Positions 1-64,000 of a DNA stretch of 64,000 nt are shown one piece after another (the first letter of the stretch is position 1; each line of letters begins with the position of its first letter). The position numbers and the translations under genes were made by a program. Where the stretch lies: assembly GCF_009827055.1 (NCBI RefSeq), contig NZ_WUMK01000004.1, forward strand, positions 1 through 64,000. Direction: 5' to 3'. The notes beneath the pieces are model-generated. The model made no database searches and was not told the DNA's origin. It saw only the letters and a program-made list of their open reading frames with translations. This stretch comes from Shinella kummerowiae. GTDB taxonomy: Bacteria; Pseudomonadota; Alphaproteobacteria; Rhizobiales; Rhizobiaceae.

Positions 1-235
1 TCCGGCCATGGTGTTGCCGAGAATGTTGCCGGTGGCGTTGATGTTTGCTGCGCCGGTCAGCGCTACCTTCTCGACATTGGCGGCCATGGTCCAGCTAATG
101 GACGATTGAACCAGGTCCGTGCCGCCTCCGGCAGCCTCGATCACAACGTCGCCGGCATTGTCGAGGACGTATGTATCGTTGCCGATGCCGCCAGTCATTT
201 TGTCGGCTCCGGCGCCACCATTCAACCGGTCATCG
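1..235. repeat. Duplicated RTX segment, copy 1
   Basis: This stretch aligns without gaps to 3294-3528 (offset 3293). By eye about nine in ten bases match over the first ~180 bases, then similarity falls. It encodes the TMAANVEKVALTG module and adjoining calcium-binding repeats in both RTX genes, indicating recent duplication or gene conversion. Confidence 0.8.
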
Positions 236-1209
236 CCGCCGCCAGCGTTGAGGACATTGTTCCCCGCATTGCCCTTGATGGTATTGGAAAGGCTGTTTCC
301 GATGCCATTAATCGTGGCGGTGCCGGTCAGGAAAAGATCTTCAACGTAGGTGCCTGCAAGTGAATAGCTCACGGACGCTTCGATCCTGTCCAGGCCGTTG
401 GGTGCGGTTTCGACAACCTTGTCGCCAACGTTATCGACGATGTAGGTATCATTGCCCTTGCCGCCGGACATTGTGTCGGCACCAGATTTGCCGTCCAGGA
501 CATTGTTCGCGACATTGCCTACCAGCGAATTCGCAAGAGCATTACCCGTGGCATCCGCCTCCTCTATCCCAGTGAGGATCAAGCGTTCGACGTTGTTTGA
601 GAGTTCATAGCTTACCGAGCTTTTGACTGTATCTAGGCCGTCATTTTCGTATTCCCAAACGACGTCTCGCCACGAATCGACGATGTAAACGTCGTTCCCA
701 GAATCCCCCAGCATGACGTCCCAGCCAGTGCCGCCATCAAGGGTGTCATCGCCCCCGTCGGCAAAAAGCGTGTCTCGGCCTCCGTACCCCATCAGATAGT
801 CACTGTTCCAGGTACCGTCTATCTTGTCAGAGTACTGAAAAATAATCTCGGCAACACTATCAGACGTCATGGTCCCGTAGAAATAAGTGTAGTTTAGCTC
901 AAATCCCCTGATCTCGTAGAATCCCTCAATGAGATCGAAATTCTCATCGGTTTCTATCCATGAGGCATTTATAATTGAAACATATGACGACGTAAAATCG
1001 ACATCTAGTGTCAGTTCATCGACAGAGTAATTGAACCAACCACGCAGTTCATATGATATTTCAGGGAATGACGCTGTGTCTACGAAATAGAGATAATCTG
1101 TTTCGTGATCGCCTGGGCCGGAACCGGCTAAGTCTGCATCGTGAATTAAATGGAATTCAATATTTCGCATATCGACGCCGGCGGCGCCAAACGCTGAGAA
1201 TTCTGCCAT
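1..1209 (-). CDS. RTX (hemolysin-type calcium-binding repeat) protein, C-terminus beyond window
   Basis: The frame is open from an ATG at 1209 to the window edge, so the C-terminus is missing. GGAAGAGGG lies just before the start. The first ~150 residues are an acidic region I do not recognise. RTX nonapeptide-type blocks follow (GGDDTLDGGTGWD, GGKGNDTYIVD, GGGDDRLNGGAGADKM, GGIGNDTYVLD), separated by copies of a module ending in TGNxLxNxxxGN. RTX repeats bind calcium after type I secretion, so the product is probably secreted; no signal peptide is visible, as usual for that route. No type I exporter genes lie nearby. The last ~80 codons in the window closely match the other RTX gene downstream (2862-4091), so the two are duplicates. 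Function beyond the repeats is unknown. Confidence 0.85.
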   Translation of the reverse strand, partial: MAEFSAFGAAGVDMRNIEFHLIHDADLAGSGPGDHETDYLYFVDTASFPEISYELRGWFNYSVDELTLDVDFTSSYVSIINASWIETDENFDLIEGFYEIRGFELNYTYFYGTMTSDSVAEIIFQYSDKIDGTWNSDYLMGYGGRDTLFADGGDDTLDGGTGWDVMLGDSGNDVYIVDSWRDVVWEYENDGLDTVKSSVSYELSNNVERLILTGIEEADATGNALANSLVGNVANNVLDGKSGADTMSGGKGNDTYIVDNVGDKVVETAPNGLDRIEASVSYSLAGTYVEDLFLTGTATINGIGNSLSNTIKGNAGNNVLNAGGGDDRLNGGAGADKMTGGIGNDTYVLDNAGDVVIEAAGGGTDLVQSSISWTMAANVEKVALTGAANINATGNILGNTMAG

Positions 1210-1503
1210 AGCCCTCTTCCATGAAACATTTGTTCGTTAAGATCAACTTGCCCGATCCGATTTAGAGCGTCAATGACCTGCCGATGAAGATTTATCCGGC
1301 TGTTCTCGGATCTGTAGTGGCCGAAAGAAATGCTCCGCTGGTAATAGCGGGGCAGGAGGTCGATCAGCGCGGCGAGATATTCGCAATCTGATCAAGTTTG
1401 TTCTGTCATAGCGAATTCACGATGGGCGCCGGCCGCTAGATGAACATCGATCCGTTGATGTCCAGGCTGGCGAGGTGCATCTGAGACATCTTTTTGCCCT
1501 TCG

Positions 1504-1608
1504 TCAAATTCCGACTAGTCCAAGCACCGAAAGCGTCACGTAGCCGATCACGCATAACCACGCGACCGGTATTGCGGCTACCGCGCCCCAAATTAGCTTC
1601 TTCATCAT
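1504..1608 (-). CDS. Possible single-pass membrane mini-protein (34 aa)
   Basis: A minus-strand frame starts with two consecutive ATG codons (1608 and 1605), preceded by GTTGGGGCGC. It begins MMKKLIWGAVAAIPVAW and continues as one hydrophobic stretch to a TGA at 1504-1506. A short basic N-terminus followed by ~28 hydrophobic residues is typical of small membrane proteins, but I recognise no family. It may be expressed separately or be chance. It lies alone between RTX genes, with no operon partner. Confidence 0.35.
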   Translation of the reverse strand: MMKKLIWGAVAAIPVAWLCVIGYVTLSVLGLVGI

Positions 1609-1885
1609 TTGCGCCCCAACTGACTATCTCTCATCAAGCGTAGAGACGGGCTGTTTGGCAAGACATTAGCCATGACCTCGCGAAGGCGAGCGCCCGCATA
1701 CCGACTCGCCAATAACCTTGCCTCGAGTCCCACCAAGCCTGCTTGGCGAAGACAAGCCGAAATTCATTGAATATTTCTTTGCGATTTTTTTAAGGGGCCT
1801 CCACGTATATCCATGGCGGCAGCATAAAGTCGCCATCGTCTCAGCATTGTGAGCCTGTCTCCAAAGCATATCAAAAAACGAATGA

Positions 1886-2110
1886 CATTCAGTAATTTGG
1901 CTTAATCTGACCAAATGTGATGGCGCGAAGACGGTTATCGATTTCGGAAAGGTTTTACATTTCAGCGATCATAAAGCCGGGACCCAGATCGTCTTGAATT
2001 CGTCTGTTCCCAGCAAAGAAAACGGCGCTCCCACCCCGTTGGTTCTTTACGTGACGGAGGGTTTCGATGCAGTCGTGGCGGCACTCGGAGCCACGAAAGT
2101 AAGACGATAG
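1886..2110 (+). pseudogene. Start-less coding remnant, family not recognised
   Basis: Between an in-frame TGA at 1883 and a TAG at 2108 the frame reads like a genuine protein C-terminus. It includes KTVIDFGKVLHFSDHKAG, then QIVLNSSVPSKENGAPTPLV and YVTEGFDAVVAALGATKVRR. No ATG, GTG or TTG start with a ribosome site fits, so it looks like the 3' end of a gene whose 5' part is lost. I do not recognise the family; a database search of the ~60 residues would settle whether it is real. Confidence 0.3.
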
Positions 2111-2329
2111 GCGCCTAAATCCGGAAGCTCGCCGGTCTTAAACATCGCATTCGCTGTGTCAAAGTTAATAGCTTACATGTCTCGATCTTGCGAAGATACA
2201 CGTGCCATCCGGAGGTGGACAGGGATTCGGCTCAGAAATGAGCCGAGTCTTTGGCATGATCGCCGCCGCAGACCATATCCATATTACTGAAATATTTGTC
2301 GTTTTCCCTTCAACATAAGGGAACCGCAC

Positions 2330-2377
2330 CTCATCCTCCTTTGTTTTCAAGCATATTCGAAAACAAAGGAGGATGAG
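2330..2377. promoter_or_regulatory. Perfect 19-bp inverted repeat covering a Shine-Dalgarno sequence
   Basis: Arms 2330-2348 and 2359-2377 are exact reverse complements with a 10-base loop. The right arm contains AAAGGAGGATGAG and is followed directly by ATG at 2378, so a plus-strand transcript would have its ribosome site buried in the stem. The ATG opens an 80-codon frame (to 2620) that does not look like a protein, so the hairpin may equally be a mobile-element relic or a terminator-like structure. Confidence 0.6.
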
Positions 2378-2625
2378 ATGTTCCAAGCGTCTCTCGGCGG
2401 CGGCTTTGGCGCGCAGGGCTATGGCCTACGTGCATCCATCAACGCCGCAGTAGCCTACGACGGAATATGCTCCCAGCACCGGATCGATCTTCGTTTCGAG
2501 CCGCAGGCCATTATAATCCAAGGCCGAGTTCCGCCAGGCGTCGTTCGGAGGGTTCGTACAATCATTTTTGAGGTTGCCGGATCGGTCCCGGTTTGGGATC
2601 GAACGTTCTGGCTAGGGTAACTGCC

Positions 2626-2760
2626 TCAGCCTGTGATAAACACGCCGGCCGCTTTCGCGGCCTTCAGAAACGTGCTCTGCGCCGCGGCAGGCTCTGCGGG
2701 GGACTCAACTATCTCCCTAATCCGGGCAACCTTGAGGCGACCGCGCCTCAGTAACCGTGA
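2626..2760 (-). pseudogene. Remnant of a small protein ending KAAKAAGVFITG
   Basis: A minus-strand frame of 44 residues lies between stops and has no plausible start. Its end (FLKAAKAAGVFITG) resembles the LIKAAEEAGLFIRGD segment of the small frame at 4316-4483. Each copy lies just outside an end of the second RTX gene (2862-4091), so they may be two copies of an unknown short protein, this one shortened at the C-terminus and without a start. Confidence 0.3.
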
Positions 2761-2861
2761 TCACGGCGGCTGGTTCCCCTTGCGCCGCTTTCTTCCATCG
2801 CCGGAAGCTCACCGGCATGAAACAGGCCCCTCGCAAGCCGCGGGCTTCTTTCGCCGTTCTC

Positions 2862-4091
2862 CTAAATGATGAAGAAGTCGGCATTGGTCAGCGCAAGCCC
2901 GGCTGTAAGCTTGGCAAACTCGACTGTTCCACCGGAAGCGGAACCATTGCTGTCGTAGATCAGGGCGCCCGTCGAGGAGTTGTAGATGATCCGGTCGCTC
3001 GCATCGCCAGCCGCGGTCCCGATACGAAAAGCCGCAGAAGAAAGCCCGCCGTTCGCACCGACCCCCGTGAAGATAGCATTGTCCAGCCAAACGGTGTCGT
3101 CCGCCGCGTTAAAATCGACGATGGTGTCCTTGTTCGTGGAACTGTTAGGCACCGTGTTGAACACGAAAATATCTGAACCGTTACCGCCGGTCAGCGTGTC
3201 GTTGCCACGGCCGCCAAAAAGCCTGTCATTGCCGTCGCCGGCACTGATGATGTCGTTGCCCGCTCCGCCGTTCAGGGCATTGTTGCCATTGTTTCCGGCC
3301 ATGGTGTTGTTGAGAATGTTGCCGGTGGCGTTGATGTTTGCTGAGCCGGTCAGCGCTACCTTCTCGACATTGGCGGCCATGGTCCAGCTAGTGGACAATT
3401 GAACCAGATCCGTGCCGCCTCCGGCAGCCTCCGTTACGACATCGCCGGCATTGTCGAGGACATACGTGTCGTTGCCTGCGCCGCCAACCATCTTGTCGGC
3501 GCCGGCGCCACCGTCCAGCGTGTCGTTTCCGCCTAACCCTACAAGTAGATTGTTGCCATCATTGCCGGTCAAAATATTTTGGAATTCGTTCCCTGTCAGG
3601 GATGCGTCAGTGTTTCCGGTGAGCACCAACCTGACCATCGCACTTCCCGTGCCAAAAATCACCTTCGCGATGTCAATGCTGATCGACGACCGGACCGTCA
3701 CTGAGTCATAGACTTCCTGAATGAACAGCTGGTCGCCGATATTGTCGAAGTAGGCCAAGATTAAGGTACCTTTGCCAATCATGAGATCAGCGCCAGTTCC
3801 TCCATCTAATTTGAGACTAAAGGCATCTCCCCGGAGGACATCGTCCCCGGCATCGCCAGAGAGCGTTGCGCCCCATAGGTCACCCTTGGCGACGATTTCA
3901 TCATTTCCGTCGCCGCCGTAAATTCTCTGTGCGCTCTCTATAACCCCTAAGCCACTGAATATCTTGTCATTACCGCCGAAGCCGTAAATAGTAAGGTTGC
4001 CGTCGGCGCCCAGAATAACGTCACTTTCCGGGGTGCCGTTCAACACGCCGTCAACAACCGTTCCCGGCTGATTTCCATCAATGTAAGCCAT
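2862..4091 (-). CDS. RTX calcium-binding repeat protein (409 aa)
   Basis: I place the start at ATG 4091 (MAYIDGNQPG), which has GGGG six bases upstream; an in-frame GTG at 4145 would add 18 residues with little support. The N-terminus runs straight into glycine/aspartate repeats (GADGNLTIYGFGGND, GGDGNDEIVAKGD). Two more repeat clusters follow (GGLGGNDTL-type near the middle, GGAGND to GGNGSDIFVF near residue 320). The C-terminal ~90 residues (DTIVDFNAADDTVWLDN and after) match the serralysin-type beta-roll C-terminal module that carries the type I secretion signal. This supports a secreted calcium-binding protein. No protease or other enzymatic domain is seen. Part of it duplicates the RTX gene at the window start. 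Confidence 0.88.
   Translation of the reverse strand: MAYIDGNQPGTVVDGVLNGTPESDVILGADGNLTIYGFGGNDKIFSGLGVIESAQRIYGGDGNDEIVAKGDLWGATLSGDAGDDVLRGDAFSLKLDGGTGADLMIGKGTLILAYFDNIGDQLFIQEVYDSVTVRSSISIDIAKVIFGTGSAMVRLVLTGNTDASLTGNEFQNILTGNDGNNLLVGLGGNDTLDGGAGADKMVGGAGNDTYVLDNAGDVVTEAAGGGTDLVQLSTSWTMAANVEKVALTGSANINATGNILNNTMAGNNGNNALNGGAGNDIISAGDGNDRLFGGRGNDTLTGGNGSDIFVFNTVPNSSTNKDTIVDFNAADDTVWLDNAIFTGVGANGGLSSAAFRIGTAAGDASDRIIYNSSTGALIYDSNGSASGGTVEFAKLTAGLALTNADFFII
3294..3528. repeat. Duplicated RTX segment, copy 2
   Basis: Partner of the segment at 1-235, with the same reading frame and orientation. Differences are scattered single bases, so both copies keep coding. Confidence 0.8.
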
Positions 4092-4315
4092 CAGCATCCC
4101 CAAATGGTGTTCACATCCTGAGGGGGTCAGGCCGACACTATGCACGCAATAGTCAATCTTTGGTGTGCCGGCACCCGTAAAAAAAATCGCGCAGGCCCCT
4201 GTGAGGGCTCTTCTCCCCTCCGACGACGCGGGAGGGGCTTGGCGTTCGTAGCTCGGCCTGGGTGTTGATTGCCATTGCTGTCAGTCTCTGCACCGGCCTT
4301 ATCATCTGACCTCAG

Positions 4316-4483
4316 TTAAAGGTGAGCGATCGACGCGACCGGTGGCGCATCTTGAACGGTGGAAAGGTTCACGGCCATGCCACACCTGCGGTCACCGCGG
4401 ATAAACAACCCGGCCTCTTCTGCCGCCTTGATAAGCGCCTCGCGTGCAGCCTCGGGGTCTTCTTTCCCCTCCAGTACCGCCAA
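4316..4483 (-). CDS. Small hypothetical protein (55 aa, TTG start)
   Basis: The minus-strand frame follows an in-frame TAG and starts with TTG at 4483. It begins AVLEGKEDPEAAREALIKAA after the initiator, continues EEAGLFIRGDRRCG and ends at TAA 4316-4318. Helix-forming, charged composition suggests real coding, but the ribosome site is weak. The KAA-x-x-AGLFI segment recurs in the remnant at 2626-2760. Function unknown; it may be a decayed gene. Confidence 0.35.
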   Translation of the reverse strand: MAVLEGKEDPEAAREALIKAAEEAGLFIRGDRRCGMAVNLSTVQDAPPVASIAHL

Positions 4484-4499
4484 TCGGCTCTATAGCGGG

Positions 4500-4622
4500 C
4501 AGCCGGATCGGATCGACGCAACTCTTGGCGAGAGCCAGCGATCAGAATTCATTCGAAAACCAGCAGAGCGAGAGCTTCAGAGGCTCGAAGCGGCAAAAGC
4601 AGAGCAATCTGAGGACGACTAG
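4500..4622 (+). pseudogene. Ribbon-helix-helix (CopG-like) antitoxin fragment
   Basis: The plus-strand frame reads QPDRIDATLGESQRSEFIRK then PAERELQRLEAAKAEQSEDD before a TAG. The pattern I-D-x-x-L-G-x-x-x-R-S-x-F-I-R-x-x-x-E-R-E-L is that of ribbon-helix-helix DNA-binding proteins, many of which are antitoxins. The N-terminal beta-strand that contacts DNA is missing; upstream codons in this frame are antisense to the small frame at 4316-4483. No toxin partner is seen. Best read as a remnant. Confidence 0.4.
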
Positions 4623-4836
4623 CTGCGCAGCCAACGTGGTAACCCGTCGTTGTCAAGAGGACCCATGTTCATCGACACAGTGGTCGGCCGTTCCCGGTTC
4701 GCGCCATCCCCTCGTCGTACCAGTCCTCAACGGCCTTCGCCGCCTCCCAGCTTCGACTGCTCGGCCGCATGGGGCAGGTGCCGGACAAAGGCACTCCAGT
4801 CAGAACAGTTTCCGCTCCAAATATACATGCCGCGCT

Positions 4837-4950
4837 TCAGGCTCGTTCGTTCCCGCGATACCCTTCCTGTGCAAAGTCCACATGGAAGGCCGACCAGTCT
4901 TCCTTATCCTGATCGGGGACGGTCAGCACCGAGCGGTATTTTTTCTTCAT
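4837..4950 (-). CDS. Possible small hypothetical protein (37 aa)
   Basis: ATG at 4950 opens a short frame beginning MKKKYRSVLTVPDQDKEDWS and containing FHVDFAQEGYRGN before TGA at 4837. Composition is protein-like and the frame stays open for many codons upstream, so it could be the end of a longer broken gene. No family recognised and no clear ribosome site. Confidence 0.28.
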   Translation of the reverse strand: MKKKYRSVLTVPDQDKEDWSAFHVDFAQEGYRGNERA

Positions 4951-5094
4951 GTATGGCCGGTCATGGCGGAAAGTGATGGGAAAAGGCGCAAGATTCAAGG
5001 GACGACGAGAGGCAAATCTATTCTGAACGTATGAAATTTCGCAGCAGAATCAACAAATGAAATGCGGACGAAAAACATCAAACCGCCCTGAATT

Positions 5095-5168
5095 TCAGAA
5101 CGGTAATCGAAATCACTGCGCTGTGATTGGATTTGCAGTCCTCTGCGTAACCACTCCGCCACGAGGCC
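5095..5168 (-). pseudogene. Truncated tRNA-Cys(GCA): 5' half intact, 3' half lost
   Basis: Reading the minus strand from 5168, GGCCTCG, the D-arm (TGGCGGAGTGGTTACGC) and anticodon arm GAGGACTGCAAATCC match alphaproteobacterial tRNA-Cys with anticodon GCA. After that TCC (about tRNA base 41) the sequence departs. The bases that should close the anticodon stem, the T-stem and the CGAGGCC acceptor strand are absent, although a chance TTCGATT occurs further on. It cannot form a working tRNA. A break inside the anticodon stem suggests an old integration or deletion end point. Confidence 0.6.
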
Positions 5169-5374
5169 GTCCGTCTTGCTATAAAGCGAGTGGTGCCGGG
5201 CGTTTAGAACGAATTTAGAAAGGGCGCAAGAGGCTTCCCTCGCATTGTGGATTTTTTCCGCCGCCATATGCATTTTGCGCGCCCGGAGCTTGATACGGCC
5301 ATTGAAACCCTACTTATCGTCTGTGGTGGCTCGTGCCGAAACGTGCCGGGCCTCAACACATTGGAGAGAATCCC

Positions 5375-5641
5375 ATGCCCAATCCGAAAGTCCTTGCGGC
5401 GATAGCCATTGCGTTCGCGCTATCGGGCTGCGCGCCGTCGACGCTGGAACCCATACGCGGCAGCATTACCTACAACGGGCAGCCTCGGACGAAGCTGACG
5501 AAATCGCCGATCGGCAGTACGTTTGACCACAAGTTCATCGGGCCGGGTGGCGACCAATATGTCGAAACGTATCGGATAGCCCCGGATCGCTCGCTGGAAC
5601 TGCTGTCCCGCTACAAGGTGGAAATCGTCGATTCCCGATAA
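5375..5641 (+). CDS. Small putative lipoprotein (88 aa)
   Basis: The start ATG at 5375 follows GGAGAG by a normal distance; an in-frame ATG at 5333 lacks this. The N-terminus MPNPKVLAAIAIAFALSGC is a lipoprotein signal with lipobox LSGC and Cys19, so the mature part would be anchored in the membrane facing the periplasm. The remaining ~70 residues (ITYNGQPRTKLTKSPIGSTF and so on, ending SRYKVEIVDSR) match no family I know. It stands alone, converging on exbD. Function unknown. Confidence 0.7.
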   Translation: MPNPKVLAAIAIAFALSGCAPSTLEPIRGSITYNGQPRTKLTKSPIGSTFDHKFIGPGGDQYVETYRIAPDRSLELLSRYKVEIVDSR

Positions 5642-5713
5642 CCGGATCGAGTTGGGCCGTTTCGTCCCGGCTGAAGAGGAGGCGCGTTCGCAAAGGCGCC
5701 TCCCGTTTCGCCG

Positions 5714-6142
5714 CTATTGCGCCGGTGCGGCGCCTTCCAGCCCGACGAGGGCGATCTTGGCGTAGCCGGCTGCGCGCAGCAGGTTCATGACATCCATGAC
5801 GCTGCCGTAATCGACGGCCTTGTCGGCGCGCAGCAGGACGCGCGTCTGCTTGTTGCCGTCCGTCACCGCATCGAGTTCGGGTCCGAAGCTGTTGCGCGCG
5901 ATCTCGCCATTGCCGATCGATACCGTCAGGTCCTTCTTCAACGTCATGAACACCGGCTTGTCCTCGCGCGGGGTCGGCTGCGCGACGGAGGAGGGCAGGT
6001 CGACATTGATGTCGACAGTGGCGAGCGGGGCAGCCACCATGAAGATGATGAGCAGAACCAGCATGACGTCGATGAACGGCGTCACGTTGATTTCGCTGTT
6101 CTCCTCGAGGTCGTCGCCGCTATCCTTGATCTTGCTGGCCAT
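5714..6142 (-). CDS. exbD: Biopolymer transport protein ExbD/TolR family
   Basis: This 142-residue protein has the ExbD plan: a short cytoplasmic N-terminus, one membrane helix (about residues 20-42) and a periplasmic domain. The helix holds the conserved aspartate (PFIDVMLVLL, Asp25) used for proton flow. It starts 3 bases after the exbB stop, so the two are co-transcribed. With ExbB it powers TonB-dependent uptake of iron complexes and similar ligands. TonB is not in the window. It could formally be TolR, but no other tol-pal genes adjoin. Confidence 0.9.
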   Translation of the reverse strand: MASKIKDSGDDLEENSEINVTPFIDVMLVLLIIFMVAAPLATVDINVDLPSSVAQPTPREDKPVFMTLKKDLTVSIGNGEIARNSFGPELDAVTDGNKQTRVLLRADKAVDYGSVMDVMNLLRAAGYAKIALVGLEGAAPAQ

Positions 6143-6145
6143 GGA

Positions 6146-7168
6146 TCACCCGATCTTCACGACGGAGCCGCGTTCGCTGCGCTGCGCGGGGTGGCGAACG
6201 GCGCGGCGCACGTCGAGGTCACGGCTGGCGAGGCGTTCGATCGCGGCCGAGGCATCGGCAAGGTTCTGGCGGTAGCCGGTGATGGCGCGGGCGAGGAAAT
6301 TGTAGAACACCACGGCCGGGATGGCGGCGACGAGGCCGATCGCGGTCGCCAGAAGCGCTTCGGCAATGCCTGGCGCGACGATGGCGAGGTTGGTGGTCTG
6401 CGCCTTCGAGATGCCGATGAACGAATTCATGATGCCCCAGACGGTGCCGAACAGGCCAACGAACGGGCCGGTCGAACCGATCGTGGCAAGCAGGCCCGTG
6501 CCCTTGGCCATGCGGCGGCCGGCATGGGCTTCCATGCGCGAAAGGCGCGAGGCGATACGTTCCTTCACACCACCATCCGACACGTGGTCGAGAACGCCTT
6601 CGGATAGCTGCATCTCTTCCCGCGCGGCGCGGGTCATGTGGGCGACCACACCGCGATTGCGGCCGAGCGCCTGCTCGCCATCCTCCAGGCCGCGTGCAGC
6701 GGAAAGCTGGCGGACCGCGCGACTGGCGGAGCGCTGGGCGCTGCCGAGCTCGACGATCTTCACCAGAAGCACGGTCCAGGTGACGACAGAAGCAAAGGCG
6801 AGGCCGAGCATCACGCCTTTGACGACGATGTCGGCGGCCATGAACATGCCCCAGGGGGAGAGGTCGTGCGGCAGGCCGGACTGGCGTTCACCGACCGCTG
6901 GCGCGGTATCATCGGATGCTTCGAGGTCGGTTGCCGTGGCGGCGTCTGCGGGGTTGGCCGGATTTTCGGCCGTGTTTTCGCCGGCCACCGGACGGGATGT
7001 CGTGTCGGTCGTGGTCCCGCCCGTTGCAGTGCCTGTCGCCTGTCCCGTCGTGACAGGTTGATTGTCCGTCTGGACCGACGGTGTCTCCTCGGTCTGCGCC
7101 GACACGGTATGCGGGGTGGCAAGCGCCATCAGGAAGATCGCGAGTAGCAGTCGGGACCGTTTCAGCAC
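6146..7168 (-). CDS. exbB: TonB-system proton channel subunit ExbB
   Basis: I prefer the GTG at 7168 (VLKRSRLLLAIFLMALA), which has AAGAGGAA seven bases upstream; an ATG at 7186 would add six residues but lacks a ribosome site. A signal peptide ends near TVSA, followed by a ~75-residue Thr/Gln/Ala-rich periplasmic linker, then the three membrane helices of the MotA/TolQ/ExbB domain (GMFMAADIVVKGVMLGLAFA; TGPFVGLFGTVWGIMNSF; TAIGLVAAIPAVVFYNFLAR). The long secreted N-terminal extension is common in rhizobial and pseudomonad ExbB. ExbB and ExbD form the motor that energises TonB. A TATAAT at 7271-7276 on this strand may be its -10 element. Confidence 0.9.
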   Translation of the reverse strand: MLKRSRLLLAIFLMALATPHTVSAQTEETPSVQTDNQPVTTGQATGTATGGTTTDTTSRPVAGENTAENPANPADAATATDLEASDDTAPAVGERQSGLPHDLSPWGMFMAADIVVKGVMLGLAFASVVTWTVLLVKIVELGSAQRSASRAVRQLSAARGLEDGEQALGRNRGVVAHMTRAAREEMQLSEGVLDHVSDGGVKERIASRLSRMEAHAGRRMAKGTGLLATIGSTGPFVGLFGTVWGIMNSFIGISKAQTTNLAIVAPGIAEALLATAIGLVAAIPAVVFYNFLARAITGYRQNLADASAAIERLASRDLDVRRAVRHPAQRSERGSVVKIG

Positions 7169-7186
7169 CGTGTATTCCTCTTGCAT

Positions 7187-7492
7187 GTCTTAAATTAAAC
7201 GAAGCCCGCTCGCTGGAACGGGCACGGTGTGGGCGCGAGGCGCTCCTAAAACCTGCTTTCTCAATACGACATTATACGCAAGGCAGGCAATAATATGTTG
7301 AGTAGTTTATTCATGATAATGCCCGAAGCGGCCAGAGGCCTGCCTTTTGCCCTCGCTGTGACGCGGATTTTGCGCGCAAGCGGTCGACGCCTATGGACAC
7401 CCGGGCTGAAACCGCACTAAGACAATCGCGACGCATCCGGCATTGCAACCGGGCCTTTGTGCCGCGGTCTGCCGTTACTCACAGGGCTAGAG
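7187..7492. other. Divergent promoter region between exbB and the PCMT gene
   Basis: The segment has an AT-rich patch (about 7285-7330) and a minus-strand TATAAT at 7271-7276 that suits exbB transcription. exbBD genes in rhizobia are often iron regulated, but I could not identify a convincing RirA or Irr box here. Confidence 0.4.
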
Positions 7493-8146
7493 ATGATTGA
7501 CTACAAAGCAGCGCGCACGAAGATGGTGGACAACCAGATCCGTACGACGGATGTGACGTCGCACGAGGTGCTCGACGCGTTCCTCACCGTTGCGCGCGAA
7601 GAGTTTGTGCCCGCGGCCGCCAAGCCGCTTGCCTATATCGACGATGACATCCAGCTTGTTCCCGGCCGCTACCTGATGGAGCCGTCGCCGCTCGCCAAGC
7701 TGATCCAGCTTGCGGATGTCGTGGCCACGGACGTGGTGCTGGAAGTCGGATGCGGCACCGGCTACGCCTCGGCGATCCTCTCGAAGCTCGGAAGTTCGGT
7801 CGTGGCGATCGAAAGCGACGCGACGCTTGCGGCGACCGCAACGGAAACCCTGTCCCGTCTCGGCTATGACAATGTCGCTGTGGTAGTCGGTGATCTCGAG
7901 GCCGGCTACGCGCCCGAGGCGCCCTACGACGTCGTCTTCGTGCACGGTGCCGTGGAATTCGTTCCCGATGCGCTCCTGGCGCAGCTGCGTGATGGCGGCC
8001 GGTTCGTCGTCGTCGAGGGCTATGGCAATGCCTCGCAGGCCCGTCTCTATATCAAGGAAGGCGGCCACGTTTCCGAGCGCACCGTTTTCAACACGGCGGT
8101 CAAACCGTTGCCCGGCTTCCGAAAGGCAAAAGAATTCGTTTTCTGA
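7493..8146 (+). CDS. Protein-L-isoaspartate O-methyltransferase family protein
   Basis: The start is ATG 7493 (MIDYKAARTKMVDNQIRT), the usual start of this subfamily; the frame extends upstream without support. The 217-residue SAM-dependent methyltransferase has motif I (EVGCGTGYASAILSKL, near residue 83) and the PCMT-type N-terminus with DAFLTVAREEFVP. Family members repair isoaspartyl residues, but this short form, which sits just upstream of tolC in rhizobia, may not do that reaction. A second, more canonical pcm lies at 32030. Separated from tolC by ~250 bases. Confidence 0.82.
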   Translation: MIDYKAARTKMVDNQIRTTDVTSHEVLDAFLTVAREEFVPAAAKPLAYIDDDIQLVPGRYLMEPSPLAKLIQLADVVATDVVLEVGCGTGYASAILSKLGSSVVAIESDATLAATATETLSRLGYDNVAVVVGDLEAGYAPEAPYDVVFVHGAVEFVPDALLAQLRDGGRFVVVEGYGNASQARLYIKEGGHVSERTVFNTAVKPLPGFRKAKEFVF

Positions 8147-8400
8147 GGTCGCTTTGTTGCAATGATATCTGGCAGGCCTGATTTGTTGCGCATTGGCAAC
8201 GGGCCTGCCGTATCGTCACTTTCGAAGCACTTGCGGCCGGTATGACGGCTATTCCCTGATAAACTTACGGGCAATATCGCGAGCGTGGAAGCTGTGTCAA
8301 AATGGCTCTGCGAGCCAAAAGTCTAGGCGGCGGTCTGCCGGCGCGCACTGTGTAGGGAGCGGCTCAGCGGCGGGTCGATCCAGGATCGGAGTTTTGTACT

Positions 8401-9798
8401 GTGTCCATTCTTCGTCGAACCGCTCTTGCGCTCGCTCTCGCTTCTGCCGCGCTGGTGGTGCCCTGCAACGCCTCTGCCGAGACGCTGGCGGGCGCAATGG
8501 CCAAGGCCTACCAGAACAATCCCGATCTCAATGCGGCCCGGGCGTCGCTGCGCGCCATCGACGAGAACGTTACGATTGCCAAAGCGGGCATGCGACCGCG
8601 GGTCAGCCTCGTAACGCAGTCGGAGCTCAACCGCACGAACCTCGACGTGGGATCGCGAAATTTCTTCGGGCAGCGTGGCTCGCGCCGCACGCAAAGCTTC
8701 ACGTCGAGCTACGGCCTCACCATCACGCAGCAGATTTTTGATGGCTTCCAGACGCTCTATCGCGTCAAGGTCGCCGAGGCGAACGTGCTGGCCAACCGCG
8801 AATCGCTGCGCGCCAATGAAATCTCGATCCTGCTCGCGGCCGTCGAATCCTACGCCAACATTGCGCGCGACCAGCAGATCCTCACGATCCGCAAACAGAA
8901 CATCGCCTTCTTGCAGGAACAGCTCAAGGCTGCCGGTGCACGCCTCGATGTCGGCGAGGGAACGCGTACCGATGTCAGCCTGGCGGAAGCGGATCTTGCC
9001 GCTGCCAAGGCGTTGCTGACGGCAGCGGTTTCGCAGCTCAAGCAGAGTGAAGCTGCCTATGTGCAGATCGTCGGGGAAATGCCGAAAGGCATCAAGCAAC
9101 CTTCCTCGGCGAAGAAGGCGATGCCGGCCTCGCTCGACCAGGCCGTCGCCACAGGCATGCGAGAGAATCCGAACATCCTCGCCGCCATGCGCAGCGTCGA
9201 TGCGGCCGGGTACAACGTCAAGGTTGCCGAAGGCACGATGCTGCCGGGCGTCTCGCTGCAAGGCGATGTCTACAAGTCCGTCAATTCGGAAGAAGGTCCT
9301 GCCGACAATCTCAGCAGCTCCCTTTCTGCCCGTGTGACCGTGCCGCTCTACCAGGGGGGCGCGGAATATGGCCAGATCCGCCAGGCCAAGGAGCAGCTCG
9401 GTCAGCGGCAGATTCTCGTCGATTCCGCACGCATGGACGTGCAGCGCACCATCGTTTCGGCCTATGCGCAGTTCGAATCGTCGGTAGCCTCCATCGCCGC
9501 CATCGGGGCGCAGATCGAGGCGGCCAACATGGCGCTTGAGGGCGTGATCGAAGAGCGCAATGTCGGCCAGCGCACAACGCTCGACGTGTTGAACGTGCAG
9601 CAGAACGTGCTCGATGCCCGGGAAGACTTGGCAATTTCCCAGCGCAATGCGGTTGTCGCCAGCTATTCGGTGCTCGCCGCCACCGGCAACCTGACGGTTC
9701 GCAGCCAGGACCTGGCCGTGGCGGAATACCGCTCCGAGGTGCACTACGAGGCCGTCAAGGACAAGTGGTTCGGCCTGAGAACCGTCGACGGTCGCTAG
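8401..9798 (+). CDS. tolC: TolC family outer membrane efflux/secretion channel
   Basis: It begins with GTG 8401 and encodes 465 residues, a normal TolC length. A signal peptide ends at ASA (about residue 26). Two outer-membrane efflux repeats follow, with long coiled-coil helices (AMAKAYQNNPDLNAARASLR; YGLTITQQIFDGFQTLYRV; TVPLYQGGAEYGQIRQAKEQ). TolC trimers form the outer-membrane duct for type I secretion and RND/ABC efflux, so it would be the exit channel for the RTX proteins in this window if they are exported by type I secretion (inference). The ~250-base upstream gap probably holds its promoter. Confidence 0.93.
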   Translation: MSILRRTALALALASAALVVPCNASAETLAGAMAKAYQNNPDLNAARASLRAIDENVTIAKAGMRPRVSLVTQSELNRTNLDVGSRNFFGQRGSRRTQSFTSSYGLTITQQIFDGFQTLYRVKVAEANVLANRESLRANEISILLAAVESYANIARDQQILTIRKQNIAFLQEQLKAAGARLDVGEGTRTDVSLAEADLAAAKALLTAAVSQLKQSEAAYVQIVGEMPKGIKQPSSAKKAMPASLDQAVATGMRENPNILAAMRSVDAAGYNVKVAEGTMLPGVSLQGDVYKSVNSEEGPADNLSSSLSARVTVPLYQGGAEYGQIRQAKEQLGQRQILVDSARMDVQRTIVSAYAQFESSVASIAAIGAQIEAANMALEGVIEERNVGQRTTLDVLNVQQNVLDAREDLAISQRNAVVASYSVLAATGNLTVRSQDLAVAEYRSEVHYEAVKDKWFGLRTVDGR

Positions 9799-9952
9799 AC
9801 CTCCGCCCTTGGCAGGGCAAACAAATCTGTGCATCACTCGTAACACATGATTCGCGGCGATTTAGTTCGCTTCGGAACTCGCCTAGGGTTTTCGGGATGT
9901 CCGGCACGCCTCATGCGGCAGGCCGTGGACGTCGCAGCGATCGGGGATAGAA

Positions 9953-10732
9953 ATGGCTCAGCCAAATGTAGCGCGTGAACCGTCCATGGATGAAATCCTG
10001 GCGTCCATTCGCAAGATCATCGAAAACAACGAAACCCAGACCGATCTTGTCGCCGATGCGCAGGATGACGACGGGTTCGACATCACGACCGAGAGCCATT
10101 CCAACCTGCTGGATCACCCGGCTGTCGTCGAACGGTTCCATGTGGAAGAGCATCGCTCGGCATCCATTCAGCCGATCGCGCGACCGGAGACGGTGTCGAG
10201 CAGCCAGCCAGCGTTGTCGCTGGCGGATGTCGCCGCGCGTGTTCGCGCAGCTTCGGAACGCCATATTGCCGCGAACCGCGAACCGCTGGAGCGCGAGCCT
10301 GTTCTGATCGAGCCCGAGGGTGTCGCAAGCGAGGAAAGCCCGCTTTCGACCGCGCGTATGGCTGCGGCTCCCGATCATTTCACGTCCATCGCCGAGCCCG
10401 TGGAAAAGATCACACCGGTTGTGGAAACGTTCGAGCCGGCCCCCGCATTCGTAGAGCCGGTCCGGCAGGAAGAGGTTCGCGTTGCCGAGCCTGCTGCCGT
10501 TGTCCGTGATATCGCGACACTCGTCTCGCCGGCCGTTGGTGAGCGGGTCGCGCAATCGTTCGGTGCGCTGGCGGAGGCGATCGATGCCGGCCCGCGCCGC
10601 TCCTTCGATGAGATCGCCGAGGAAATGTTGCGCCCGATGCTGCAGGACTGGCTTGAAGACAACCTGCCGACGCTCGTCGAGCGGCTGGTGCGCGAAGAGA
10701 TCGAACGCGTGGCGCGCGGCCCGCGCCGCTGA
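9953..10732 (+). CDS. PopZ-family (DUF2497) polar organising protein
   Basis: The 259-residue protein has the two PopZ hallmarks: N-terminal EPSMDEILASIRKIIENNE (residues ~9-27) and a C-terminal helical oligomerisation region (EEMLRPMLQDWLEDNLPTLV followed by ERLVREEIERVARG). Between them lies a long acidic, proline- and valine-rich disordered linker. PopZ forms a polar matrix that tethers chromosome origins and recruits cell-cycle factors; in rhizobia it marks the growing/new pole. A strong terminator follows, so it is separate from valS. Confidence 0.85.
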   Translation: MAQPNVAREPSMDEILASIRKIIENNETQTDLVADAQDDDGFDITTESHSNLLDHPAVVERFHVEEHRSASIQPIARPETVSSSQPALSLADVAARVRAASERHIAANREPLEREPVLIEPEGVASEESPLSTARMAAAPDHFTSIAEPVEKITPVVETFEPAPAFVEPVRQEEVRVAEPAAVVRDIATLVSPAVGERVAQSFGALAEAIDAGPRRSFDEIAEEMLRPMLQDWLEDNLPTLVERLVREEIERVARGPRR

Positions 10733-10768
10733 CCGACGTCGCCATTCCTTAATCAAATTCTGGTTTGA

Positions 10769-10792
10769 GCCGCGCCGGCCCCCCGGCGCGGC
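10769..10792 (+). terminator. Rho-independent terminator after popZ-like gene
   Basis: A 10-bp GC stem (GCCGCGCCGG with CCGGCGCGGC) closes a four-base loop, followed by TTTT. Confidence 0.85.
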
Positions 10793-10869
10793 TTTTCTCT
10801 GATATTGTTGACTTCGCGCCGGCCATCCGGTTTAGAGAATCCACGACAAACAGCAGGCTTCGCACGAAA

Positions 10870-13713
10870 ATGCTTGAAAAAAATTATGATTCCGCAGCGG
10901 TCGAGCCGCGAATTGCCAAGGCGTGGGAAGATGCGGACGCATTCCGCGCAGGCGAGGGCGTCAAGCCCGGCGCCGAGACCTTCTCCATCGTGATCCCGCC
11001 GCCGAACGTGACGGGCTCGCTGCATATGGGGCACGCGCTCAACAACACGCTGCAGGACATCATGGTTCGCTTCGAACGCATGCGCGGCAAGGACGTGTTG
11101 TGGCAGCCGGGCATGGACCATGCCGGCATCGCGACCCAGATGGTCGTCGAGCGCAAGCTGGCCGCCGAAAAGCTGCCCGGCCGGCGCGAGATGGGCCGCG
11201 AGGCCTTCATCGAGAAGGTCTGGGAATGGAAGGCGGAATCGGGTGGCCAGATCTTCAACCAGTTGAAGCGCCTTGGTGCCTCCTGTGACTGGTCGCGCGA
11301 ACGCTTCACCATGGATGAGGGCCTGTCCGAGGCTGTCCTCGAAGTCTTCGTCTCGCTCTACAAGGAAGGCCTGATCTACAAGGATATGCGTCTCGTCAAC
11401 TGGGACCCGAAGTTGTTGACGGCGATCTCGGACCTTGAAGTCGAGCAGGTCGAGACGAATGGCAATCTTTGGCACCTGCGCTATCCGCTGGAGCCGGGCG
11501 TCACCTACCAGCACCCGGTCGCCTTCGATGCGGATGGCACGCCGACCGAATTCGAGACCCGCGACTATCTCGTCGTGGCAACGACCCGCCCGGAAACCAT
11601 GCTCGGCGATACCGGCATTGCCGTAAGCCCCGAGGACGAGCGCTACACGTCGATCGTCGGCAAACACGTCATCCTGCCGATCGTCGGCCGCCGGATTCCG
11701 ATCGTTGCGGACGAATATCCGGACCCGACGGCCGGCACCGGCGCGGTCAAGATGACGCCGGCGCATGATTTCAACGACTTCGACGTCGGCAAACGCCATG
11801 GCCTGCGCCAGGTCAACGTGTTGACGATCGACGCCAAGATCACGATCAAGGAAAACGAGGACTTCCTTGAGGGGCTTGAGCCGAACGACATGCAGCGCGG
11901 CCTCTGGGACCAGCTCGACGGCATGGATCGTTTCGAGGCCCGCAAGCTGATCGTCACCGTTTTCGAAGAGGGCGGCTTCCTCGACAAGGTCGAGCCGCAC
12001 AAGCATACCGTGCCGCATGGCGACCGCGGTGGCGTGCCGATCGAGCCGCGGCTGACCGAACAATGGTATGTCGACGCCAAGACGCTGGCCAAGCCGGCGA
12101 TCGCCTCCGTGCGCGAAGGCCGCACCAAGTTCGTACCGAAGAATTGGGAAAAGACCTATTTCGAGTGGATGGAAAACATCCAGCCATGGACCATTTCGCG
12201 CCAGCTCTGGTGGGGGCACCAGATCCCGGCCTGGTACGGCCCGGATGGCCAGGTCTTCGTCGAGAAGACCGAGGAAGAGGCGCTGCACGCCGCCATCCAG
12301 CACTACATCGCCCATGAAGGCCCCTGGAAGGCCTGGGTCGAGGAGAAGCTGGAGAATTTTGCACCTGGCGAGATCCTGACGCGCGACGAGGATGTGCTCG
12401 ACACGTGGTTCTCCTCCGCACTCTGGCCGTTCTCGACGCTCGGCTGGCCGGAAAAGACGCCGGAGCTGGAAAAGTATTACCAGACCGACGTGCTGGTCAC
12501 CGGTTTCGACATCATCTTCTTCTGGGTCGCCCGCATGATGATGATGGGCATGCACCTCATGAAGGACGAGTTCGGCAACCCGATCGAGCCGTTCCACACC
12601 GTCTATGTCCACGCCCTGGTGCGCGACAAGAACGGGCAGAAGATGTCGAAGTCGAAGGGCAACGTCATCGATCCGCTCGAACTGATCGATGAATACGGCG
12701 CCGACGCGCTGCGTTTCACGCTGGCCATCATGGCTGCGCAGGGTCGCGATGTGAAGCTCGACCCGGCTCGCATCGCCGGCTACCGCAACTTTGGCACCAA
12801 GCTGTGGAACGCCACACGCTTTGCCGAGATGAACGGGGTGAAGACCGATCCGAAGTTCGTGCCGGAAGCGGCCTCGCTGACGATTAATCGCTGGATCCTG
12901 ACGGAACTCGCCCGCACGGCGCGTGACGTCACCGAGGCAATCGAGACTTATCGCTTCAACGATGCGGCGAGCACGCTCTACCGCTTCATCTGGAACCAGT
13001 TCTGTGACTGGTACCTCGAACTGCTGAAGCCGGTCTTCATTGGCGAGGACGAGGCGGCCAAGGCGGAATCGCAGGCCTGCGCGGCCTATGTTCTGGAGGA
13101 GATCTACAAGCTTCTCCACCCGTTCATGCCCTTCATGACGGAAGAACTCTGGGCGCATACCGCAGGCGAGGGCAAGACGCGCGAAAACCTGATCTGCCAT
13201 GCGGAATGGCCTTCGCCGGCCTATGCCGACAACGCGGCCGCCGACGAGATCAACTGGTTGATCGACCTCGTATCCGGCATTCGTTCGGTTCGCTCCGAAA
13301 TGAACGTGCCGCCAAGCGCGACGGCGCCACTCGTCATGGTCGGTGCCAATGCGTTGACGAAGGCGCGTCTCGAAACGCACGACTCGGCGATCCGCCGTCT
13401 TGCCCGCGCGTCGGAAGTCAGCCTCGAGGAAACGGCGCCCAAGGGCGCCGCGCAGATCGTCGTCGGCGAAGCGACGGCCTGCCTGCCGCTCGGCAGCCTG
13501 ATCGATCTTGCGGCAGAAAAGGCCCGTCTCGAAAAGGCGATCGACAAGGCAAAGGCTGAGGCCGCGCGCATCGAGAGCAAGCTGTCGAACGAAAAATTCG
13601 TGGCCAATGCCAAGCCGGAGGTCGTTGAGGCGGAGCGCGAACGTTTCACCGAACTGGAACAGCAGCTCGCAAGCCTTGCCGTGGCGCTTTCCCGCGTGAG
13701 CGAAGCCGGCTGA
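10870..13713 (+). CDS. valS: Valyl-tRNA synthetase
   Basis: I place the start at ATG 10870 (MLEKNYDSAAVEPRIAKAW); the frame runs 35 codons further up, but through a terminator. The 947-residue class I synthetase has the HIGH-type motif in PPPNVTGSLHMGHALNN (about residue 45), the editing-domain TTRPETMLGDTG, WWGHQIPAWY, and KMSKS with Lys at about residue 591. The C-terminus has the ValRS coiled-coil arm (AAEKARLEKAIDKAKAEAAR). It charges tRNA-Val with editing of threonine. A monocistronic unit bounded by terminators. Confidence 0.98.
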   Translation: MLEKNYDSAAVEPRIAKAWEDADAFRAGEGVKPGAETFSIVIPPPNVTGSLHMGHALNNTLQDIMVRFERMRGKDVLWQPGMDHAGIATQMVVERKLAAEKLPGRREMGREAFIEKVWEWKAESGGQIFNQLKRLGASCDWSRERFTMDEGLSEAVLEVFVSLYKEGLIYKDMRLVNWDPKLLTAISDLEVEQVETNGNLWHLRYPLEPGVTYQHPVAFDADGTPTEFETRDYLVVATTRPETMLGDTGIAVSPEDERYTSIVGKHVILPIVGRRIPIVADEYPDPTAGTGAVKMTPAHDFNDFDVGKRHGLRQVNVLTIDAKITIKENEDFLEGLEPNDMQRGLWDQLDGMDRFEARKLIVTVFEEGGFLDKVEPHKHTVPHGDRGGVPIEPRLTEQWYVDAKTLAKPAIASVREGRTKFVPKNWEKTYFEWMENIQPWTISRQLWWGHQIPAWYGPDGQVFVEKTEEEALHAAIQHYIAHEGPWKAWVEEKLENFAPGEILTRDEDVLDTWFSSALWPFSTLGWPEKTPELEKYYQTDVLVTGFDIIFFWVARMMMMGMHLMKDEFGNPIEPFHTVYVHALVRDKNGQKMSKSKGNVIDPLELIDEYGADALRFTLAIMAAQGRDVKLDPARIAGYRNFGTKLWNATRFAEMNGVKTDPKFVPEAASLTINRWILTELARTARDVTEAIETYRFNDAASTLYRFIWNQFCDWYLELLKPVFIGEDEAAKAESQACAAYVLEEIYKLLHPFMPFMTEELWAHTAGEGKTRENLICHAEWPSPAYADNAAADEINWLIDLVSGIRSVRSEMNVPPSATAPLVMVGANALTKARLETHDSAIRRLARASEVSLEETAPKGAAQIVVGEATACLPLGSLIDLAAEKARLEKAIDKAKAEAARIESKLSNEKFVANAKPEVVEAERERFTELEQQLASLAVALSRVSEAG

Positions 13714-13742
13714 TTCTCTGCCGAACGGACATCTTCACCCTG

Positions 13743-13773
13743 AAAACCGCGCCGGAGCCTCCGGCGCGGTTTT
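13743..13773 (+). terminator. Rho-independent terminator after valS
   Basis: A 14-bp stem (AAAACCGCGCCGGA / TCCGGCGCGGTTTT) has a three-base loop and ends in a T run. Confidence 0.9.
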
Positions 13774-14071
13774 TTATTCGTCTGTTGGCCGGCAAATTGC
13801 CGACTGTGGTCAAAATGTGACATGGCGTCGCACGCACGAAAAATTGACCTATGAGATGGGGAAATGACGCCATTTCGCGGAAAAATATTCCGAACAGGAC
13901 CTTTAGTGAGGGTCTTCAGAAAAATCTTACGTAATTTTTTGAATACCCATTGGAAATCAGGGGCAAAAAGTGGGGTTTGCCAAGCGGGCGCTCCTCTTCG
14001 ATAGTCATGGCCGGAGAGGCGTGGGACGGAGGCAGCTGTCGCCGCGCGGAACTTTTGCAGGGGAGGACTGT
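13774..14071. other. Leader of the FadL-type porin gene
   Basis: About 300 bases without a gene. The middle part (13840-13965) is AT-rich (for example AAAAATATTCC and AATTTTTTGAATACC), as expected for a promoter. GGGGAGGACTGT immediately precedes the start at 14072. Confidence 0.5.
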
Positions 14072-15310
14072 ATGCGTAAGAGAAATATTGGCGCGGGGAT
14101 TGCGGCGGCGGCTGGCCTGCTGGCGGCAACTTCGGCCTATGCCGGCGGCCTGGAGCGCGGCGGCTACAACATCGATCTGTTGTTCGATCCTTCCGATTAT
14201 GCCGCAGAGAGCGCGGTGACCTATGTCAACCCGCAGCGCGATCTCAACAATGTCGAGGACATCAACCCGGCCAACGGCGACCTTAACGGCCGGCCGAGCG
14301 ATGGTATCCGCGACACCGAGGGCTACTGGGTCCCGCGCCTTGGCGTGAAGGCAAAGCTCTTCGAAGGCGTCGACTGCATGGCTGACTACTCGCAGCCCTG
14401 GGGCGCCCATACCAACCCTGGCTCGAACTGGGCTGGTGCGAACGACAACATCGAAACCAAGATCGAGAGCGACAACTACGCTGCGACCTGCTCCTACAAG
14501 TGGGACGTTGGACAGGGCCAGCTGCGCATCATCGGCGGTGGCTTCTATCAGGAAGTCGGCGGCTTCAAGGAGCGCCTCGTTGCCGACCTGACCCCCTTCG
14601 GTTCTCCGTTGAGCGGCGTGGGGCGGCTTGATCTCGAAGGCAGTGGCTGGGGCTGGCGCACGGGTATCGCCTATGAAATTCCGGAATATGCCCTGCGCGT
14701 GAGCCTTGTTTACAACAGCGCGGTCGATCTCGATAACCTCAGTGGCACGATCGACCTTCGCAACGTCTTGCTGCCGACTCCCGTAGGCCCCATCCAGGGT
14801 ACGAAATATAACGTCGAAAGCGACGCCTCCATGCCGGATTCGCTGGAACTCAAGTTCCAGACGGGTTTCGCACCGGACTGGCTGGTTTTCGGCTCGGTGA
14901 AGTGGACAGATTGGAGCCAGCTGCAGATCATCAAGGTGACGGCGGTGAATCCGAACCCGCTTACGCCTCCGACGTCACTCGATCTGCTGTATCGTGACGG
15001 CTGGACCGTGTCCGGCGGCATTGGCCACAAGTTCAATGAAAAGCTGAGCGGTGCCATGAGCCTGACCTGGGACCGCGGCACCAGCCATGGCTACGGCAAC
15101 CAGACCGACACGTGGGCTCTGGGCTCCGGGGTTTCCTACAACGTGAATGAGAATATCGAGCTGCGCCTTTCCGGTGCCCTCGGCCTCATGACGAGCGGTA
15201 GCTCGGACACGCAGGTTGTCGATGGCGAGCCCGTCGGCACGAACGTCAGGTACGACTTCGATACCGACTACTTTGCTGCAATCTCGACGTCGCTCAAGGT
15301 CAAATTCTGA
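14072..15310 (+). CDS. FadL/OmpP1-type outer membrane transporter
   Basis: The start is ATG 14072, preceded by GGGGAGG; a signal peptide (MRKRNIGAGIAAAAGLLAAT, cleaved after AYA, residue 24) fixes it. The 412-residue mature protein has beta-barrel character with aromatic-ended strands and a terminal phenylalanine (SLKVKF), typical of outer-membrane proteins. The N-terminal GGLERGGYNIDLLFDPSDYA plug region and the late GWTVSGGIGHKFNEKLSGAM strand match the FadL/TodX hydrocarbon and long-chain fatty acid family. Substrate is not fixed by sequence. It stands alone, with its own terminator. Confidence 0.88.
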   Translation: MRKRNIGAGIAAAAGLLAATSAYAGGLERGGYNIDLLFDPSDYAAESAVTYVNPQRDLNNVEDINPANGDLNGRPSDGIRDTEGYWVPRLGVKAKLFEGVDCMADYSQPWGAHTNPGSNWAGANDNIETKIESDNYAATCSYKWDVGQGQLRIIGGGFYQEVGGFKERLVADLTPFGSPLSGVGRLDLEGSGWGWRTGIAYEIPEYALRVSLVYNSAVDLDNLSGTIDLRNVLLPTPVGPIQGTKYNVESDASMPDSLELKFQTGFAPDWLVFGSVKWTDWSQLQIIKVTAVNPNPLTPPTSLDLLYRDGWTVSGGIGHKFNEKLSGAMSLTWDRGTSHGYGNQTDTWALGSGVSYNVNENIELRLSGALGLMTSGSSDTQVVDGEPVGTNVRYDFDTDYFAAISTSLKVKF

Positions 15311-15338
15311 CCGGCGGACCAGCGAACAACGAGAATCA

Positions 15339-15360
15339 GGCCCGGTGTCACCACCGGGCC
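15339..15360 (+). terminator. Rho-independent terminator after the FadL-type gene
   Basis: GGCCCGGTG pairs with CACCGGGCC around a four-base loop and is followed by six T residues. Confidence 0.9.
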
Positions 15361-15674
15361 TTTTTTCTTGGTTAACGTTTCCTTGCTGCGTGGCATGTCC
15401 GATGTGGAAATCACAGCGTCGTGCAAAAATATGTGACGGAATCGCAACACATTTTTTTCCAGAGTTTGCTACACGCATAGGCAAGCGATGAAATGTCCAT
15501 TTCCCGCCACAAACGGGGCGCAGCGATAGGGACATGTAGACGCGTGAAACCGCGCCCAAGGAAACGATGAGCCAGCCGATGTCATTGCCGCCGGAGTTGC
15601 CGGAAACCTGCACGAGAACCGTGCATTCCCGGTTTGGCGCAACGACCAGGGAACGGCGCGGAATTGTTGAAGTG
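15361..15674. other. exoR upstream region
   Basis: About 310 bases. An AT-rich run near 15420-15480 (AAAAATATGTGACGG, CACATTTTTTTCC) probably contains the exoR promoter. The exoR frame stays open up to 15567, but the signal peptide places the start downstream. Confidence 0.45.
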
Positions 15675-16475
15675 ATGCCCAAGTCCGAGTTGATGCCGAT
15701 GAAAGTACTGGTAATGGGCCTTTGCCTCTCGCTCTCCTTCGGAGCGAGCCAGGCCCTCGCATTTGATCCTCAATCCGGCGTCAGCAAGGAAAGCGGCCCC
15801 TTCGATCTCTTCAAGTTCGGTTTCTTCTCCTACAAGGAGGGGCGCAAGACCGACGCCGTCGAGGCCTATCGCTATGCGGCGGAAAAGGGTCATACGGGCT
15901 CGCGCTGGGCGCTCGCCAACATGTATGCCGATGGCGACGGCGTGACGGAAAACGATCTCGAAGCCTTCAAGATGTATAGCGAGATCGCTCAGGCCGGCGT
16001 GGAGCCGGGTTCGGAAGACACCGGCTACTTCGCCAACGCGCTGATCGCGCTTGCCAGCTATTACCGTCGCGGCATTCCGGACAGTCCCGTCAAGATCGAC
16101 ATGGCGCAGGCCCGGCAACTCTATTTCCAGGCCGCCTCCGCCTTCGGCATTCCTGAAGCGCAGTTCCAGCTCGGCCGCATGATGCTGACGGGCGAGGGTG
16201 GTTCGGTCAGCGTGCACCAAGCCAAGAAATGGCTGAACCGCGCCCGCAACAACGGCCATGCCGGCGCGATGGGTCTGTTCGGTAACATCCTCTTTCAGGA
16301 AGGCCAGACCACACGCGGCCTCGCTTTCATGACCGCAGCGCTCGACCATTGCCCGCCGAAGGACTGTGGTTGGCTTCAGGCAACGCAGGAAGAAGCGTTT
16401 TCCGTCGCGAGCGAAGAAGATCGCCGCAAGGGCATGGCCCTTGCCGAGAGCATCCGGTTCAATCCGGAAGAGTAG
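15675..16475 (+). CDS. exoR: ExoR, periplasmic Sel1-repeat regulator of exopolysaccharide
   Basis: Start ATG 15675 (MPKSELMPMKVLVMGLCLSL) gives 266 residues, close to the 268 of Sinorhizobium ExoR, with a signal peptide cleaved near ALA-FD (residue 29). Sel1-like (TPR-type) repeats follow: KEGRKTDAVEAYRYAAEKGH, ALANMYADGDGVTENDLEAF, FQLGRMMLTGEGGSVSVHQA. In rhizobia and Agrobacterium ExoR binds the periplasmic domain of the ExoS/ChvG kinase and holds the ChvGI system off; proteolysis at low pH releases it, switching succinoglycan, motility and virulence or symbiosis genes. Converges on xthA. Confidence 0.93.
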   Translation: MPKSELMPMKVLVMGLCLSLSFGASQALAFDPQSGVSKESGPFDLFKFGFFSYKEGRKTDAVEAYRYAAEKGHTGSRWALANMYADGDGVTENDLEAFKMYSEIAQAGVEPGSEDTGYFANALIALASYYRRGIPDSPVKIDMAQARQLYFQAASAFGIPEAQFQLGRMMLTGEGGSVSVHQAKKWLNRARNNGHAGAMGLFGNILFQEGQTTRGLAFMTAALDHCPPKDCGWLQATQEEAFSVASEEDRRKGMALAESIRFNPEE

Positions 16476-16506
16476 TTCTCAAAAAAGAGCCGACTTTCGT
16501 CGCGCG

Positions 16507-17304
16507 TCAGGCCGCGTAGTCGAATATCGCCACCACCGGCACGTGGTCGGACGGCTTTTCCCAGTTGCGCACGTGCTTTTCGACCGCTGTCGAGACGAGG
16601 CGGTCGGAGGCTTCGGCCGATAGCATGAGGTGGTCGATGCGGATGCCGAAATTCTTCGGCCAGCAACCGGCCTGATAATCCCAGAACGTATAATGCGGCA
16701 CGGCGTCGGTGGAAGCCCGGACGGCGTCCAGCAGGCCCAGATTTTCCAGGCGTCGGAAAGCCTGGCGGGTCGGCGGCAGGTAAAGCGCGTCCCTTTGCCA
16801 GACCTTGACGTCCCAGCAATCGTGCGGCTCGGGAATGACATTGTAATCGCCGGCAAGCACCAGCGGCTCTTCGAGCGCCAGACGGTTCTCGGCGAAGGCG
16901 ATGAGGCGATCCATCCAGGAAAGCTTATAAGGGTATTTGACCGGGTCGTCGGCCGGATTGCCGTTCGGCAGGTAGATCGAGCAGACGCGCACCGCGCCGC
17001 CTTCAACGGAGAACACGCCCTCGATGAAGCGCGCCTGTTCGTCGCCGTCACCGCCGGGCAGGCCACGGTTCACCTCGTCCGGCCGGATTTTCGAGAGGAG
17101 GGCGACGCCGTTGAAGCCTTTCTGGCCATGCGTCTCGACATGGTAGCCAAGCGCCTCGATGTCGGCGCGGGGAAAGGCTTCGTCGACCGATTTGATTTCC
17201 TGCAAGGCAACGATATCGGGATTGGACTCCTTGAGCCACGCGACGAGATTGTCGATGCGCGCCCGCACGCCGTTGATGTTCCAGGTGGCAATCTTGATCG
17301 GCAT
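16507..17304 (-). CDS. xthA: Exodeoxyribonuclease III
   Basis: The 265-residue protein is a full-length ExoIII/APE1-type nuclease. Metal and catalytic motifs are present in order: TWNINGVRARIDNL, LQEIKS (Glu), IYLPNG, AGDYNV (Asp-Asn), RIDHLMLS and SDHVPVV (Asp-His). It removes nucleotides 3'-5' from duplex DNA and cuts at abasic sites in base-excision repair. It lies 26 bases downstream of the Fe-S carrier gene on the same strand and is probably co-transcribed. Confidence 0.95.
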   Translation of the reverse strand: MPIKIATWNINGVRARIDNLVAWLKESNPDIVALQEIKSVDEAFPRADIEALGYHVETHGQKGFNGVALLSKIRPDEVNRGLPGGDGDEQARFIEGVFSVEGGAVRVCSIYLPNGNPADDPVKYPYKLSWMDRLIAFAENRLALEEPLVLAGDYNVIPEPHDCWDVKVWQRDALYLPPTRQAFRRLENLGLLDAVRASTDAVPHYTFWDYQAGCWPKNFGIRIDHLMLSAEASDRLVSTAVEKHVRNWEKPSDHVPVVAIFDYAA

Positions 17305-17330
17305 GCGGGTCTCGTTTCGGTTGGATGTGG

Positions 17331-17663
17331 TCAGATCGAGAAACTGGTGCCGCAGCCGCAGCTGGCGACGGCATTCGGGTTACGGATCTGGAACGACTGG
17401 CCAAGCAGGTTGTCGACGAAGTCGATCTCGGATCCGTCCATATAGACGAGGGAGAGCTGGTCGATCAGCACCTTGGCACTGTCGCGCTGAAGCACCAGGT
17501 CGTCATCCTGCTGGTCCTCGACGAGATCGAATTTGTAGGAAAAGCCGGAACAGCCGCCGCCTTCGACGGAGACGCGTAGCGCCTGTTTTTCCGGCGAGGA
17601 ATTTAGGATCGACGCGATGCGCCGTGCGGCGGCGTCGGAGATGGTTACGGATTTATCGGTCAT
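17331..17663 (-). CDS. A-type iron-sulfur cluster carrier (ErpA/IscA/HesB family)
   Basis: The 110-residue protein has the three cluster-binding cysteines of A-type carriers: one in VEGGGCSGFSYKF and two in CGCGTSFSI at the C-terminus. It accepts Fe-S clusters and passes them to apo-enzymes. The C-terminal form fits ErpA or HesB; the exact paralogue cannot be assigned from one sequence. It precedes xthA and is divergent from dgt. Confidence 0.92.
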   Translation of the reverse strand: MTDKSVTISDAAARRIASILNSSPEKQALRVSVEGGGCSGFSYKFDLVEDQQDDDLVLQRDSAKVLIDQLSLVYMDGSEIDFVDNLLGQSFQIRNPNAVASCGCGTSFSI

Positions 17664-17881
17664 GTCTGCCTCCTGCCGGGGTCAAGATCCGGAGAGAATC
17701 GCCTGTCTTCCACAGCCGGCAAGGGGGCGCCGAAGATTGCGTCTGTTGCGAGGTGTTGAAAACAAATCACTGAAAAGACTGGTTTTTCAAGCATGCCTTG
17801 CAGCCGGACTTGCCGCTGTGCACACTATAGGTATGAAGGCATTGAGGCCGCGTCAATGGGCGGTGTGAATGCAGGTGACGA

Positions 17882-19102
17882 ATGACACTGGACAGACATG
17901 CGCTGGGTTTTGGCGCAGGACAACGCGCCATCTATGCTTGCGACCCCTGGGCGACCCGTGGGCGGCTTCATCCCGAGCCGGAAAGCCCCACACGGTCGGA
18001 CTTCCAACGCGACCGCGACCGGATCGTGCACACGACCGCCTTCCGACGCCTCAAGCACAAGACCCAGGTCTTCATAGCCGCCGACGGCGATCACTATCGC
18101 ACGCGGCTTACCCACACGATCGAAGTGGCGCAGATCGCCCGCGCCCTGGCACGCGCGCTGAAGCTTGACGAGGACCTCGCCGAGGGCGTCGCGCTGGTGC
18201 ATGATTTCGGCCACACACCTTTCGGCCATACCGGCGAGGACGCGCTGCACGAGGTTCTGGAGCCCTTCGGCGGCTTCGACCACAATGCGCAGTCGCTGCG
18301 CATCGTCACCAAGCTGGAGCGGCGCTATGCCGAGTTCGACGGGCTGAACCTCACCTGGGAAAGCCTGGAAGGGCTCGTCAAGCACAATGGCCCGCTGATC
18401 GGGCCGACCGGCGAGTGCACGCATGGCGACGACGTACCGCGTCCCATCCTGGAATATTGCGCCCTGCACGATCTGGAGCTGGCCAGTTTCGCCAGCCTCG
18501 AGGCACAGGTGGCGGCGATCGCCGACGACATCGCCTACAACACCCACGACATCGACGACGGCCTGCGCTCCGGCTATCTCACCTTCGAGATGCTGGAGGA
18601 GGTGCCGTTCCTCGCCAAGCTCATGACGGATGTGCGCGACAAATATCCCGGCCTCGAAGCCGCGCGCTTCACCCACGAGATCATGCGCCGCCAGATCACC
18701 GCCATGGTGGAGGATGTGATCGGCTATGCGCAGGAGGCGATCCGCGACGAACGGCCGGAAAGCGCCGAGGACGTGCGCAAAGCGCGCCGGTGCCTCGCGA
18801 CATTCTCGGAAGAGATGTCTGTCACCGACAAGCAGATCAAAAAGCTGCTTTTCTCGCGCATCTACCGCCATCCGGACGTCATGCGCGTGCGCGCCAACGC
18901 GGCCTCGATCCTGACAGACCTTTTCCATGCTTATATGGATGACCCGCAGCTCATGCAGGGGCACTACTGGGTGGATCGCATCGCGACCATGCCGGAATCG
19001 GCAAGGGCCCGCCATGTCGGCGACTATCTGGCGGGGATGACCGACAATTACGCGGTCAACACCCATCGCCGTCTGTTTGACCATACCCCCGAATTGCGGT
19101 AG
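17882..19102 (+). CDS. dgt: Deoxyguanosinetriphosphate triphosphohydrolase-like protein
   Basis: The 406-residue protein has the HD-superfamily metal site: H in [15 protein letters not shown], the pair in [15 protein letters not shown] (His107-Asp108), and [13 protein letters not shown]. It matches the Dgt-like type 2 group common in alphaproteobacteria, which hydrolyse dNTPs to deoxynucleoside and triphosphate and so tune nucleotide pools. It heads the dgt-argS-SPOR-nagZ-scpAB run, the standard order in rhizobia. Confidence 0.93.
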
Positions 19103-19168
19103 TCAGCCGCCACCTGAACTTCTTCGCAGAAATGGCCCGAAACGGGCCGCTGCGCGCGGATGGATGAG

Positions 19169-20929
19169 ATGAACCTTTTTACAGACTTCGATAACAGAAT
19201 CAAACACGTACTCGAAGGACTTGATATCGTCCGTGAGAAGCGGGCCGAACTCGATTTCTCCCGTATCAGCGTCGAGCCGCCGCGCGATGCCAGCCATGGT
19301 GATGTCGCGACCAACGCGGCGATGGTGCTGGCCAAGCCGCTTGGCCTCAATCCGCGCGCGCTCGCAGACCGCATCGTCACGGAACTGAAAAACGACCCGG
19401 AAGTGGCGGATGTCAGCGTCGCCGGCCCCGGCTTCATCAACGTGCGCCTGTCCGTCGCCTACTGGCAGAAGCTGCTTGCCGGCATGGTCAGGGCCGGCAC
19501 GGACTACGGCCGCAGTTCGCTTGGCGACGGCCGCAAGGTCAATGTCGAATATGTCTCCGCCAACCCGACCGGCCCGATGCATGTCGGCCATTGCCGCGGC
19601 GCCGTGGTGGGCGACGCGCTCGCCAACCTGCTCGCCTTTGCTGGCTATGCGGTGACCAAGGAATATTACATCAATGATGCCGGCTCGCAGATCGACGTGC
19701 TGGCACGCTCGGCCTTCCTGCGGTACCGCGAGGCTCTGGGCGAGGCGATCGGCGAGATCCCGGCGGGCCTCTATCCCGGCGACTACCTGGTTCCTGTCGG
19801 CGAGGCGCTGGCTGCCGAACACGGCACGACGCTGCGCGCCATGCCGGAGCATCAGTGGATGCCGATCGTCAAGGAGAAGACGATCGAGATGATGATGGCG
19901 ATGATCCGCGAGGATCTTGCCGCGCTCAACGTCCATCACGATATCTTCTTCTCCGAGCGTTCGCTGCATGCCGGCAACGGTGCGTCCATCCGCACCGCGA
20001 TCAACGACCTCACCTTCAAGGGCCATGTCTACAAGGGCGTGCTGCCACCGCCGAAGGGACAGCTGCCGGAGGACTGGGAAGACCGCGAGCAGACACTGTT
20101 TCGTTCGACGGAAGTGGGTGACGATATCGATCGTCCGCTGATCAAGTCGGACGGTTCCTATACCTATTTCGCGGCCGACGTCGCCTACTTCAAGGACAAG
20201 TATGATCGCGGTTTCGACGAGATGATCTATGTGCTCGGCGCCGACCATGGCGGCTACGTCAAGCGTCTGGAAGCTGTCGCGCGCGCCGTCTCGGAGGGTA
20301 AGGCGAAGCTGACCGTCCTGCTGTGCCAGCTTGTAAAGCTGTTCCGCAACGGCGAGCCGGTGAAGATGTCGAAGCGCTCCGGCGACTTCGTCACCCTGCG
20401 GGAAGTCGTCGAAGAAGTCGGCCGTGATTCGGTTCGCTTCATGATGCTGTATCGCAAGAATAGCGAGCCGCTCGACTTCGACTTTGCCAAGGTGACGGAA
20501 CAGTCCAAGGACAATCCGGTCTTCTACGTGCAATACGCCCATGCGCGCTGCATGTCTGTGTTCCGCCAGGCGGCGGAGGCCTTCCCGGATCTCGACGTTG
20601 CCTCGCTCGACCTAGCCGGCGCAATTGCCGGGAATATCGTCGATCCGAGCGAATTGCAGCTTCTCGCGAAGCTGGCAGAGTTCCCCCGTGTCATCGAGGG
20701 TGCGGCCGCCGCGCAGGAGCCTCACCGCATCGCGTTTTATCTCTATGATCTTGCCGGCGCGTTCCACGGACACTGGAATAAAGGTAAAGAACAACCGGAA
20801 TTACGGTTTGTTAACGATAAAAATAGAGAATTGAGTATCGCCAGACTTGGGCTGGTGCACGCTGTCGCGTCTGTTCTTAAATCGGGCCTGTCCATTACAG
20901 GCACCGCAGCACCGGACGAAATGCGATAA
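19169..20929 (+). CDS. argS: Arginyl-tRNA synthetase
   Basis: I choose ATG 19169 ([19 protein letters not shown]), the usual rhizobial start; an ATG three codons earlier is possible. The 586-residue class I enzyme has the ArgRS N-terminal Add-1 domain, a HIGH-type motif ([20 protein letters not shown]), the KMSKS equivalent KMSKRSG in [17 protein letters not shown], and the DALR anticodon-binding domain near the end ([14 protein letters not shown]). It charges tRNA-Arg. The last ~35 codons of the DALR domain are noticeably AT-richer. Confidence 0.97.
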
Positions 20930-20992
20930 CGTCACCATTTACCCACAATAAGCTGGCAAACGCGTCTTTGTAGCTTTTGAGTGGGAAGCAGT

Positions 20993-23900
20993 ATGGCCGA
21001 CAAGAACTTCGCACGAAGCGGAACCGCTGATACGGATCTTCTGGCAGATGATGATCCGTTGAGCGAGCTTGCCCGTCTCGTCAATTTCGAGCCTCGCCCG
21101 GTCCAGGGTGTCAGCAAGTCCCGCTCCGATGCTGCCGAGGCAGCGCCGCGCCATGAGAACCCCGTGCTCGCCCTCGAGGACGAACTCATGCGCGCCTTCG
21201 AGCAGTTCGATATGCCGACCCGCGGCGCCGTCGAACCGATCGTTGCTGAGAGGGCCGTGCCCCGCCATGTCGAGCCGGTTTTTGAAGAGCCGGCTCCGGT
21301 TGTCGAGGATCGCGATGCCCTGCTGGACGACGCGCCGTCGCGCGATCTTCCGGTGCAGCATGCCGCTCGCCAGGAGCCTGCCTTCGAGGCGCGTCCTGAG
21401 CCCGTTTTCGAAGATGACAATGCATCGCTCCCAAGCGAAGCGGCTGTTGCCGATGCCCGGCAGGACGAGGCCGAGCTGGGTGCAGATTCGGCGCTGTTGC
21501 TTGCCGATGAGCTGGAAGCGGTTTTGTACGATGTGCCGTCCATCGATACCAAATCGGCACAGCATGCCGGTCAGGCATTCGCTGAACGGTTCGAGCCGCG
21601 TTTTGAAGAGCCGGTCCGCAATGAGCCTGCGTTGGAGACCTATACGCCTGCGCAGCCCGATGCCGACCAGCCGGCCTTTCTCGGCCTTCAGCCGGTATCC
21701 ACGGACGAGAGCCTGTTCGATGATGTCGGCCTTGACCTCGAGCGTGAACTGGAGCTGTCGATTGGCGACGGTTTTGCCGACGAACTTTTCGCGGCTGAGC
21801 CTGAGCAGGGGGAAGCGCAAGGTGTGGACGCGTCCTTCGTCGAGCCGATGGCTGTCGAGGTGGTGGAAAGCTATGTGGAGCCGCGGTTCGACGGCTTGAC
21901 GGCAGACGACACTGTCGTCGAGGCCGCACAGCCGTTCCGGGCCGAAGCCGCCTACGAGCGCGAGGAGCCACACTTCGTCGAGGCGATGCCCTATCAGACG
22001 CGGGAAGAGCATGCCCGCGTCGTTGCCGAGGCCGAAACTCAGTGGCAGGCGGAAGAGCCGGCTTTTGTGCCGGAACCAGGCTATCAGGTCGAGTCCGTGG
22101 CAAAGGGTCAGGACTACGACCACGACGCGCTGCTTGCCGACATTGAGCGTTATCCCGTGCCGGAAAGCCGCTCGCAGGTCGCCAGCGCTACGGTTGCTGC
22201 TGCTGCGTCGGCAGCGATATCGGCGCGCAATCCGCCCGCCAATATTTCCGCCATCTTCGGCCGTGCAACACCCGTCGCGCATCGCGGTCCTGTGGCTGAA
22301 AAGGCGATCACGCCCGTTGTTGCCGAAAAGGCAATCACGCCTCCCGTCGTCGAAAAGGCGATCACGCCTGTCGTCGAGCCGATCAGCAAGCCGATCGTCG
22401 AAACCGTTCAGGCGCCTGTCGTCGAAGCACGGCGCGAGCCGGTGGCTGTCGCCGAGCCTGAGATTGATCTCGACAATCTGGAGTTCGATCTCTCCGACAT
22501 TGACCTGGACCTGTCCGATCTGTCGCTCAATGACGAGCCGGTAAAGCATGAGGTCAAGCCTGCCGTAGCGGTGGCTGCGGTCAAGGTGCCGGAGAAGAAG
22601 GCAGAGGTCGTAAAGCCGGTCGAAGTGCAGGCGGCTGTTCGCCGCGAACCCGTTGTCGCCGTACCGGTTTCGACCTATACGAAGCCGCAGCCGATCGCCG
22701 TCGAGACGAATGACGGCGCGCTGCCCTTCGATCCTTCGATGATCGCCGACACCGATGTGGGTGTTTCTCCGGTTACGGAACTGGATGTGCCGCACCTCCC
22801 GGTCGTAGAGAAGGAGAAGCCGCCGGTCTACCAGCCGGATTACGACTTCGACATCGACGCGGAAATGGCACAGCTCTTCAGCGAGCCGGCCGCCAAGGCG
22901 AAGGGCGAAAGCCGCCAGGCGACGGCTGCCGTGGCGGCAGCCGAAAAACAGCCGGCGGCGCAGATCAATGACGTCGACGATTTCGAGCGCGCGCTCGAAG
23001 AGGATTTCCGCCGCTCGCTGAACCAGCCGGAGCGCATGGCCATTCCGGTCGATCCGGGTCAGGCAAGCCCGCTCTATGCCGGTGACGGCTACGATGACGA
23101 ACCTGCCCGCCCGCGCCGCGGCCTGTTGATTGCCGCCTCGATTGCCGGCCTTGTTCTCATCGGTGGCGGCGGCGTCTACGCCTGGTCCGCCTTTACCGGC
23201 GGCACGGTTGGCTCCGGCGAGCCGCGCGTCATTCTCGCCGACAAGGAACCGATCAAGGTCGTGCCCGAGGAAAAGGGCGGCAAGACCGTTCCGAACCAGG
23301 ACAAGGCCGTTTACGATCGCGTCGCCGGCGACAATGCCAGCACGCCGCAGCAGGAACAGCTCGTCACCTCGACGGAAGAACCGGTCGACGTGGTGCAGCG
23401 TACGCTGACGCCGGAAACCCTGCCGTTCGACGGACAGGAAGACGGCGTCGAGGCGGTTATCGCGGCTGACGACGAAAACCGCGTGCTGCCGGGCGTCGAC
23501 GAACCCGCCACGGCGACGGCCGACGGTGGCAACAAGCCGCTCGTCTCGCCGCGCAAGGTCAAGACCATGATCGTCAAGCCGGATGGCACGCTTGTCGCCC
23601 GCGAGGAGATCGTGACCGAGCCGGCAACGGAGATCGCGCAGATCGACGCCAAGGCGACGGGAACGACCGGTACGGCTTCGGGGGAGGCCGCAACGAACGC
23701 GACGCTTGATGCCAATGCCTCCCTGCGCACAGAACAGGGTGCTGCAGAAGGTCAGCCGCGCTCGGCGCTTGCCGAAGCGGCAGATGCCGAGGTCGACGAC
23801 ACCGCGCCCGTGCGCACGGTGAAGACGACGACCATCGGCGCCACGAGCACGTCGACCGACGGCAATACGCCGGTCCCTGTCACGCGTCCGGTCGACCAGC

Positions 23901-24265
23901 CGGTCACCGTTGTCGGCACAGTGACCGAAAACGGCAACGTTCGCGGCACGGAGACTGCCGAAGCAACGCCGACCCAGACGCAGCAGACGGCGGAACAGAC
24001 GCAGGTCGCCGCTGTCGCACCGGGCAGCTACGTGATCCAGATCGCTTCGCTGCCGTCGGAAGCCGAGGCGCAGAAGAGCTACAATTCGCTGTCCTCGAAG
24101 TTCGGCAGCGTCATCGGCGGTCGCGGTGTGGATATCAAGAAGGCGGAAATCCCGAACAAGGGTACCTTCTTCCGCGTTCGCATCCCGGCCGGATCGCGTG
24201 AAGAAGCCAATTCGCTCTGCAGCCGCTACAAGAGCGCGGGCGGCAGCTGCCTCGTCACCCGCTAA
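20993..24265 (+). CDS. Large SPOR-domain membrane protein (divisome-associated type)
   Basis: ATG 20993 (MADKNFARSGTADTDLLADD) follows GGAAG; the protein has 1090 residues. Residues 1-~700 are a very acidic, proline/valine/glutamate-rich cytoplasmic region, predicted disordered, with a short tandem repeat EKAITPVV (x3, about residues 436-462). One membrane helix lies near 706-728 (GLLIAASIAGLVLIGGGGVY). A Thr-rich periplasmic linker follows, and a SPOR domain fills ~1010-1090 (GSYVIQIASLPSEAEAQKSY). SPOR domains bind denuded peptidoglycan at the septum, so a role in division is likely. It occupies the usual place between argS and nagZ. Confidence 0.9.
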   Translation: MADKNFARSGTADTDLLADDDPLSELARLVNFEPRPVQGVSKSRSDAAEAAPRHENPVLALEDELMRAFEQFDMPTRGAVEPIVAERAVPRHVEPVFEEPAPVVEDRDALLDDAPSRDLPVQHAARQEPAFEARPEPVFEDDNASLPSEAAVADARQDEAELGADSALLLADELEAVLYDVPSIDTKSAQHAGQAFAERFEPRFEEPVRNEPALETYTPAQPDADQPAFLGLQPVSTDESLFDDVGLDLERELELSIGDGFADELFAAEPEQGEAQGVDASFVEPMAVEVVESYVEPRFDGLTADDTVVEAAQPFRAEAAYEREEPHFVEAMPYQTREEHARVVAEAETQWQAEEPAFVPEPGYQVESVAKGQDYDHDALLADIERYPVPESRSQVASATVAAAASAAISARNPPANISAIFGRATPVAHRGPVAEKAITPVVAEKAITPPVVEKAITPVVEPISKPIVETVQAPVVEARREPVAVAEPEIDLDNLEFDLSDIDLDLSDLSLNDEPVKHEVKPAVAVAAVKVPEKKAEVVKPVEVQAAVRREPVVAVPVSTYTKPQPIAVETNDGALPFDPSMIADTDVGVSPVTELDVPHLPVVEKEKPPVYQPDYDFDIDAEMAQLFSEPAAKAKGESRQATAAVAAAEKQPAAQINDVDDFERALEEDFRRSLNQPERMAIPVDPGQASPLYAGDGYDDEPARPRRGLLIAASIAGLVLIGGGGVYAWSAFTGGTVGSGEPRVILADKEPIKVVPEEKGGKTVPNQDKAVYDRVAGDNASTPQQEQLVTSTEEPVDVVQRTLTPETLPFDGQEDGVEAVIAADDENRVLPGVDEPATATADGGNKPLVSPRKVKTMIVKPDGTLVAREEIVTEPATEIAQIDAKATGTTGTASGEAATNATLDANASLRTEQGAAEGQPRSALAEAADAEVDDTAPVRTVKTTTIGATSTSTDGNTPVPVTRPVDQPVTVVGTVTENGNVRGTETAEATPTQTQQTAEQTQVAAVAPGSYVIQIASLPSEAEAQKSYNSLSSKFGSVIGGRGVDIKKAEIPNKGTFFRVRIPAGSREEANSLCSRYKSAGGSCLVTR

Positions 24266-24283
24266 GGCTGACAGCTTGATTTC

Positions 24284-24311
24284 AGAGGCGCGGGACCTGT
24301 TCCGCGCCTCT
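24284..24311 (+). terminator. Rho-independent terminator after the SPOR gene
   Basis: AGAGGCGCGG pairs with CCGCGCCTCT around an eight-base loop; the following bases are only moderately T-rich. It may weaken read-through into nagZ. Confidence 0.65.
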
Positions 24312-24393
24312 TTGATTCCAACGGGGCGCTGTGCAGAAAATCGTCGCCGACGCGCCCTTCGTCTTTCCCAACCGAACCTCTAAGATTGCTGAC

Positions 24394-25413
24394 ATGAGCG
24401 AATCGAAATCCTTCCTTTCAGGCTGCAAGGGCCTGAGTCTTACGGCCGACGAAAAGGCCTTCTTCCGCAGCGAGCGGCCCTGGGGCTTCATCCTGTTTGG
24501 CCGCAATATCGGTGAACTGGCGCAGGTCGCGGACCTGACGGCGGAAATGCGCGACTGCGTGGGTGGCGACGCCACCATTCCGGTGCTGATCGACCAGGAG
24601 GGCGGGCGTGTCCAGCGCATCAAGCCGCCGCATGTCCAGCAATACCCGAACGCCGCCGCCCTCGGCGCCATCTACCGCGCGGACGCGGAAAAGGGGCTGC
24701 GCGCCGCCTGGCTGATGTCGCGCCTGCACGCCTTCGATCTTCTCCGTCTCGGCATCAATGTCGATTGCCTGCCGGTGCTCGACGTCGCCGTGCCGGGTGT
24801 GCACGACGTTATCGGCAATCGCGCCTACGGACAGGAGCCGGAGATCGTTTCCGCCATGGGCAAGGCCGCTGGCGAAGGGCTCAAGGCCGGCGGCCTGCTG
24901 CCGATCATGAAGCACATGCCGGGCCACGGCCGCACCATGGTCGATTCCCACCATGACCTGCCGGTCGTGCATGCGAGCCGGGAAGAGCTTGAGGCGTGCG
25001 ATTTCATTCCCTTCCAGCGCATGAAGGATGAGTTGATGGCGATGTCGGCGCATATCGTCTTCACCGCCATCGATGCCGACAACCCGGCAACGACGTCGGC
25101 CAAGGTCGTGCGTGATATTGTCCGCGGCCATATGGGCTTCGACGGGCTCCTGATGTCCGATGACGTGTCGATGAATGCCCTCAAGGGCGATATTGCCGAA
25201 AGAAGCCGGGGAATCATCGCCGCCGGCCTCGACATGGTGTTGCATTGCCATGGCATCATGGACGAAATGATTGCGGTGACAGAAAACGTTCCCCCGCTTG
25301 CCGGCGACAGCCTGCGGCGGGCGAACGCGGTACGCGCAGGCTTTCCGACGCCGGACGGGGCGGATGAACAGGCTCTGCGCGAAGAGTTCAACGCCATGAT
25401 CGCGGTGGCCTGA
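24394..25413 (+). CDS. nagZ: Beta-N-acetylhexosaminidase NagZ
   Basis: Start ATG 24394 (MSESKSFLSGCKGLSLTADE) gives 339 residues, normal for cytoplasmic GH3 NagZ. It has LIDQEGGRVQRIKPP, the substrate motif KHMPGHG (Lys about 173) followed by the catalytic-loop histidine-aspartate in SHHDLP, and the nucleophile aspartate in LMSDDVSMNAL. NagZ removes GlcNAc from muropeptides in cell-wall recycling and can make beta-lactamase-inducing products. It comes directly before scpA. Confidence 0.95.
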   Translation: MSESKSFLSGCKGLSLTADEKAFFRSERPWGFILFGRNIGELAQVADLTAEMRDCVGGDATIPVLIDQEGGRVQRIKPPHVQQYPNAAALGAIYRADAEKGLRAAWLMSRLHAFDLLRLGINVDCLPVLDVAVPGVHDVIGNRAYGQEPEIVSAMGKAAGEGLKAGGLLPIMKHMPGHGRTMVDSHHDLPVVHASREELEACDFIPFQRMKDELMAMSAHIVFTAIDADNPATTSAKVVRDIVRGHMGFDGLLMSDDVSMNALKGDIAERSRGIIAAGLDMVLHCHGIMDEMIAVTENVPPLAGDSLRRANAVRAGFPTPDGADEQALREEFNAMIAVA

Positions 25414-25435
25414 CGGCCTCCGCAAAAGGAGCGAC

Positions 25436-26302
25436 GTGCAGGTGACGGGCGGCAAGTCTCCGAAGAAGGGTCGCGGTGCGGATGCGCCGATGGACGACCT
25501 GTGGCAGGACGACGCCGAGGGGCGGGGTCTTTCGGAGGAAAGCCTCGTCGTCGATCTCGCCGGTTTCGAAGGTCCGCTCGATCTTCTCCTGCACCTTGCC
25601 CGCACGCAGAAGGTCGATCTGACCCGCATCTCGGTGCTGGCGCTGACCGAGCAGTACCTGGCCTTTATCGACCGGGCGCGAAAAATCCGCATCGAACTTG
25701 CAGCCGACTACCTCGTCATGGCCGCATGGCTTGCCTATCTCAAGTCCCGCCTGCTGATCCCCAAGCAGGCGAAGGACGACGGACCGACCGGCGAGGAAAT
25801 GGCAGCGAGCCTGGCCTTCCGCCTCAAGCGTCTGGAGGCGATGCGCGACGCCGCCGGCAAGCTCGTCAACCGCAACCGTCTCGGTCGCGACATCTTTGTC
25901 CGGGGCATGCCCGAGCACATCCCGACGGAGCGCCGCTCGGCCTTCGAGGCCTCGCTCTACGATCTCCTGAGCGCCTACGCATCGATGCGTCAACGCCACG
26001 CGGTCACGCAGGTGACCATCGAGCGGCGCAGTGTCTGGTCGCTCGCCGATGCGCGCGAGATCCTTCAGTTGCTGTTCGGCGAGTTCGATGGCGACTGGAC
26101 GGCGCTCGATCACTTCATGCTGCGCTATCTGACGGACCCGGCCGAGCGCACGACGGCGATCGCCAGCGCCTTTGCGGCAACGCTGGAGCTCGTCAGGGAA
26201 GGGCGGTTGGAGCTGCGCCAGGATGGCGCCTTCCAGCCGATCTACCTGCGCAAGGGGCCGAAACCGCAAGGCGAAGACGACGGGGGCACCGAGCGTGGCT
26301 GA
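25436..26302 (+). CDS. scpA: Segregation and condensation protein A
   Basis: The gene uses a GTG start at 25436 preceded by AAAGGAG. The 288-residue kleisin has the N-terminal LAGFEGPLDLLLHLARTQKV motif that contacts SMC and a C-terminal winged-helix (REILQLLFGEF; EGRLELRQDGAFQPIYLRKG). ScpA bridges the SMC heads with ScpB to organise and segregate the chromosome. It overlaps scpB by 8 bases, so translation is coupled. Confidence 0.95.
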   Translation: MQVTGGKSPKKGRGADAPMDDLWQDDAEGRGLSEESLVVDLAGFEGPLDLLLHLARTQKVDLTRISVLALTEQYLAFIDRARKIRIELAADYLVMAAWLAYLKSRLLIPKQAKDDGPTGEEMAASLAFRLKRLEAMRDAAGKLVNRNRLGRDIFVRGMPEHIPTERRSAFEASLYDLLSAYASMRQRHAVTQVTIERRSVWSLADAREILQLLFGEFDGDWTALDHFMLRYLTDPAERTTAIASAFAATLELVREGRLELRQDGAFQPIYLRKGPKPQGEDDGGTERG

Positions 26303-26999
26303 ACACGAGGATGACGAAGCGGAAAGCGGGACGATCGTCGATCCGCGCCGGTTGCATGAGGCGGCGCGGATCGCGGAAGCGCTTATCTTCGCGTCCGCCG
26401 GGCTCGTTTCGCAGAGCTATATTGCCGAACGCCTGCCGCGCGGCGTGGACGTGCTGCATGTGATGCGCGAACTCAAGGGCCTCTATGCCGGGCGTGGCGT
26501 CAATCTCATCCAGATCGACGACAGTTGGGCGTTCCGAACGGCGCCGGATTTGTCCTTTGTCATTCGGACCGACGAGACGGAGGTGCGCAAATTGTCGCGT
26601 GCCGCGCTCGAAGTGCTGTCGATCATCGCCTATCACCAACCTGTTACCCGCGCCGAAATCGAAGATATCCGCGGCGTGCAGACCTCCAAGGGGACGCTGG
26701 ACGTTTTGATGGAGGCGGGCTGGGTGCGCTTTCGCGGCCGCCGGCGTTCGCCTGGCCGCCCCGTCACCTTCGGCACCACGCGGGATTTCCTCGATCATTT
26801 CGGCCTTGAGGAACTGCGCGACCTGCCTGGCCTCGATGAATTGAAGGGGGCGGGGCTGCTTTCCGGCCGCATCCCCTCCAACTTCCAGGTGCCGCTGCCG
26901 CTTGGCGAGGACGAGATCGCTGACGATGAGGACCCGATCACCGCACTCGATCTCGAAGAACTCGGTCTCTTGACACCGGGCGGTAAAGCAGACGAATAA
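26295..26999 (+). CDS. scpB: Segregation and condensation protein B
   Basis: A GTG at 26295, inside the end of scpA, gives 234 residues (MAEHEDDEAESGTIVDPRRL). Two winged-helix domains are visible: EAARIAEALIFASAGLVSQS and the conserved second domain ALEVLSIIAYHQPVTRAEIE with DIRGVQTSKGTLDVL. ScpB dimers bind ScpA in the SMC complex. The acidic C-terminal tail is normal for rhizobia. Confidence 0.95.
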   Translation: MAEHEDDEAESGTIVDPRRLHEAARIAEALIFASAGLVSQSYIAERLPRGVDVLHVMRELKGLYAGRGVNLIQIDDSWAFRTAPDLSFVIRTDETEVRKLSRAALEVLSIIAYHQPVTRAEIEDIRGVQTSKGTLDVLMEAGWVRFRGRRRSPGRPVTFGTTRDFLDHFGLEELRDLPGLDELKGAGLLSGRIPSNFQVPLPLGEDEIADDEDPITALDLEELGLLTPGGKADE

Positions 27000-27064
27000 A
27001 CGAAGCTTTATGACAGGACTGTAGGCTTGGCCCGCGGGCCGGCGGCAGGGAAAGACTTCGGGAA

Positions 27065-28162
27065 ATGGCTTCGGACCCGTCAAACGGTATCGAGACGAGA
27101 CGGGCATCCGCGGTCACCTTCGCGGCAAGTCTGACCTTCGAGGATATCCACCATAGCTATCACGGCAAGGAAACCATTCGCGGCATTTCGCTGACGGCGA
27201 AACCGGGGCAGGTGCTCTGTCTGCTCGGCCCCTCCGGCTCCGGCAAGACCACGCTTCTTCGCATTGCCGCCGGCATCGAGGCGCAGTCGGCCGGCCGCGT
27301 TCTCCTGAACGACCGCGAGATCGCTGGTCCCGACCTGTTCCTGCCGCCGGAGCGACGCGGCGTCGGCCTGATGTTTCAGGATTTCGCGCTCTTTCCCCAT
27401 ATGTCGGTGCTCGACAATGTGCGCTTTGGCCTGACGGCCTTGCCGCGTGCGGAGGCAGAGGCCGAAGCCGAGGCCGCGCTGGAACGCGTCGGCCTGGCGC
27501 ACTATGCCGAAAAGTTTCCGCATGTCCTGTCCGGCGGCGAGCAGCAGCGTGTGGCGCTCGCCCGGGCGCTGGCGCCGCGCCCGTCGGTTCTCCTGATGGA
27601 CGAGCCGTTCTCCGGCCTCGATTCACGCCTCAAGGATTCGATCCGTGCCGATACGCTGGCGATCCTGCGCCAGTCGCGGGCAAGCGCCATCGTCGTGACG
27701 CATGACGCCGAAGAAGCGATGCGTATGGGCGATCGCATTGCGCTTTTGAAGGACGGGCGGCTTGTGCAGGAGGGCACGGCGGAGGAGTTGTATCTCAATC
27801 CCAAGGACATTTTTGCCGCCGCCTTCTTTTCGGAAATCAACGAGTTTCCCGGATACGTGCGCGGCGGCCGCGTGGAGACGCCGCTCGGCAATGTCGACGG
27901 CCGGCATTTCAGTGACGGGCAGAAGGTGCGGGTCGCGGTGCGCCTTTCGGGCCTGCATGTGAGCGAGAGCGGCGGCGATGTGCCTGCCCGCATCCTGTCG
28001 CGGCGGTTTCTTGGTGTGGTCGAATTGCTGGAACTTGCGGTCTCCGGCACCGAGCGGCCGGTCAGGGCGCGTGTCCGCGCGGATCAATTGGCGGCCGGAT
28101 TGCGTGATGTCACGCTTTCGGCTAACCAGCGCGACATACTAGTGTTTGTAAAAGACGGCTGA
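27065..28162 (+). CDS. ABC transporter ATP-binding protein (iron/thiamine-like, orphan)
   Basis: The 365-residue ATPase has all ABC motifs: Walker A GPSGSGKTT (~residues 55-63), Q-loop FQDFALFP, signature LSGGEQQRVALARAL, Walker B VLLMDEPFSGLD and H-loop VVTHD. A C-terminal TOBE-like domain follows. This layout belongs to the FbpC/PotA/ThiQ group of importers for ferric iron, polyamines or thiamine; FbpC-like is my best guess. No permease or binding protein is adjacent. It sits between scpB and tatA, unlike the order I expect, and may work with permeases elsewhere. Confidence 0.85.
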   Translation: MASDPSNGIETRRASAVTFAASLTFEDIHHSYHGKETIRGISLTAKPGQVLCLLGPSGSGKTTLLRIAAGIEAQSAGRVLLNDREIAGPDLFLPPERRGVGLMFQDFALFPHMSVLDNVRFGLTALPRAEAEAEAEAALERVGLAHYAEKFPHVLSGGEQQRVALARALAPRPSVLLMDEPFSGLDSRLKDSIRADTLAILRQSRASAIVVTHDAEEAMRMGDRIALLKDGRLVQEGTAEELYLNPKDIFAAAFFSEINEFPGYVRGGRVETPLGNVDGRHFSDGQKVRVAVRLSGLHVSESGGDVPARILSRRFLGVVELLELAVSGTERPVRARVRADQLAAGLRDVTLSANQRDILVFVKDG

Positions 28163-28204
28163 ACGTCTTACATCGGGGTTCGAATTCGAAAGGGAGTTAC
28201 GGGA

Positions 28205-28402
28205 ATGGGTTCATTCAGCATCTGGCATTGGCTGATCGTTCTGGTGGTTGTGCTGCTGTTGTTCGGCCGCGGCAAGATTCCGGAACTGATGGGCGATGTC
28301 GCCAAGGGCATCAAGAACTTCAAGAAGGGCATGTCCGACGAGGAAGCCGCCGCCGCTGACAAGGCGAAGACCGTCGATCACAAGGCCGACGAGGTCAAGT
28401 GA
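28205..28402 (+). CDS. tatA: Sec-independent translocase protein TatA
   Basis: The 65-residue protein has an N-terminal membrane helix ([20 protein letters not shown]) with the FGxxKIPEL hinge, an amphipathic helix ([15 protein letters not shown]) and a short charged tail. TatA oligomers form the conduit for folded twin-arginine substrates. A GGGAG ribosome site precedes it. First gene of tatABC. Confidence 0.96.
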
Positions 28403-28453
28403 CCGGGATTCCGGCCGCGAGCATCGGTTCGCGGCCCATGAGGACACGACCCC

Positions 28454-29074
28454 ATGCTTGATGTCGGCTGGACCGAAATACTCGTCATCGCCATTGTTCT
28501 GATCATCGTGGTGGGTCCCAAAGACCTGCCGCAGATGTTGCGGACGTTTGGCCGGATGATGTCGAAGATGCGCGGCATGGCGAGTGATTTCCGCCAGCAG
28601 TTCGACGAGGCGTTGCGCGAGGCCGACCTCGAAGACGTCAAGAAGACGATCGGCGAGGCGCAGAAGCTCAACCCGCTGAACACCATCCGCGATGCGGTCA
28701 ATCCGCTGCGCCAGATGGGCAACGACATCAAGGCCGATCTGCAGAAGACGACCAGTTCGGTCTCGTCTTCGAGTTCGGCGGCAAATCCGGTCGACAGCGT
28801 CTCCAGTGCGCCCGTCGCCGTGCCGTCGGAGGCGCAAAAGCCGGCCTCCACCGAGCCGGTGGCCGCTGTTCCGCTCAAGGCGGGGCCGACCCGGAAGACT
28901 GCGGCGAAGACGTCCTCCGCCAGCGCCGCGAAGACGGCAAAACCGCGCAAGGCACCGGCCAAGACCGAGGCCAAGGTCGAGGTCGAAACGAAACCGGCCG
29001 CGAAGGTTGCATCCGGCAAGAAGGCGGCTTCCGCCAAGTCCAAGACAGCGAAGACCAAGAAGGACGAGGCATGA
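28454..29074 (+). CDS. tatB: Sec-independent translocase protein TatB
   Basis: The 206-residue protein has the TatB N-terminus (MLDVGWTEILVIAIVLIIVV), a GPKDLP hinge and a longer amphipathic region (LRTFGRMMSKMRGMASDF) than TatA. The C-terminal ~110 residues are a Lys/Ala/Thr-rich, probably disordered tail. TatB with TatC binds the twin-arginine signal. Its stop overlaps the tatC start by four bases. Confidence 0.95.
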   Translation: MLDVGWTEILVIAIVLIIVVGPKDLPQMLRTFGRMMSKMRGMASDFRQQFDEALREADLEDVKKTIGEAQKLNPLNTIRDAVNPLRQMGNDIKADLQKTTSSVSSSSSAANPVDSVSSAPVAVPSEAQKPASTEPVAAVPLKAGPTRKTAAKTSSASAAKTAKPRKAPAKTEAKVEVETKPAAKVASGKKAASAKSKTAKTKKDEA

Positions 29075-29901
29075 GCGGCGATATCGAAGACAAGCCCCAG
29101 CCGCTGATCGAGCACCTGATCGAGCTTCGCCAGCGCCTGCTCTGGGCGGTCGGCGCGTTCTTCGTGGCGTTCCTCGTCTGCTTCTACTTCGCCAAGCAGC
29201 TGTTCAACCTGCTCGTCCTGCCGTTCAAATGGGCGGTGGAATGGGCGGGGCTGACGCACCGCAATGTGGAGCTGATCTATACGGCGCCGCAGGAATTCTT
29301 CTTCACGCAGATCAAGGTCGCGATGTTCGGCGCGTTTGTCATCGCCTTCCCGGTGATCGCGCAGCAAATCTACAAGTTCGTCGCGCCGGGCCTCTACAAG
29401 AACGAGCGTTCCGCCTTCCTGCCGTTCCTGATCGCTTCGCCGATCCTCTTTCTCATTGGCGCGGCGCTGGTCTATTTCTTCTTCACGCCGATGGTCATGT
29501 GGTTCTTCCTCGCCATGGAACAGGGCGGCGGCGAGGGGCAGGTGTCGATCCAGCTCCTGCCGAAAGTGTCCGAATATCTCAGCCTGATCATGTCGCTGAT
29601 CTTCGCCTTCGGCCTGGTCTTCCAGCTTCCGGTCATCTCGTCGCTGCTCGTGCGCGCCGGTTTCATCACGTCGCAGACGCTGAAGGAAAAGCGTAAATAC
29701 GCCATCGTCATCGCCTTCGTCGTCGCCGCCGTGCTGACGCCGCCGGACCCGGTCTCCCAGATCGGCCTTGCACTGCCGGCCATCCTTCTCTACGAGATTT
29801 CCATCTATACGGCCCGACTCATCGAACGGCAGCGGGCGAGCGCCTCCAACGCACAAGATGCGGAAAACGAGGTCGCTGCAACGCCGGACGAGGCTGACTG
29901 A
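29071..29901 (+). CDS. tatC: Sec-independent translocase protein TatC
   Basis: The 276-residue, six-helix membrane protein begins with the TatC signature [20 protein letters not shown] and contains [38 protein letters not shown] and the late [20 protein letters not shown]. It is the receptor core for twin-arginine signal peptides. It is coupled to tatB by an ATGA overlap; serS follows 64 bases after the stop. Confidence 0.97.
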
Positions 29902-29965
29902 GCCTCGTCGGCAGGTCGCTGCCGGGCGCGGATGGGTCTCAATCCACGGAACGCCTGGAACGACA

Positions 29966-31249
29966 ATGCTTGATATCAAATGGATCCGCGACAATGCCGA
30001 CGCCTTCGACGCCGCTCTGGCGAAGAGAGGCGCCAGCCCCCTTGCAACGACGCTGATCGATCTCGACGAGAAGCGCCGCAGCGTGATCCAGAAGGCGCAG
30101 GACATGCAGTCGCGCCGCAACGCCGCCTCCAAGGAGATCGGCGCGGCGATGGCGAGCAAGAACAGCGAGCTTGCCGAAAAGCTGAAAGCCGAGGTTACCG
30201 CGATCAAGGATCTGCTTCCGGCTGCGGAAGAGGAAGAGCGCCAGGTCACGGCGGAACTCACCGATCAGCTCTCGCGCATCCCCAACATCCCGCTCGAAGA
30301 CGTGCCGGTCGGCAGCGACGAGACGGGCAATGTCGAGAAGCTGACATGGGGCAGCAAACCCGGCTGGAACCACAAGGCGCTCGAACACTACGAAATCGGC
30401 GAAGCGCTCGGCTGGATGGACTTCGAGGCCGCTGCGAAAATCGCCGGCTCGCGTTTCACCGTGCTGAAGGGCCAGCTTGCCCGGCTTGAGCGCGCGCTCG
30501 GTCAGTTCATGATCGACGTGCACACCGGAGAACACGGCTATACGGAAGTCCATGCGCCGCTTCTGGTGCGTGACGACGCCATGTTCGGCACCGGCCAGCT
30601 GCCGAAATTCTCCGAAGACCTGTTCCGCACCACGGATGGCCGCTGGTTGATCCCGACCGCGGAAGTCTCGCTCACCAATCTGGTGCGCGAGGAAATCCTC
30701 GACCAGGAGAAGCTGCCGCTTCGCTTCACCGCGCTGACGCCGTGCTTCCGTTCGGAAGCCGGTTCGTCGGGCCGCGATACCCGCGGCATGCTGCGCCAGC
30801 ACCAGTTCATGAAGTGCGAGCTTGTCTCGATCACCGATGCGGATAGCTCGATCGACGAGCACGAGCGCATGACCGCCTGCGCGGAAGAGATCCTGAAGCG
30901 TCTCGGCCTGCACTACCGCGTCATGACGCTGTGCACCGGCGACATGGGCTTTGGCGCCCGCAAGACCTACGACCTCGAAGTCTGGCTGCCGGGGCAGGAT
31001 ACGTTCCGCGAAATCTCGTCCTGCTCGGTCTGCGGCGATTTCCAGGGCCGTCGCATGAATGCGCGTTATCGCGGCAAGGACGACAAGGCGACGAAGTTCG
31101 TGCACACGCTGAACGGTTCGGGTACGGCCGTCGGCCGCGCGTTGATCGCCGTCATGGAGAATTATCTCAACGAGGATGGCACGATCACCGTGCCGGACGT
31201 GCTGCTGCCCTATATGGGCGGGCTGAAGAAGATCGAGAAGGCCGCCTGA
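29966..31249 (+). CDS. serS: Seryl-tRNA synthetase
   Basis: ATG 29966 ([20 protein letters not shown]) gives 427 residues. The N-terminal long coiled-coil arm ([20 protein letters not shown] on) grips tRNA-Ser. Class II motifs follow: motif 2 [20 protein letters not shown] and motif 3 [17 protein letters not shown]. It charges tRNA-Ser and feeds selenocysteine synthesis where present. The tat-serS-surE-pcm order is standard in rhizobia. Confidence 0.98.
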
Positions 31250-31262
31250 GGCGGGAGATGAC

Positions 31263-32033
31263 ATGCGCATTCTTCTGACGAACGATGACGGTATTCACGC
31301 CGAGGGCCTTGCTGCCCTCGAGCGGATTGCCCGCGAACTGACGGATGACGTCTGGATCGTCGCGCCCGAGACCGACCAGAGCGGCCTCGCCCATTCGCTG
31401 ACGCTGTCCGAGCCGCTGCGCCTGCGCAAGATCGACGACAAGCGGTATGCGCTGCGCGGCACGCCGACGGACTGCGTCATCATGGGCGTGCGCGAAGTGC
31501 TCGACGAGAAGCCGGGTCTCGTTCTGTCCGGCGTCAATGCCGGCGCCAACATGGCAGATGACGTCACCTATTCCGGCACGATCGCCGGCGCGATCGAAGG
31601 CACGCTGCAGGGCATCAAGTCCATGGCGCTCAGCCAGGCCTATAACCATGCCGGCGGGCGTGTCGTGCCGTGGGAGGTTGCGGAAACCTTCGCGCCGAAG
31701 CTGATCCGCCAGTTGATGGATGTGGAACTGCCCGACTGGACATTCTTCAACCTCAACTTCCCGAACTGCGCACCCGCCGACCTTCAGGGTGTCGAGGTGA
31801 CGAGCCAGGGTAAACTCGATTTCGGTCTGACGATCGACGAACGCGCCGATGGCCGCGGCCTGCCGTATTATTGGCTGCGCTTCGGCGAGAGAAAGGGCGA
31901 TTTCCGCGCCGGGACCGACATCCACGCGGTGAAGAACCACAAGATTTCCGTGACGCCGCTCAAGCTCGACCTGACGGACTACGCCGTGCTCGACCGCGTG
32001 CAGCGGGCGCTTAATGGCGAGGATGCGGATTGA
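31263..32033 (+). CDS. surE: 5'/3'-nucleotidase SurE
   Basis: The 256-residue protein has the SurE metal site [16 protein letters not shown] (Asp-Asp), Ser/Asn ligands in [18 protein letters not shown], and [15 protein letters not shown]. SurE hydrolyses nucleoside monophosphates and is linked to stationary-phase survival. It starts 13 bases after serS and overlaps pcm by four bases. Confidence 0.96.
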
Positions 32034-32686
32034 ACACGGGGCGGGTGATCGAGAAGGAAGGTTTGGCCGCGCTGGCGATGCGCCTGCGCGCGCAGGGCAT
32101 CAACAATCTCGACCTCCTGACGGCCGTGGAGCAGACACCGCGCACGCTGTTCGTACCGCCGCAGTTTACCGGTGAAGCCTATTCGCGCCGCGTTCTGCCG
32201 CTGGAATGCGGGTCGTTCATGGAAGGCATCGACCTTGCGGTGCGCATCCTGCATTTCCTCAATCTCAAGGCTGGCCAGCGCATTCTCGAAGTCGGCACCG
32301 GCAGCGGATTCACCGCCGCCGTCATGGGACGCCTGACGGAGCGCGTCCTGACGGTCGACCGCTACAAGACGCTTGCCAACACTGCGCAGCAGTCCATCGA
32401 AAAAGCCGGTATCCGCAACGTCATCGTGCGGCAAGCGGATGGCAGCAATGGCATGCCGGGCGAGGGCACCTTCGACCGCATTCTGGTAACCGCAGCCTTT
32501 CCGGCCCTGCCGCGCTCCTTTGCCGAGCAGCTTGTCTCCGGAGGCATGCTGATCGCGCCTGTCATGGTCAGCGATACCGAATGTCGCATGCTGAAGCTGG
32601 TGAAGACCGGCAGCCGTTTCGACCGCGAAGACCTCTTCGACGTGCCTTACCTGCCGATCGTACCGCAGATGGCGCAGGCGCTCTAA
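32030..32686 (+). CDS. pcm: Protein-L-isoaspartate O-methyltransferase
   Basis: The gene starts with TTG at 32030 within the surE stop (TTGA overlap), giving 218 residues. It has the canonical PCMT features: [20 protein letters not shown], motif [21 protein letters not shown] and [17 protein letters not shown]. It methylates isoaspartyl residues so that damaged proteins can be repaired. surE-pcm pairing is classic. A more divergent paralogue lies at 7493. Confidence 0.95.
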
Positions 32687-32824
32687 TCACCCTCTCATGA
32701 TCCGTATTTGTCGCTCGGCAGGCCGTCGCCCTGCTGAGTCTCTTGGCGTTTTTGCTGGAAATCCGGGGCCTCCGGAAACGCCGCTTGCAGGCGACGCGAG
32801 GATTCTCCTCGCAAATACAGCGCG

Positions 32825-32839
32825 TTAACCTTTTGTTAA
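32825..32839. promoter_or_regulatory. CtrA-type binding box (TTAA-N7-TTAA)
   Basis: TTAACCTTTTGTTAA is an exact match to the alphaproteobacterial CtrA consensus TTAA-N7-TTAA. It lies 108 bases upstream of the unknown gene at 32948, in a 261-base intergenic region, a sensible place for cell-cycle control by the response regulator CtrA. Confidence 0.6.
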
Positions 32840-32947
32840 CCAGCGTAAGCTTCGCGCAAGTTTCGGGGCGTAGGCCGGTGACGAAGCAGCAGTTTCCACG
32901 CAGGACGCCGGTTTTCAGATGATGCGGTCGTTCCGATGGAGAGGGTA

Positions 32948-33574
32948 ATGTACGTCTCGAACAGGATCACCAGCAGCTCTACCGGCGACAGTCTCGCATA
33001 TCTTGCGACCAAGGCTGCAGGCAAGGCTGTTGAGGAGAATGCCGAGGTTGGTTCGACCGCCCATCTCGCCGGTGGCAGCTACGATCCGTCCGCCCATGTC
33101 GGCCTGACGGTTGATGCCCTTCTTGTGCTGAGCGTCGCCAAGGAAGAGATGACATCCAGTCTGCCGGCGTTGACCGAAGCCGAGCGCAACAATCTCGACA
33201 CGGCGGAGCTTGAAAAGCGCGAAAACGATGCGTTCGGACACTTCCTCGCGGAAGGCGACCGAAAGGGCTACTATCGCGCTTACATCGAATATTTCGACAG
33301 CATGCCCATGCAGGACCAGCGCAGCGCCCGTTACGCCGGCACCCGCGAGCCGGCCGTCGCTGCTCTGCGCGCCATCGCCTACAATGAGAGCGCCCTCGAC
33401 ATGACGGCGCCCGATACGGCACTCGAAAATGCTGCCGTCGCGGGTGAACAGTCGGTCCGTCGTTCCACCCCCATTTCGGCGATCTTCCAACCGAGCCAGG
33501 GCGATTTCGAAAACGCCGCCCGCGTCGGTGGCCGCATCTCGCGCGCCGACAGCATGTACGCGACCGGCTTCTAG
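32948..33574 (+). CDS. Conserved-looking hypothetical protein (208 aa)
   Basis: ATG 32948 (MYVSNRITSSSTGDSLAYLA) is preceded by GGAGAGGG at normal spacing; an ATG at 32936 overlaps that site. The protein is hydrophilic and Ala/Glu-rich, with no signal peptide or membrane helix. The middle contains ALTEAERNNLDTAELEKREN and GYYRAYIEYFDSMPMQDQRS; the C-terminus is low complexity. I recognise no domain. A CtrA-type box upstream and the neighbouring NlpD-like gene suggest a cell-cycle or envelope link, which is inference only. Confidence 0.75.
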   Translation: MYVSNRITSSSTGDSLAYLATKAAGKAVEENAEVGSTAHLAGGSYDPSAHVGLTVDALLVLSVAKEEMTSSLPALTEAERNNLDTAELEKRENDAFGHFLAEGDRKGYYRAYIEYFDSMPMQDQRSARYAGTREPAVAALRAIAYNESALDMTAPDTALENAAVAGEQSVRRSTPISAIFQPSQGDFENAARVGGRISRADSMYATGF

Positions 33575-33725
33575 TCGTTTCGACCTTGGTTTTGCCATGG
33601 TGCGGGAACACCATGGTTATCAATTCACCAAAAACCTGTTGCGGATAGCCCAACTTTAACCGGGCGGTAACTCTAACGCGCTTTAATCGACCTACATCAA
33701 GTAGTGTACCGATTGGGTTAGTCTC

Positions 33726-35309
33726 ATGCGTAAGAGTGTATCGCCGAGTTTTGGTAGGACCGCGAGCCGCCTGGTAGTGGCCGCCCTGCTGGCCAGCGTT
33801 GCGACCGGGTGCAGCTCGGACGTTTCCCGTTTTGGCGGCCTCTTTTCCTCCTCCTCTGGTCAGGACAATATCACGACGAGTTCGGTTCCGCGCCGCACGC
33901 TCTTTGGCGGCGGCGAGACCAATCCGGTTCCGCGCGGCACGGTCGGCAACGGCCAGCAGTTTGCGACGGGCGACCAGATGGGGACGCGCAACGAGGCGAT
34001 GAACCAGCCGTTCCCGGATCAGGGTACGGTTTCCTACGATCCGATCAACACGGCGACGACCAGCGGTTCCGGCACACGCCTGGCGACGACGCCGATGCGT
34101 GTGCAGCGCGGCGATCTCAGCGATCCGACAGCCGGCGTCCGCCAGGATGCCGAGCGCGAAGTGGCCGTTGCCCGGGACACGACCGAGCGCAAGGCGAAGG
34201 CTATCGTCTCGGATGCGGACACCTTGACCACGGCAACCGTGAACAAGGCCAAGGCTGGCTGGTCGACGAACAACGCACCGGTCGTCATGCTGCGCCAGGG
34301 CGAAAGCGTTAAGACGCTCGCCAACCGCTACGGTGTTCCGGAAAAGGAAATCCTTGCGGCCAACGGCCTGAAGCGCGCTTCCGACGCCGAGCCCGGCCAG
34401 AAGATCGTCATCCCGACCTTCAGCACCACCGCCAGCGCCGCCAAGGCCTCGACGGACCATACGCTCAAGGTTGACAACAAGCTTCCGACGCCGGAGCGCA
34501 AGGGTGAGCAGAACGTCGCCATCCTGCCCGGTACCTCCACCCGCGAGAAGCAGAAGTCGGAAAGCGGCCAGACGAATTCCAACGTCGCCGATGCTGCCGA
34601 AGGCAAGGGCAAGGCCGGCTACGAAGTGCAGCCCGGCGATTCGCTTGCCAAGATCGCGCGCAGCAACGGTGTTTCCGTCGATGCGCTGAAGAAGGCGAAC
34701 GGCCTTGAAACCGCGTCGATCCGCATCGGCCAGAAGCTGACGATCCCGGCTGGCGGCGCCGTCGAAGCGACGACCGACAAGACCGTGACGGCGTCTGTTC
34801 CGGTCAACAAGGAAAAGAAGGTTGAGACGGCGGAAAAGAAGCCGGAATCCTACAAGGCGCCGGTGAAAACCGTCTCGGTCACGGAAGCGACGGAAAAATC
34901 GGACGTTACGGATGAAGCGCCGGAATCGACCGGCATCGGCAAGTATCGCTGGCCGGTTCGCGGTGCGGTCATTGCCGGCTACGGCGCCAATGTCGAAGGC
35001 AACCGCAATGACGGCATCGACATTTCGGTCCCGGAAGGCACGCCGATCAAGGCGGCGGAAAACGGTGTGGTCATCTACTCGGGCAGCAGCCTGAAGGAAC
35101 TCGGCAATGCGGTTCTCGTGCGCCACGACGACGGCACGGTTACGGTCTACGGCCATGCCGGCGAGTTGAGCGTGCAGCGCGGCCAGAAGATCCAGCGCGG
35201 CCAGACCGTCGCCACCTCCGGCATGAGCGGCAACGCCACCCGTCCGAAGGTTCACTTCGAAGTGCGCAAGAATGCGACCCCGGTCAACCCGATGACCTTC
35301 CTGGAATAG
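33726..35309 (+). CDS. LysM/M23 (LytM) lipoprotein, NlpD-like amidase-activator type
   Basis: The 527-residue protein has a lipoprotein-type signal (ALLASVATGCSSD, Cys29), a long Thr/Ser linker, two LysM peptidoglycan-binding domains (~180-226, VVMLRQGESVKTLANRYGVP; ~297-343, YEVQPGDSLAKIARSNGVSV) and a C-terminal LytM domain (~408-527). In the LytM domain, zinc ligands expected in HxGxDI and HxH are replaced (NRNDGIDI; PKVHFEVRKN), as in NlpD/EnvC regulators that activate amidases without cutting. A role in septal wall splitting is therefore likelier than direct hydrolysis. Its place after surE-pcm is typical. Confidence 0.9.
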   Translation: MRKSVSPSFGRTASRLVVAALLASVATGCSSDVSRFGGLFSSSSGQDNITTSSVPRRTLFGGGETNPVPRGTVGNGQQFATGDQMGTRNEAMNQPFPDQGTVSYDPINTATTSGSGTRLATTPMRVQRGDLSDPTAGVRQDAEREVAVARDTTERKAKAIVSDADTLTTATVNKAKAGWSTNNAPVVMLRQGESVKTLANRYGVPEKEILAANGLKRASDAEPGQKIVIPTFSTTASAAKASTDHTLKVDNKLPTPERKGEQNVAILPGTSTREKQKSESGQTNSNVADAAEGKGKAGYEVQPGDSLAKIARSNGVSVDALKKANGLETASIRIGQKLTIPAGGAVEATTDKTVTASVPVNKEKKVETAEKKPESYKAPVKTVSVTEATEKSDVTDEAPESTGIGKYRWPVRGAVIAGYGANVEGNRNDGIDISVPEGTPIKAAENGVVIYSGSSLKELGNAVLVRHDDGTVTVYGHAGELSVQRGQKIQRGQTVATSGMSGNATRPKVHFEVRKNATPVNPMTFLE

Positions 35310-35340
35310 GATTGGTCGACGGGCAGCATTGATATGGCAA

Positions 35341-35364
35341 CGGGCGGTCCCTTAGGGCCGCCCG
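35341..35364. terminator. Hairpin between convergent genes
   Basis: CGGGCGG pairs with CCGCCCG, with an inner CCC/GGG stem around TTA. It lacks a clean T-tract, but its place between the NlpD-like gene and the FtrA-like gene suggests a shared terminator. Confidence 0.45.
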
Positions 35365-35381
35365 TTCGCGTTTCCCTGCTT

Positions 35382-36380
35382 CTAGCCGACGCGTCGACCG
35401 AAGGCCTCGCGGTAGGCGGCCGGCGTTGTAGCAAGGTGCAGTCGAAAATGGTGGCGGAGCGTTCCGGTCGTGCCGAAACCGGAGAGTGCCGCAACCTCTT
35501 CAACCGACGCATCGCTTTCTTCGAGCAGGTCGCGTGCTTTTCCAAGCCGTTGGGCCAAAAGCCAGCGCGCGGGCGTCATGCCGGTCGCGGCTTCGAAGCG
35601 GCGCAGGAAGGTGCGTGTGCTCATGCCGGCACGCCGCGCGAGTGACGCGGCGGAATGATCCGCGCCGAGATTTTCCCGCATATGGTCGAGAAGCGCGCCG
35701 AGGCGGCCGCTTTCATGGGGTCGCGGCACCACCTGCTTGATGAACTGCGCCTGGCCACCATCCCGGTGAGCCGGGAGGACAAGGCGGCGGGCCACGCGGT
35801 TTGCCGCTTCCGGTCCGAAATCCCGGCGGATGAGATGGAGGCAGAGGTCGAGCCCGGCCGCCGTGCCGGCGGAGGTCAACACCGTGCCGGCATCGACATA
35901 GAGCACGTCGGCGCTGACTCTGATTTCCGGGTGCCGTGCCGTCAGGGTGTCGGTGTAGCGCCAGTGGGTCGTGGCGCGCTGGCCGTCTAGCAAGCCGGCC
36001 GCCGCCAGCACGAAGGCGCCGGAGCAGAAGGAGAGGAGACGCGCGCCGCGCGCATGGGCTGCCGTCAACGCATCGATCAGCGCCTGCGGCACCGGCGCGT
36101 CCGTGCCGCGCCAGCCCGGAATGATGATCGTCCCCGCCTCAGCCAGCAGGTCCAGGCCGCCATCGACGGAGAATGTCAGCCCGCCTGCCGCGCGCATGTT
36201 GCCCGCATCCACGCCGGCCACGGCGAAGCGGTACCAGTTCGTGCCCATCTCAGGTCGTGGCAGGGCAAAGATCTCGGTCGCGATGCCGAATTCGAAGGTG
36301 CAGAGTTGATCATAGGCGATGGCGACGACGAGCGGATTGGGCAACGGGCGGAGCGATAGCGGGTTTGGCATGATGTTCAT
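35382..36380 (-). CDS. GlxA/FtrA family AraC-type transcriptional regulator
   Basis: The 332-residue protein joins an N-terminal DJ-1/PfpI-like domain (VVAIAYDQLCTFEFGIATEI; nucleophile-elbow Cys in LLSFCSGAFVLAAAGLL) to a C-terminal AraC helix-turn-helix pair (SLARRAGMSTRTFLRRFEAA; EVAALSGFGTTGTLRHHF). This is the FtrA subgroup of GlxA regulators. The DJ-1-like part probably senses a ligand rather than acting as an enzyme. It is divergent from the rhodanese gene (78 bases apart) and probably controls it, by inference. Confidence 0.88.
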   Translation of the reverse strand: MNIMPNPLSLRPLPNPLVVAIAYDQLCTFEFGIATEIFALPRPEMGTNWYRFAVAGVDAGNMRAAGGLTFSVDGGLDLLAEAGTIIIPGWRGTDAPVPQALIDALTAAHARGARLLSFCSGAFVLAAAGLLDGQRATTHWRYTDTLTARHPEIRVSADVLYVDAGTVLTSAGTAAGLDLCLHLIRRDFGPEAANRVARRLVLPAHRDGGQAQFIKQVVPRPHESGRLGALLDHMRENLGADHSAASLARRAGMSTRTFLRRFEAATGMTPARWLLAQRLGKARDLLEESDASVEEVAALSGFGTTGTLRHHFRLHLATTPAAYREAFGRRVG

Positions 36381-36458
36381 TCTATATGGCGTTCATGCCA
36401 TCTGCAATCCCGGCTCACAACCCGCTAGATGTTAACCATCCAACAGGGAGCAGAGATC

Positions 36459-36890
36459 ATGAGCTACGTCACCGATTACGCACCGGCACCATCCGCTATC
36501 GCCATCGAGCATTTCCTGAAGCGGCTTTCCGTCGAGACCGATTGCGCCGATGTCTCCGCCGCCCTCAAGGCCGGCGATCAGGACTTCGTGCTGCTGCACG
36601 TCGTTGGCTCTGCGGAAGCCTATGCGCGGCGGCATGTGCCGGGCGCGCTGCACCTTCCGCACCGCGAAATTTCCACCGCGCGCATGGCGGCGTGGCCTGA
36701 GGACACGCTCTTCGTGGCCTACTGCGCCGGTCCGCATTGCAACGGGGCGGATCAGGCGGCGCTGAAGCTCGCGCGGCTCGGCCGGCCGGTGAAAATCATG
36801 ATCGGCGGCATCACCGGCTGGGCGGATGAAGGGCTGCCCTTCGCAACCGGAGCCGAACCGGGCGATCTGCTCGCGGTCGCTGCCGAATGA
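36459..36890 (+). CDS. Rhodanese-like domain protein
   Basis: ATG 36459 (MSYVTDYAPAPSAIAIEHFL) has AGGGAG upstream and gives 143 residues. One rhodanese domain is present with AYARRHVPGALHLPHREIST and the active loop YCAGPHCNGAD (Cys89, and a second Cys94). Rhodaneses transfer sulfane sulfur; the CxGxxCNGA loop is a known variant. It overlaps the GNAT gene by four bases and is divergent from the FtrA-like regulator. Confidence 0.9.
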   Translation: MSYVTDYAPAPSAIAIEHFLKRLSVETDCADVSAALKAGDQDFVLLHVVGSAEAYARRHVPGALHLPHREISTARMAAWPEDTLFVAYCAGPHCNGADQAALKLARLGRPVKIMIGGITGWADEGLPFATGAEPGDLLAVAAE

Positions 36891-37360
36891 GCGCCGACAA
36901 GCTTGTCGTGCGCCCGTTCGAACCGCGGGATGTCGATGCGGTCTGGCGACTGATGCGGGAATTGGTGGTGTTCGAGGGATATCTCGACGCCTTCTTGGTC
37001 ACACCTGCCGATCTCCTGACCCACGGATTTGGTCCGACGCCCGCCTTCGGTGTGTTCGTTGCGGTGAAACAGCATACGATCGCCGGCATCGCCGTGCATT
37101 ACCGCATTCCGTGGACGTTCGATCTGCGGCCGGTCCTGGTGCTGAAGGAGTTGTTTGTCGCGGAGGCGTTTCGGGGGCTGCATGTGGGTAGCATGCTTTT
37201 TGCGCATCTGCAGGCCCATGCGACCGAGATCGGCGCGTCGGCGCTACGATGGACTGTGCTTCCGGACAATGAGCCTGCCAAGCGATTCTATGCGGCGCAG
37301 GGTGCTGCGCGCGATGCAGCCTGGGAGCATTGGACCCTGCCAATCGCGCGGCGAATCTGA
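36887..37360 (+). CDS. GNAT family N-acetyltransferase
   Basis: The 157-residue protein has the GNAT fold: LVVRPFEPRDVDAVWRLMRE at the N-terminus, VLVLKELFVAEAFRGLHVGS carrying the acetyl-CoA loop in variant form (RGLHVGS rather than Q/RxxGxG/A), and VLPDNEPAKRFYAAQGA. Substrate unknown; small-molecule amines such as polyamines or amino acids are usual. Its ATG overlaps the rhodanese stop (ATGA), so they are co-translated. Confidence 0.88.
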   Translation: MSADKLVVRPFEPRDVDAVWRLMRELVVFEGYLDAFLVTPADLLTHGFGPTPAFGVFVAVKQHTIAGIAVHYRIPWTFDLRPVLVLKELFVAEAFRGLHVGSMLFAHLQAHATEIGASALRWTVLPDNEPAKRFYAAQGAARDAAWEHWTLPIARRI

Positions 37361-37396
37361 AACGGTCGGCGCAGCCACCAACCACAGGAGAACCCC

Positions 37397-37702
37397 TTGA
37401 TTACCTGCTACCTCAGATATGTCATCGACCCGCACAAGCTGGAGGCGTTCGAAGCCTATGCCCGCGCCTGGATTCCCATCGTCAATCGCATGGGCGGCAC
37501 GCATCACGGCTACTTTCTGCCGAGCGAGGGCGCAAACAACATTGCGCTCGCACTCTTCAGCTTCCCGAGCCTTGCCACCTATGAAGATTACCGCACGCGC
37601 ATGCTGAACGACCCGGAATGCATCGCCGCTTTTGAAATGGACAAGCGTAACCGCAGCATCATCAGCTATGAGCGCAGCTTCATGCGCCCGGTTCTTTCGT
37701 AA
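37397..37702 (+). CDS. NIPSNAP family protein
   Basis: The start is TTG 37397 with CAGGAG upstream (MITCYLRYVIDPHKLEAFEA), giving 101 residues. The ferredoxin-like alpha/beta barrel pattern of NIPSNAP proteins is present, with YARAWIPIVNRMGGTHHGYF and SFPSLATYEDYRTRMLNDPE. The family has no well-defined reaction in bacteria. It follows the GNAT gene by 36 bases and may be in the rhodanese operon. Confidence 0.88.
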   Translation: MITCYLRYVIDPHKLEAFEAYARAWIPIVNRMGGTHHGYFLPSEGANNIALALFSFPSLATYEDYRTRMLNDPECIAAFEMDKRNRSIISYERSFMRPVLS

Positions 37703-37711
37703 AAAGACGAA

Positions 37712-37734
37712 AGCCGGCTCGTTTGGAGCCGGCT
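37712..37734 (-). terminator. Rho-independent terminator of the DUF815 ATPase gene
   Basis: AGCCGGCTC pairs with GAGCCGGCT around a five-base loop; on the minus strand the stem is followed by TTCGTCTTTTT. It may also stop plus-strand transcripts from the NIPSNAP gene. Confidence 0.75.
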
Positions 37735-37741
37735 CCTCGGG

Positions 37742-38656
37742 TCATTTGTTGAGCGGTTTGCCCAGCCGGCCGGCGAGGTCCTGCACATATTGCCAGGCGA
37801 CACGGCCGGAGCGGGAGCCACGGGTTGTGGCCCATTCGAGGGCTTCGGCGTGGAGTTGTTCCGTCGGAATGCCCAGATCGAAATGACCCGCATAACCGTC
37901 GATCATTTCGAGATATTCGACCTGGCTGCACTTGTAGAAGCCGAGCCAGAGGCCGAAACGGTCAGACAGCGACACCTTTTCTTCGACCGCTTCCGACGGA
38001 TTGATGGCGGTCGACTGCTCGTTCTCCATCATATCGCGCGGCAGGAGATGCCGACGGTTGGAGGTGGCGTAGAGCAGCACATTGTTCGGCCGGCCTTCCA
38101 CGCCGCCATCGAGCGCCGCCTTCAGCGATTTGTAGGACGTGTCGTCATGGTCGAAGGAGAGGTCGTCGCAGAAGATGATGACCGGGCAGGGCGCGTCCTT
38201 GAGGATCTCCATCAGCGCCGGCAGTGTTGCGATATCCTCCCTATGCACCTCGACGAGCTTCAGGCCATTCTTCGTCTCGCTCGCAGCGAGCGCGTGCACC
38301 GATTTCACCAGCGACGACTTGCCCATGCCGCGCGCGCCCCAGAGCAGCACGTTGTTGGCCGGCAGGCCGCGGGCGAAGCGCAGGGTGTTGTCGACCAGGA
38401 TGTCGCGCACATGGTCGACGCCACGGATGAGGTCGATGTCGATGCGGTTCGGGCGTTTCACGGGCTGGAGGTGCTGGCGCGCCGGCGACCAGACGAAAAC
38501 GTCGGCCGCATTCCAGTCGTTGACGGCGGGTGCGGGGCCGGCGAGGCGCTCGAGCGCGGCATTGATACGGCCGATTTCGGCGAGCAAAAGCTTGACGTGA
38601 TCTTCCTGCAATTTCTCTCTCCTCATGCGTTCTTGCCGGGTAGCATACGGCGCCAC
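37742..38656 (-). CDS. DUF815 family AAA-type ATPase
   Basis: The 304-residue protein has Walker A LLWGARGMGKSSLVKSVHAL and Walker B PVIIFCDDLSFD, with DHDDTSYKSLKAALDGGVEG and the arginine/sensor region LLYATSNRRHLLPRDMMENE. This is the DUF815 group of AAA ATPases, widespread in proteobacteria and without a settled role. ATG 38656 is used; ATG 38626 (MRREKLQEDHVK) is a possible shorter start. It is divergent from yajC. Confidence 0.88.
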   Translation of the reverse strand: MAPYATRQERMRREKLQEDHVKLLLAEIGRINAALERLAGPAPAVNDWNAADVFVWSPARQHLQPVKRPNRIDIDLIRGVDHVRDILVDNTLRFARGLPANNVLLWGARGMGKSSLVKSVHALAASETKNGLKLVEVHREDIATLPALMEILKDAPCPVIIFCDDLSFDHDDTSYKSLKAALDGGVEGRPNNVLLYATSNRRHLLPRDMMENEQSTAINPSEAVEEKVSLSDRFGLWLGFYKCSQVEYLEMIDGYAGHFDLGIPTEQLHAEALEWATTRGSRSGRVAWQYVQDLAGRLGKPLNK

Positions 38657-38794
38657 ATCGCGAAAAGAGGGAAAGCGCTTGAAAACAGGCGGCTTCTCAA
38701 GGTCGTGTGTTGCATTCGAGACCCCTTTGCCTATATTCCGGCAACCGAAATGGGCCGCCAGGCTCTATAAATTCAAGATTTCAAGGAGTAGCTG

Positions 38795-39133
38795 ATGTTC
38801 ATTACCGAGGCCTTCGCCCAGACGGCGGCACCCGGCGGAGCAGCCGGCGGCGCGGACATTCTCATGTCGGTCCTGCCGTTTCTGCTGATTTTCGTGGTGA
38901 TGTATTTCCTCATCATCCGTCCGCAGCGCGCCAACATGAAGCGTCGCGAAGAGCTTCTGAAGAACATCCGTCGTGGCGACCAGGTCGTCACCGGTGGCGG
39001 TATTGTCGGCAAGGTCTCCAAGGTCCTCGACGGTAACGAGCTCGAAGTCGAAGTCGCCGAAGGCGTCAAGGTACGCGTGGTCCGCAGCGGCATCAGCGAA
39101 GTCCGCGTCAAGGGCGAGCCGGTCAAGGAATAA
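38795..39133 (+). CDS. yajC: Preprotein translocase subunit YajC
   Basis: The 112-residue protein has one membrane helix (VLPFLLIFVVMYFLIIRPQR) with the IIRPQ motif and the cytoplasmic NIRRGDQVVTGGGIVGKVSK domain. YajC associates with SecDF and the SecYEG holotranslocon. AAGGAG precedes the start. secDF follows 147 bases downstream, in the usual yajC-secDF order. Confidence 0.96.
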   Translation: MFITEAFAQTAAPGGAAGGADILMSVLPFLLIFVVMYFLIIRPQRANMKRREELLKNIRRGDQVVTGGGIVGKVSKVLDGNELEVEVAEGVKVRVVRSGISEVRVKGEPVKE

Positions 39134-39280
39134 CATGGCCGCCATCCGCCCGGGTGAAAATCCGGCCGGATGGCGGACTGGTTTTCGGCCGGCGTCGGCG
39201 CCGGGTTGTTTTTGTTTTTACGCAATTCCGGCAAGATCGCGTTTCGCACCTTTGCTGGAATGGCCGTAGGCGAGACCGCG

Positions 39281-41788
39281 ATGCAACAATCCGCCCGCTT
39301 GAAGACCCTTTCTCTCTGGCTCGTCCTTGTGGCGAGCCTTCTTGTCATTCTGCCGAGCCTTCTTCCGGCCCGGATGAGCGCCAGCCTTCCCAACTGGCTG
39401 ACGGCGCACCGCCTGGCGCCCGGTCTCGACCTCACCGGCGGTTCCCGCCTGGTGCTGGAAGTCTCGCGCAGCGATATCGCGGCCGACCGGTTGCGCGCCG
39501 CCGTTGAAACGATTGGCAACACGCTGCGCGCAGGGCGCATCCCCTATAGCGACCTCAATGGTGCGGAACAGACGATCGACGTCACCGTGACGTCGGCCGA
39601 TCGGCTCGAGGCTGCGCGCGCAGCGCTGGCCGGCCTCGATCTCGGCACGATCAGCGAGCCCGAAAGCGGCCAGTTCCGTCTCGTTCTGTCGCCCGCCGCC
39701 ATCAACGATGCCGTGAGTGCCGCCTCGCTGGGCGCCGTCGATGCCGTACGCCGCCGTGTCGAAAGCCTCGACATCCCGTCGCTCGTCGTCGGGCGCGGCG
39801 AGCGCGATCGCATCGTCGTGTCGATGCCGGGCCTGACCGACCCGCAACGCGTCAAGGACATGCTTGCGCAGGTCGGCCGGCTGTCCGCCCGCCTCGTCGA
39901 TAACAGCATGCCCGTCAATACGGCCATGGACGATGGCGCGCCGGCTGGCTCCGAAGTGCTCTATTCCATCGGCGAGCCGCCGGTCGGCTATCTGGTGCGG
40001 CAGGACGATCTGTTCACGACGACGGATGTGGCATCCGCGCAGCCGGCGGCCAACGACGAGCCCTTCATCGAATTCGTGCTGAAGGGCGAGGCCGCGGAGC
40101 GGCTCGCTGCCTTCACGCGCGAAAACAGCGGCCGGACCATCGCCATCCTGCTCGACGGCCAGATCATCTCGACGTCGCAGATCCAGGGCGCGATCACCGA
40201 CGGCGTCGGCCGGCTTTCCGGTGACTTCGATGCCGAAGGCGCTGCAAACCTCGCCCGCATCATCGCCAGTGGTCCGCTTCCGGCGCCGCTCACTATCATC
40301 GAGGAGCGCTCGATCGAGCCGGCGCTCGGCGCGACCTCCAGCGGAACGGTTGTGATCGCACTCGTGATCGCCGTTGCGGCGGTTGTTGCCTTCATGACCT
40401 TCTTCTACGGCGTGCTCGGTGTTGTCGCCTCGGTGGCGCTGTTTTTCACCGTGTTGCTGACCTTTGCCGTGCTGGCGCTCATCGGCGCGCCGTTCTCGCT
40501 CTCCATGATCGCCGGCATCGTGCTGATCGTCGGCATCGCGGTCGATGCGAGTGTGCTGGTCTTCGAGCGCGTCCGCGAGGAGGTGAAGGCAGGCCAGGCG
40601 CTCTCGGATGCCGTCGATACCGGTTTCGCGCGTGCCCGCGCGACGGTGCTGGACGCGTCCGCGACCATGCTGATCGCCATTGCCGTGCTCTTCCTGCTGT
40701 CCGCCGCTCCCGTGCGTGCCTTTGCGCTCGCCGTCGGCATCGGCCTGCTGGCGACGCTCTTCACCACCTTCACGCTGACACAGCGTCTCGTGCGCGCCTG
40801 GCTCGGCCGCAGCCACGCGACGCACCTACCGAAAGGGGTGCGCTCCGGCTTCTTCGATCGCCTGAACCTGCGCTTCATGGCGGTGCGCAACGGCGTTTTC
40901 CTGCTCACTGCCGTGCTGTCGCTTGCGATCGCCGGCCTGCTCGTCGCCGGAAAGCTACAGCTCGGAATCGATTTCACCGGGGGTGCGGCGCTGGAAGTGC
41001 AGGCGAAATCGGGCAATGCCGACCCCACCGATATTTTCGCGCGCCTCAGCGATACCGGTGTCGACGTGCAGAGTGTCACCAGGCACGGTGATGCGCGGCA
41101 TGCGCTCGTTCGGCTGACATCGGCGGGTGAGGGCGAGAATGCCGAGCAGACCTCGGTGCTCGTCGCCCGCGGCGAACTGGAAGACGACTATGATTTCCGT
41201 CGCGTGGAGGCGGTCGGCCCGGCGATTTCCGGGGAGCTGATCGATACGGCGACGCTCGGCTTCGTCGTCGGCCTCCTGGCGCTCGTCGCCTATATCTGGA
41301 TCCGCTTCGAGTGGCATTTCGCCATCGGCGCGATCATTGCGCTGGCGCATGACGTGTTCTTCACGCTCGGCTTTCTGGCAATCGCCAAGATCGAGTTCAA
41401 CGTCACCGCCGTCGCTGCCCTCCTGACGGTCGCCGGTTACTCTTTGAACGACACGATGGTCGTCTATGATCGTATTCGCGAGAACCTGCGCCATTTCAAG
41501 CAGATGCCGCTGCCCATCCTGATCGACGATGCGATCAACCGCACGCTGTCGCGCACCGTGCTGACCTCGGCGACAACGCTGATCGCGCTGGCGGCATTGG
41601 CCTTCTTCGGCGGCGAGGCGATCCGAACCTTCGCGCTGACGCTGCTCTTCGGGGTGGCGATCGGCACCATATCCTCTATTTATATTGCCGGACCGATCCT
41701 CATCCTGTTCCGCCTGCAGCCGGAACGTTACCGCCCGGGCAAGGGCGGCAAGGGAGCGGTCACGGAGGCGACGGGAGCCAATGGCTAA
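39281..41788 (+). CDS. secDF: Fused protein translocase subunit SecDF
   Basis: I place the start at ATG 39281 (MQQSARLKTLSLWLVLVASL), with AGGCGAG upstream; the frame also contains earlier ATGs. The 835-residue protein joins SecD (GLDLTGGSRLVLEVSRSDIA; VGIAVDASVLVFERVREEVK) to SecF (LGIDFTGGAALEVQAKSG; VAGYSLNDTMVVYDRIRENL), with twelve membrane helices and two periplasmic domains. SecDF uses the proton gradient to pull exported proteins across the membrane. The Mth938-domain gene overlaps its end by 8 bases. Confidence 0.96.
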   Translation: MQQSARLKTLSLWLVLVASLLVILPSLLPARMSASLPNWLTAHRLAPGLDLTGGSRLVLEVSRSDIAADRLRAAVETIGNTLRAGRIPYSDLNGAEQTIDVTVTSADRLEAARAALAGLDLGTISEPESGQFRLVLSPAAINDAVSAASLGAVDAVRRRVESLDIPSLVVGRGERDRIVVSMPGLTDPQRVKDMLAQVGRLSARLVDNSMPVNTAMDDGAPAGSEVLYSIGEPPVGYLVRQDDLFTTTDVASAQPAANDEPFIEFVLKGEAAERLAAFTRENSGRTIAILLDGQIISTSQIQGAITDGVGRLSGDFDAEGAANLARIIASGPLPAPLTIIEERSIEPALGATSSGTVVIALVIAVAAVVAFMTFFYGVLGVVASVALFFTVLLTFAVLALIGAPFSLSMIAGIVLIVGIAVDASVLVFERVREEVKAGQALSDAVDTGFARARATVLDASATMLIAIAVLFLLSAAPVRAFALAVGIGLLATLFTTFTLTQRLVRAWLGRSHATHLPKGVRSGFFDRLNLRFMAVRNGVFLLTAVLSLAIAGLLVAGKLQLGIDFTGGAALEVQAKSGNADPTDIFARLSDTGVDVQSVTRHGDARHALVRLTSAGEGENAEQTSVLVARGELEDDYDFRRVEAVGPAISGELIDTATLGFVVGLLALVAYIWIRFEWHFAIGAIIALAHDVFFTLGFLAIAKIEFNVTAVAALLTVAGYSLNDTMVVYDRIRENLRHFKQMPLPILIDDAINRTLSRTVLTSATTLIALAALAFFGGEAIRTFALTLLFGVAIGTISSIYIAGPILILFRLQPERYRPGKGGKGAVTEATGANG

Positions 41789-42167
41789 AGGCATCGAAAT
41801 CCGGGAGGCGCATTTCCCCGGGCGTGCGCCGATCGACGCATATGGCAATGGCGGCTTCCGCTTTGCCGACATGTCACATCGTGGCTCCATCCTTTGCCTG
41901 CCGTCTGGTATTCACGGCTGGGACAAGGACGAGGGGTCACCGCTGACGCTTGCCGATATCGAGCGCGTGCTGGACGAGGCAGGCGATATCGAGGTGCTGC
42001 TCGTTGGCACGGGCAAGGAAATCCGACCGCTGCCGGCGGACATCAAGGCGGCTTTGCGCGAGCGCAAGATCAGCTCCGATCCGATGAGCACGGGAGCGGC
42101 GGTGCGCACGTTCAATGTCATGTTGGCCGAGAGCCGGGCGGTCGCCGCCGCACTCATCGCCGTGTGA
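41781..42167 (+). CDS. Mth938-like domain (DUF498) protein, NDUFAF3 relative
   Basis: ATG 41781 lies inside the end of secDF, so translation is probably coupled. The 128-residue protein has the Mth938 fold signatures IDAYGNGGFRFADMSHRGSI, EVLLVGTGKEIRPLPADI and PMSTGAAVRTFNVMLAESRA. The family includes the human complex I assembly factor NDUFAF3, whose bacterial relatives sit beside secDF in alphaproteobacteria. A role in respiratory complex I assembly or membrane insertion is inferred. Confidence 0.88.
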   Translation: MAKGIEIREAHFPGRAPIDAYGNGGFRFADMSHRGSILCLPSGIHGWDKDEGSPLTLADIERVLDEAGDIEVLLVGTGKEIRPLPADIKAALRERKISSDPMSTGAAVRTFNVMLAESRAVAAALIAV

Positions 42168-42189
42168 CGCGGAAGGCGGTTTTCTCGAC

Positions 42190-43041
42190 GTGACCGATAT
42201 ACAAGCCAATTACGCGCACTGTTTGACGGTGCTCCGCGAGACCGATCGCGACCGTTACCTCGCCTGCCTGCTGGCGCCGGCGGAAAAGCGGGGCGCGCTC
42301 GCCGCGCTTTACGCCTTCAACGCCGAGATCGCCCGCGTGCGCGATATGGTGCGCGAGGCGCTTCCCGGCGAGATCCGCCTGCAATGGTGGCGCGACCTGC
42401 TGGAAGGTGAGGCGGATGGTGACGCTTCCGCCAATCCGCTTGCTGCCGCCCTGATGGCGACGGTCAAGGAACACCGACTGCCCATCGCTGTGCTGACGGA
42501 TATGATCGAGGCTCGTATCTTCGATGTCTACAACGACCCGATGGAAAGCCGCGCGACATTCGAAGGGTATGCCGGCGAGACCGCATCGGCACTGATCCAG
42601 TTGGCGAGCCTTGTTCTCGATCCGGCCGATGCACCGAAATCCGCCAACGCAGCCGGTCATGCCGGCGTCGCACAGGCGGTGGCAGGCGCGCTGCTGATGC
42701 TGCCGATCCACCGCCGGCGCGGACAAGTCTATCTGCCTGCCGATCTTCTGGCCGCGACGGGCCTGACACCGGAGGCTCTGCTCGACGGCAGTGACCGGCC
42801 CGCGGCAATGCGGGCGGTGGAAGCCTTTGTCGGCCTCGGGCGCGAGCATCTTGCCAAAGCGCGCGAGGCGAACGGCATATCGGCAGCGAATCGCCCGGCA
42901 TTTTTGCCAGTTTCGCTGGTTCGGCATATATTGAATGCCGTGGAGAAGGCGGGCGCCGAAGCGCTCGAGCGCGCCCCGCAGCCCCCGCAATGGCGGCGGC
43001 AATGGTGGATGTGGCGGGCGATGCGCCGGGGTCCGTTCTGA
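42190..43041 (+). CDS. Squalene/phytoene synthase family protein (NDUFAF6-like)
   Basis: I choose GTG 42190 (VTDIQANYAHCLTVLRETDR), which has GGAAGGCGG upstream; 283 residues. It has the trans-isoprenyl synthase helical fold (AALYAFNAEIARVRDMVREA; YAGETASALIQLASLVL). The Asp-rich catalytic motifs are degenerate: DxxxD is replaced by FNAEIARVRD, and the second is not evident. That fits the NDUFAF6 (C8orf38) branch, complex I assembly factors rather than carotenoid enzymes. No crt or hpn genes adjoin. It follows the Mth938 gene by 22 bases. Confidence 0.82.
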   Translation: MTDIQANYAHCLTVLRETDRDRYLACLLAPAEKRGALAALYAFNAEIARVRDMVREALPGEIRLQWWRDLLEGEADGDASANPLAAALMATVKEHRLPIAVLTDMIEARIFDVYNDPMESRATFEGYAGETASALIQLASLVLDPADAPKSANAAGHAGVAQAVAGALLMLPIHRRRGQVYLPADLLAATGLTPEALLDGSDRPAAMRAVEAFVGLGREHLAKAREANGISAANRPAFLPVSLVRHILNAVEKAGAEALERAPQPPQWRRQWWMWRAMRRGPF

Positions 43042-43119
43042 AGACCTGACAAGACGCAAAATTGGCGCAAGCCTTGTCCGCTAAAGCGACAGAACGGTTA
43101 TCGCGGAGGAGTCGCGCGG

Positions 43120-43572
43120 ATGCTCTGGACCATCACTGTTGGGTGCCTTCTGTTGGCGGGCCTTATCTTTCGGCAGGCCTATCGCCGGGAGGACGGGCAG
43201 GAGATGGCGGGCGAGGATGCAGGCCTTGCGATCCTGGAGTTCGGCCGGGCGTTTCCAGACGAGGCGATCCGTGAGGTGATCACGACCGCGAATGGCCGCA
43301 CCGTGTTCCTGCGGCTGCATGACGGCAAGGCCGGCTGCATGAACGCCCACGGCCACCACTATTCCTGCCATCTGATCGAACCCGGCACCGTGCGCGTCAA
43401 CAGCGTCGGCCCGAAGCGCCTCACCGTGCAATTCGCCAACGCCGCCTACGAGGGCGGCACGTTCGAATTCCGTGACGAGCGGGAGACGGCAGAGGTTTCG
43501 CTCTGGCTGCTTGGCAGCTTCATGCCCGGCTTGGCTGGCGCAGACCAGCAGGTCGTCGGCCAGCCAAGCTGA
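43120..43572 (+). CDS. Hypothetical membrane-anchored protein (150 aa)
   Basis: The protein starts with one membrane helix (MLWTITVGCLLLAGLIFRQA), then a soluble domain with ILEFGRAFPDEAIREVITTA, VFLRLHDGKAGCMNAHGHHY and TVQFANAAYEGGTFEFRDER. It ends SLWLLGSFMPGLAGADQQ. I do not recognise the family; composition and codon use are normal for the region. It follows the squalene-synthase-like gene and may share its operon. It converges on trmFO with an 8-bp inverted repeat (43568-43586) over both stops. Confidence 0.78.
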   Translation: MLWTITVGCLLLAGLIFRQAYRREDGQEMAGEDAGLAILEFGRAFPDEAIREVITTANGRTVFLRLHDGKAGCMNAHGHHYSCHLIEPGTVRVNSVGPKRLTVQFANAAYEGGTFEFRDERETAEVSLWLLGSFMPGLAGADQQVVGQPS

Positions 43573-43581
43573 GGCGCAGCC

Positions 43582-44991
43582 TCAGCCTTCAAGCCACCGC
43601 GCACAGTCTTCCAGCGCCCGGGCAGCGGTTGCCTGCTTCTTGGCGATTGCCTTGTCCTTGCCGCGAAAACGCTTCAGGCCTTCCGGCCTCGTCACGGAAC
43701 CCGGTTCCAGCGGCGGGAACAGGCCGAAATTGACGTTCATCGGCTGAAACGAGCGTTTGCCGGGCTCGTCGTCCGAGACGATGTGGCCGCCAGTGATATG
43801 GCCGAGTAAGGAGCCAAAAGCCGTCGTTTCCGGCGGCAGCGACGGTGTCTCGCCACGGCGCTCGGCGGCGGCGAAACGGCCGGCGAGCAGGCCGATGCTG
43901 GCACTTTCCACATAACCTTCGCAGCCGGTGATCTGGCCGGCGAAACGCAGGCCCGGGCGGCCCTTGAGCACCAGCGAGCGATCAAGCAGCGTCGGCGAAT
44001 TGATGTAGGTGTTGCGGTGCAGGCCACCGAGGCGGGCGAACTCGGCGTTTTCGAGGCCCGGGATGAGGCGGAAGATCTCCGCCTGCGCGCCGTATTTCAG
44101 CTTCGTCTGGAACCCGACCATATTGTAGAGCGTTCCGAGCGCATTGTCCTGCCGGAGCTGCACGACCGCATAGGCTTTCACGGTCGGGTTATGCGCGTTG
44201 GTCAGACCCATCGGCTTCATCGGGCCGTGGCGCAACGTCTCGCGGCCGCGTTCGGCCATGACTTCGATCGGCAGGCAGCCGTCGAAATAGGGCGTGCCTT
44301 CCCATTCCTTGAAGCCCGTCGTGTCGCCGGCGATCAGGGCGTCGACGAAGGCATTGTACTGCGCTTCGTCCATCGGGCAATTGATATAGTCCTTGCCTGT
44401 GCCGCCGGGGCCGACCTTGTCGTAGCGCGACTGGAACCAGCAGGTATCCATGTCGATGCTGGCCGTGTGCACGATCGGAGCGATGGCGTCGAAGAAGGCA
44501 AGCGAATCAGCGCCGGTGCGCTGCTGGATCGCGGCGGCAAGCGACGGCGCGGTGAGCGGGCCGGTGGCGATGATCGCCTGGTCCCACTCTTCCGGCGGTA
44601 GGCCGGTCACTTCTTCGCGCGTGACGGTGATCATCGGATGGCTCTCGAGCGCGGCGGTGACAGCAATGGAAAAGCCGTCGCGGTCGACAGCAAGCGCGCC
44701 ACCGGCCGGAACCTGATTGGCGTCGGCGGAGCGCATGATCAGCGAGCCGGCAAGCCGCATTTCGGCATGCAGCACGCCGACCGCGTTGCTGGTCGCGTCA
44801 TCGGAGCGGAAGGAGTTGGAACAGACGAGTTCGGCAAGGCCGTCCGTCTTGTGGGCATCCGTGCCGCGCACGCCGCGCATTTCATGCAGGATGACGGGGA
44901 TGCCGCTCTCGGCAATCTGCCAGGCAGCTTCGGAGCCGGCCAGGCCGCCGCCGATGACGTGAATGGGGGCGAAGGAAGAGGTTTTTGTCAT
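43582..44991 (-). CDS. trmFO: Methylenetetrahydrofolate-tRNA-(uracil-5-)-methyltransferase
   Basis: ATG 44991 ([20 protein letters not shown]) gives 469 residues. It has the FAD-binding [30 protein letters not shown], the [20 protein letters not shown] motif and [20 protein letters not shown] near the C-terminus. TrmFO makes 5-methyluridine at tRNA position 54 using methylene-THF and FAD, typical of organisms without the SAM-dependent TrmA. Frames upstream of this ATG lack a ribosome site. Confidence 0.96.
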
Positions 44992-45067
44992 GGGCGGTTC
45001 GTTACCATGAGCACCGCAGCAATTCCAAGGAAAAGCGTCTGGCGCGCATGTCACACCCCGGAATCAA

Positions 45068-45091
45068 AAACGGCACCAGATGGTGCCGTTT
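45068..45091 (-). terminator. Rho-independent terminator of the first DUF1127 gene
   Basis: AAACGGCACC pairs with GGTGCCGTTT around four bases; on the minus strand TTTTTG follows. It lies about 60 bases beyond the DUF1127 stop. Confidence 0.8.
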
Positions 45092-45149
45092 GAAGCGTTC
45101 CTCGCGCGTCGCCGTTTCCGGCCGCAGCGTCGGAAATCCGGCTGATGTC

Positions 45150-45293
45150 TTAGCGGAAGGAACGGGAAGCGATGTCGCGGATGTCGTAACGGGTCAGGCC
45201 GATGTCGGACAGCGTGTGGTTCGACAGGTTGCCGAGTTCGTTCATCGTGCGGCGGTAGGAAATCCAGTTCTTTGCGATGCGGATCGGGTTCAT
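45150..45293 (-). CDS. DUF1127 domain mini-protein (47 aa), copy 1
   Basis: The frame starts at ATG 45293 (MNPIRIAKNWISYRRTMNEL), continues GNLSNHTLSDIGLTRYDIRD and ends IASRSFR. It has the DUF1127 pattern: basic N-terminal helix with WxxYR, an N-E-L turn, then L-x-D-I-G-L-x-R-x-D-I. Short DUF1127 proteins are abundant in alphaproteobacteria; some, such as CcaF1 of Rhodobacter and small arginine-rich Agrobacterium proteins, affect RNA turnover, phosphate or carbon metabolism. GGAG lies upstream. It has its own terminator and an upstream promoter element shared with the RNA unit at 46300. Confidence 0.85.
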   Translation of the reverse strand: MNPIRIAKNWISYRRTMNELGNLSNHTLSDIGLTRYDIRDIASRSFR

Positions 45294-45371
45294 GGTCTTG
45301 CTCCTCGAAGCGGTTGGCCGGGAGGTCTGCTCGCCGGTTTGTGAGATCTATATACGCCCGACCCATATTAA

Positions 45372-45383
45372 TGTGCAGTGCAA
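45372..45383 (-). promoter_or_regulatory. Shared promoter element upstream of DUF1127 copy 1
   Basis: On the minus strand the 12-mer TTGCACTGCACA is followed, 12 bases on, by GGGC and then a TATA-type -10 (GTATATAG). The same 12-mer, at the same distance from a GGGC-TATA, occurs at 46592-46603. The identical spacing suggests a common promoter type. Confidence 0.6.
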
Positions 45384-45565
45384 AGAAAATGCAGCTGCTA
45401 TGCATTTGTGCAATAAGATGATTAACGCGCAGGCATCTGGTCCCACTGAGGGCAGGAAGGCAGAAAGTGCCGATATTCCGGGCAGATAGGTTGATTGCCG
45501 CCGGAAATCATTTCTGCCTTGGAGGAGGGGTGCGACATTGTGCGCCGCAAAACACCGGCAAACGA

Positions 45566-45598
45566 AAACGCCCTCCGGTGGGAAGCCGGAGGGCGTTT
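45566..45598 (-). terminator. Rho-independent terminator of the second DUF1127 gene
   Basis: AAACGCCCTCCGG pairs with CCGGAGGGCGTTT around seven bases, 27 bases beyond the DUF1127 stop on the minus strand. Confidence 0.8.
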
Positions 45599-45625
45599 GA
45601 AAATGGATCCCGTGGGATCGTTGGC

Positions 45626-45769
45626 TTAGATCGAAGCCTTGCGAGCGATGTACGGGATATCGCTGCGGCCGATGCCGAGGTCGCGGAGTTCACGGTCCGA
45701 CATACGGCCGAGTTCGTTGACGGTCTGACGGTACTTGCGCCAGTTGTTAAAAGAGCGTGCCAGGTTCAT
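45626..45769 (-). CDS. DUF1127 domain mini-protein (47 aa), copy 2
   Basis: ATG 45769 (MNLARSFNNWRKYRQTVNEL) leads into GRMSDRELRDLGIGRSDIPY and ends IARKASI. This is the typical DUF1127 sequence with L-R-D-L-G-I-x-R-x-D-I, and it is clearly paralogous to the copy at 45150. AAAGGGG lies upstream. In Rhodobacter a DUF1127 gene is co-transcribed with CcsR RNAs; here two RNA units lie directly upstream on the same strand, but a terminator hairpin (46009-46040) separates them. Confidence 0.88.
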   Translation of the reverse strand: MNLARSFNNWRKYRQTVNELGRMSDRELRDLGIGRSDIPYIARKASI

Positions 45770-46000
45770 GTCATTACCCCTTTCTTGGGCTTCCTACTGG
45801 GCGGCCGCTCGTCCTTGGCGCCGCCCCGATCTGATGGTTTGAAATATACGCTGCATTGCCGAAAAGAACAGCGCTGTTACGGCACGGCACCTATGCGATT
45901 TATGCATGTCAAGCGGAAATTTTGGCAAAATTCTGGCCAAAACCCGGGCGATTCGCCACAAAGGTAAAGATCGCCATGCGCGACTGGATGGGTGCGGTGC

Positions 46001-46127
46001 AAAAAGAAACGCCCACCGGGGGAGGAGATCCGGTGGGCGTTGCTGATGTCGATTGGCAACCTGGGAGGAGGAGTGGCTGCCAATCCTGTCGGGGACGTTA
46101 GGAGGAGGAGATCGTCGCCCGACTGAT
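46001..46127 (-). ncRNA. CcsR/cuckoo-type small RNA, unit A (three anti-SD hairpins)
   Basis: Read on the minus strand there are three stem-loops in order. 46123-46088 has an imperfect GTCGGGCGACG stem; 46085-46051 has GATTGGCA / TGCCAATC; 46040-46009 has an 11-bp GC stem followed by GTTTCTTTTT, so it is also a terminator. Every loop contains CTCCTCCC or CTCCTCCTCC, complementary to AGGAGG ribosome sites. A GGGCTATATAC at about 46133-46143 is a good -10 for a start near 46127. Repeated CCUCCUCCC hairpins beside DUF1127 genes match the CcsR/cuckoo RNA family. Its relatives act post-transcriptionally in stress responses. Confidence 0.72.
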
Positions 46128-46299
46128 GATGTGTATATAGCCCGGCAGGGCGTCGCGCAGAAGAGCTGGATATGAATGGCACCCATGCACGAGGCGCATG
46201 CTTCTCACGCCGGGCATGAGGGTCTGCGCAAACTTTAAGCCGATTGGAAAAGGGGCCGGGGGCTTTTCGCCTTTGGCGGAGCAATGCCATGCATTCCGC

Positions 46300-46430
46300 G
46301 CAAATAATAACGCCCGCTGGGGGAGGAGGTCCAGCGGGCGTCACTAAAGATGATTGGCAACTGGGAGGAGGAGTGTTGCCAATCGTATCGAAGCGGCGCT
46401 GGGAGGAGGAGTGCGACGCTTCGAATTCTA
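46300..46430 (-). ncRNA. CcsR/cuckoo-type small RNA, unit B (three anti-SD hairpins)
   Basis: This is a paralogous copy of the unit at 46001. Hairpins on the minus strand are 46424-46388 (TCGAAGCG / CGCTTCGA with an inner stem), 46384-46352 (10-bp GATTGGCAAC / GTTGCCAATC) and 46341-46310 (11-bp ACGCCCGCTGG / CCAGCGGGCGT, then TTATTATTTG, a weaker terminator). Loops again show CTCCTCCTCCCA. The middle and last stems are almost the same as in unit A. The only promoter-like element I see is far upstream (46571-46603), so the transcript may be longer than marked. Confidence 0.7.
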
Positions 46431-46866
46431 TGTCGAACCCCGTTTCCGGGGTATCGGGTCTTTGGCATCATGCCGGGCGCTCGACCAGTCCGCCCTCCCG
46501 TTCGTCTGTCGCCGTACGTTACGCGGCGCCTTGATTTCCGGGCCGGATCGCTTCTGATCCGATGACTGCACTATAGCCCATTCCCGGTTTTTGTGCAGTG
46601 CAATATGAGCATGGATGATATGCGTCAGATGCATGCTGCAGATCGGGAGGGCAATCGGTGCCTGCAGGCTAAATATGCCGAGGATTTCTTTATATCCTGT
46701 TAATCTTGTTGCTGGTCACGCCAGATTTAAAAAATCCCCGCGAGAAATTGCTCATTTTTCGGGATTTCGCTCCAATTGCGAATTTCCTGGCAAGCTATAT
46801 CGTCCTTGTTGACGGAACGAGAATCGGTTGAACGCCGGCGCAATTTTTCGAACGGAGCGGGAATGA
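46425..46866. other. Upstream region of RNA unit B and of the DUF2157 gene
   Basis: About 440 bases without a supported protein gene. It contains a small CCCC-GTTTC-GGGG type hairpin (46438-46451), the shared promoter element at 46571-46603, and an AT-rich part (46670-46800) that probably carries the DUF2157 promoter on the plus strand. Confidence 0.45.
46571..46603 (-). promoter_or_regulatory. Promoter-like element upstream of RNA unit B
   Basis: The minus strand reads TTGCACTGCACA (46603-46592), 12 bases, GGGC, then CTATAG at 46576-46571. It is the same 12-mer and spacing as upstream of DUF1127 copy 1. A transcript from here would run ~260 bases through unit B. Confidence 0.55.
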
Positions 46867-47970
46867 ATGTACAGGGGCAGGCTGGAGCGCGATCTCAAAC
46901 TCTGGACGGCGCAAGGCTTGATCGATGAGCCAGTCGCCTCGCGCTTGCTGAAGGAATATGATTCCCGCCCCAGCTCGTTCAGTCTGGGCCGCGTGCTGAT
47001 GATCATCGCGGCGCTTCTCGTCTCGGCTGCCGTCCTGCTGCTCGTCGCCGCCAATTGGGAGGCGATACCGCGCCTCGTCCGGCTCATCGGCATCGTCGGG
47101 GTGATTTGGGGTGCCTATCTTGCCGGCGGCTTGCTCATCACGCGCGGTGCGGAGCGGCTTGCCGCCGCCTTTCTCGTGCTCGGTACGCTCGCCTTTGGCG
47201 GCGCGATCGCATTGGTGGGGCAGATGTACCATCTCTCCGGCGATACGTTCCAGGCGATGCTCGTCTGGTTTGCCGGAGCGGTCGTGGCCGCCGTGCTCTT
47301 CCGTTCGGGCGCAGTGACCGCCATTGCAGGATTTCTGGCCTTCGTGGTTGCCGGCGCGGACTGGACCGCGTCCTACAATACGAATGAGATGGTGCTGCTC
47401 TGGCTGATGCCGGTCATGGCCGTCATCATCATCCTGCTCGTGCGCTACACGGGTGCCGACAGGGTCCGGCACCTGGCCTATCTGCTGCTCGTGACCTGGC
47501 TTGCCTTTATCTATAGCGAATACGAGACGCCGACGACGGCAATCACGATTGCCGCCTTCGGTGCGGTTGCCTACCTGCTTGCCGCCGTGCCGCAATCCCC
47601 ACTTCATGCGGTTGCGCGCAGCGCCGGTGCGTCGCCGGCCTTCTATTCCTATCTCGTGCTGATCGTCGGCCTTCTCGTGCTGCACGCCGAATTCGATGAT
47701 ATCGGGGACCGGCTGTTCCTCGGCATCATCACGCTCGCTGCCGCCATCGCCGGCATTGCGCTGTCCGGCAAGGAGAACGGGGCGGTGCGTTATCTTGGCT
47801 ATGCCACCTTTGCCGCCGAGACACTCTATCTTGCCTCGGAAACGATCGGCTCGATCATCGGCACATCCGGCTTCTTCCTTGTGTCCGGTCTGGTGGTGGC
47901 GCTGATTGCTTGGGGCGTCATCGCGCTGGAGCGGCGTTTTTCCCAGGCTGAAACGAAGGCGGAGGCCTGA
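46867..47970 (+). CDS. DUF2157 domain membrane protein
   Basis: The 367-residue protein begins with a short soluble segment (GRLERDLKLWTAQGLIDEPV), followed by ~11 hydrophobic helices (LMIIAALLVSAAVLLLVAAN; AFLVLGTLAFGGAIALVG). The DUF2157 N-terminal pattern WxxxGLI...LL is clear. No function is established for the family. It is followed two bases later by a GDYXXLXY protein, a pairing known in many bacteria, so the two probably work together in the inner membrane. Confidence 0.88.
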   Translation: MYRGRLERDLKLWTAQGLIDEPVASRLLKEYDSRPSSFSLGRVLMIIAALLVSAAVLLLVAANWEAIPRLVRLIGIVGVIWGAYLAGGLLITRGAERLAAAFLVLGTLAFGGAIALVGQMYHLSGDTFQAMLVWFAGAVVAAVLFRSGAVTAIAGFLAFVVAGADWTASYNTNEMVLLWLMPVMAVIIILLVRYTGADRVRHLAYLLLVTWLAFIYSEYETPTTAITIAAFGAVAYLLAAVPQSPLHAVARSAGASPAFYSYLVLIVGLLVLHAEFDDIGDRLFLGIITLAAAIAGIALSGKENGAVRYLGYATFAAETLYLASETIGSIIGTSGFFLVSGLVVALIAWGVIALERRFSQAETKAEA

Positions 47971-47972
47971 TC

Positions 47973-48560
47973 ATGACGACATCCCGTTTTTTTAGCCTGC
48001 CCCCGCTTGTCGCAGCCATCGTTGCAGCCGCGCTCCAGACGGCCGTGCTGGGCTATATGGTCGAAAGTCGCGCCTCCATTCTGCGCAGCGGCGCAGATAT
48101 CAAGCTGAAGACGTTGCCCGTCGATCCACGCGACCTGCTGCGCGGCGATTACGTGATCCTGTCCTATTCCATCTCGACGATCTCGAAGTCGATCATCACG
48201 GGGCAAGCGCCCGCGGCCGGTGGCCGTGCGAGGCTGTCGGTGCGGCTGAAGCCCGGCACCGACACGCTATGGACCGCGACCGAGGCGAGTTTCGGTGAGC
48301 TAGCACCGGCGGAGGGCAGCGTCGTCATGCGCACGCTGCCGTTCGATTATTATGCCGGCGTGGACGGTCTGCCGGAAACATTGTTCGTCAATTACGGTAT
48401 CGAGCGTTATTATGTGCCGGAAGGCGAGGGCAAGGTTCTCGAGGATGCCCGCAACCAGGAAGAGCTGGAAGTGGAGGCGCGGGTCTCGGACGATGGCACG
48501 CCGCAGATCGCCCGGCTGATCCTGCGCGGCGAGCCGATCTATGACGAACCGCTCTATTGA
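47973..48560 (+). CDS. GDYXXLXY domain protein
   Basis: The 195-residue protein has one N-terminal membrane helix (PLVAAIVAAALQTAVLGYMV) and the family motif in DPRDLLRGDYVILSYSIS. Another conserved segment is FVNYGIERYYVPEGEGK, and the C-terminus has RVSDDGTPQIARLILRGEPI. The domain is usually paired with DUF2157, as here (two-base gap). The soluble part probably faces the periplasm. Role unknown. Confidence 0.88.
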   Translation: MTTSRFFSLPPLVAAIVAAALQTAVLGYMVESRASILRSGADIKLKTLPVDPRDLLRGDYVILSYSISTISKSIITGQAPAAGGRARLSVRLKPGTDTLWTATEASFGELAPAEGSVVMRTLPFDYYAGVDGLPETLFVNYGIERYYVPEGEGKVLEDARNQEELEVEARVSDDGTPQIARLILRGEPIYDEPLY

Positions 48561-48688
48561 CAGCGGACGGGCGGGACAGCGCATTTTTCCTTTGATCCGC
48601 CGAAAACGGGTGATATAGAGACGCCGCGCTCGGAAGGCGCCAGGATGAGCGGCCTTCAAGCCGCCCTTGGCAACGAGGTTTCTGAGGC

Positions 48689-48773
<85 letters not shown>

Positions 48774-48951
48774 GAGCCACCTGACGCGGAAACAGCGGTT
48801 TCCGCGTTGCGTGGAGCATTGAGAGCGCCATTTTGCTTGCCAAAGGGCCACCGAATTCAGTAAAGCCACTGCCGGCAAATGGACCGGCGGGGTGCTCGCC
48901 ATAACCGGAAGGCCGGTTTGAGCACCGCCAACTCGAAATAAAGGTTTGAAC

Positions 48952-50427
48952 ATGCAGGTTATCGAAACGCTCGCTGAAGGGCTGAAGCGCGAAATCAAGG
49001 TCGTTATCCCGGCCAAGGACATGGAAGCTCAGATGAACGAGCGTCTTGAAGACGCCAAGGGCCGTGTCCGCATCAACGGCTTCCGTCCGGGTAAGGTACC
49101 GTTCGCGCATCTCAAGAAGATGTACGGCAAGTCGATCATGGCTGAACTCGTCAACGAGATCGTCCGCGACCGCCCGTCCACCATCCTGTCCGAGCGCGGC
49201 GAAAAGTCTGCCACGCAGCCGGAAATCGGGATGACCGAAGACCAGGCCGAAGCTGAGAAGATTCTCGCCGGCCAGGCCGATTTCGAGTTCACGCTGTCCT
49301 ACGAAGTGATTCCGGCAATCGAGCTGAAGGATGCTTCCGGCATCGCCGTCACGCGCGAAGTCGTTGAAGTCGATGCTTCGGAAGTCGACGAGCAGATCCT
49401 GAAGATCGCCGAAAGCGCGCGTTCCTACGAAACCAAGAAGGGCAAGGCCGCCGACGGCGACCGCGTCACGATCGATTACCTCGGCAAGGTCGATGGCGAA
49501 GCCTTCGACGGCGGCAAGGACGAAGACGCAGAACTCGTTCTCGGCTCCAACCGCTTCATCCCGGGCTTCGAAGAGCAGCTCGTCGGCCTGAAGGCTGGCG
49601 ATGAGAAGGTCATCACCGTGACCTTCCCGGCAGACTACCCGGCTGCCAACCTCGCCGGTAAGGAAGCCACCTTCGACATCAAGGTTAAGGAAGTCGCTGC
49701 CGCCGCCGACGTCGAGATAAACGACGAGCTGGCCAAGAAGCTCGGCCTCGAATCGGCCGACAAGCTGCGCGAAATCGTCCGTGGCCAGATCGAAAGCCAG
49801 TATGGCTCGGTCACCCGCCAGAAGGTCAAGCGTCAGATCCTCGACCAGCTCGACGAGATGTACAAGTTCGACACGCCGGAACGCCTGGTCGACGCCGAGT
49901 TCGAAAACATCTGGCGCCAGATCAACACGGACCTTCAGCAGTCGGGCAAGACCTTCGCTGACGAAGACACCACGGAAGAAGCAGCCCGCGAAGAATACCG
50001 CAAGCTTGCTGAACGCCGCGTCCGTCTCGGCCTCGTTCTCTCGGAAATCGGCGAAAAGGCCGGCGTCCAGGTGAGCGACGAAGAAATGCAGCGTTCGCTC
50101 TATGAGCAGCTCCGCCAGTTCCCGGGCCAGGAAAAGCAGATCCTCGATTACTTCCAGAAGACCCCAGGTGCTGCCGCATCGCTGCGCGCGCCGATCTTCG
50201 AAGAGAAGGTCGTCGATCACCTGCTCAGCGAAATCAAGGTGACGGATAAGGCCGTCTCCAAGGAAGAGCTGATGGCCGAGGACGAAGAGGGTTCCGAGAA
50301 GGAAACCAAGAAGGCTGCGCCGAAGAAGAAGGCTGCTGCCAAGGCTGAGGCTGCGGAAGGCGAAGAAGCCGCTCCGAAGAAGAAGGCCCCGGCCAAGAAG
50401 AAGGCCGCTGAAGGCGACGCCGAGTAA
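48952..50427 (+). CDS. tig: Trigger factor chaperone
   Basis: ATG 48952 ([20 protein letters not shown]) gives 491 residues. The ribosome-binding signature [16 protein letters not shown] is near residue 45, an FKBP-type prolyl isomerase domain lies around 150-240 ([20 protein letters not shown]), and the C-terminal helical arms follow. The last ~40 residues form a Lys/Ala/Glu-rich tail ([15 protein letters not shown]). Trigger factor binds nascent chains at the ribosome exit. It lies ~180 bases after tRNA-Leu with a terminator behind it. Confidence 0.97.
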
Positions 50428-50451
50428 TCGGTTCGACCCAATCGAATACGG

Positions 50452-50476
50452 AAAGGCCGCCCATCGGGCGGCCTTT
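50452..50476 (+). terminator. Rho-independent terminator after tig
   Basis: AAAGGCCGCCC pairs with GGGCGGCCTTT around ATC and is followed by TTG; the T-run is partly within the stem. Confidence 0.88.
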
Positions 50477-50641
50477 TTGTTTGGCTGCATCGGCCAGACG
50501 CAGGCCTGGATGCCGTTTCACGGGCTTTGCGGGCCGCCTGTGGCAATGACTGCCCGGTTAACGGATATGGTGAACCAATCTTAAACACTTTGTCGATAAC
50601 GTGTTTTCAGACAGTTATGGTGCAGGCGTTTGGGGCGTCCA

Positions 50642-51769
50642 TTGATCGTTCATGCTTTTCTCCGATGGGTCGAGACCGCGAGGGCCGCCGACAGGGCGAA
50701 GGCGGCCAGTGTGCTGGCGCGGGCTTACGCACGCGCGCGCATCGCCGTCGAAGACCGGCACGCTGCCGAAATGGCGATGATCTTTCTGCTCGACGATCCG
50801 GCGCCGAAAGTGCGGCTGGCCCTTGCAGAAGCGCTGGCCGAGTGCGGGGATGCCCCGCGCGCCGTTATCCTGCCGCTTGCCGAAGATCAGCCGGAAATCG
50901 CCGCTCATATCATTCTGTGTTCGTCTTTGCTTACGGATGCCGATCTCGTCGATCTGGCCGCCCGGGGCAGCGACGTGACGCGCATGCTGGTGGCGCACCG
51001 GACCTATGTTTCCCGGCCTGTTTGTGCGGCGCTTGCCGAAATCGGCGAAGTGCCGGACGTGCTGGCATTGCTGGAAAACGAAGGGGCCGTGCTGTCCCGC
51101 CGCAGCCTGGCACGCATTGCCGAGCGTCTCGGGCATGATGCGGACATCCGCGCCCTGCTGCTTGACCGCGACGATCTGCCGAGCGACGCCCGCCATGCGC
51201 TTGTCGAGAAGGTCGGCACGGCACTTGCCGGTTTCGGGCTCATCCAGGTGGCGGTCGGAACGAGCCGTGTCGAGCGCATCACGCGCGAAGCCTGCGACGT
51301 CGCGACGATCGGCATGGTGGCGGAGGTGACGCCTGCGGAGATGCCGGCCCTCGTCGAGCACTTGCGCCTGACCGCGCGGCTGACGCCGGTCTTTCTCATG
51401 CACGCGCTGTGCACCGGGCGGGTCGAGTTCTTTGCCGCCGCGATCACCAACCTGTCCGGACAGGCGGAACGTCGCGTTCGCTCGATTCTCTCCGATGGCC
51501 GCGAGGCTGCCGTGCGCGCCCTTTACGAGGCTGCAGGTCTGGGGCGCGATATCAGCGTGCTCTTTACCGAGGTGACGATGCTGTGGCGGTCGGAGGCCAA
51601 GCGTGGCGATGGCCTGCTCTCGGTCTCCGAGCGGCTGCTGTCAAGCGCCCGGGCCGCGGGCAACACGTCCTGCCAGTCGATGCTGGAGCTGGTCGAGCGT
51701 CTGGCGATTGCCGAGCAACGCCAGACGGCGCGCAGCTACGCCGTCATCGCCACGCGCGAAGCGGCGTGA
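50642..51769 (+). CDS. DUF2336 domain protein
   Basis: I place the start at TTG 50642 (IVHAFLRWVETARAADRAKA) with GGGGCG upstream; a TTG at 50630 is also possible. The ~375 residues form repeated HEAT-like helices, such as AEMAMIFLLDDPAPKVRLAL, AEDQPEIAAHIILCSSLLTD and DLAARGSDVTRMLVAHRTYV. This is the DUF2336 pattern found in alphaproteobacteria, with no settled role. It stands alone, converging on the unknown gene at 51773. Confidence 0.85.
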   Translation: MIVHAFLRWVETARAADRAKAASVLARAYARARIAVEDRHAAEMAMIFLLDDPAPKVRLALAEALAECGDAPRAVILPLAEDQPEIAAHIILCSSLLTDADLVDLAARGSDVTRMLVAHRTYVSRPVCAALAEIGEVPDVLALLENEGAVLSRRSLARIAERLGHDADIRALLLDRDDLPSDARHALVEKVGTALAGFGLIQVAVGTSRVERITREACDVATIGMVAEVTPAEMPALVEHLRLTARLTPVFLMHALCTGRVEFFAAAITNLSGQAERRVRSILSDGREAAVRALYEAAGLGRDISVLFTEVTMLWRSEAKRGDGLLSVSERLLSSARAAGNTSCQSMLELVERLAIAEQRQTARSYAVIATREAA

Positions 51770-51772
51770 ACC

Positions 51773-52207
51773 TCATTTGGTGAAGCGCTTTACCACCCAG
51801 GAGTAACCATCCTCGGCGTAGCGCACCGGCGTGGTCACGGCCGCCTTCAGCGCGGCTTTGTCGGGAATGGCTTTTTTAACGAAGTTCAGCGTGCGGGCCG
51901 CGAGACCCTGTTTGGCCTCCGTGGTCTCGGCCGGAACCGGAGCCTCTGTGGCGGCAAGGGTATTATCCGCCGGCGTTGCGTCGGGGGCAGGCTTTGCCAC
52001 ATCGGCGGTGATGCGGTCACCGGAACTCTCGCACACGGCAACGATCACCGGGTAGTTCTTGTTCTGATGGCGATTGATATAGGTTTCGGCTTGGGCGTCG
52101 CAGAGTGACACGGTCTGCCAGCTTCGGTCGACCGTATCGATATAATGGCACTGGGTCGCGCTGTCGTCGCAGCCCATGATCGTCATGACGATGAGCGCAG
52201 CTTTCAT
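51773..52207 (-). CDS. Hypothetical protein (144 aa), secreted-type N-terminus
   Basis: The N-terminus MKAALIVMTIMGCDDSATQC looks like a short signal or lipoprotein-like segment (MGC), and Cys residues in CHYIDTVDRSWQTVSLCDAQ could form a disulfide. A Pro/Ala/Thr-rich linker (~70-100) leads to a basic C-terminal segment ending YSWVVKRFTK. No family recognised; similar small proteins beside parE occur in rhizobia as far as I recall. AAAGGA lies upstream of the start. Confidence 0.7.
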   Translation of the reverse strand: MKAALIVMTIMGCDDSATQCHYIDTVDRSWQTVSLCDAQAETYINRHQNKNYPVIVAVCESSGDRITADVAKPAPDATPADNTLAATEAPVPAETTEAKQGLAARTLNFVKKAIPDKAALKAAVTTPVRYAEDGYSWVVKRFTK

Positions 52208-52277
52208 GGCCGTCCTTTCCGCCTTCGTTCCTGCCGGTTAGAAGCCGGCTTTGCCGCGAAAATAAGGCGACAAAGCC

Positions 52278-54413
52278 TCAGATATCAAGGTTGTCGGCGA
52301 AGACCGCGCGCTCCTGGATGAAGCGGAAGCGGGCTTCCGGCTTGGTGCCCATCAGGTCGTCCACGGCCGTGCGCGTGCCCTCGAAATCTACGTCGTCGAT
52401 CGCGACCTTGAGCAGCGTGCGCTTCGATGGGTCCATCGTGGTTTCCTTGAGCTGCGCCGGCAGCATCTCGCCAAGACCCTTGAAGCGGCCGATCTCCACC
52501 TTGCCGCGGCCGTTGAACACCGTGCGCATCAACTCCTCGCGGTGCCCGTCATCGCGCGCATAGAGCGTTTTGCCGCCCTGGCTGAGGCGGTAGAGCGGCG
52601 GCACGGCGAGATAGAGGTGGCCGCCACGGATGAGGTCGGGCATCTCCTGATAGAAGAACGTGATCAGCAGCGAGGCGATGTGGGCGCCGTCGACGTCAGC
52701 ATCGGTCATGACCACGACGCGCTCGTAGCGCAGGTCCTCTTCACGGTATTTCGAACGCGTGCCGCAGCCGAGTGCCTGCACCAGATCGGAAATCTGTTGG
52801 TTGGCGCTCAGTTTTTCGCGGCCGGCACTGGCGACGTTGAGGATTTTGCCGCGCAGCGGAAGGATGGCCTGGTTGGCGCGGTTGCGTGCCTGTTTTGCCG
52901 AGCCGCCTGCCGAATCGCCCTCGACGATGAACAGTTCGGCGCCTTCTGCGGAATTCTGCGAGCAATCGGCGAGTTTTCCGGGCAGGCGCAGCTTGCGCAC
53001 CGCCGTCTTGCGGCTCACTTCCTTTTCCTTGCGGCGGCGCATGCGCTCTTCCGCGCGCTCGATCACCCAGTCGAGCAGCTTCGCCGCTTCACCGGGATTG
53101 TCGGCAAGGTAGTGGTCGAAGGGATCGCGCAGAGCGTTTTCAACGATGCGCTGGGCCTCGACGGAGGCGAGCTTGTCTTTCGTCTGGCCGACGAATTCCG
53201 GCTCGCGGATGAAGACGGAGAGCATGCCGACCGCCGAGATCATCACGTCGTCGGTGGTGATGTCCTTGGCACGCTTGTTTTGCGTCAAGTCGGCGTAGTT
53301 CTTCAGGCCCTTGGTGAGCGCAATGCGCAGGCCGGCCTCGTGCGTGCCGCCGTCAGCCGTGGGAATCGTGTTGCAGTAGGAGTGGATCAGCGAATCGCCG
53401 CCATACCAGGTGACGGCCCATTCGAGCGAACCATGGCCACCGGCCTTCTCGCTCTTGCCGGCAAAAATCTCGCGGGTGACGGTGTAGTCCTTGCCGAGCG
53501 TCGCCTGGAGATAATCCTTCAGGCCGCCGGGGAAGTGGAAGACGGCCTTTTCCGGGGTTTCCGAGCCTTCCGGCAGCAGCGATGGATCGCAGCTCCAGCG
53601 GATTTCCACGCCGCCGAACAGGTAGGCCTTGGAGCGGGCCATGCGGAAGACGCGACCCGGATCGAAACGGGCGTGGGCGCCGAAGATCTCCGGGTCCGGA
53701 TGGAAGCGGACCTTGGTGCCGCGGCGGTTGTGCACGTCGCCGAGTTCTTCAAGCCCACCGACGGGCTTGCCGCGGGAAAAACGCTGGCGGTAGAGTTTCT
53801 TGTTGCGCGCGACCTCGACCTCGAGGTGGTCGGACAGCGCGTTGACGACCGAGACGCCGACGCCATGCAGGCCGCCCGAGGTCTCGTAGGCCTTGCCGTC
53901 GAACTTGCCGCCGGCATGCAGCACGGTGAGGATGACTTCGAGTGTCGACTTGCCCGGCATCTGCGGGTGGTTCTCGACCGGAATGCCGCGGCCGTTGTCG
54001 GTGACCGTCAGGAAGCCTTCGGCGTCGAGGTTCACATCGATGAAGTTGGCATGGCCGGCGACCGCTTCGTCCATCGAGTTGTCGATGACTTCGGCAAACA
54101 GATGGTGCAGCGCCTTCTCGTCCGTGCCGCCGATATACATGCCGGGGCGCATGCGTACCGGCTCGAGACCTTCGAGCACGCGGATCGCCGAGGCATCGTA
54201 GCCGCCCGAGCCTTCGCTGACGGGCTGCCGTGGCTCGTGTGCGGGCGCGGCCGCCGTCGGCTTTTCGGCCGGAGCGGCAGGCTGCTTGGCGGGCGGGGAG
54301 GGCATATTGGCGAAAAGGTCGTTGTCGTCTTGCATGGGCTGTTCAGAGTTTGTTCCGTTTGCCAGTTCTCCCGTCGATCCGGATGGATCGGGGTTTGGCG
54401 AAAATAAGTTCAT
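52278..54413 (-). CDS. parE: DNA topoisomerase IV subunit B
   Basis: Start is ATG 54413 (MNLFSPNPDPSGSTGELANG) or possibly 54335 (MQDDNDLFANMPSPPAKQPA); neither has a strong ribosome site. About 711 residues with GHKL ATPase motifs (VIDNSMDEAVAG, VTDNGRGIPVE, GGLHGVGVSVVNAL), the transducer domain, and a Toprim domain (FIVEGDSAGGSAKQARNRAN, MTDADVDGAHIASLL). Length and the LAVPPLYRLSQGGKTLYARD segment favour ParE over GyrB, though I cannot exclude GyrB without comparison. With ParC it decatenates chromosomes. The frame runs on upstream to 56123 but only as antisense of other genes. Confidence 0.88.
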   Translation of the reverse strand: MNLFSPNPDPSGSTGELANGTNSEQPMQDDNDLFANMPSPPAKQPAAPAEKPTAAAPAHEPRQPVSEGSGGYDASAIRVLEGLEPVRMRPGMYIGGTDEKALHHLFAEVIDNSMDEAVAGHANFIDVNLDAEGFLTVTDNGRGIPVENHPQMPGKSTLEVILTVLHAGGKFDGKAYETSGGLHGVGVSVVNALSDHLEVEVARNKKLYRQRFSRGKPVGGLEELGDVHNRRGTKVRFHPDPEIFGAHARFDPGRVFRMARSKAYLFGGVEIRWSCDPSLLPEGSETPEKAVFHFPGGLKDYLQATLGKDYTVTREIFAGKSEKAGGHGSLEWAVTWYGGDSLIHSYCNTIPTADGGTHEAGLRIALTKGLKNYADLTQNKRAKDITTDDVMISAVGMLSVFIREPEFVGQTKDKLASVEAQRIVENALRDPFDHYLADNPGEAAKLLDWVIERAEERMRRRKEKEVSRKTAVRKLRLPGKLADCSQNSAEGAELFIVEGDSAGGSAKQARNRANQAILPLRGKILNVASAGREKLSANQQISDLVQALGCGTRSKYREEDLRYERVVVMTDADVDGAHIASLLITFFYQEMPDLIRGGHLYLAVPPLYRLSQGGKTLYARDDGHREELMRTVFNGRGKVEIGRFKGLGEMLPAQLKETTMDPSKRTLLKVAIDDVDFEGTRTAVDDLMGTKPEARFRFIQERAVFADNLDI

Positions 54414-54620
54414 CGGCGAATCACCAGTGACTCTGCCAGATTCCGTGGGGTTTCGCGATGACAGACTGGTGAAGGCGATCTGCCATCCTGTGTCATTGTC
54501 TGCCGCACTGTACGACGCCGAGGACTTACTCGGCAGCAATCGATCGAAGCCCTGTCGGGCGAGGATTGCGTTGCGCGTGGGCGGATGGCAAGTATCGCCA
54601 CCGCAAGGGAGTGCCAGTTC

Positions 54621-55505
54621 ATGTCTCAGTCCACAGTTCATTGCCTGCGTCGGCTGGTTCTGGCCGCGCTGTTTGCCGGAATGGCCGTGCAGGATGCGGC
54701 GGCGCTGACGCTCGATGCCTGGAAGGACGCACTGTTTGCCTATGGCACGGTGGTGGAAACCTCGGATGGCGGCGCGCTTCGCGTGATCGACTACCAGGAA
54801 CTGCGCGACATCAACGGGCGCGACCAGGTGCCGGAGCGCCGTGTGAAATCGGCCTATGTCTCGATGGCGGTGAAGAAGGCGCAACAGAATGCGACGATCG
54901 ACACGCCGGCGGGGCCGATTGACGTGGCGATGACCGGCAAGGGCGAGGGGGCGGCCTTCAGCGTCATCTTCATCCATGGCCGTGGCGGCGACCGTCGCCT
55001 TGGCAACAACGACTGGAATTTCGGCGGGAATTTCAACCGGCTCAAGAACCTCGCGGTGCGTGGCGGCGGTGTCTACTACGCGCCGAGCGTGCCGTCTTTC
55101 GACGATGCGGGTGCTGCGCGCATTTCGGGCCTCATCCTCACCGCCAAGGCGCTCTCGCCGAATGCACCGGTCATTCTTGCCTGTGCCTCGATGGGCAGTT
55201 TCATCTGCGCTCGCGTCGCGCGCGATCCGGCGGCCGTCAAAAGCCTTGCCGGCATGGTGCTGATGGGCGGCGCAGCCGATGGCGACTATGCGAAGACTGC
55301 GGCCTTCAAGGCCAAGCTGCCGGTCTACTTCACCCATGGCGACAGCGACAGCGTCTATGCCGCCAACGACCAGATCGCCGTGTTCCGCAAATTGCGCAAG
55401 GCTGGCGTGCCGGCGCGCTTCGTGCTGTTCCAGACCGGCGGCCATGGCACGCCCGTGCGCATGACCGACTGGCGGGAGACGTTGAACTGGCTGTTTGCGC
55501 AGTAG
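54621..55505 (+). CDS. Secreted alpha/beta hydrolase
   Basis: ATG 54621 (MSQSTVHCLRRLVLAALFAG) provides a signal peptide ending near AAA-LTL, so the enzyme is probably periplasmic; 294 residues. The alpha/beta-hydrolase motifs are FIHGRGGDRR (oxyanion loop), nucleophile elbow ILACASMGSF (Ser), acid in FTHGDSDSVY and the histidine in FQTGGHGTPVR. Substrate unknown. An in-frame ATG at 54585 would break the signal peptide. Divergent from parE. Confidence 0.85.
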   Translation: MSQSTVHCLRRLVLAALFAGMAVQDAAALTLDAWKDALFAYGTVVETSDGGALRVIDYQELRDINGRDQVPERRVKSAYVSMAVKKAQQNATIDTPAGPIDVAMTGKGEGAAFSVIFIHGRGGDRRLGNNDWNFGGNFNRLKNLAVRGGGVYYAPSVPSFDDAGAARISGLILTAKALSPNAPVILACASMGSFICARVARDPAAVKSLAGMVLMGGAADGDYAKTAAFKAKLPVYFTHGDSDSVYAANDQIAVFRKLRKAGVPARFVLFQTGGHGTPVRMTDWRETLNWLFAQ

Positions 55506-55556
55506 GCTTCGATTTGCTACGCCGCAAGCGACCGATTTTATGGATAGGGAGGCCTC

Positions 55557-56327
55557 ATGACACCGGATGTAACCCCGCTTGTTGCCGGGAACTGGAAGAT
55601 GAACGGAACGCGCGCATCGCTTGACCAGATCAAGGCGATGGCTGAAGGCGTGAAGGGGCCGCTCTCGGAAAAGGTCGAGGCGCTGATCTGCCCGCCGGCA
55701 ACGCTGCTTTATGTGGCGACGGCGCTTTGCGACGACAGCCCGCTCAAGATCGGCGCGCAGGACTGCCACGAGAAGGCATCCGGCGCGCATACCGGCGATG
55801 TTTCCGCGGAGATGATCGCCGATTGCTTCGGCACACATGTCATCGTTGGCCATTCCGAGCGCCGCACCGACCACAAGGAAAGCGACGCGCTGATCCGCGC
55901 CAAGGCCGAGATCGCCCATGAAAACGAGCTTGTCGCGATCGTTTGCATCGGCGAGACGGGTGATGAGCGCAAGGTCGGCAAGACGCTGGACGTGCTGAAA
56001 AGCCAGCTGGCCGCCTCCGTGCCGGACGGTGCCACGGCGGAAAACACCGTGATCGCCTATGAACCGGTCTGGGCGATCGGGACGGGACTTACGCCGACGG
56101 CCGGCGATGTCGAGGAGGCGCATGCTTTCATGCGCGCCGAACTCAAGGCACGTTTTGCCGGCGAGGGCGCAAAGATGCGCATTCTCTACGGTGGCTCGGT
56201 CAAGCCCGGCAATGCCAGGGAACTGATGGGGGTCGCCAATGTCGATGGCGCGCTGATCGGCGGCGCGAGCTTGAAATCGGACGACTTCCTCGCCATCTAC
56301 CGGGCATACGAAGAGCTCACGGCCTGA
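55557..56327 (+). CDS. tpiA: Triosephosphate isomerase
   Basis: The 256-residue protein has all TIM motifs: [11 protein letters not shown] (Asn, Lys), [10 protein letters not shown] (catalytic His), [13 protein letters not shown] (catalytic Glu) and [14 protein letters not shown] (phosphate loop). It interconverts DHAP and glyceraldehyde-3-phosphate. tpiA-secG-pyrG is the common alphaproteobacterial order. Confidence 0.97.
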
Positions 56328-56449
56328 AGCTTGTTCCGCCTGCCTGCAAAAGGGCGGGCGGATTGACTGCTAGGGCTTGGAATGGTGCGCGGCTTGGTAT
56401 ATTGAGCCGCAAACCTGAAATTTGGGCCGTCTGGCCGGGATCCTGAAAC

Positions 56450-56953
56450 ATGCAGACCATTTTGCTCGTCATCTATCTCATGGTCGTCGTCGCGCTGATC
56501 GGCGTCGTGCTGATCCAGCGCTCTGAAGGCGGCGGCCTCGGCATCGGCGGCGGCTCCGGCTTCATGTCGGCACGCGGCACGGCCAATGCCCTGACGCGCA
56601 CCACGGCCATCCTCGCAACGCTGTTCTTCGTGCTGGCGCTCGGCATGGGCATCATCGCCCGCTACGAGACGCAGCCGACCGACATTCTTGATCGTATCCC
56701 GGGCACGACCGGTACGGGGGGCGTTCTCGACGCACTCGGCGGCGGCGAACAGAATCAGGACACGCAGAACAACAACACGACCAACCAGACGCCTGCGACG
56801 ACCGGCACCGACGCCGTTCCGACCGAGGGCGGTGCGGCCACCGGCACAGGTACGAGCACCGGGACCGGCAACACGTCGACGACGACGGGCACCGGCACGA
56901 CGGGTGGCGCAACGGGCACGGAACAGAATTCCGGCGTCCCGAGCGGCCAGTAA
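56450..56953 (+). CDS. secG: Protein translocase subunit SecG
   Basis: The 167-residue protein has two membrane helices (TILLVIYLMVVVALIGVVLI; AILATLFFVLALGMGIIARY) and the SecG loop QRSEGGGLGIGGGSGFMSAR. The C-terminal ~85 residues are a Thr/Gly/Asn low-complexity tail. SecG aids SecYEG export. It lies between tpiA and pyrG with its own terminator. Confidence 0.94.
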   Translation: MQTILLVIYLMVVVALIGVVLIQRSEGGGLGIGGGSGFMSARGTANALTRTTAILATLFFVLALGMGIIARYETQPTDILDRIPGTTGTGGVLDALGGGEQNQDTQNNNTTNQTPATTGTDAVPTEGGAATGTGTSTGTGNTSTTTGTGTTGGATGTEQNSGVPSGQ

Positions 56954-56976
56954 GCCGCAAGGACTGAAAGCAAATC

Positions 56977-57002
56977 GGCCGGTTGGCGAAACCCAACCGG
57001 CC
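56977..57002 (+). terminator. Rho-independent terminator after secG
   Basis: GGCCGGTTGG pairs with CCAACCGGCC around six bases, followed by TTCTTCTT. Confidence 0.85.
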
Positions 57003-57016
57003 TTCTTCTTGTGTAA

Positions 57017-58729
<1,713 letters not shown>

Positions 58730-58746
58730 GGCAATCTATTCACGAT

Positions 58747-58778
58747 AAAAAAGCCCGGCATCTCTGCCGGGCTTTTTT
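58747..58778. terminator. Bidirectional terminator between pyrG and the MFS gene
   Basis: A 14-bp stem with A/T tracts on both sides (AAAAAAGCCCGGCA / TGCCGGGCTTTTTT) has a TCTC loop and works for both converging genes. Confidence 0.92.
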
Positions 58779-58783
58779 GTTGC

Positions 58784-60007
58784 CTATTCAGCGGCCTGCA
58801 CCAGCGGGCAGACCCCGTCGTCGCAATCCTCGCCGGCCAGTATGCGCTGGCCGAGACCGATGGTGAGGACGGCGCCGATGCCGGCGGCGATGGACACCCA
58901 GAAGCCGTTCTGAGCCCCGAAATTATCGACCGCCCAGCCGGCGACGAAAGCGCCCAGGGCCATGCCGATGCCGATGCCGGTGGTGACCCAGGTGACGCCC
59001 TCGGTCAGCATGGCTTCAGGCACGCGGCGCTCGACGATGCCGAAGGCGGTGATGAAGGTCGGCGAGATGGCGACGCCGCTGAGGAAGACAGCGATGGCGA
59101 GCATCGGCACCGTGCCGGCAAAGGGCAGCGGCAGCGCGGTGAGCGCCAGGATGGCGACGGCGATCATCAATTGCTTCTGGAGCGCCATCGTCGGGTTCAG
59201 GGCGCCGAGAATGAGGCCGACGACGAAGGAACCGACGGCATAGACGCCGATGACGAGGCTGGCGGCATTCGGTTGGCCGAGTTCCTTGGTGATCGCCACC
59301 GCGCTGACTTCTGCCGTCGCGAAGGTGGAGCCGACGAAGATGAGGGCGAGCGTGATGATCTGCACCGGGCGCAGGCGGATAGCCGATTTCTGCGGCGCGC
59401 TGCCGGCGACATGGCGGACGGCCGGTTCCGTGCCCCGTTGCAGCACGAAGGCGAACGTGCCGACGGCGAGGAAGGCCGTGCTGATCAGCATGCCGGCCTC
59501 CGGGAAGAGCGCTACGGCAAGGCCGACGGAAAGCGAGGCGCCGGCAATGTAGACCAGTTCGTCGGCCGCCGATTCGAACGCGAAGGCGGTATTGAGTTCC
59601 GGACGATCGCGGAAAATGTCGCTCCAGCGGGCACGCAGCATGGCGGGCATGCTGGGCATCGCGGCGGCGAGGAAGGCGAAGACGAAGAGTGTCCAGACGG
59701 GCCAGCCCTGGTTGGTGCCGGCAATCAGCGCCAGGAAGGCGATGACGGCAACGATCGTCGCCGGTGTCAGCACGGCTGCCTGGCCGTATCTGTCGACGAG
59801 GCGGGAGACTTGCGGGGAGATGAGCGCGTTGGTCAGCGCGAAGGTGGCGGACACCGCGCCGGCGAGCCAGTATTCGCCGTGGGTCTGCGACAGCATCGCG
59901 ACGATGCCGATCGGCGCCATGGCGATCGGAAGGCGTGCGAGGAAACCGGCGGCGGAAAAGCCCTTCGTTCCGGGGACGCTGAAAATCTCTTTGTACGGGT
60001 TGGCCAT
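58784..60007 (-). CDS. MFS family transporter
   Basis: The 407-residue protein has twelve predicted helices (ALIFVGSTFATAEVSAVAI; MAIALFLS-type repeats) and the MFS loop LVDRYGQAAVLTPATIVAVI after helix 2. It resembles drug-efflux MFS proteins controlled by a divergent TetR repressor. The C-terminus ends in acidic, cysteine-containing residues (GEDCDDGVCPLVQAAE). Three palindromic repeats lie between it and the TetR gene, supporting repression by that regulator. Substrate unknown. Confidence 0.88.
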   Translation of the reverse strand: MANPYKEIFSVPGTKGFSAAGFLARLPIAMAPIGIVAMLSQTHGEYWLAGAVSATFALTNALISPQVSRLVDRYGQAAVLTPATIVAVIAFLALIAGTNQGWPVWTLFVFAFLAAAMPSMPAMLRARWSDIFRDRPELNTAFAFESAADELVYIAGASLSVGLAVALFPEAGMLISTAFLAVGTFAFVLQRGTEPAVRHVAGSAPQKSAIRLRPVQIITLALIFVGSTFATAEVSAVAITKELGQPNAASLVIGVYAVGSFVVGLILGALNPTMALQKQLMIAVAILALTALPLPFAGTVPMLAIAVFLSGVAISPTFITAFGIVERRVPEAMLTEGVTWVTTGIGIGMALGAFVAGWAVDNFGAQNGFWVSIAAGIGAVLTIGLGQRILAGEDCDDGVCPLVQAAE

Positions 60008-60043
60008 GGCCTGCTCCTGAAAATGGACCGTCTCGCCACTTAC

Positions 60044-60056
60044 ATACGTGGCGTAT
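60044..60056. promoter_or_regulatory. TetR operator 1
   Basis: ATACG-TGG-CGTAT; with flanks ACATACG and CGTATGT the palindrome has 7-bp arms. It lies 37 bases upstream of the MFS start. Confidence 0.75.
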
Positions 60057-60073
60057 GTCTATGAGATAGTTGC

Positions 60074-60086
60074 ATACGTGGCGTAT
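60074..60086. promoter_or_regulatory. TetR operator 2
   Basis: Second copy of ATACG-TGG-CGTAT, 30 bases from the first, in the middle of the divergent region. Confidence 0.75.
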
Positions 60087-60096
60087 GTCAAATAAA

Positions 60097-60109
60097 ATAC
60101 GTGGCGTAT
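60097..60109. promoter_or_regulatory. TetR operator 3
   Basis: Third copy, 23 bases from the second and 16 bases before the TetR start, just ahead of AAAAGGAG; binding here would block the repressor's own translation start region or promoter. Confidence 0.75.
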
Positions 60110-60125
60110 GTGAAAAGGAGATGCC

Positions 60126-60716
60126 ATGCGCAAACCGCGCGAGGAAATGATTGCCGAAACGAAAGCCAAGTTGATCGCCGCAGGCCGTCAGGCCTTCGGC
60201 ACCGTGGGCTATGCGGATGCGTCGATGGACGATTTCACGGCCGGCGCCGGGCTGACGCGCGGTGCGCTCTACCATCATTTCGGCGACAAGAAGGGGCTTC
60301 TCCAGGCCGTCATTCGGGAAATCGACGCGGAGATGACGGCGCGGCTCAACAGGATTTCGGCTGAGGCGCCGAACCGCTGGCAGGGTTTCGTCGCGGAATG
60401 CGTCGCCTATATCGAGATGGCGCTGGAGCCGGAAATCCAGCGCATCATGTTTCGCGACGGGCCGGCGGTGCTTGGCGATGTGTCGCAATGGCAGACGACA
60501 AGCGGCTGTATTGCAGCGCTCAGCCGCAGCATCGAGCAGCTCAAGGCCGATGGCGTGATGGCGGATATCGATACGGAAGCCGCGGCCCGCCTGATCAACG
60601 GTGCCAGCAGCCACGCCGCCCTGTGGATCGCCAAGTCTGACGCGCCGGAAGAAACCTCCCGGCGCGCGGTGAAGGGGTTTCGCACCTTGCTGGAAGGGCT
60701 CTGCGTGCGGGGCTGA
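60126..60716 (+). CDS. TetR/AcrR family transcriptional regulator
   Basis: The 196-residue protein has the N-terminal TetR helix-turn-helix (AGRQAFGTVGYADASMDDFT; GLTRGALYHHFGDKKGLLQA) and an all-helical ligand domain. AAAAGGAG precedes the start. It is divergent from the MFS gene with three operator-like palindromes between them, so it very likely represses both; the inducer is unknown. Confidence 0.93.
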   Translation: MRKPREEMIAETKAKLIAAGRQAFGTVGYADASMDDFTAGAGLTRGALYHHFGDKKGLLQAVIREIDAEMTARLNRISAEAPNRWQGFVAECVAYIEMALEPEIQRIMFRDGPAVLGDVSQWQTTSGCIAALSRSIEQLKADGVMADIDTEAAARLINGASSHAALWIAKSDAPEETSRRAVKGFRTLLEGLCVRG

Positions 60717-60725
60717 CGGGGCCGA

Positions 60726-61877
60726 TTACGATCCCGCCGGCGCTTCCTTCAGTTCACAGGCGGTGGTGCCGATCGTCATCGTGTTGCCGCGCCAGTCGAT
60801 ATTGCCGCCGACCCAGCTGCGCAGCCAGATGGCGGGCATCATGCAGTCGCGCACGATCATCGCAGGGACCGACCAGACGGAGAGCCGCCAGCCCTTGGTG
60901 AGCGCAAGGCCCACTTCCGGCAGATAGATGGCCGCGAGCACCAGAAGGGCAGCAGGCGCAAGCGTTACGTCGGACATCATGGCCCCAATAAGCGCCAGAA
61001 GCAGCGGCGGAATGGCGCCGAGCAGGATTTCCGGCGTGAAGAAACTCGGGAAGGTAACACGGCGCAGGCGCGACCAACGGCACTGGCGCGACCAGATTTC
61101 CTGGCCCGTGCGGCGGCCCAGCGGCTGTTCGAACGGCGATGAGACGAGGTGAACCTTGAGGCCGAGCCGGCTGACCAGTTTGGTGGAGGCCGCGTCCTCG
61201 GCGATTTCCGCATTCAGCGCATGGATGCCGCCATTCGCATCGAGCATCGGCTTGTACCACAGCATGCTCTTGCCCTGCGCGAAGCCGAGGCCCATCGCTT
61301 CGCCGGCATATTGCCAGCGTGCCTGCTGGGTGTTGAGGAACATGCATTCCACCTCGGCCCAGAAACCATCCGGCCGCGAGCCGAGCGGCGTCGAGCAGAC
61401 CAGGCCTGAATCGGTTCGCCAGCCGCCCATCAGGTACTGAATGTAATCCGGTGGCATCAGCACGTTGGAATCGGCGAGGATCACCCAGTCGTGGCGCGCT
61501 GCCTGCCAGCCCTTGACGCAATTGTTGAGTTTCGGATTGGCGCTGATGCGGTCGTCACCCACGAGGATGCGTGTCTCGATATGCGGATATGCGGCCGCCG
61601 TCTTCACGATTTCCGGGATGATGGGATCGCCGGCATGGGCGACGCAGAACAGCAGTTCATAATCCGACCAGATCAGGCGGAAGGCGCGATCCAGCGTTTC
61701 GGCCGTAAAATTCTCGATGCCGCGAACGGGGACGACGATCGAGACCGGCGGCTTCTCGTCGATGGCCGGCGGTGGCGCGTCGGTCGGTTTCAGCCGTCTG
61801 CCGGCAATCACGATGCTGGCAAGGTTGGTCGCGACAAGGGCGACCGAGGCGAGGGCGAAGGCCTGAGCCATGTCCAT
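60726..61877 (-). CDS. Family 2 glycosyltransferase, ceramide glucosyltransferase-like
   Basis: The 383-residue protein has an N-terminal membrane helix, a GT-A domain (PPVSIVVPVRGIENFTAETL) and C-terminal membrane helices. The D1,D2,D3,(Q/R)xxRW pattern of ceramide glucosyltransferases is visible: LADSNVLMPPDYIQ, NAEIAEDAASTKL and SRQCRWSRL. Such enzymes put glucose on ceramide or diacylglycerol; Agrobacterium has one. HpnI-type hopanoid enzymes are related, but no hpn genes adjoin. The acceptor remains unproven. Confidence 0.88.
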   Translation of the reverse strand: MDMAQAFALASVALVATNLASIVIAGRRLKPTDAPPPAIDEKPPVSIVVPVRGIENFTAETLDRAFRLIWSDYELLFCVAHAGDPIIPEIVKTAAAYPHIETRILVGDDRISANPKLNNCVKGWQAARHDWVILADSNVLMPPDYIQYLMGGWRTDSGLVCSTPLGSRPDGFWAEVECMFLNTQQARWQYAGEAMGLGFAQGKSMLWYKPMLDANGGIHALNAEIAEDAASTKLVSRLGLKVHLVSSPFEQPLGRRTGQEIWSRQCRWSRLRRVTFPSFFTPEILLGAIPPLLLALIGAMMSDVTLAPAALLVLAAIYLPEVGLALTKGWRLSVWSVPAMIVRDCMMPAIWLRSWVGGNIDWRGNTMTIGTTACELKEAPAGS

Positions 61878-62085
61878 TCAACGCGTACTCCGCTTGGCGC
61901 CGGTCCTGGCGGCTGCCGGGTGCATTCACGCGGAAAGAGACATCATTGTCACATGACAGGCGAATGACGCGCCGCGACATGTGACGCTGAATGGCGCGGT
62001 ATCTCGTCGCTTTCGTCTTTGCCTTGCCATCTCCGCCGCAGCGGAGATGGTTATTTTTCCCGGTTTTTTCAGACGGTTCCGGGAC

Positions 62086-62631
62086 TCAGGACAGGAATTC
62101 CGCCGTCGTCGTGACCTTGCCATAGCCGAACTCGAGCGCCGACATGATCGTGGCATGAACCTGCGCGGCGGGCACGACCGAATCACCAAAGGCCTTGTCG
62201 CGTGTGGCGCAGGCATCGTGCACGACGGTGAGCCCGTAGCCGAGATCGGCGGCGGCGCGGGCGGTCGCGTCGATGCAGACGTCGCTCATCGCGCCGACCA
62301 CCACCACCTCTTCTATTCCACCGTCCTGTAAGGTCTGCTGGAGCGTCGTTTCGCGGAAGGAGTTCGGAAAATTCTTGACCACGACCGTGTCGCCAGCCAG
62401 CGGCGTCACCGTCGGGATCGGATGGATGCCGTCGGTATCCGGGGCGAAGAGCGGCGAATCCGCCTCCTTCGCAACGTGATGAACGTGGATGATCCGGTCA
62501 CCTTTGCCGCGTGCCGCCTCGACGACGCGGGCAGCATTGGCGGCGGCGGTGTCGATGCCGGTCAGCGCGAAGCTGCCGGAAGCCAGATAATCCTTCTGGA
62601 GGTCGACGATGATGACGGCGCGTTTGCTCAT
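62086..62631 (-). CDS. Isochorismatase-like cysteine hydrolase
   Basis: ATG 62631 (MSKRAVIIVDLQKDYLASGS) with AAAGGA upstream gives 181 residues. The catalytic triad is Asp in VDLQKDY, Lys in TVVVKNFPNSF and Cys in GAMSDVCIDATARAA. The family covers isochorismatases, nicotinamidases and related amidohydrolases; substrate not determined. It faces a GlxA-type regulator across 101 bases, which probably controls it. Confidence 0.9.
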   Translation of the reverse strand: MSKRAVIIVDLQKDYLASGSFALTGIDTAAANAARVVEAARGKGDRIIHVHHVAKEADSPLFAPDTDGIHPIPTVTPLAGDTVVVKNFPNSFRETTLQQTLQDGGIEEVVVVGAMSDVCIDATARAAADLGYGLTVVHDACATRDKAFGDSVVPAAQVHATIMSALEFGYGKVTTTAEFLS

Positions 62632-62732
62632 GGGAGATCCTTTCTGCACGCGATTGATGTCATGGACATTCTGCCCCGGGCCTGCCATCTCTCGCCATTG
62701 GCGAGATCGACATAATACGTGGTGAAAGTGAC

Positions 62733-63692
62733 ATGGCAGCTGCGGCCGAGATTGGACTGGTGCTTTATCCCGGCGTGCAGATGGCGGCCGTGCTCGGCAT
62801 GACGGACCTCTTCAATTCGGCAATGGAACTGGCTGGCCGGAAGGGCGCGGCCGTGCCAATGCTCGGGGTCAGCCATTGGCGGCTGGAAGACGGGCGACCG
62901 GTGCGCATCGAGGCGAGCATGCTCCCGACCGAGGCGCCGCGCCCTTGCGTTCTCGTGCTGCCGCCAGCGCTTGGCGATCCCATCCGCCGGGAGGATGCGG
63001 CGCCCTTCGCCGCCTGGCTGCGGGAATGCCATGCCAATGGCATCCGGCTCGCCTCGATCTGCGCCGGGGCCTTTTTGCTGGGCGAGACCGGGCTGTTGAC
63101 CGGCCGGACGATCACCACCAACTGGGTGATTGCCGAGACCTTCGAACTGCGTTTTCCCGATGTTCATGTCGATACGGATCGCCTGCTCAGCGACGATGGT
63201 GACATCGTCACGGCTGGTGGCGTCATGGCCTGGGTCGATCTCGGGCTGAAACTGATCGACCGATTTCTCGGGCCGACGATTATGCTGGAGATTGCCCGGC
63301 AGTTCGTGATCGATCCGCCGGGACGGGAGCAACGCTACTACAGCACCTTTTCGCCGCGTCTGCTGCATGGCGATGCGGCGATCCTGAAGGTGCAGCACTT
63401 TCTGCAGGCAACGGAGGCGAAGGAGATCGGTCTGGATGGACTGGCTGCCCAGGCCGGGCTGGAGGAGCGCACCTTCCTTCGGCGTTTCCGCAAGGCGACG
63501 GGACTGACGACGACGGACTATTGCCAGCGGCTGCGCGTGGCGAAGGCGCAGGAATTGCTGCAATTCACTATACGCTCGGTCGATAGCGTGGCGGTGGATG
63601 TCGGCTACAACGATCCCGGCGCCTTCCGGAAGGTCTTTGCCCGCATTGTCGGGCTGACGCCGGGTGACTATCGCAAACGTTTCCGCTCCTGA
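62733..63692 (+). CDS. GlxA family AraC-type transcriptional regulator
   Basis: The 319-residue protein has a DJ-1/PfpI domain (IGLVLYPGVQMAAVLGMTDL; nucleophile-elbow Cys in LASICAGAFLLGETGLL) and a C-terminal AraC helix-turn-helix (GLAAQAGLEERTFLRRFRKA; VAVDVGYNDPGAFRKVFARI). It is divergent from the cysteine hydrolase gene and the likely local regulator. It is the second GlxA-type regulator in the window (the other at 35382). Ligand unknown. Confidence 0.9.
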   Translation: MAAAAEIGLVLYPGVQMAAVLGMTDLFNSAMELAGRKGAAVPMLGVSHWRLEDGRPVRIEASMLPTEAPRPCVLVLPPALGDPIRREDAAPFAAWLRECHANGIRLASICAGAFLLGETGLLTGRTITTNWVIAETFELRFPDVHVDTDRLLSDDGDIVTAGGVMAWVDLGLKLIDRFLGPTIMLEIARQFVIDPPGREQRYYSTFSPRLLHGDAAILKVQHFLQATEAKEIGLDGLAAQAGLEERTFLRRFRKATGLTTTDYCQRLRVAKAQELLQFTIRSVDSVAVDVGYNDPGAFRKVFARIVGLTPGDYRKRFRS

Positions 63693-63698
63693 GCGCGG

Positions 63699-64000
63699 TC
63701 AGCGCGTGGCGGTTCGTCGGCTGTCATGACCGTCAAAGGCAAAGAGACCCGCGTCGGCATCGCTGTGGCCGGCGATCTCCGATGCGACGATCTCGGCGGC
63801 GATCTGGCTGAAGGTGATGCCGTTGCCGCCGAAGCCCATGACGGCGAAGACATTGTCGAGACCGGGCACCCGACCGATCAGCGGCAGGCCGGTGCGCGTC
63901 GTGCCGAAGGGGGCGGCCCAGGTATAGTCCGGCGCTGGCAACGAAAGACCGAGCAGGGCTTCAGTCTTGTCGCGAATGACCTTCGCCTTGTTTTTCAGCT
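63699..64000 (-). CDS. FAD-dependent oxidoreductase, C-terminal part
   Basis: The minus-strand frame enters from the window edge and ends at TAG 63699-63701, so only ~100 C-terminal residues are seen. They include WAAPFGTTRTGLPLIGRVPG, then NVFAVMGFGGNGITFSQIAA and a short tail. This is the C-terminal FAD-contact region of DadA/GlpD-like oxidoreductases (DAO family): the GxGGNGITFS motif binds FAD. Substrate unknown; it converges on the GlxA-type regulator gene. Confidence 0.82.
   Translation of the reverse strand, partial: LKNKAKVIRDKTEALLGLSLPAPDYTWAAPFGTTRTGLPLIGRVPGLDNVFAVMGFGGNGITFSQIAAEIVASEIAGHSDADAGLFAFDGHDSRRTATR

Follow-up and report, generated by a model that had tools for sequence, protein, structure and literature searches.

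The window analysed here is a stretch of 64,000 nt belonging to contig C33 of a 6.34-Mb genome. Its minus strand carries a row of elements that, in the order of transcription, comprises two small RNA units (B and A), two short genes coding for DUF1127 proteins (DUF1127-1 and DUF1127-2) and a gene for a GIDA-domain protein, which we take to be TrmFO. The features of the locus, listed in that order, are as follows:

46620–46633, minus strand: TGCA-N6-GCAT box in the B promoter, spanning roughly −69 to −56 relative to the predicted start; found in 20/22 promoters, and in 22/22 in the form with TGCR
46592–46603, minus strand: TTGCACTGCACA at the −35 position of B; an exact site, of which the genome has two
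46571–46576, minus strand: putative −10-like element of B, CTATAG
46430–46564, minus strand: predicted 5′ leader of B, about 135 nt
46305–46429, minus strand: αr14 unit B; RF02344, 124.7 bits; fold z −10.3; covariation, 20 distinct orthologues
46178–46198, minus strand: LsrB/VtlR-type box TGCGCCTCGTGCATGGGTGCC of the A promoter, from about −71; an exact site, of which the genome has three
46135–46140, minus strand: putative −10-like element of A, CTATAT, 13 nt before the unit
46004–46127, minus strand: αr14 unit A; RF02344, 94 bits; fold z −7.6; 92.3 bits with model R1 (B orthologues only)
45886–45906, minus strand: LsrB/VtlR-type box of the DUF1127-1 promoter; exact genome site; consensus in 21/22
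45626–45769, minus strand: DUF1127-1, 47 aa; PF06568, E 4.6e-18
45372–45383, minus strand: TTGCACTGCACA in the DUF1127-2 promoter; the other exact site in the genome
45150–45293, minus strand: DUF1127-2, 47 aa; PF06568, E 1.9e-14
45054–43582, minus strand: GIDA-domain gene, the last of the minus-strand row

Open reading frames overlap the units on both strands, and a protein-coding reading was considered and rejected: leader insertions and deletions among relatives disrupt the reading frame, as judged by eye, and the covariation of the stems fits an RNA. A further hairpin is located 3′ of DUF1127-1 (45563–45611, minus strand); its stem resembles that of the third hairpin of A, its loop differs, and it scores 16.8 bits with model R1.

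Comparison with Rfam, the check that the original prediction had called for, demonstrated that both units are αr14 small RNAs (ar14, RF02344), an already known family with NfeR1 of Sinorhizobium meliloti as its founder. B and A match the model at positions 1–123 of 123 with 124.7 and 94 bits, respectively, the gathering cut-off being 58.8. The αr14 loops read CCUCCUCCC, an anti-Shine–Dalgarno (anti-SD) motif, and there are three hairpins per RNA. The six minus-strand stem-loops that had been predicted all fold where they had been placed, at 46424–46388, 46384–46352 and 46346–46305 in B and at 46123–46088, 46085–46051 and 46044–46005 in A. The minimum free energies of −59.1 kcal/mol for B (z −10.3) and −58.6 kcal/mol for A (z −7.6) were equalled by 0 of 200 shuffles in each case. 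Both units display three hairpins with an unpaired anti-SD motif. That motif had been expected to be common to all six loops; CTCCTCCC is indeed present in five of them, but the first hairpin of A reads CTCCTCCTCCT, where the final C is replaced by T. In the window, CTCCTCCC is not rare (five occurrences versus 2.4 expected, a number reached by 9 of 100 shuffles), and the longer TCCTCCTCC occurs five times, four of them inside A and B, against 0.46 expected and with 0 of 100 shuffles reaching that count. The claim that each unit ends in a hairpin followed by T-rich sequence holds clearly for A (TTTCTTTTT) but weakly for B (TTATTATTT). Neither third hairpin was listed by a terminator scan, because the loop limit of the scan is 8 and these loops have 10 bases. 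Over 127 aligned positions the two units agree at 94, which fits an origin by duplication.

The collection of related copies made it possible to compare loops and stems. A covariance model, R1, built on 21 orthologues of B, gave 73 matches over 52 loci, of which four were weak (24–27 bits) and 69 were αr14 units (21 training rows, 17 A-type, 22 C-type and 9 others). In 63 distinct copies, with the four weak rows left out, the 36 loop columns showed a mean conservation of 1.81 bits versus 1.26 bits for the 71 stem columns, and a gap as large appeared in 0 of 20,000 column permutations, a count that ignores the kinship of the copies. Loop changes as frequent as stem changes, the pattern that the original prediction had named as speaking against itself, were looked for and not found. 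The stems, for their part, change with compensation. In the all-copy alignment, which was fitted to the structure and includes the four weak rows, 94.3% of the stem cells are paired and double changes occur in 32 of 37 pairs, against 22.8 in shuffles and 8–13 in slid controls. The unfitted alignment of B has 96.9% of its stem cells paired and double changes in 6 of 37 pairs versus 3.3 in shuffles (8 of 500 as high); further pair types, one of five measures, were not above the shuffles in this alignment (241 of 500 as high). Covariation of the stems is strong across copies and more modest within the unfitted B alignment. The combination of a conserved loop and variable stems that characterises αr14 is present here, and the view that selection holds the loops is supported.

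The host genome contains four ar14 copies. Among 41 genomes searched, 33 gave a match at E ≤ 0.001 and 26 a match above the cut-off, the latter comprising 21/21 genomes of the genus, 4/4 of other genera of the family and 1/16 of other families of the order (any match in 8/16). At the level of the class, at least 15 of 385 sampled genomes had an ar14 match and, among the matches listed (the best eight candidates per genome), only the host genome was above the cut-off. B is present in 21/21 genus genomes and stands in tandem with A in 17 of them, the two being more than 1 kb apart in G001; A is absent from the matches listed for G006, G007, G008 and G019, where a search with R1 near B did not find it either. 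The tandem also occurs in one genome of another genus (G023), and the proposed duplication is supported as old enough to be present in 17/21 genus genomes and in this one. Three consecutive ar14 units occur in Rhizobium subbaraonis and in R. rhizolycopersici.

The proximity to DUF1127 genes noted in the original prediction is borne out by the PF06568 matches in the window and by the presence of DUF1127 genes 3′ of B, on the same strand, in 21/21 genus genomes. In the host genome, three of the six DUF1127 genes found lie less than 1 kb from an ar14 copy; under independent random placement the chance of this would be about 3e-8, a figure that is only rough because two of the three genes adjoin each other. 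One of these copies (C5:36779–36903) represents the C-type, a class defined by its position 3′ of a DUF1127 gene, at a distance of 250–262 nt, with 22 copies in 21/21 genomes. C-type copies and their orthologues appear, by eye, to have a fourth anti-SD hairpin before the Rfam match (CGAAGC...CCTCCTCCC...GCTTCG). Linkage is not universal, since 12 of 38 listed ar14 copies, including the C3 copy of the host genome, have no DUF1127 in the stretch examined. Among 14 other genomes of the class with weak ar14 matches, DUF1127 was found in the fetched stretch in three and not in 11. In those three, the weak match lies behind DUF1127 and the stretch contains eight, six and four CTCCTCCC motifs; these loci are perhaps of the type described as the CIN1 locus, which links CcsR-like RNAs with DUF1127 (PMC10253847). 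In a small genome from another family of the order (G031), three weak ar14 matches lie scattered among four DUF1127 genes. The literature search returned no paper joining DUF1127 with NfeR1, SmelC397 or Smr14C2, the founding αr14, cuckoo and 2017 NfeR1 papers lying outside that search.

Analysis of the upstream regions indicated that A and B differ in their promoters. The promoter of NfeR1, as published, combines an LsrB-type box near −70 with CTTAGAC-N17-CTATAT; its LsrB site is TGCA-N6-GCAT at −72 to −60 (PMC10746234), and the LsrB consensus has been given as GCAT-N3-TG-N3-T (PMC8844928). About 71 nt before A there is a TGCR-N6-GCAT that continues into GGGTGCCATTC; it lies at about −71 to −58, taking the start of the unit as the start of the transcript, and fits the NfeR1 site up to one base. 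The consensus GCAT-N3-TG-N3-T is found in the promoters of A (18/18), C (21/22), DUF1127-1 (21/22) and the DUF1127 gene of the C locus (22/22), against 0/22 for B, 0/21 for DUF1127-2, 3/12 for other copies and 0.3 to 0.6 in shuffles; the form GCATRGSTGS is present in 1/21 DUF1127-2 promoters. The longer pattern TGC-N7-GCAT-N-GGTGCC matches exactly at three places genome-wide, before A, before DUF1127-1 and at C33:378089, and with one mismatch at 31 places versus 10 for a reversed control, one of the 31 being before the DUF1127 gene of the C locus. In R. subbaraonis and R. rhizolycopersici, each of the two A-like units is preceded at about 60 nt by an LsrB-type box, a sign that promoter and RNA could have been copied together; R. 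rhizolycopersici has none before DUF1127-1. The exact NfeR1 core promoter combined with the loop motif gave 0 matches in 297 genomes of the family, the published −35 being unmatched exactly, and a sigma-70 scan yielded two sites versus 1.1 by chance, no excess.

The promoter of B shares a different element with DUF1127-2. Across the 6.34 Mb of the genome only two exact copies of TTGCACTGCACA occur, in the B and DUF1127-2 promoters, and its reversed control has none. The form TTGCACTGCA was found in 21/22 promoters of B, 20/21 of DUF1127-2 and 1/22 of DUF1127-1, and in none of A, C, the other copies or the C-locus DUF1127 gene. In 13 species records, several of which are the same strains as the genus genomes and therefore not independent, it precedes B in 13/13 and DUF1127-2 in 10 of the 11 records with two DUF1127 genes, the one exception being Mycoplana dimorpha. 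Each RNA thus appears, from these motif counts, to share a promoter element with one DUF1127 gene. Read as a PhaR site, the TTGCACTGCACA site is TGCACTGCACAA, which matches the published PhaR consensus TGCRNYGCASMA (PMC6201568) at 12/12 positions. Sites with the full consensus lie upstream of 2/3 phasin-domain matches and 0/1 phaR match in the host genome. Because this consensus is loose, with three sites in the 64-kb window, PhaR is put forward as a hypothetical regulator of B. LsrB may also control B, because TGCA-N6-GCAT is kept in 20/22 of its promoters. The 5′ leader of B is predicted to measure about 135 nt because the −10-like element stands 147 nt before the unit in the host; G002 and G005 have it at 35 nt, and a loose pattern found no such element in 5/22 promoters. 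In G002 and G005 most of the leader is missing. An alignment of 19 leaders gave a weak consensus structure, with double changes in 8/27 pairs and a small covariation term. A 279-nt leader acting by attenuation has been described for a DUF1127 gene of S. meliloti (PMC12218461).

Beyond the family, structure, loop constraint, synteny and promoter motifs of A and B, which were observed here, we infer their transcription, the identity of their regulators and their mode of action. The best explanation, in which we place good confidence, is that A and B are separately transcribed, trans-acting αr14 RNAs whose loops block ribosome-binding sites, A under LsrB and B under a second signal. Each RNA would be made from its own minus-strand promoter and would end at the third hairpin. 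Translation of several mRNAs would be blocked by pairing of the CCUCCUCCC loops with their purine-rich ribosome-binding sites, and the three loops would be redundant, as for NfeR1. The LysR-type regulator LsrB/VtlR would activate A jointly with DUF1127-1, and B would answer the second signal via TTGCACTGCACA jointly with DUF1127-2. The best reading by analogy is that A and B act like NfeR1, whose loops were shown experimentally in S. meliloti to silence mRNAs including ntrB, and which LsrB activates and NtrC represses (PMC10746234); the pairing of the loops with ribosome sites that had been proposed for this locus is likewise supported from the αr14 family. A role of ntrB as a target of A or B is not supported here, the host ntrB start being GGAGAGG and its unbroken complementarity to the loops only short; because that start offers only GGAGAGG, targets other than ntrB seem more likely. 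It should be considered that A or B may be silent, because only one of the six NfeR1 copies of S. meliloti is reliably visible by Northern blot (PMC7143759).

Control of an anti-SD RNA and of DUF1127 genes by a single regulator has precedents, since LsrB/VtlR activates abcR1, vrsA and atu1667 in A. tumefaciens (PMC7486931) and AbcR2 together with three DUF1127 genes, two of them orthologous to atu1667, in Brucella (PMC12595884). Reports on S. meliloti conflict: one sees no effect of LsrB on the AbcR RNAs, whereas another describes co-activation of AbcR1 and NfeR1 by LsrB (PMC10746234). A more speculative reading, tentative and on balance doubtful, is that the locus holds two matched RNA–protein pairs, A with DUF1127-1 under LsrB/VtlR and B with DUF1127-2 under a second regulator at TTGCACTGCACA, possibly PhaR, and that the DUF1127 proteins might act on the RNAs as CcaF1 does on CcsR. 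NfeR1 is independent of Hfq, and its authors leave open whether any protein assists it (PMC10746234); the role of DUF1127 is disputed between RNA binding and protein binding (PMC12501420). If the paired reading were true, redox and carbon signals would be joined to translation control, and the conserved sharing of promoter elements between RNAs and DUF1127 genes puts a joint function within direct reach of experiment. What is new here is the proposed co-regulation with DUF1127 genes as promoter-matched partners; the linkage itself may already be printed in the founding αr14, cuckoo or 2017 NfeR1 papers.

Other explanations of the locus have to be weighed against separate transcription. A and B could be parts of one CcsR-like precursor that reads into DUF1127 and is cut by RNase E, a possibility that draws on the common strand and order of B, A, DUF1127-1 and DUF1127-2 and on a DUF1127–sRNA linkage such as that of CIN1 (PMC10253847). 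This is improbable, given that each of the four genes has a conserved promoter element of its own, strong hairpins end A and B, the two units are more than 1 kb apart in G001, and R. subbaraonis and R. rhizolycopersici carry an additional A-like unit preceded by an LsrB-type box of its own. Still less likely is that the hairpins serve mostly as terminators or are silent paralogues that a duplication left behind: all three loops are held while the stems change with compensation, the promoter boxes are conserved and the tandem persists in 17/21 genus genomes, despite the terminator-like third hairpins and the single reliably visible NfeR1 locus among the six of S. meliloti. The loops might also act on the ribosome overall, for instance in competition with the 16S anti-SD, with no chosen mRNAs. 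Anti-SD loops mimic the 3′ end of 16S rRNA, and up to six of them are available at this locus; we regard such an action as the least likely of all, NfeR1 being known to silence particular mRNAs in a loop-dependent manner (PMC10746234).

A and B, read as separately transcribed αr14 RNAs, resemble NfeR1 and its family in their length (about 123–125 nt), three hairpins, anti-SD loops, variable stems, a TGCA-N6-GCAT type box placed near −70 by the predicted starts, and several copies per genome. The CcsR RNAs of the cuckoo family have loops of the CCUCC type. The original prediction of a rhizobial CcsR/cuckoo member in six copies was right about the cuckoo link, because the αr14 authors cite the cuckoo paper for these hairpins, but three anti-SD hairpins per RNA are the αr14 norm (PMC10746234), and the six stem-loops are two copies of catalogued αr14 and not a new CcsR-type member. 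With CcsR1–4/CcaF1 (DUF1127) and the CIN1 locus they share the presence of repeated small RNAs adjoining a DUF1127 gene. In Rhodobacter sphaeroides, however, the CcsR RNAs are processed out of the 3′ UTR of the DUF1127 mRNA (PMC8625941, PMC10253847), behind DUF1127 in one transcript from an RpoHI/RpoHII promoter, whereas here the order and the promoter elements place the RNAs in front, with separate promoter elements. AbcR1 and AbcR2 (αr15) are likewise tandem anti-SD small RNAs, and several species are reported to place AbcR1 or AbcR2 under LsrB/VtlR control; they differ in having two anti-SD motifs, binding Hfq, belonging to another sequence family and adjoining lsrB. Compared with NfeR1 itself, the locus described here appears to differ in that two units stand in tandem before two DUF1127 genes, that a 5′ leader is predicted for B, whose promoter element is also a different one, and that pairing with ntrB is unsupported.
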